Positions 1 through 13,009 of a stretch of 13,009 bases of DNA are shown piece after piece. Both the position numbers and the translations under genes were made by a program. How positions within the stretch are numbered: position 1 is the first letter of the stretch; each line of letters starts with the position of its first letter. A model generated the notes under the pieces. That model saw only the letters and a program-made list of their open reading frames with translations, had not been told where the DNA came from and ran no database searches. Origin of the DNA: Lachnoclostridium sp. UBA7482 (GTDB lineage: Bacteria; Bacillota; Clostridia; Lachnospirales; Lachnospiraceae); NCBI GenBank assembly GCA_002479645.1, contig DLOO01000072.1, forward strand, positions 10,872 through 23,880, given 5' to 3'.

Positions 1-920
1 GGGCAGGTTCTTCCTGGTATTTCCTCCGTTATATCGATCCGAATAATACAGATGCATTTGCAAGCAAGGAAGCACTCGACTACTGGATGCCGGTTGACTG
101 GTATAACGGCGGTATGGAGCATACGACACTGCATTTGCTTTATTCCCGTTTCTGGCACAAGTTCCTTTATGATGAGGGATTGGTAAATACCAAGGAGCCT
201 TATCAGAAGCGTACTTCGCACGGTATGATTCTCGGTGAGAACGGCGAGAAGATGAGTAAGTCCCGTGGTAATGTTGTAAATCCGGACGATATCGTAAATG
301 AGTTCGGTGCGGATACCCTTCGTACTTACGAAATGTTTATCGGTGCATTTGACCTTGCCGCATCATGGAGTCAGGATGGCGTTAAAGGCTGCCGCAGATT
401 TCTTGACCGTGTATGGAAGCTGCAGGATATGATGACCGACGAAGACACCTTCAGTGCTGCGCTTGAGACGAAGATGCATCAGACCATCAAAAAAGTTACC
501 GAAGATTACGAGAGCCTGAAATTCAATACTGCGATTGCAGCGATGATGTCTCTGATTAACGAATTTTACCGTATCGGAAAGGTTAGCAGGAGGGAGTACA
601 CCACATTGCTTCTGTTGTTGAATCCGGTTGCACCGCATATGACCGAAGAGCTCTATGCAATGTATGGCGACGGCAAGCGTGCATACCAGTCCGAGTGGCC
701 TTCCTACGATGAGGCAAAGACCGTTGAGAGCGTAGTGGAAATTGCAGTTCAGATTAACGGAAAGGTAAAGGCAACTGTGAAGGTACAGCTGACCGACGAC
801 CAGGAGGTAGTAAAGGCAAAGGTATTTGCAGAGCCTATGGTACAGAGCCTTGTAGAAGGAAAGAACATCGTAAAGGAAATCTACGTAAAAGGCAGAATTT
901 ACAACATTGTTATAAAGTAA
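1..920 (+). CDS. leuS: Leucyl-tRNA synthetase, C-terminal part (5' truncated by window edge)
   Basis: Class I aminoacyl-tRNA synthetase that charges tRNA-Leu with leucine in the cytoplasm. The reading frame is open from base 3 with no start, so the gene begins outside the window; about 305 codons are present of the roughly 800 usual for the family. The first residues ([13 protein letters not shown]) are the typical catalytic-core segment of bacterial LeuRS. The KMSKS signature, which contacts ATP, is at bases 249-263, followed by [11 protein letters not shown]. Next come the helical anticodon-binding domain (tryptophan-rich RVWKL region) and the small C-terminal domain ([13 protein letters not shown] to YNIVIK). 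The stop is TAA at 918-920. The frame is intact with no sign of decay. It converges on leftward genes, and the structured element starting at base 921 carries its probable terminator. Confidence 0.98.
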
Positions 921-1055
921 CATTTTACAACGGAATCAGTTTAACCGCTTTAGCGGTAGCTAAAAAGAGAGAGGGACGCAAACAAGTTTGCATTTCCTCT
1001 CTCTTTTTAAGCTACAGGATGCTCGAAGAGCATCAACTGATTCCGTTGTAAAATG
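921..1055. repeat. 135-bp cloverleaf-like palindromic element with perfect 21-bp terminal inverted repeats
   Basis: Bases 921-941 and 1035-1055 are perfect reverse complements over 21 bp. Three further hairpins lie between them: 944-957 (ACCGC/GCGGT), a long one at about 958-1015, and 1018-1034 (GATGCTC, loop GAA, GAGCATC). Almost no base is left unpaired: 942-943, 1016-1017 and a few loop bases. The shape is therefore a compact multi-arm junction, possible as a DNA cruciform or as RNA on either strand. It starts one base after the leuS stop. No clear target-site duplication flanks it. It could be a MITE/REP-like mobile repeat that carries a terminator, or a structured 3' UTR. A repeat search in the genome would decide. 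Confidence 0.8.
956..1015. terminator. Bidirectional rho-independent terminator between leuS and the convergent genes
   Basis: The left arm GTAGCTAAAAAGAGAGAGG (956-974) pairs with the right arm at 996-1015, with a single one-base bulge. The interior GCAAAC/GTTTGC (978-983 and 986-991) extends the hairpin. A run of five A at 962-966 and five T at 1004-1008 provide a U-tract on either strand, so it can stop leuS transcription and also transcription of the leftward genes. It is nested inside the 921-1055 element, and its first bases overlap the end of the small 944-957 hairpin. Confidence 0.82.
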
Positions 1056-1060
1056 ATTGC

Positions 1061-1107
1061 GCCCCCGCCCAAGCGAGCCGAAGCGACAGCGAAGGCGAGC
1101 TTGGGGC
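1061..1107. repeat. GC-rich inverted repeat with a mirror-symmetric core
   Basis: CCCAAGC (1068-1074) pairs with GCTTGGG (1099-1105). The sequence between and including the arm edges, 1074-1100, reads nearly the same forwards and backwards on one strand (mirror repeat centred on base 1087, one mismatch at 1079/1095), built from AGCGA/GCGAA words. It is much more GC-rich than its surroundings. It follows the leftward gene pair and lies next to the 921-1055 element. It may be part of their terminator or an intergenic repeat. No protein is encoded here that I can support. Confidence 0.55.
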
Positions 1108-1129
1108 AGTCTTCCTGCATTTTAGAACA

Positions 1130-1417
1130 TCAGCGACGGGGACGTTTTCCCTGGGCTTCCCCCTGTATTAAAATATCCTGCAGCCGTTTCTTTTCCTGAT
1201 CGTTCATTGTTTCCTTCAGCAAGCGAATCATAAGCCGGGCTTCTTCCTTGGTAAATAAGAGATTTTCAGCCTGCATTTCCTGCTGGAAGCGAAGAAAAAC
1301 AGGCATAATCTTTTTCTGTGGAGTAGATTGAACCTTTTCTAAAAATTCGACCAGTTTAGCTTTCTTACGTGGGTCCATGCCGGAGAGTTCCTCCCGGCTC
1401 AGCCAGTCTGAATTCAT
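1130..1417 (-). CDS. Small charged helical protein of unknown function
   Basis: This 95-aa protein is not recognised. It is rich in Lys, Glu, Arg and Gln, with long stretches that should form amphipathic helices (about residues 15-52 and 56-87), and it ends in a basic tail (GKRPRR). It has no signal peptide, membrane segment or cysteine. The ATG at 1417 overlaps the TGA of the upstream gene in an ATGA arrangement, and a GGAGG lies 7 bases upstream of it inside the neighbour. This supports both the start and translational coupling. The two products are therefore probably made together and may form a complex. It converges on leuS across the terminator element. Confidence 0.75.
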   Translation of the reverse strand: MNSDWLSREELSGMDPRKKAKLVEFLEKVQSTPQKKIMPVFLRFQQEMQAENLLFTKEEARLMIRLLKETMNDQEKKRLQDILIQGEAQGKRPRR

Positions 1418-1821
1418 GAATCTTCCTCCAATATTCCTTTCATCATGTCCATAGTTTCCTGTTGCTCCGGTGAGAGCATCTGCATAAAGAAATCCATGGG
1501 ATTGCTTTCCTCCCCGTGTTCTTCCGCATTTTTTGCAAAGCTCTGATACATGGAGAACATCCGCATGGCATCCTGCATGGAATGAAATTGATTCATCATG
1601 CTTTGCTCCTGAGGGGACAGAAGCGGTGTAATCGCCTGAAACAGACTGTCAGTGTCGGTAACCAGGGCTTCTCCCGGAGGAATGTCCGCCGGACGGGAGC
1701 GGGCGGACTGCATGCATTGATTACATTCTGCAATGTTACAGAGAATAGTAAGCAGCGGCCGAAGGTTTGGATGCAGAAACGGAATGGCCGCATGCAGAAT
1801 CTTAATGTCTTTTGGGGACAT
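1414..1821 (-). CDS. Methionine-rich cytoplasmic protein of unknown function
   Basis: I do not recognise this protein. The frame is open from an ATG at 1878, but that codon has no ribosome binding site. The ATG at 1821 has GGAGG four bases upstream (minus strand GGAGGCGGCATG), so the 135-aa form beginning MSPKDIKILH is preferred. Thirteen of 135 residues are Met. Two similar segments occur: LSPQEQSMMNQ at residues 68-78 and LSPEQQETMDMMK at 117-129, suggesting an internal duplication. Three cysteines near residues 28, 33 and 36 (CNIAECNQC) could bind metal, but this is only a spacing observation. There is no signal peptide or membrane span. The gene overlaps the following 95-aa gene by 4 bases and lies 86 bases downstream of luxS without an evident terminator between. 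Confidence 0.75.
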   Translation of the reverse strand: MSPKDIKILHAAIPFLHPNLRPLLTILCNIAECNQCMQSARSRPADIPPGEALVTDTDSLFQAITPLLSPQEQSMMNQFHSMQDAMRMFSMYQSFAKNAEEHGEESNPMDFFMQMLSPEQQETMDMMKGILEEDS

Positions 1822-1847
1822 GCCGCCTCCATCTGCAGGGATAGGAC

Positions 1848-1853
1848 AGTATA
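1848..1853 (-). promoter_or_regulatory. Possible -10 element for the leftward hypothetical gene pair
   Basis: On the minus strand TATACT is found 26 bases before the preferred start at 1821. No convincing -35 stands 16-18 bases upstream. A small TGTCC/GGACA hairpin with a GAA loop (1854-1866) lies directly upstream of it. The pair may instead be read through from luxS, since no terminator with a U-tract is seen in 1822-1907. Confidence 0.3.
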
Positions 1854-1907
1854 TGTCCGAAGGACAGGAAAATTGCATGTCTTAGGAATAATTTGAAGGG
1901 GGATTGG

Positions 1908-2387
1908 TTAGTCCGGATAAATCAGACGCTCATCGGTGATGTTTTCCAGTACGTCACGCAGATATTTTGCTGCCAGATGGCGCGCCATCGGAAGGTTCAT
2001 ATCCAGATAATTGCCGCAGCTTCGGGCATCGGCGCCGGGCACCTCGCCCTCATAGGATGCAATAAATGCGCATAATTCCTTCATTAAAGGTACAATGTCC
2101 TTTGATGTATAGTCGCCGCCTAAAAGCAAATAAAAGCCCGTACGACAGCCCATAGGGCCAAAATAAACGACCCTGGAGCCGTAGTCGGTATGATTTCTGA
2201 GAAAGGTAGCCGCCAGATGCTCGATGGTGTGTATCTCTGCGGTATTCATTACCGGCTCACGGTTCGGCGCGGTAAAACGTAAATCAAAGGTCGTAATTGT
2301 CTGATCGCCGATGTTGTCCTTTCTCGAAACATAGATACCGGGCAAAAGTGTTTCATGGTTTATTGTAAAGCTTGCAATAGGTTTCAT
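1908..2387 (-). CDS. luxS: S-ribosylhomocysteine lyase (AI-2 synthase)
   Basis: LuxS cleaves S-ribosylhomocysteine to homocysteine and DPD, the precursor of autoinducer-2, as part of the activated methyl cycle in the cytoplasm. The 159-aa length is normal for the family. The metal-binding HxxEH motif is HTIEH (His53, Glu56, His57). The third metal ligand is Cys124 in ARSCGNY. The catalytic cysteine is Cys81 in GPMGCRTGFYL. The start ATG at 2387 has AAGGAG 7 bases upstream, and a promoter lies about 40 bases further. The gene diverges from the TetR-family gene. It is a core metabolic gene, but its homocysteine product ties it loosely to the sulfur theme of the operon to the right. Confidence 0.97.
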   Translation of the reverse strand: MKPIASFTINHETLLPGIYVSRKDNIGDQTITTFDLRFTAPNREPVMNTAEIHTIEHLAATFLRNHTDYGSRVVYFGPMGCRTGFYLLLGGDYTSKDIVPLMKELCAFIASYEGEVPGADARSCGNYLDMNLPMARHLAAKYLRDVLENITDERLIYPD

Positions 2388-2425
2388 GGTTTGACTCCTT
2401 TTGGTATTCGGTGTTTTTCAAATTC

Positions 2426-2454
2426 AGTATAGGGGATAGAAACCCAAAAGGCAA
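2426..2454 (-). promoter_or_regulatory. Probable luxS promoter
   Basis: On the minus strand TTGCCT (plus 2449-2454) is followed by a 17-base spacer and a TATACT -10 (plus 2426-2431). The -35 matches the consensus at four of six positions. The distance to the luxS ATG is about 38 bases. Confidence 0.6.
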
Positions 2455-2472
2455 AGACTTTTTTGCAGTCTT
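2454..2472. promoter_or_regulatory. Inverted repeat between the divergent luxS and tetR-type promoters
   Basis: AAGACT (2454-2459) and AGTCTT (2467-2472) form a 6-7-6 inverted repeat. It touches the outer edge of both -35 boxes (luxS 2449-2454 and regulator 2471-2476). A bound protein here could block both promoters. It differs in sequence from the palindrome at 3286-3305, so it need not be a site for the same regulator. The call is based on position and symmetry only. Confidence 0.35.
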
Positions 2473-2499
2473 GAAAAAATGGCAAATTTTTGATATACT
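2471..2499 (+). promoter_or_regulatory. Promoter of the TetR-family gene
   Basis: TTGAAA (2471-2476), a 17-base spacer, and TATACT (2494-2499) give a near-consensus sigma-A-type promoter about 30 bases before the TTG start of the regulator. The -10 lies within a short TTTGA/TCAAA inverted repeat (2489-2503), which might serve autoregulation. Confidence 0.75.
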
Positions 2500-2529
2500 C
2501 AAACCATTGATGAAAAGGGGGATACAGAA

Positions 2530-3195
2530 TTGGCTGGAAGGAAAAAGTCAAAAGAGAATCAGGAAACCGCGAAGGAACGACTTCTGCTGGCCGCTGTAAA
2601 GCTCTTTGCCCTTAAAGGTTACGAAGGAACAACGACGCGGCAAATTGCAGCAGAAGCAGGCTCCAGTATTTCAATGCTTAACTTTTATTATGGAACAAAG
2701 GAAAAGCTGTATGAAGCGGCAATGGAACATATCATGGATGTGTGCATCAGGCAGAACATTTCTGTTTTTAAGGATATTATTGATTCTCGTCAAATGGAGT
2801 CAGACAATATCCAGCGAATATGGGAAATGATCGAAAAGCTGACGGATCTGCTGCTTAGGATCATCGGATCGACGGAATATCAATATGAAGTGCTTCTTTT
2901 GAATCGTGAATTACAGGATCGCCAACAATCTTTCCGGCAAATAGAACCAATTCTGATGTTTTTCTACAACTACGAATTGCTGTTTGAGGCATATACAAAG
3001 TCTCCGTCGAATACAGATTGGGCACAAGAGCTGAGTTTTGCAACGGTTACGGGTATATTATCCGAAATTAGTTACCCGAAGCTGTATGAACATTTTGTGT
3101 CAGCGGATAAATATACGGGTGAAAGGGAGCGTTTTGCTAAAGAATATCATCTGTGTGCAATTCACGAAACATTGATGCTTCATAAGAATATATAG
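2530..3195 (+). CDS. TetR/AcrR-family transcriptional regulator
   Basis: DNA-binding repressor-type protein of 221 aa, typical for the family. The N-terminal helix-turn-helix covers about residues 15-62: LLLAAVKLFALKGYEGTT, then TRQIAAEAGSSISMLNFYYG and the TKEKLYEAAMEHI capping helix, the standard TetR pattern. The rest (about 65-221) is the variable all-helical domain for ligand binding and dimerisation, so the inducer cannot be read from it. Translation starts at a TTG; the GGGGG run at 2517-2521 lies about 8 bases upstream, and no ATG in frame offers a better site. It has its own promoter and terminator. It sits directly upstream of the redox/export operon, whose start region carries a perfect palindrome, so local control of that operon is the likely job. 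The exact target is inference. Confidence 0.92.
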   Translation: MAGRKKSKENQETAKERLLLAAVKLFALKGYEGTTTRQIAAEAGSSISMLNFYYGTKEKLYEAAMEHIMDVCIRQNISVFKDIIDSRQMESDNIQRIWEMIEKLTDLLLRIIGSTEYQYEVLLLNRELQDRQQSFRQIEPILMFFYNYELLFEAYTKSPSNTDWAQELSFATVTGILSEISYPKLYEHFVSADKYTGERERFAKEYHLCAIHETLMLHKNI

Positions 3196-3202
3196 CTTTA
3201 AG

Positions 3203-3249
3203 AGAAACTGCTTGTAATCGTCAAATTATGGGCGGTTTCTTTTTCTTTT
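3203..3249 (+). terminator. Rho-independent terminator of the TetR-family gene
   Basis: AGAAACTGC (3203-3211) pairs with GCGGTTTCT (3232-3240), with one G-T wobble and a 20-base loop. A T-rich run (TTTTCTTTT) follows. It lies 8 bases after the TAG stop and separates the regulator transcript from the downstream promoter. Confidence 0.75.
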
Positions 3250-3258
3250 GTATATATA

Positions 3259-3287
3259 TTGACTTTTTTATAAATTCAGGGTATGAT
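3259..3287 (+). promoter_or_regulatory. Promoter of the redox/ABC exporter/peptidase operon
   Basis: TTGACT (3259-3264), a 17-base spacer and TATGAT (3282-3287) form a strong sigma-A-type promoter. The expected transcription start near 3294 falls inside the palindrome at 3286-3305, giving a leader of about 25 bases that ends in GGAGGT before the first ATG. Confidence 0.82.
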
Positions 3288-3305
3288 AGAATCAAATGAT
3301 TCTAT
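3286..3305. promoter_or_regulatory. Perfect 9-2-9 palindrome over the transcription start: probable operator
   Basis: ATAGAATCA (3286-3294) and TGATTCTAT (3297-3305) are exact inverted repeats around AA. The site overlaps the last bases of the -10 and the predicted start point, the classical place for a repressor to block RNA polymerase. Its length and symmetry fit a dimeric TetR-family protein, and such a gene is immediately upstream. Alternatively it could act as a small 5' UTR hairpin, but the two-base loop makes that less natural. Confidence 0.72.
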
Positions 3306-3318
3306 ATGGAGGTGAAGT

Positions 3319-5037
3319 ATGTTTGACGTGGCAATTATAGGCAGCGGTCCGGCGGGTATTTCGGCTGCGTTGACATTGCAGGCGAGGGGAAAAAACTTTG
3401 TCTGGTTTGGCAGCAAGCAATTTTCTCCTAAAGTTCGTGCGGCAGAAAAGATAAGAAATTATCCGGGACTAAGCAATGTGTCCGGCGAAGAATTGGAAAA
3501 GGCTTTCCGGCAACAGATAGATGCTATGGATATCAAAATCACAGAAAAAACTGTGACAGGTATCTATAGAGTGCGGGATCATTATTCCGTTCTCTGTGAT
3601 CAGGAAATTACAAATGCATATGCTGTGATCCTTACTACCGGAGTCACATCTGTAAAGCCAATTCCCGGTGAGCTGGAGTATGTGGGCAAGGGGGTTAGTT
3701 ATTGTGCGACCTGTGATGGTTTTCTTTATAAGGGCAAAACCATTGCTATTGTCTGCACTTCCAAGGATTTGGAACATGAAATTTCATTCTTGGCCGAACT
3801 CGCCGGTAAGGTCTATCTGATTCCGCTATATAAGGATGTGACTGTTTCCGGCGAAAACATTGAGATCATTCAGGAAATGCCGAAAGAAATCATGGGCGAA
3901 AAGAAGGCGGAAAGGCTATGCTTCGCAGAACACGAGGTTGCTGTAGATGGAATCTTCATGCTTAAAGATGCCGTTTCCCCCAGTGTACTCGTAAAGGGCA
4001 TCGCTGAGGAAGGGGGACACATTGCGGTGGACAGAAGGTGCGCCACCAATCTTCCCGGATGCTATGCCGCCGGCGATTGCACAGGTCGTCCTTATCAATA
4101 TGCAAAGGCAGCCGGTGAAGGCAATGTTGCGGCGCACTCGGCGCTGGATTATCTGGCACAGAATGGATATAAGACCGTAAAGGCATTCGGCAAGCCGCAA
4201 ACATTGGAAGAGCTGATCGATGCGATCGACCGTTCTCGTTTGCCGGATGATGCGCATATTGAGAAAATCATGCTTCGACGTTTGACCGAAGGAGCCTTTG
4301 ATTTGATTCCTTTGTCTGAGGGAGATAAGGCTGTAAACGGAGATGTAGTTACATTTTCTGTAACCGGCGGTGAAGGACGTTACGAGAAAGAAAATCTGCG
4401 TCTTACACTGGGTCAGGGAATCTATGACAGCACGATCGAAAATACTATGGTCGGGAAAACTGCCGGAGATGTTTTGAAGGTTACGGTTGGTAAACGGAAG
4501 CTTACCATTGTCATCCACGAAATTTGCAGAAAACAAATCCCCGTTATGACCGATGATATGGTCAAGGCGCAGCATATTGAAAATGTTACGAACCTGGAGC
4601 AGTTTCGTGAAGTGCTGAAAGAAGAAATGACCATGAACGAGATCTACACGATTACCGGTGAGATTATTCAAGAACTGATGGAAAACATTCCCGAACCGGA
4701 ATATGATGAAGAAACACTTGCGATTCTCGGACAGCTTGAAATTGGATTCTTTGATAAGCAATTCAAAGAAAACAAAGGTAAGACACTGGATGAGATGACA
4801 TCTGAGGAAATGAAAGAGGAGCTTGGCTGCTCCACAAAGGAAGAATTTACTTGTGGCAGACATGAATGGTATAAGATCAAGATTAAGCAGTGCTGCGCAC
4901 TGTCTCAGGCGCTGCACATTGAACTGAAAGATCAATATGATTTTAGATCCAATTATGAAGCCTTAGGACTTTTGCAGATGAAGGTTGTAGAGGTCATAAA
5001 AGCCGGATTGACAGGAGGCGAAAATTATGGTTCGTAA
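3319..5037 (+). CDS. Fusion: flavin thioredoxin-reductase-like domain plus trigger-factor-like chaperone domain
   Basis: A 572-aa cytoplasmic protein in two parts. Residues 1-285 resemble thioredoxin reductase: FAD motif GSGPAG (8-13), redox pair CATC (Cys129, Cys132) in SYCATCDGFLYKGK, and FAD motif GCYAAGDC (247-254). The NADPH-binding GxGxxA and HRR motifs are absent: VCTSKDLEHE (145-154) and PLYKD (169-173) stand in their places. This is reminiscent of ferredoxin-dependent flavin thioredoxin reductases of clostridia. Residues about 310-565 look like trigger factor without its ribosome-binding domain: GDVVTFSV and LGQGIYDSTIENTMVGKTAGD match the FKBP-like domain, and LEQFREVLKEEM to LLQMKVVEVI match the helical chaperone arms. 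The usual loop of the PPIase site is replaced by GKRK, so isomerase activity is doubtful. Extra cysteines lie at 403, 504, 512 and 525-526. A GGAGGT stands 5 bases before the ATG. It overlaps the thioredoxin gene by 11 bases, its probable electron acceptor. Confidence 0.88.
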   Translation: MFDVAIIGSGPAGISAALTLQARGKNFVWFGSKQFSPKVRAAEKIRNYPGLSNVSGEELEKAFRQQIDAMDIKITEKTVTGIYRVRDHYSVLCDQEITNAYAVILTTGVTSVKPIPGELEYVGKGVSYCATCDGFLYKGKTIAIVCTSKDLEHEISFLAELAGKVYLIPLYKDVTVSGENIEIIQEMPKEIMGEKKAERLCFAEHEVAVDGIFMLKDAVSPSVLVKGIAEEGGHIAVDRRCATNLPGCYAAGDCTGRPYQYAKAAGEGNVAAHSALDYLAQNGYKTVKAFGKPQTLEELIDAIDRSRLPDDAHIEKIMLRRLTEGAFDLIPLSEGDKAVNGDVVTFSVTGGEGRYEKENLRLTLGQGIYDSTIENTMVGKTAGDVLKVTVGKRKLTIVIHEICRKQIPVMTDDMVKAQHIENVTNLEQFREVLKEEMTMNEIYTITGEIIQELMENIPEPEYDEETLAILGQLEIGFFDKQFKENKGKTLDEMTSEEMKEELGCSTKEEFTCGRHEWYKIKIKQCCALSQALHIELKDQYDFRSNYEALGLLQMKVVEVIKAGLTGGENYGS

Positions 5038-5341
5038 GGTTGCGTTTAAGGACTTTGATAAAACAGTGAAGCATGGCGATTGGGTCATTGATTTTTATAC
5101 CGATCACTGCGGTCCATGCAAAATGCTGGATGTAGTTATAGATGAGGTGCTGCTTGATAATCCGATTGTGAATCTTGCAAAGTGCAATATTGAGGATGAC
5201 CCCGAATATGTACAGCGCTTTGAGGTGGACGGCACACCTACCGTTTTGTTTTACCATGAAGGAATAGAAAAGCAACGTTTTGTTGGTGCACAGGACAAGG
5301 AAACAATCGTGAAATGTCTGTCTGTATCTATGTACGATTAA
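5027..5341 (+). CDS. Thioredoxin (CGPC)
   Basis: Small thiol-disulfide oxidoreductase of 104 aa, the normal length for thioredoxin, cytoplasmic (no signal peptide). The active site is CGPC (Cys28, Cys31) in IDFYTDHCGPCKML. The buried Asp22 in VIDFY and the cis-proline Pro71 in GTPTV are kept. The Trp that usually precedes CGPC is His27 here, which may shift redox potential or partner choice. The start ATG has GGAGG nearby (acaGGAGGcgaaaattATG), and the gene begins 11 bases before the end of the upstream reductase fusion, so the two are translationally coupled. The natural reading is that the fusion reduces this thioredoxin, which then reduces substrates of the pathway. Confidence 0.95.
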   Translation: MVRKVAFKDFDKTVKHGDWVIDFYTDHCGPCKMLDVVIDEVLLDNPIVNLAKCNIEDDPEYVQRFEVDGTPTVLFYHEGIEKQRFVGAQDKETIVKCLSVSMYD

Positions 5342-5356
5342 AAGGGAGGGATGTTT

Positions 5357-7093
5357 GTGAACGAACAGTCCACTGCCAAAGAAGGTAAATGGAAATCGTT
5401 TTTCTGTTTGCTGGCACACGGTAAAATTGCATGGGGATTCGTTGCCATCGGATACATTATTTCCCTTGCGTCGGGGGCTATCGCTTTGCAGTTTTCCAAC
5501 AAAATGGGCGATTTGGTTGCGGGAGATTTCTCCATGGGAACACTGTACGGCTTTATCTGGATGACAGCCCTTTATGCACTGTTTAACGGCCTAAGCAATA
5601 TTGTCATGACGATTGCACAGACAAAGAGCGTAAAAAACCTGCGAACAGTCTTATGGAATAAGCTGATGCGCCTGCCGTCCTCTCATCCGATGTCAAGCAA
5701 ATCCTCTGAGATGCTTTCAACCATCACGGTGGACGCAACAACATCCATGACCTATGTTTTAATGTGCCTGGTAGGAATCCCGACAGCAATTTATTTTGTT
5801 GTGCTTGCAGCAATACAGGCGGCATCCATGTCTACCCGTTTTTTGATTCCGATCTTCTGTTTGGTGCCTGTATATGTGGTCTACGGTATCATCATAGGAA
5901 AGCTTAATCAGAAAACCAATGTGAAGGTGCAGACCAGCATTGGTATGCTGACGGGGTTTCTTTCGGAGCGGCTGCGTAATCTGGATTTGATTAAAGCCTA
6001 TAATAGTCAGTTGACAGAAGAAGAGGCCGGCACAGAGGCTGCCCGAAAACTGTATAAGCAGAATTGCTTTTTAACCACGATTAACACCGGCATTATTTTA
6101 TATACGCTGTTGTTTGATTCCGTTTGTGTGATTATGGCGGTTTTGTTCGGCTCTTCTATGATTAAGGCAGGAACATTGCGTCCGCAGGAATGGGCGAACT
6201 TCTTTATTCTTCTGCCTATGGTCAACAATATGCTGCGTAGTGCATCCGGGATGTGGGTAAATGCGAAAGGAGCCCTTGGATTTACAGCCCGAATTTCCGC
6301 TCTATTGGAGGCTCCGGAAGAAAAAACAGATGGCAAAGCAGTCGACAAGATCGGTAATATTGCCTTGTGTAATGTTAGCTTTTCCTACGGTGAAAAAAGG
6401 GTACTGGATCGCATCAGCTTTACCATTCCCATGGGAAAGCGAACAGCTATCGTGGGTTATTCCGGTTCCGGCAAGAGCACGCTCCTTAATTTGATCGAGC
6501 GGTTTTACACTCCGGACGAAGGTGTGATCACGCTTGCAGGTGAAAATATCGCAGAACTGGAGCTTTGTGACTACCGCAACAAGATCGCATATGTGCAGCA
6601 GGACACCGGTATGTTTTCCGGTACAGTCAGAGAGGCGCTGCTATATGGGATCACGGATGAAAAAAGCGACGATGAGCTGCTGGATGTGCTGAAAAAAGTA
6701 TCGCTTTATGAGGATGTTCAAAGACTTCCTGCCGGCTTAAACAGTAAGGTGGCATTGTGGGGCGCATCGCTCTCCGGCGGTCAGCGGCAAAAGCTGGTCA
6801 TTGCCCGTGAAATGCTTAAGCCAAGTCCGATTATCCTATTGGATGAGCCTACCAGTGCGCTGGATCTCACAGCACAAAGTACGGTTTTTGATGCGATCCT
6901 GCACTATTTTGACGGACGAACGATTGTAACGGTAACACACGATCTGAGATTGATCGCAGAGGCAGATCAAATTGTTGTGATCGACAATGGGATGGTTGTT
7001 GCACATGGCATACATACGGAGCTTCTGGATCGTTGTGAATTATATAAGAAGCTTGTTGAAGAAAAAGCCTTTGAGGAGGTGTACGGAGAATGA
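5357..7093 (+). CDS. ABC exporter half-transporter (membrane domain plus ATPase), first subunit
   Basis: Type IV (ABCB-like) exporter half with an N-terminal six-helix membrane domain and a C-terminal ATPase. Counting from the GTG at 5357 (578 aa), membrane spans are near residues 24-46, 63-84, 133-155, 162-181, 243-265 and 279-294. ATPase motifs are GYSGSGKST (367-375), YVQQD Q-loop, LSGGQRQ (472-478), IILLDEP Walker B with catalytic Glu497, and His528 in VTHDL. An in-frame ATG at 5351 also exists, but it abuts the GGGAGG; the GTG has proper 7-base spacing and is preferred. There is no C39 peptidase domain. It pairs with the next gene as a probable heterodimer. The cargo is unknown; in this setting thiols, cysteine or small peptides are candidates (CydDC-like role by analogy only). 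Confidence 0.93.
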   Translation: MNEQSTAKEGKWKSFFCLLAHGKIAWGFVAIGYIISLASGAIALQFSNKMGDLVAGDFSMGTLYGFIWMTALYALFNGLSNIVMTIAQTKSVKNLRTVLWNKLMRLPSSHPMSSKSSEMLSTITVDATTSMTYVLMCLVGIPTAIYFVVLAAIQAASMSTRFLIPIFCLVPVYVVYGIIIGKLNQKTNVKVQTSIGMLTGFLSERLRNLDLIKAYNSQLTEEEAGTEAARKLYKQNCFLTTINTGIILYTLLFDSVCVIMAVLFGSSMIKAGTLRPQEWANFFILLPMVNNMLRSASGMWVNAKGALGFTARISALLEAPEEKTDGKAVDKIGNIALCNVSFSYGEKRVLDRISFTIPMGKRTAIVGYSGSGKSTLLNLIERFYTPDEGVITLAGENIAELELCDYRNKIAYVQQDTGMFSGTVREALLYGITDEKSDDELLDVLKKVSLYEDVQRLPAGLNSKVALWGASLSGGQRQKLVIAREMLKPSPIILLDEPTSALDLTAQSTVFDAILHYFDGRTIVTVTHDLRLIAEADQIVVIDNGMVVAHGIHTELLDRCELYKKLVEEKAFEEVYGE

Positions 7094-8799
7094 AAAAGAA
7101 AAAAACTCTTTCTATTCAAAAATACCTCTCGATTTTTAAGGGGCTGAGACTTCCGTGGCTGTTTTTGACTCTATCTGTGGCAGGAGCAATACTAAGTTAT
7201 CTGTTTACCTTGAATTTGGCTGATTTAACAGCCGATGTGGTAAGCGCAACCGGTGATGTAAAAAAGACAAAGCTTGCCGGATATGTGATTGCAGCGCTGA
7301 TGGTAGTGATCGGTACAACTGCTTCGTACTGGTTTCGAGAGATCGCCGCACAAAAAATCAACCTGTCCCTGCGGATTAAGCTTTGGAAGAAGCTTGTCCA
7401 TTTGCCGAGGAATCAATATGACAAGGATGGCGGCGAAGGTTTTGTCAGTCGTATCACAACAGACTGTACCTTCTCAAGCACCTTCTTTACCATGATGGTG
7501 GAATTCGCATCGCTTGCCGTGGGAGTTGTGATCTATTATGTAGAACTGTTTTCCACGAATGCAACGATCAGCGCAGCGTCCATTTTGCTATTACCGGTTA
7601 CGGTATTGATTGCATGGGGGTATGGCAGGCTTTGCTATCTTTTGAACCTCAACAATCAGGAACGCCTTAGTGAAACTACCGAATATCTTATTGAACGTGT
7701 TTATAATATGCCGCTTCTTCGTGCTGCGAATATGCAGGAAAAAGAAAGTCAGGCAGGTGTTCAAAGATTTGCCACACTGTATAAAGTGGAAATTCAAAAA
7801 GGGCTTTTAGCTTCTCTGAACACTTTCATTAACGGTGCAGTTCCTGTGATTTCCATGGCAATTGTGTTTGTGGTCGGCGCCGGATTTGTCAATGCGGGGG
7901 CAATGACGGCCGGCGGGGTTTATGCATTTTATCTCGTGGCAAACAGTGCGGCGGTACTCTTTGCCAATATTGTAGAGTATGCCGGGTCCATTCGGGGTTC
8001 TATCGGCGCTATGGAACGTGTGGCGGAAACTCTTGAACAAGCGGAAGAAGATGTTAAATCCGGAGAAATAACGCCGAAAAACGGAAAGGTTACCGTAGAG
8101 CATGTGACGTTTGGTTATACAGGGGCTTCAATTCTGAATGATGCTGAAATCACTATACCGGAGAATAAGCTAACGGTAATTGTCGGCTCTAACGGAGCAG
8201 GAAAAAGCACGCTGTTCCGTCTGTTAGAGCGATTCTATGTTCCAAAGGAAGGTGCAATCTGTGTGAACGGAAAAGCAGCAGGAGAGTATTCCGTAGAATC
8301 GTGGAGACATAGAATTGGATATATGCCGCAAGACGGCGTTTTGATGGCAGGCACGATCCGCACCAATCTTTCCATGGGAGCAGATCACCTTTATTCGGAT
8401 GAGGAGATCAATGTTGTTGTTAAGCAACTTGCTTTAGAACCATTCTTTGCGTCTTTGCCGGATGGGTTTGACAGTGCAGTAGAAGCGGGAGGAAAGAACT
8501 ATTCCGGTGGGCAGAGGCAGCTGCTCGGTATGATGCGAGTTCTCCTATATGATCCCGAGATCCTGCTTTTGGACGAAGTTACATCCAATCTCGACGCACA
8601 CAGTGCTCGTCAAATCAAGGGAGCACTGAAAGAAATCTGTCAGAGCCGTACAGTCGTTATGATCGCACACGATTTACAGACTATTTTAGAAGCAGACCAT
8701 GCCCTTATTCTGCGAGACGGTAAAGCGGTCTACGCAGGCGATCCAAGACAAGTTCTGACGGAGATCAACGATTATCGTAGAGAAGTTATGGGACAATAA
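7090..8799 (+). CDS. ABC exporter half-transporter, second subunit
   Basis: A 569-aa partner of the preceding ABC protein, with the same architecture. Six membrane spans lie near 22-46, 63-82, 133-152, 161-183, 246-268 and 275-297. The ATPase has Walker A GSNGAGKST (366-374), signature YSGGQRQ (471-477), Walker B ILLLDEV with Glu496, and His527 in IAHDL. The start ATG overlaps the upstream stop (ATGA, 7090-7093), and GAGGTG lies just before it, so the two halves are made in step. Unlike many heterodimeric exporters, both subunits keep the catalytic glutamate and histidine, so both ATP sites look active. Small differences are YSGGQ for LSGGQ and DEV for DEP. The N-terminus is basic (MKKKKT), consistent with positive-inside insertion. 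Confidence 0.93.
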   Translation: MKKKKTLSIQKYLSIFKGLRLPWLFLTLSVAGAILSYLFTLNLADLTADVVSATGDVKKTKLAGYVIAALMVVIGTTASYWFREIAAQKINLSLRIKLWKKLVHLPRNQYDKDGGEGFVSRITTDCTFSSTFFTMMVEFASLAVGVVIYYVELFSTNATISAASILLLPVTVLIAWGYGRLCYLLNLNNQERLSETTEYLIERVYNMPLLRAANMQEKESQAGVQRFATLYKVEIQKGLLASLNTFINGAVPVISMAIVFVVGAGFVNAGAMTAGGVYAFYLVANSAAVLFANIVEYAGSIRGSIGAMERVAETLEQAEEDVKSGEITPKNGKVTVEHVTFGYTGASILNDAEITIPENKLTVIVGSNGAGKSTLFRLLERFYVPKEGAICVNGKAAGEYSVESWRHRIGYMPQDGVLMAGTIRTNLSMGADHLYSDEEINVVVKQLALEPFFASLPDGFDSAVEAGGKNYSGGQRQLLGMMRVLLYDPEILLLDEVTSNLDAHSARQIKGALKEICQSRTVVMIAHDLQTILEADHALILRDGKAVYAGDPRQVLTEINDYRREVMGQ

Positions 8800-8864
8800 A
8801 TATAAAAGTGAAGCTGCATTGATTAACCAGTGTGCAGTATAGATTACAGAAAGCGAGATATCAA

Positions 8865-11738
8865 ATGAATATCATAAAAAAATGTGATGGATTTTCAGAA
8901 TTGTCTGTTATGCTCCTGACACAGCTCGGTGCGCAGCTGCACTTTTATCGACACGATAAAACCGGAGCGGAATTGATCTGGCTGGAGCGTGCGTCAGAAA
9001 ACAAAACCTTTTCCATTGCCTTTCAAACCATACCGGAAGATGATACCGGCGTATTTCATATTCTGGAGCACTCTGTTCTTTGCGGCTCTGAAAAATACCC
9101 CGTGAAAGAGCCGTTTGTAGAACTGCTCAAAAGTTCTCTGCACACCTTTCTAAATGCCATGACATTCCCGGACAAGACAGTATATCCTGTATCCAGCCGC
9201 AACGATGCAGACTTTTTGAATTTGATGCGTGTCTATTTGGATGCGGTATTCCGTCCGAATATTTACAAAAATGCAAATATCTTTCGGCAGGAAGGCTGGC
9301 ATTACGAATTGGATGCAAACGGCACGCCGTCCTATGTAGGCGTGGTATTCGGTGAGATGAAGGGGGCATTTTCCTCTGTAGATGAAATTATCTATACGAA
9401 GCTCAATTCCATGCTTTTTCCTGAAAGCAGTTATCGGTTTTGCTCCGGCGGTGATCCTGAACATATCCCGGATCTGAGTTACGAGCAGTTCATTGAGGCG
9501 CATCGCCGATTCTATCATCCATCCAACGCAAAAATATTCTTGGACGGTACGCTTTCTATTGATGAGATTCTTGCTGATATTGATGCTGAGTATCTTTCAA
9601 AATATGAGCGAAGAGAGCCTGATTTTGCACTGACTTATCAGTCTGCAATTTCTGAATGCGCGGAAACGATAGAGTATGAACTATCGCCGGAGGAAACGGT
9701 TGAAAATAAGACGCATTTCGCAATGGCAAAGGTTATCGGAACATGGCAGGATATTGAAAAGTTGACAGCTATGCAGGTGCTGACTGACTATCTTGCCGGA
9801 TCGAACAGCTCACCGATTACCCGTGCTGTATTGGAACAGGGATTGGGGCAGGATTTCGGAATTGTCATTGATGATTCCATTGCACAGCCCTACATGATGC
9901 TACAGATTCGCAATTGTGCAGATAAAAAGCTTTCCGTAATGAAAGCGGAAATGCGAACAATATTCGATGGGGTATTAAATCAAGGGCTGGATCAGCAGGA
10001 GCTGGTTGCATCGCTTAACCGCCTGGAATTCCGGTCGAAAGAGCGCAAGGAACCTTTTGGCGTGGGATTAGCGCTTGCCTCCTATAAATCTTGGATATAT
10101 GGCGGAGATCCTTCTCTATATCTGGATATGAGTGAGGTCTTTGCATCGTTACGAAAAAAAATAGACAGTTCGTATTTTGAGGAGCTGCTAAAGCAAATGT
10201 TTTTAGACGATCAGGGCATGGCTGTTCTCACAGCGTCCCCGTCTCACACAATCGGAGAGGAAAAGCGTAGGGCTGAGACGGTACGGTTGGTTGCTGCAGC
10301 GGATGCATGGAGCGACGCAGAAAAAATCACTGTACGGGAGACGCAGAAAATGCTGTCTGTTTGGCAGCAGACGCAGGATACCGCTCAGTCTTTGGCGACC
10401 ATTCCCCATCTGGGCATATCTGATCTGTCATCGGAGCCGCTGTGGACAAATTGCGAGGAAGAAATGCGCGGCCATGTGCGTATTCTTCGTCCGAAGCTTT
10501 CCACGTCCGGTACGGTATATCTTAATCTGTATTTTGCGTTGCAGGAGGCAACTGTTGCAGAACTATCAGAGATGAGTTTGATGTGTGAGCTGCTGGGAAA
10601 CCTGCCGACCTCCGACCACACAAGAGAGAGACTTGCCCGCCAAATCAAAACGCATTTGGGAGAGCTTTCTTGCAAAATTGTGTCTATCGGAAAAACAAAT
10701 GATCCGAATCAGGCAGTGTGTTATTTGTGTGCAAGCTGTAGTGTGTTGGAAAGCAATGCAGATCATGCAGTCTCACTGATTCGTGAAATATTGTTGCAGA
10801 CGGAGTTTGATCATGAAAATATGGTTCGTGAGGTCATCGGGCAGTCATTTATCAATGCGCAGCAAAGTTTGATTATGTCCGGTCACCAATATGCCTTTCG
10901 CCATGTGCTCTCCTGTCAAACGGCTGAAGGCTTGGCAAATGAGGCAACCAGCTATTTCGGATATTATCAATATTTGAAAAACGCTTCGGCAAGCCTTGAT
11001 TTTGATAAACTTCTTGCCACCATTCGGAAGGTTATTGAGAATTTGACTTCTTTACCGCTGACAGTCGGCGTAACCGGGCAGTTAAGCGATGGCTCGCTGG
11101 ACAAGCTGTTATCAGGTTTCGGCGGAGTATCAAACCGTGCAACCATTCAATTGGAGCAGTCCGCAACGGTCAAGGATGCGATTGTCATTCCTGCCGGAAT
11201 TGCCTATGCAGTACAGGGCGGCAATCTCAAGCGTTTGGGCGGCGCATATCATGGCAGTTTTACGTTGGCGGCAAAAATAATATCGCTGAACTACCTCTGG
11301 AATGAAGTGCGTGTACAAGGCGGTGCTTACGGCTCCGGTATCAATGTCAACGCCAAAGGGGATGTGTTCTGTTATTCGTATCGTGATCCGAATCCGTCAA
11401 GAAGCATGGGAGTTTATCGCAGGGCTGCCGACTATTTGCACCGATTCTGTGAAAACAAGGAATCGTTTGCCGAACTGCTGATCGGCGCTGTGTCTGATGG
11501 AGAACCGCTGTTGTCAGTAGCGGATGAGAGTCGTGCCTCCGTTGAAAATGCTCTGCGTGGGGTCACTCTTGAAACTAAGCGGAAGGAGCGCAAAGAGCTT
11601 TTGAACGCCTCCTATGCGGATTTACTCAAATTTGCAGAACTCTTGCATTTGCTTTGTGAAAACGAATCCTCCTGTGTTGTCGGCAATGAACCGCTTCTTG
11701 ACAGCTGCGGGGAGGATGCCGAAATTCGACTTTTATAA
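8865..11738 (+). CDS. M16C-family zinc metallopeptidase (presequence-protease/insulinase type)
   Basis: Large cytoplasmic-type peptidase of 957 aa, the usual size for M16C proteins, which fold as a closed clamshell and cut unfolded peptides inside it. The inverted zinc motif HILEH (His65, Glu68, His69) sits in TGVFHILEHSVLCGSEKYPV. The downstream zinc-ligand Glu164 lies in VVFGEMKGAFSS. KEPFVELLKSSLHTFLNAMTFPDKT and YPVSSRN match the family's conserved block. No signal peptide is seen. The ATG at 8865 starts the family's usual N-terminus; a GTG at 8832 is also in frame, but neither has a strong ribosome binding site, so the start is uncertain. The 65-base gap after the ABC gene contains no terminator and an imperfect small CTGCA/TGCAG repeat. 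In the operon it may degrade a peptide related to the exporter's cargo. Confidence 0.93.
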   Translation: MNIIKKCDGFSELSVMLLTQLGAQLHFYRHDKTGAELIWLERASENKTFSIAFQTIPEDDTGVFHILEHSVLCGSEKYPVKEPFVELLKSSLHTFLNAMTFPDKTVYPVSSRNDADFLNLMRVYLDAVFRPNIYKNANIFRQEGWHYELDANGTPSYVGVVFGEMKGAFSSVDEIIYTKLNSMLFPESSYRFCSGGDPEHIPDLSYEQFIEAHRRFYHPSNAKIFLDGTLSIDEILADIDAEYLSKYERREPDFALTYQSAISECAETIEYELSPEETVENKTHFAMAKVIGTWQDIEKLTAMQVLTDYLAGSNSSPITRAVLEQGLGQDFGIVIDDSIAQPYMMLQIRNCADKKLSVMKAEMRTIFDGVLNQGLDQQELVASLNRLEFRSKERKEPFGVGLALASYKSWIYGGDPSLYLDMSEVFASLRKKIDSSYFEELLKQMFLDDQGMAVLTASPSHTIGEEKRRAETVRLVAAADAWSDAEKITVRETQKMLSVWQQTQDTAQSLATIPHLGISDLSSEPLWTNCEEEMRGHVRILRPKLSTSGTVYLNLYFALQEATVAELSEMSLMCELLGNLPTSDHTRERLARQIKTHLGELSCKIVSIGKTNDPNQAVCYLCASCSVLESNADHAVSLIREILLQTEFDHENMVREVIGQSFINAQQSLIMSGHQYAFRHVLSCQTAEGLANEATSYFGYYQYLKNASASLDFDKLLATIRKVIENLTSLPLTVGVTGQLSDGSLDKLLSGFGGVSNRATIQLEQSATVKDAIVIPAGIAYAVQGGNLKRLGGAYHGSFTLAAKIISLNYLWNEVRVQGGAYGSGINVNAKGDVFCYSYRDPNPSRSMGVYRRAADYLHRFCENKESFAELLIGAVSDGEPLLSVADESRASVENALRGVTLETKRKERKELLNASYADLLKFAELLHLLCENESSCVVGNEPLLDSCGEDAEIRLL

Positions 11739-11749
11739 GGAGTAATCGT

Positions 11750-13009
11750 ATGTTGGATGAAATGACAAGAAAAAGGTATTATGATGTCCTGAGCGAAGAG
11801 CTTGTCCCTGCTATGGGATGTACCGAACCGATATCGCTGGCTTATGCTGCGGCGGTTGCCCGCAAAACGCTGGGAGTCCTGCCGAAATTGGCGGAAATCA
11901 CGGTAAGCGGCAATATTATCAAAAATGTGAAAAGCGTAATTGTTCCCCATACAGGGGGAATGCATGGCATAGAAACAGCAGTTGCCATCGGATTTATCGG
12001 CGGAAATGCGGACAAAGAACTGGAAGTATTATCTGACATCAGCGAGGAACACATCCAAGAGCTGACAGAGTATTTGCAGAATGCGGTCCTGCATGTTCAT
12101 CAGTCTGAATCAGGCAGGATTTTTGAGATTGTGATAAAAGCAAGTGCAGATGGACAGATAGCCGAAGTGACCTTGCAGGACGGACATACCAATATCACAT
12201 GCATTGAAAAAAACGGAGAGGTTATTTTCTGTGCGGATCGTACTCCTGACAGTATAAAGAAAACGGATCATAGTTTTTTGACGGTAGAAGGAATCGTGGA
12301 ATATACGCAGAATGTTCCCCTTGACGATGTGAAGCAGCTCCTTGACCGACAGATCGAATTTAATACTGCCATTGCAAAAGAGGGATTGTCCGGTAGCTGG
12401 GGGGCTTCCATAGGAAAAATTTTGCTCAAAACCAACGGCAACAGTGTATCCAACCGTGCTAAAGCGTGGGCTGCAGCAGGATCGGATGCCAGGATGAATG
12501 GTTGCGAGCTTCCGGTAGTAATCAACTCAGGCAGCGGTAATCAGGGAATGACAGCTTCGCTCCCGATCATTGTATATGCCGAAGAATTGAATGTATCCAA
12601 AGAACAGCTCTACCGTGCTTTATTGATTTCCAATTTGGTAACCATTCATCTTAAGAGCGGTATTGGATGTCTTTCTGCCTATTGCGGGGCTATCAGTGCC
12701 GGATGCGGAGCCGGTGCGGGTATTGCATATCTGTATGGCGGCGGTTACACGGAAATTGCTCACACCATCGTCAATGCGGTAGCAATCAATTCCGGTGTGA
12801 TTTGTGACGGCGCTAAGGCATCCTGCGCCGCCAAAATCGCTTCTGCGGTTGAGGCCGGTATTTTAGGTATGAATATGTATATGCACGGCAGCGAATTTCA
12901 CGGCGGTGATGGACTTATTGTAAAAGGTGTGGAAAATACCCTGCAAAATATCGGCCGTCTCGCAAGGCAGGGAATGGCTGATACCGATAAGTCCAGCGGT
13001 GATATGTCA
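11750..13009 (+). CDS. L-cysteine desulfidase-like protein (UPF0597/CyuA type), 3' end cut by window
   Basis: Family members break down L-cysteine to pyruvate, ammonia and sulfide using an oxygen-sensitive Fe-S cluster; they share the serine dehydratase alpha-chain fold. The frame runs open to the window end: 420 codons, close to full length for the family, so only a few residues are likely missing. Motifs are PAMGCTEPISLAYA (Cys24), SGSGNQGMTASLP (260-272), and the cysteine-rich IGCLSAYCGAISAGCGAGAG with Cys307, Cys312 and Cys319, plus Cys352 and Cys359 in SGVICDGAKASCAAK. These are plausible cluster ligands. AAGGAG lies 7 bases upstream of the ATG, 11 bases after the peptidase stop, so it is in the same operon. 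It could remove excess cysteine released by peptide breakdown. A serine-deaminating relative cannot be excluded. Confidence 0.92.
   Translation, partial: MLDEMTRKRYYDVLSEELVPAMGCTEPISLAYAAAVARKTLGVLPKLAEITVSGNIIKNVKSVIVPHTGGMHGIETAVAIGFIGGNADKELEVLSDISEEHIQELTEYLQNAVLHVHQSESGRIFEIVIKASADGQIAEVTLQDGHTNITCIEKNGEVIFCADRTPDSIKKTDHSFLTVEGIVEYTQNVPLDDVKQLLDRQIEFNTAIAKEGLSGSWGASIGKILLKTNGNSVSNRAKAWAAAGSDARMNGCELPVVINSGSGNQGMTASLPIIVYAEELNVSKEQLYRALLISNLVTIHLKSGIGCLSAYCGAISAGCGAGAGIAYLYGGGYTEIAHTIVNAVAINSGVICDGAKASCAAKIASAVEAGILGMNMYMHGSEFHGGDGLIVKGVENTLQNIGRLARQGMADTDKSSGDMS

What the first reader, a model, noticed from the sequence alone, without database searches (positions are those of the whole stretch)
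3319..5037. Thioredoxin-reductase-like domain fused to a trigger-factor-like chaperone domain
Seen: one uninterrupted 572-codon frame with FAD motifs and CATC in the first half. The second half contains GDVVTFSV, LGQGIYDSTIENTMVGKTAGD and LEQFREVLKEEM, in the order found in trigger factor (FKBP-like domain, then helical arms). Known: trigger factor normally starts with a ribosome-binding domain; here that domain is replaced by the flavoenzyme. Inference: a chaperone holds an unfolded client next to a disulfide-reducing centre. I do not know a described protein of this make-up.
Basis: partly seen in the sequence, partly recalled or inferred. Interest (0 to 1): 0.78.

Follow-up and report, generated by a model that had tools for sequence, protein, structure and literature searches.

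The report
Thioredoxin reductase fused to chaperone domain
One bacterial protein joins an enzyme that undoes disulfide bonds to a chaperone-like domain, and related bacteria keep the chaperone-like gene next to a thioredoxin and membrane exporters, which points to an undescribed transport system with its own folding and redox helpers.

Summary
The 572-codon gene encodes a flavin thioredoxin reductase joined to a trigger-factor-type FKBP domain plus helical arms. Two corrections. By sequence the reductase is of the ferredoxin-dependent kind (FFTR): best PDB match 6gnc, NADPH motifs absent. The chaperone half belongs to a distinct, mostly unnamed family (here TFL), unfused in 17 of 18 loci studied.

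The larger finding is a cassette. In 18 TFL loci from 15 genomes, thioredoxin lies within 1.5 kb in 18 and an ABC exporter in 17; in 19 other loci hit by trigger-factor or TFL profiles both counts are 0. The window has FFTR-TFL, thioredoxin, two ABC exporters and a PreP-type peptidase. FFTR occurs fused before TFL, fused after it, or as a neighbour; trees fit at least three fusions. Five other cassettes carry a 66-residue FTR-beta-like protein.

Best reading: a ferredoxin-powered thioredoxin/chaperone module serving an ABC exporter, probably keeping polypeptide cargo unfolded and reduced. Parts and linkage are shown; cargo, direction and all activities are inferred. Eight paper searches found no description.

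The parts
3319..5037 (+). FFTR-TFL fusion gene, 572 aa
   Evidence: 23 same-order homologues listed
3319..4158 (+). FFTR-type flavin thioredoxin reductase domain, about residues 1-280; CATC at nt 3703-3714; no NADPH motifs
4183..5034 (+). TFL (trigger-factor-like) half, residues 289-572
4291..4542 (+). FKBP-like subdomain of TFL, about residues 325-408
4594..5013 (+). helical arm region of TFL, about residues 426-565
   Evidence: secondary structure of the model; within the ranges aligned to 1w26_A and 3gty_X
3259..3287 (+). sigma-70-like promoter TTGACT-17-TATGAT
   Evidence: consensus match only; the region has 11 such sites against 6.5 expected
3289..3302 (.). perfect palindrome GAATCAAATGATTC just after the -10; possible operator of the upstream TetR (inferred)
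   Evidence: the only exact match in the window
2530..3195 (+). TetR-family regulator
5027..5341 (+). thioredoxin, 104 aa, CGPC; its start overlaps the end of the fusion gene by 11 bases
5351..7093 (+). ABC exporter subunit 1, 580 aa
7090..8799 (+). ABC exporter subunit 2, 569 aa; overlaps subunit 1 by 4 bases
8832..11738 (+). M16C PreP-type metallopeptidase, 968 aa; found in the fetched stretch of 8 of 18 cassettes
11750..13009 (+). SDH_alpha protein (UPF0597/cysteine-desulfidase type by recall), cut by the window end; found in the fetched stretch of 5 of 18 cassettes

Best explanation
The gene makes the redox-chaperone component of an ABC-exporter cassette. Electrons pass from reduced ferredoxin to FAD, to the CATC disulfide and on to the thioredoxin encoded by the next gene (inferred from FFTR homology and gene order). 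The TFL half binds a polypeptide in a non-native state, as trigger factor does (inferred from fold), and thioredoxin keeps its cysteines reduced so that the ABC pair can move it across the membrane (inferred from linkage). The peptidase would clear failed or imported peptides (inferred). Shown: domain make-up, the FFTR type by sequence, the conserved cassette, fusion in both orders, and an alternative FTR-beta-like protein in other cassettes. Not shown: any activity, the cargo, and the direction of transport.
For: Domains. Cassette: thioredoxin in 18 of 18 and ABC in 17 of 18 TFL loci against 0 and 0 of 19 other loci hit by trigger-factor or TFL profiles, within 1.5 kb; the ABC miss, L120, has only 619 bases before TFL on its contig. 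Three arrangements: FFTR-TFL, TFL-FFTR (13 listed proteins of 586-626 aa), and separate genes nearby (L017; L154). FFTR and TFL trees fit at least three fusions. Reductase: of 15 cassette genomes, 7 have an FFTR-type gene, 6 an FTR-beta-like gene, 11 at least one. The FTR-beta-like gene is in or at the end of the cassette in 5 of those 6, and at 16 loci in genomes without a TFL hit a thioredoxin gene is nearby in 11.
Confidence: 0.5

Rival explanations
1. One reading: TFL holds an unfolded client directly against the CATC of the fused reductase, which reduces it without thioredoxin.
For: Fusion in both orders; chaperone-type fold.
Against: A thioredoxin gene is within 1.5 kb in 18 of 18 loci, while FFTR is fused or that near in only 3 of 18. 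Known FFTRs pass electrons to thioredoxin (PMC12796991, abstract and passages).
Confidence: 0.12
2. TFL is an adaptor, not a chaperone: it docks thioredoxin and its reductase onto the ABC exporter to keep transporter or regulator thiols reduced.
For: TFL follows trigger factor only weakly in sequence and tracks thioredoxin and ABC genes.
Against: Both the FKBP-like and arm regions are kept in the model; the number of cysteines in the ABC ORFs listed varies from 2 to 10.
Confidence: 0.2
3. The ABC pair exports a small thiol, as CydDC does, and the module supplies reducing power; TFL helps to assemble the transporter.
For: ABC1 matches CydD at E 5.5e-71 and CydC at 4.4e-67; an SDH_alpha protein, possibly a cysteine desulfidase (recall), lies downstream.
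Against: Scores are well below the curated cut-offs (240 against 435 and 227 against 329 bits), and other exporters match better. A chaperone-type domain and the M16 and M18 peptidases suggest peptides.
Confidence: 0.13
4. The fusion is an assembly or sequencing artefact of two separate genes.
For: Relatives exist with separate genes; a 277-aa gene call of the second half alone, 100% identical, is in the database (P0122).
Against: 23 same-order homologues at 35-90% identity and 13 reverse-order ones; no stop or frameshift. P0122 starts at an internal TTG of the same frame.
Confidence: 0.01

Closest known systems
Clostridial FFTR (6gnc, 6gna, 6gnd; Clostridium acetobutylicum)
   Same: FAD plus CxxC two-domain fold, 45% identity over 276 aligned residues; no NADPH motifs
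   Different: The solved chains end at about residue 285; here a TFL half is attached
Trigger factor (TIGR00115; 1w26, 3gty)
   Same: FKBP-like domain followed by helical arms
   Different: No ribosome-binding domain, 37 bits against a cut-off of 180.2, separate clade from the genome's own trigger factor and its two paralogues
Trigger-factor paralogues without a ribosome-binding motif in multi-copy genomes (PMC11559001, passages)
   Same: Extra trigger-factor-type proteins, many in Clostridia
   Different: The word thioredoxin does not occur in its main text
Clostridial multi-thioredoxin systems (PMC10880999, passages)
   Same: Thioredoxin paired with FFTR in operons; chimeric TrxA-TrxB proteins noted
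   Different: Trigger factor and chaperone do not occur in its main text
CydDC thiol exporter
   Same: Heterodimeric ABC exporter, redox context
   Different: Curated cut-offs not reached
Bacteriocin exporters with a thioredoxin-like accessory protein (PedC/BrcD; recalled)
   Same: Thioredoxin fold beside an ABC exporter; here LytTR or GHKL regulators lie near 9 of 18 loci
   Different: No bacteriocin gene found; the window's thioredoxin best matches ordinary thioredoxin models

Membership tests
FFTR | Sequence closest to solved FFTR among thioredoxin reductases | tested here: met
   6gnc 278.7 bits, best other chain (4zn0) 119.6 bits
FFTR | Fold closer to FFTR than to NADPH-type reductases | tested here: inconclusive
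FFTR | No NADPH-binding motifs | tested here: met
   Neither the pattern G[GA]G[DN][ST]A nor HRR in 6 of 6 fusions checked
FFTR | Takes electrons from ferredoxin and reduces thioredoxin | not testable with these tools
   needs biochemistry
Trigger factor | N-terminal ribosome-binding domain with GFRxGxxP | tested here: not met
   The N-terminus is FFTR and GxRxG is absent from the window's protein; of the 6 fusions scanned only P0032 shows GxRxG, as GMRAG at residue 97
Trigger factor | FKBP-like domain and helical arms | tested here: met
Trigger factor | Score over the TIGR00115 cut-off | tested here: not met
   37.1 against 180.2 bits. Of 8 stand-alone TFLs, 7 gave 26.3 to 59.9 bits and L148 only matched NF045969 (26.2 against 140); of two other fusions P0028 matched only NF045969 (31.1 bits) and P0025 neither among the 25 rows shown
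CydDC | Score over TIGR02857 or TIGR02868 cut-offs | tested here: not met
   ABC1 240.1 and 226.9, ABC2 200.7 and 175.7, cut-offs 435 and 329.05
FTR-beta (the 66-aa cassette protein) | PF02943 match | tested here: inconclusive
   Over the cut-off in 1 of 4 (24.1 against 22), below it in 2 (20.1 and 15.7), absent in 1. Six invariant Cys as CPC, CxC and CHC, with spacing unlike the classical one (recalled). No solved FTR matched

The most novel reading that the evidence does not exclude
A new kind of membrane transport system, probably of Clostridia: a heterodimeric ABC exporter with its own trigger-factor-derived holdase and its own ferredoxin-powered thioredoxin line, so that cargo is kept unfolded and disulfide-free using low-potential electrons rather than NADPH. 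Selection for close coupling joined chaperone and reductase at least three times and in both orders, and two unrelated ferredoxin-type thioredoxin reductases fill the same slot.
Probability: 0.35. Interest if true: 0.87.

Novelty: new variant of a known kind. Interest (0 to 1): 0.72.

Why it matters
It gives a context to a mostly unnamed trigger-factor-derived family and to the extra thioredoxin systems of Clostridia, whose role was called unexplored (PMC10880999, passage). If right, ferredoxin would power the redox side of a dedicated export pathway in anaerobes. It is testable with a handful of genes.

Tried and rejected
Pfam gives no trigger-factor model for the fusion or for the 5 TFLs tested; FKBP_C appears once, under its cut-off (L155, E 0.057). 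NCBIfam, profiles and fold show the kinship. The fold search with the whole model (pLDDT 84.9, pTM 0.48) listed only reductase-type flavoproteins, one domain filling the list, so the second half was modelled alone. A profile search of PDB sequences gave only weak trigger-factor hits (E 0.052 and 0.42). A nine-row TFL profile later reached full-length proteins with PF00254, PF05697 and PF05698 at E 3.6e-12 and weaker.

Small-ORF comparison for a cargo peptide gave none (22-110 aa, ribosome-site-like start, outside long frames; L188 and L189 not included). A 910-residue frame around an FTR-beta-like sequence (L190) looks like a read-through of a non-coding frame, not a fusion. P0240 joins a TFL end to a thioredoxin start but is a 201-aa fragment; not counted as a fusion. 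A sample of the class of G715 (Coriobacteriia by the title of L057; 149 genomes) and of the phylum (243) gave no cassette outside this genome, only 6 and 2 weak hits. Enrichment of FTR-beta-like genes in TFL genomes was not shown: 2 of 10 cassette genomes in the family sample of 299, against 16 of the other 289.

Rows left out: L124 (G688:C8), a 151-aa frame with a TFL remnant beside an ABC remnant and no thioredoxin hit, is taken as a decayed locus and is not among the 18. The 18 loci score E 3e-33 or better with the A5 profile; the two contexts fetched for weaker hits (L157, L158) score 1e-18 and 3e-12 (L189 and L188 are the wider L125 and L123). Five of the 12 rows of A5 are cassette TFLs, the window included. 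One search used 40 of the 80 loci. The FFTR tree left out seven same-order proteins, its 37 unfused rows were picked by hand, and the intended NADPH-type outgroup did not enter it. The TFL tree used 12 of 24 same-order and 10 of 13 reverse-order proteins and all cassette loci but L150.

Papers: eight searches found no description of the fusion or cassette in titles and abstract starts listed. PMC10880999, PMC11559001 and PMC12796991 were seen as passages from word searches; the rest as search listings. Subscription papers are mostly not held.

Full report
OBSERVATION. The window has one open frame at 3319-5037 on the + strand, 572 residues. All quoted motifs are there: the FAD motif at residues 8-13, CATC at 129-132, and the three second-half motifs in order. 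A promoter-like site (3259-3287) is followed by a perfect 14-base palindrome (3289-3302), downstream of a TetR gene; the promoter scan finds 11 sites against 6.5 expected, so it is weak evidence, and that TetR binds there is inference. Downstream genes are packed: thioredoxin overlaps the fusion's end by 11 bases, the ABC genes overlap each other by 4, and the peptidase and SDH_alpha genes follow after 32 and 11 bases, so one operon is likely.

HOMOLOGUES. Of 2141 hits, 120 were listed; 23 cover 93-100% of the query in the same order. Thirteen more listed proteins of 586-626 aa have the reductase second; five were read in full, and the reductase start was located at about residue 305-342 in 12 of the 13, the pattern missing in P0040. 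The two kinds of chaperone half are homologous (hhalign probability 99.2). In a family sample of 299 genomes no other full-length match was listed. The FFTR tree (71 rows) puts 16 of 17 same-order rows, with 13 unfused ones, in one part, and the remaining same-order row, P0025, with the reverse-order group and the cassette FFTR of L017. The TFL tree (47 rows) puts P0025 with the unfused L120 and L121, these three beside the window clade, and the reverse-order group with L017 and stand-alone proteins. That fits at least three fusions (window clade, P0025, reverse order); losses of fusion or swaps of one half are not excluded.

CASSETTE. TFL genes were sought with profiles: 15 of 299 family genomes matched at E <= 1e-10, of which 10 carry the cassette and 5 are weaker hits; 5 of 245 genomes of the order of G606, of which 3 carry it; 2 of 391 class genomes at E <= 1e-12; 2 of 40 genomes behind loci. 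In 18 loci from 15 genomes, thioredoxin lies within 1.5 kb in 18, an ABC exporter in 17, FFTR (fused or near) in 3 and the FTR-beta-like gene in 4; a fifth, L155, has it further along the cassette. In 19 control loci (the genome's trigger factor, its paralogues and weaker profile hits) thioredoxin and ABC are both 0. Two ABC genes are present in 16 of 18; L017 shows one, and L120 none, its contig starting 619 bases before TFL; in L150 and L188 one ABC gene is split over two frames. The M16 peptidase is in the fetched stretch of 8 of 18 and SDH_alpha in 5 of 18, several stretches being cut by contig ends. LytTR or GHKL signalling genes were confirmed in 9 of 18; not all neighbours were tested. 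An M18 aminopeptidase lies in L148, L149 and L150. Putative lipoproteins of shared ancestry sit in L146, L151, L154, L155 and L156. The window itself shows neither lipoprotein nor LytTR gene but TetR.

REDUCTASE LINK. Of 15 cassette genomes, 7 have an FFTR-type gene at 48% identity or more, the window's own included, and 6 have the 66-aa protein with CPC, CxC and CHC; 11 have one or both and 4 neither. The 66-aa protein matches PF02943 over the cut-off in 1 of 4 tested. At 16 loci of family genomes without a TFL hit it has a thioredoxin gene nearby in 11, which supports a role as thioredoxin partner. It is not shown to be enriched in TFL genomes (2 of 10 against 16 of 289).

MECHANISM. Best supported: ferredoxin to FFTR to thioredoxin, with TFL holding a substrate and the ABC pair moving it. 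The substrate class (polypeptide) is inferred from the TFL fold and the peptidases. The direction is inferred from the ABC family; the nearest solved structures are mainly P-glycoprotein-type and BmrA-type exporters, with peptide exporters further down, which does not discriminate. Fusion would place TFL and its client close to the source of reduced thioredoxin.

NOVELTY. The parts are known or derived from known families. Neither the fusion nor the cassette appears in the papers found (PMC10880999 and PMC11559001 by word search). Most of the stand-alone TFL rows listed carry no name; the few names are trigger factor, hypothetical protein, and once an antitoxin component. I rate it a new variant of a known kind, with a bolder reading left open.

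Noticed in passing
L004:1366-2535, L005:1153-2307 (own genome): Two trigger-factor paralogues without the ribosome-binding domain that begin like lipoproteins, so probably extracytoplasmic.
   Followed up: partly
L151:7199-7396, L119:4546-4743, L153:9959-10156, L155:15723-15920; L172-L187: A 66-aa CPC/CxC/CHC protein, FTR-beta-like, often near thioredoxin in family genomes (18 of 299 have it) and mostly in genomes without a TFL hit.
   Followed up: partly
L146:9570-10088, L151:7431-8054, L154:8069-8710, L155:10019-11466, L156:9950-10645: A shared family of putative lipoproteins after the cassette thioredoxin, without a Pfam match over a cut-off in those tested; role unknown.
   Followed up: partly
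L124: Probably a decayed cassette: ABC end and TFL end close together, near sequences that by eye resemble a response regulator and a histidine kinase.
   Followed up: partly
P0065: FFTR with a GatC-like tail (PF02686), 382 aa; another unusual fusion.
   Followed up: no
P0026: Membrane-transporter-like N-terminus (by eye) joined to an FFTR, 479 aa.
   Followed up: no
window 1130-1878, - strand: Two overlapping small ORFs (95 and 154 aa) with no Pfam match over a cut-off.
   Followed up: no
cassette thioredoxins: Active sites vary: CGPC, CVPC, CIPC and CGAC, so redox potentials may differ between cassettes.
   Followed up: no
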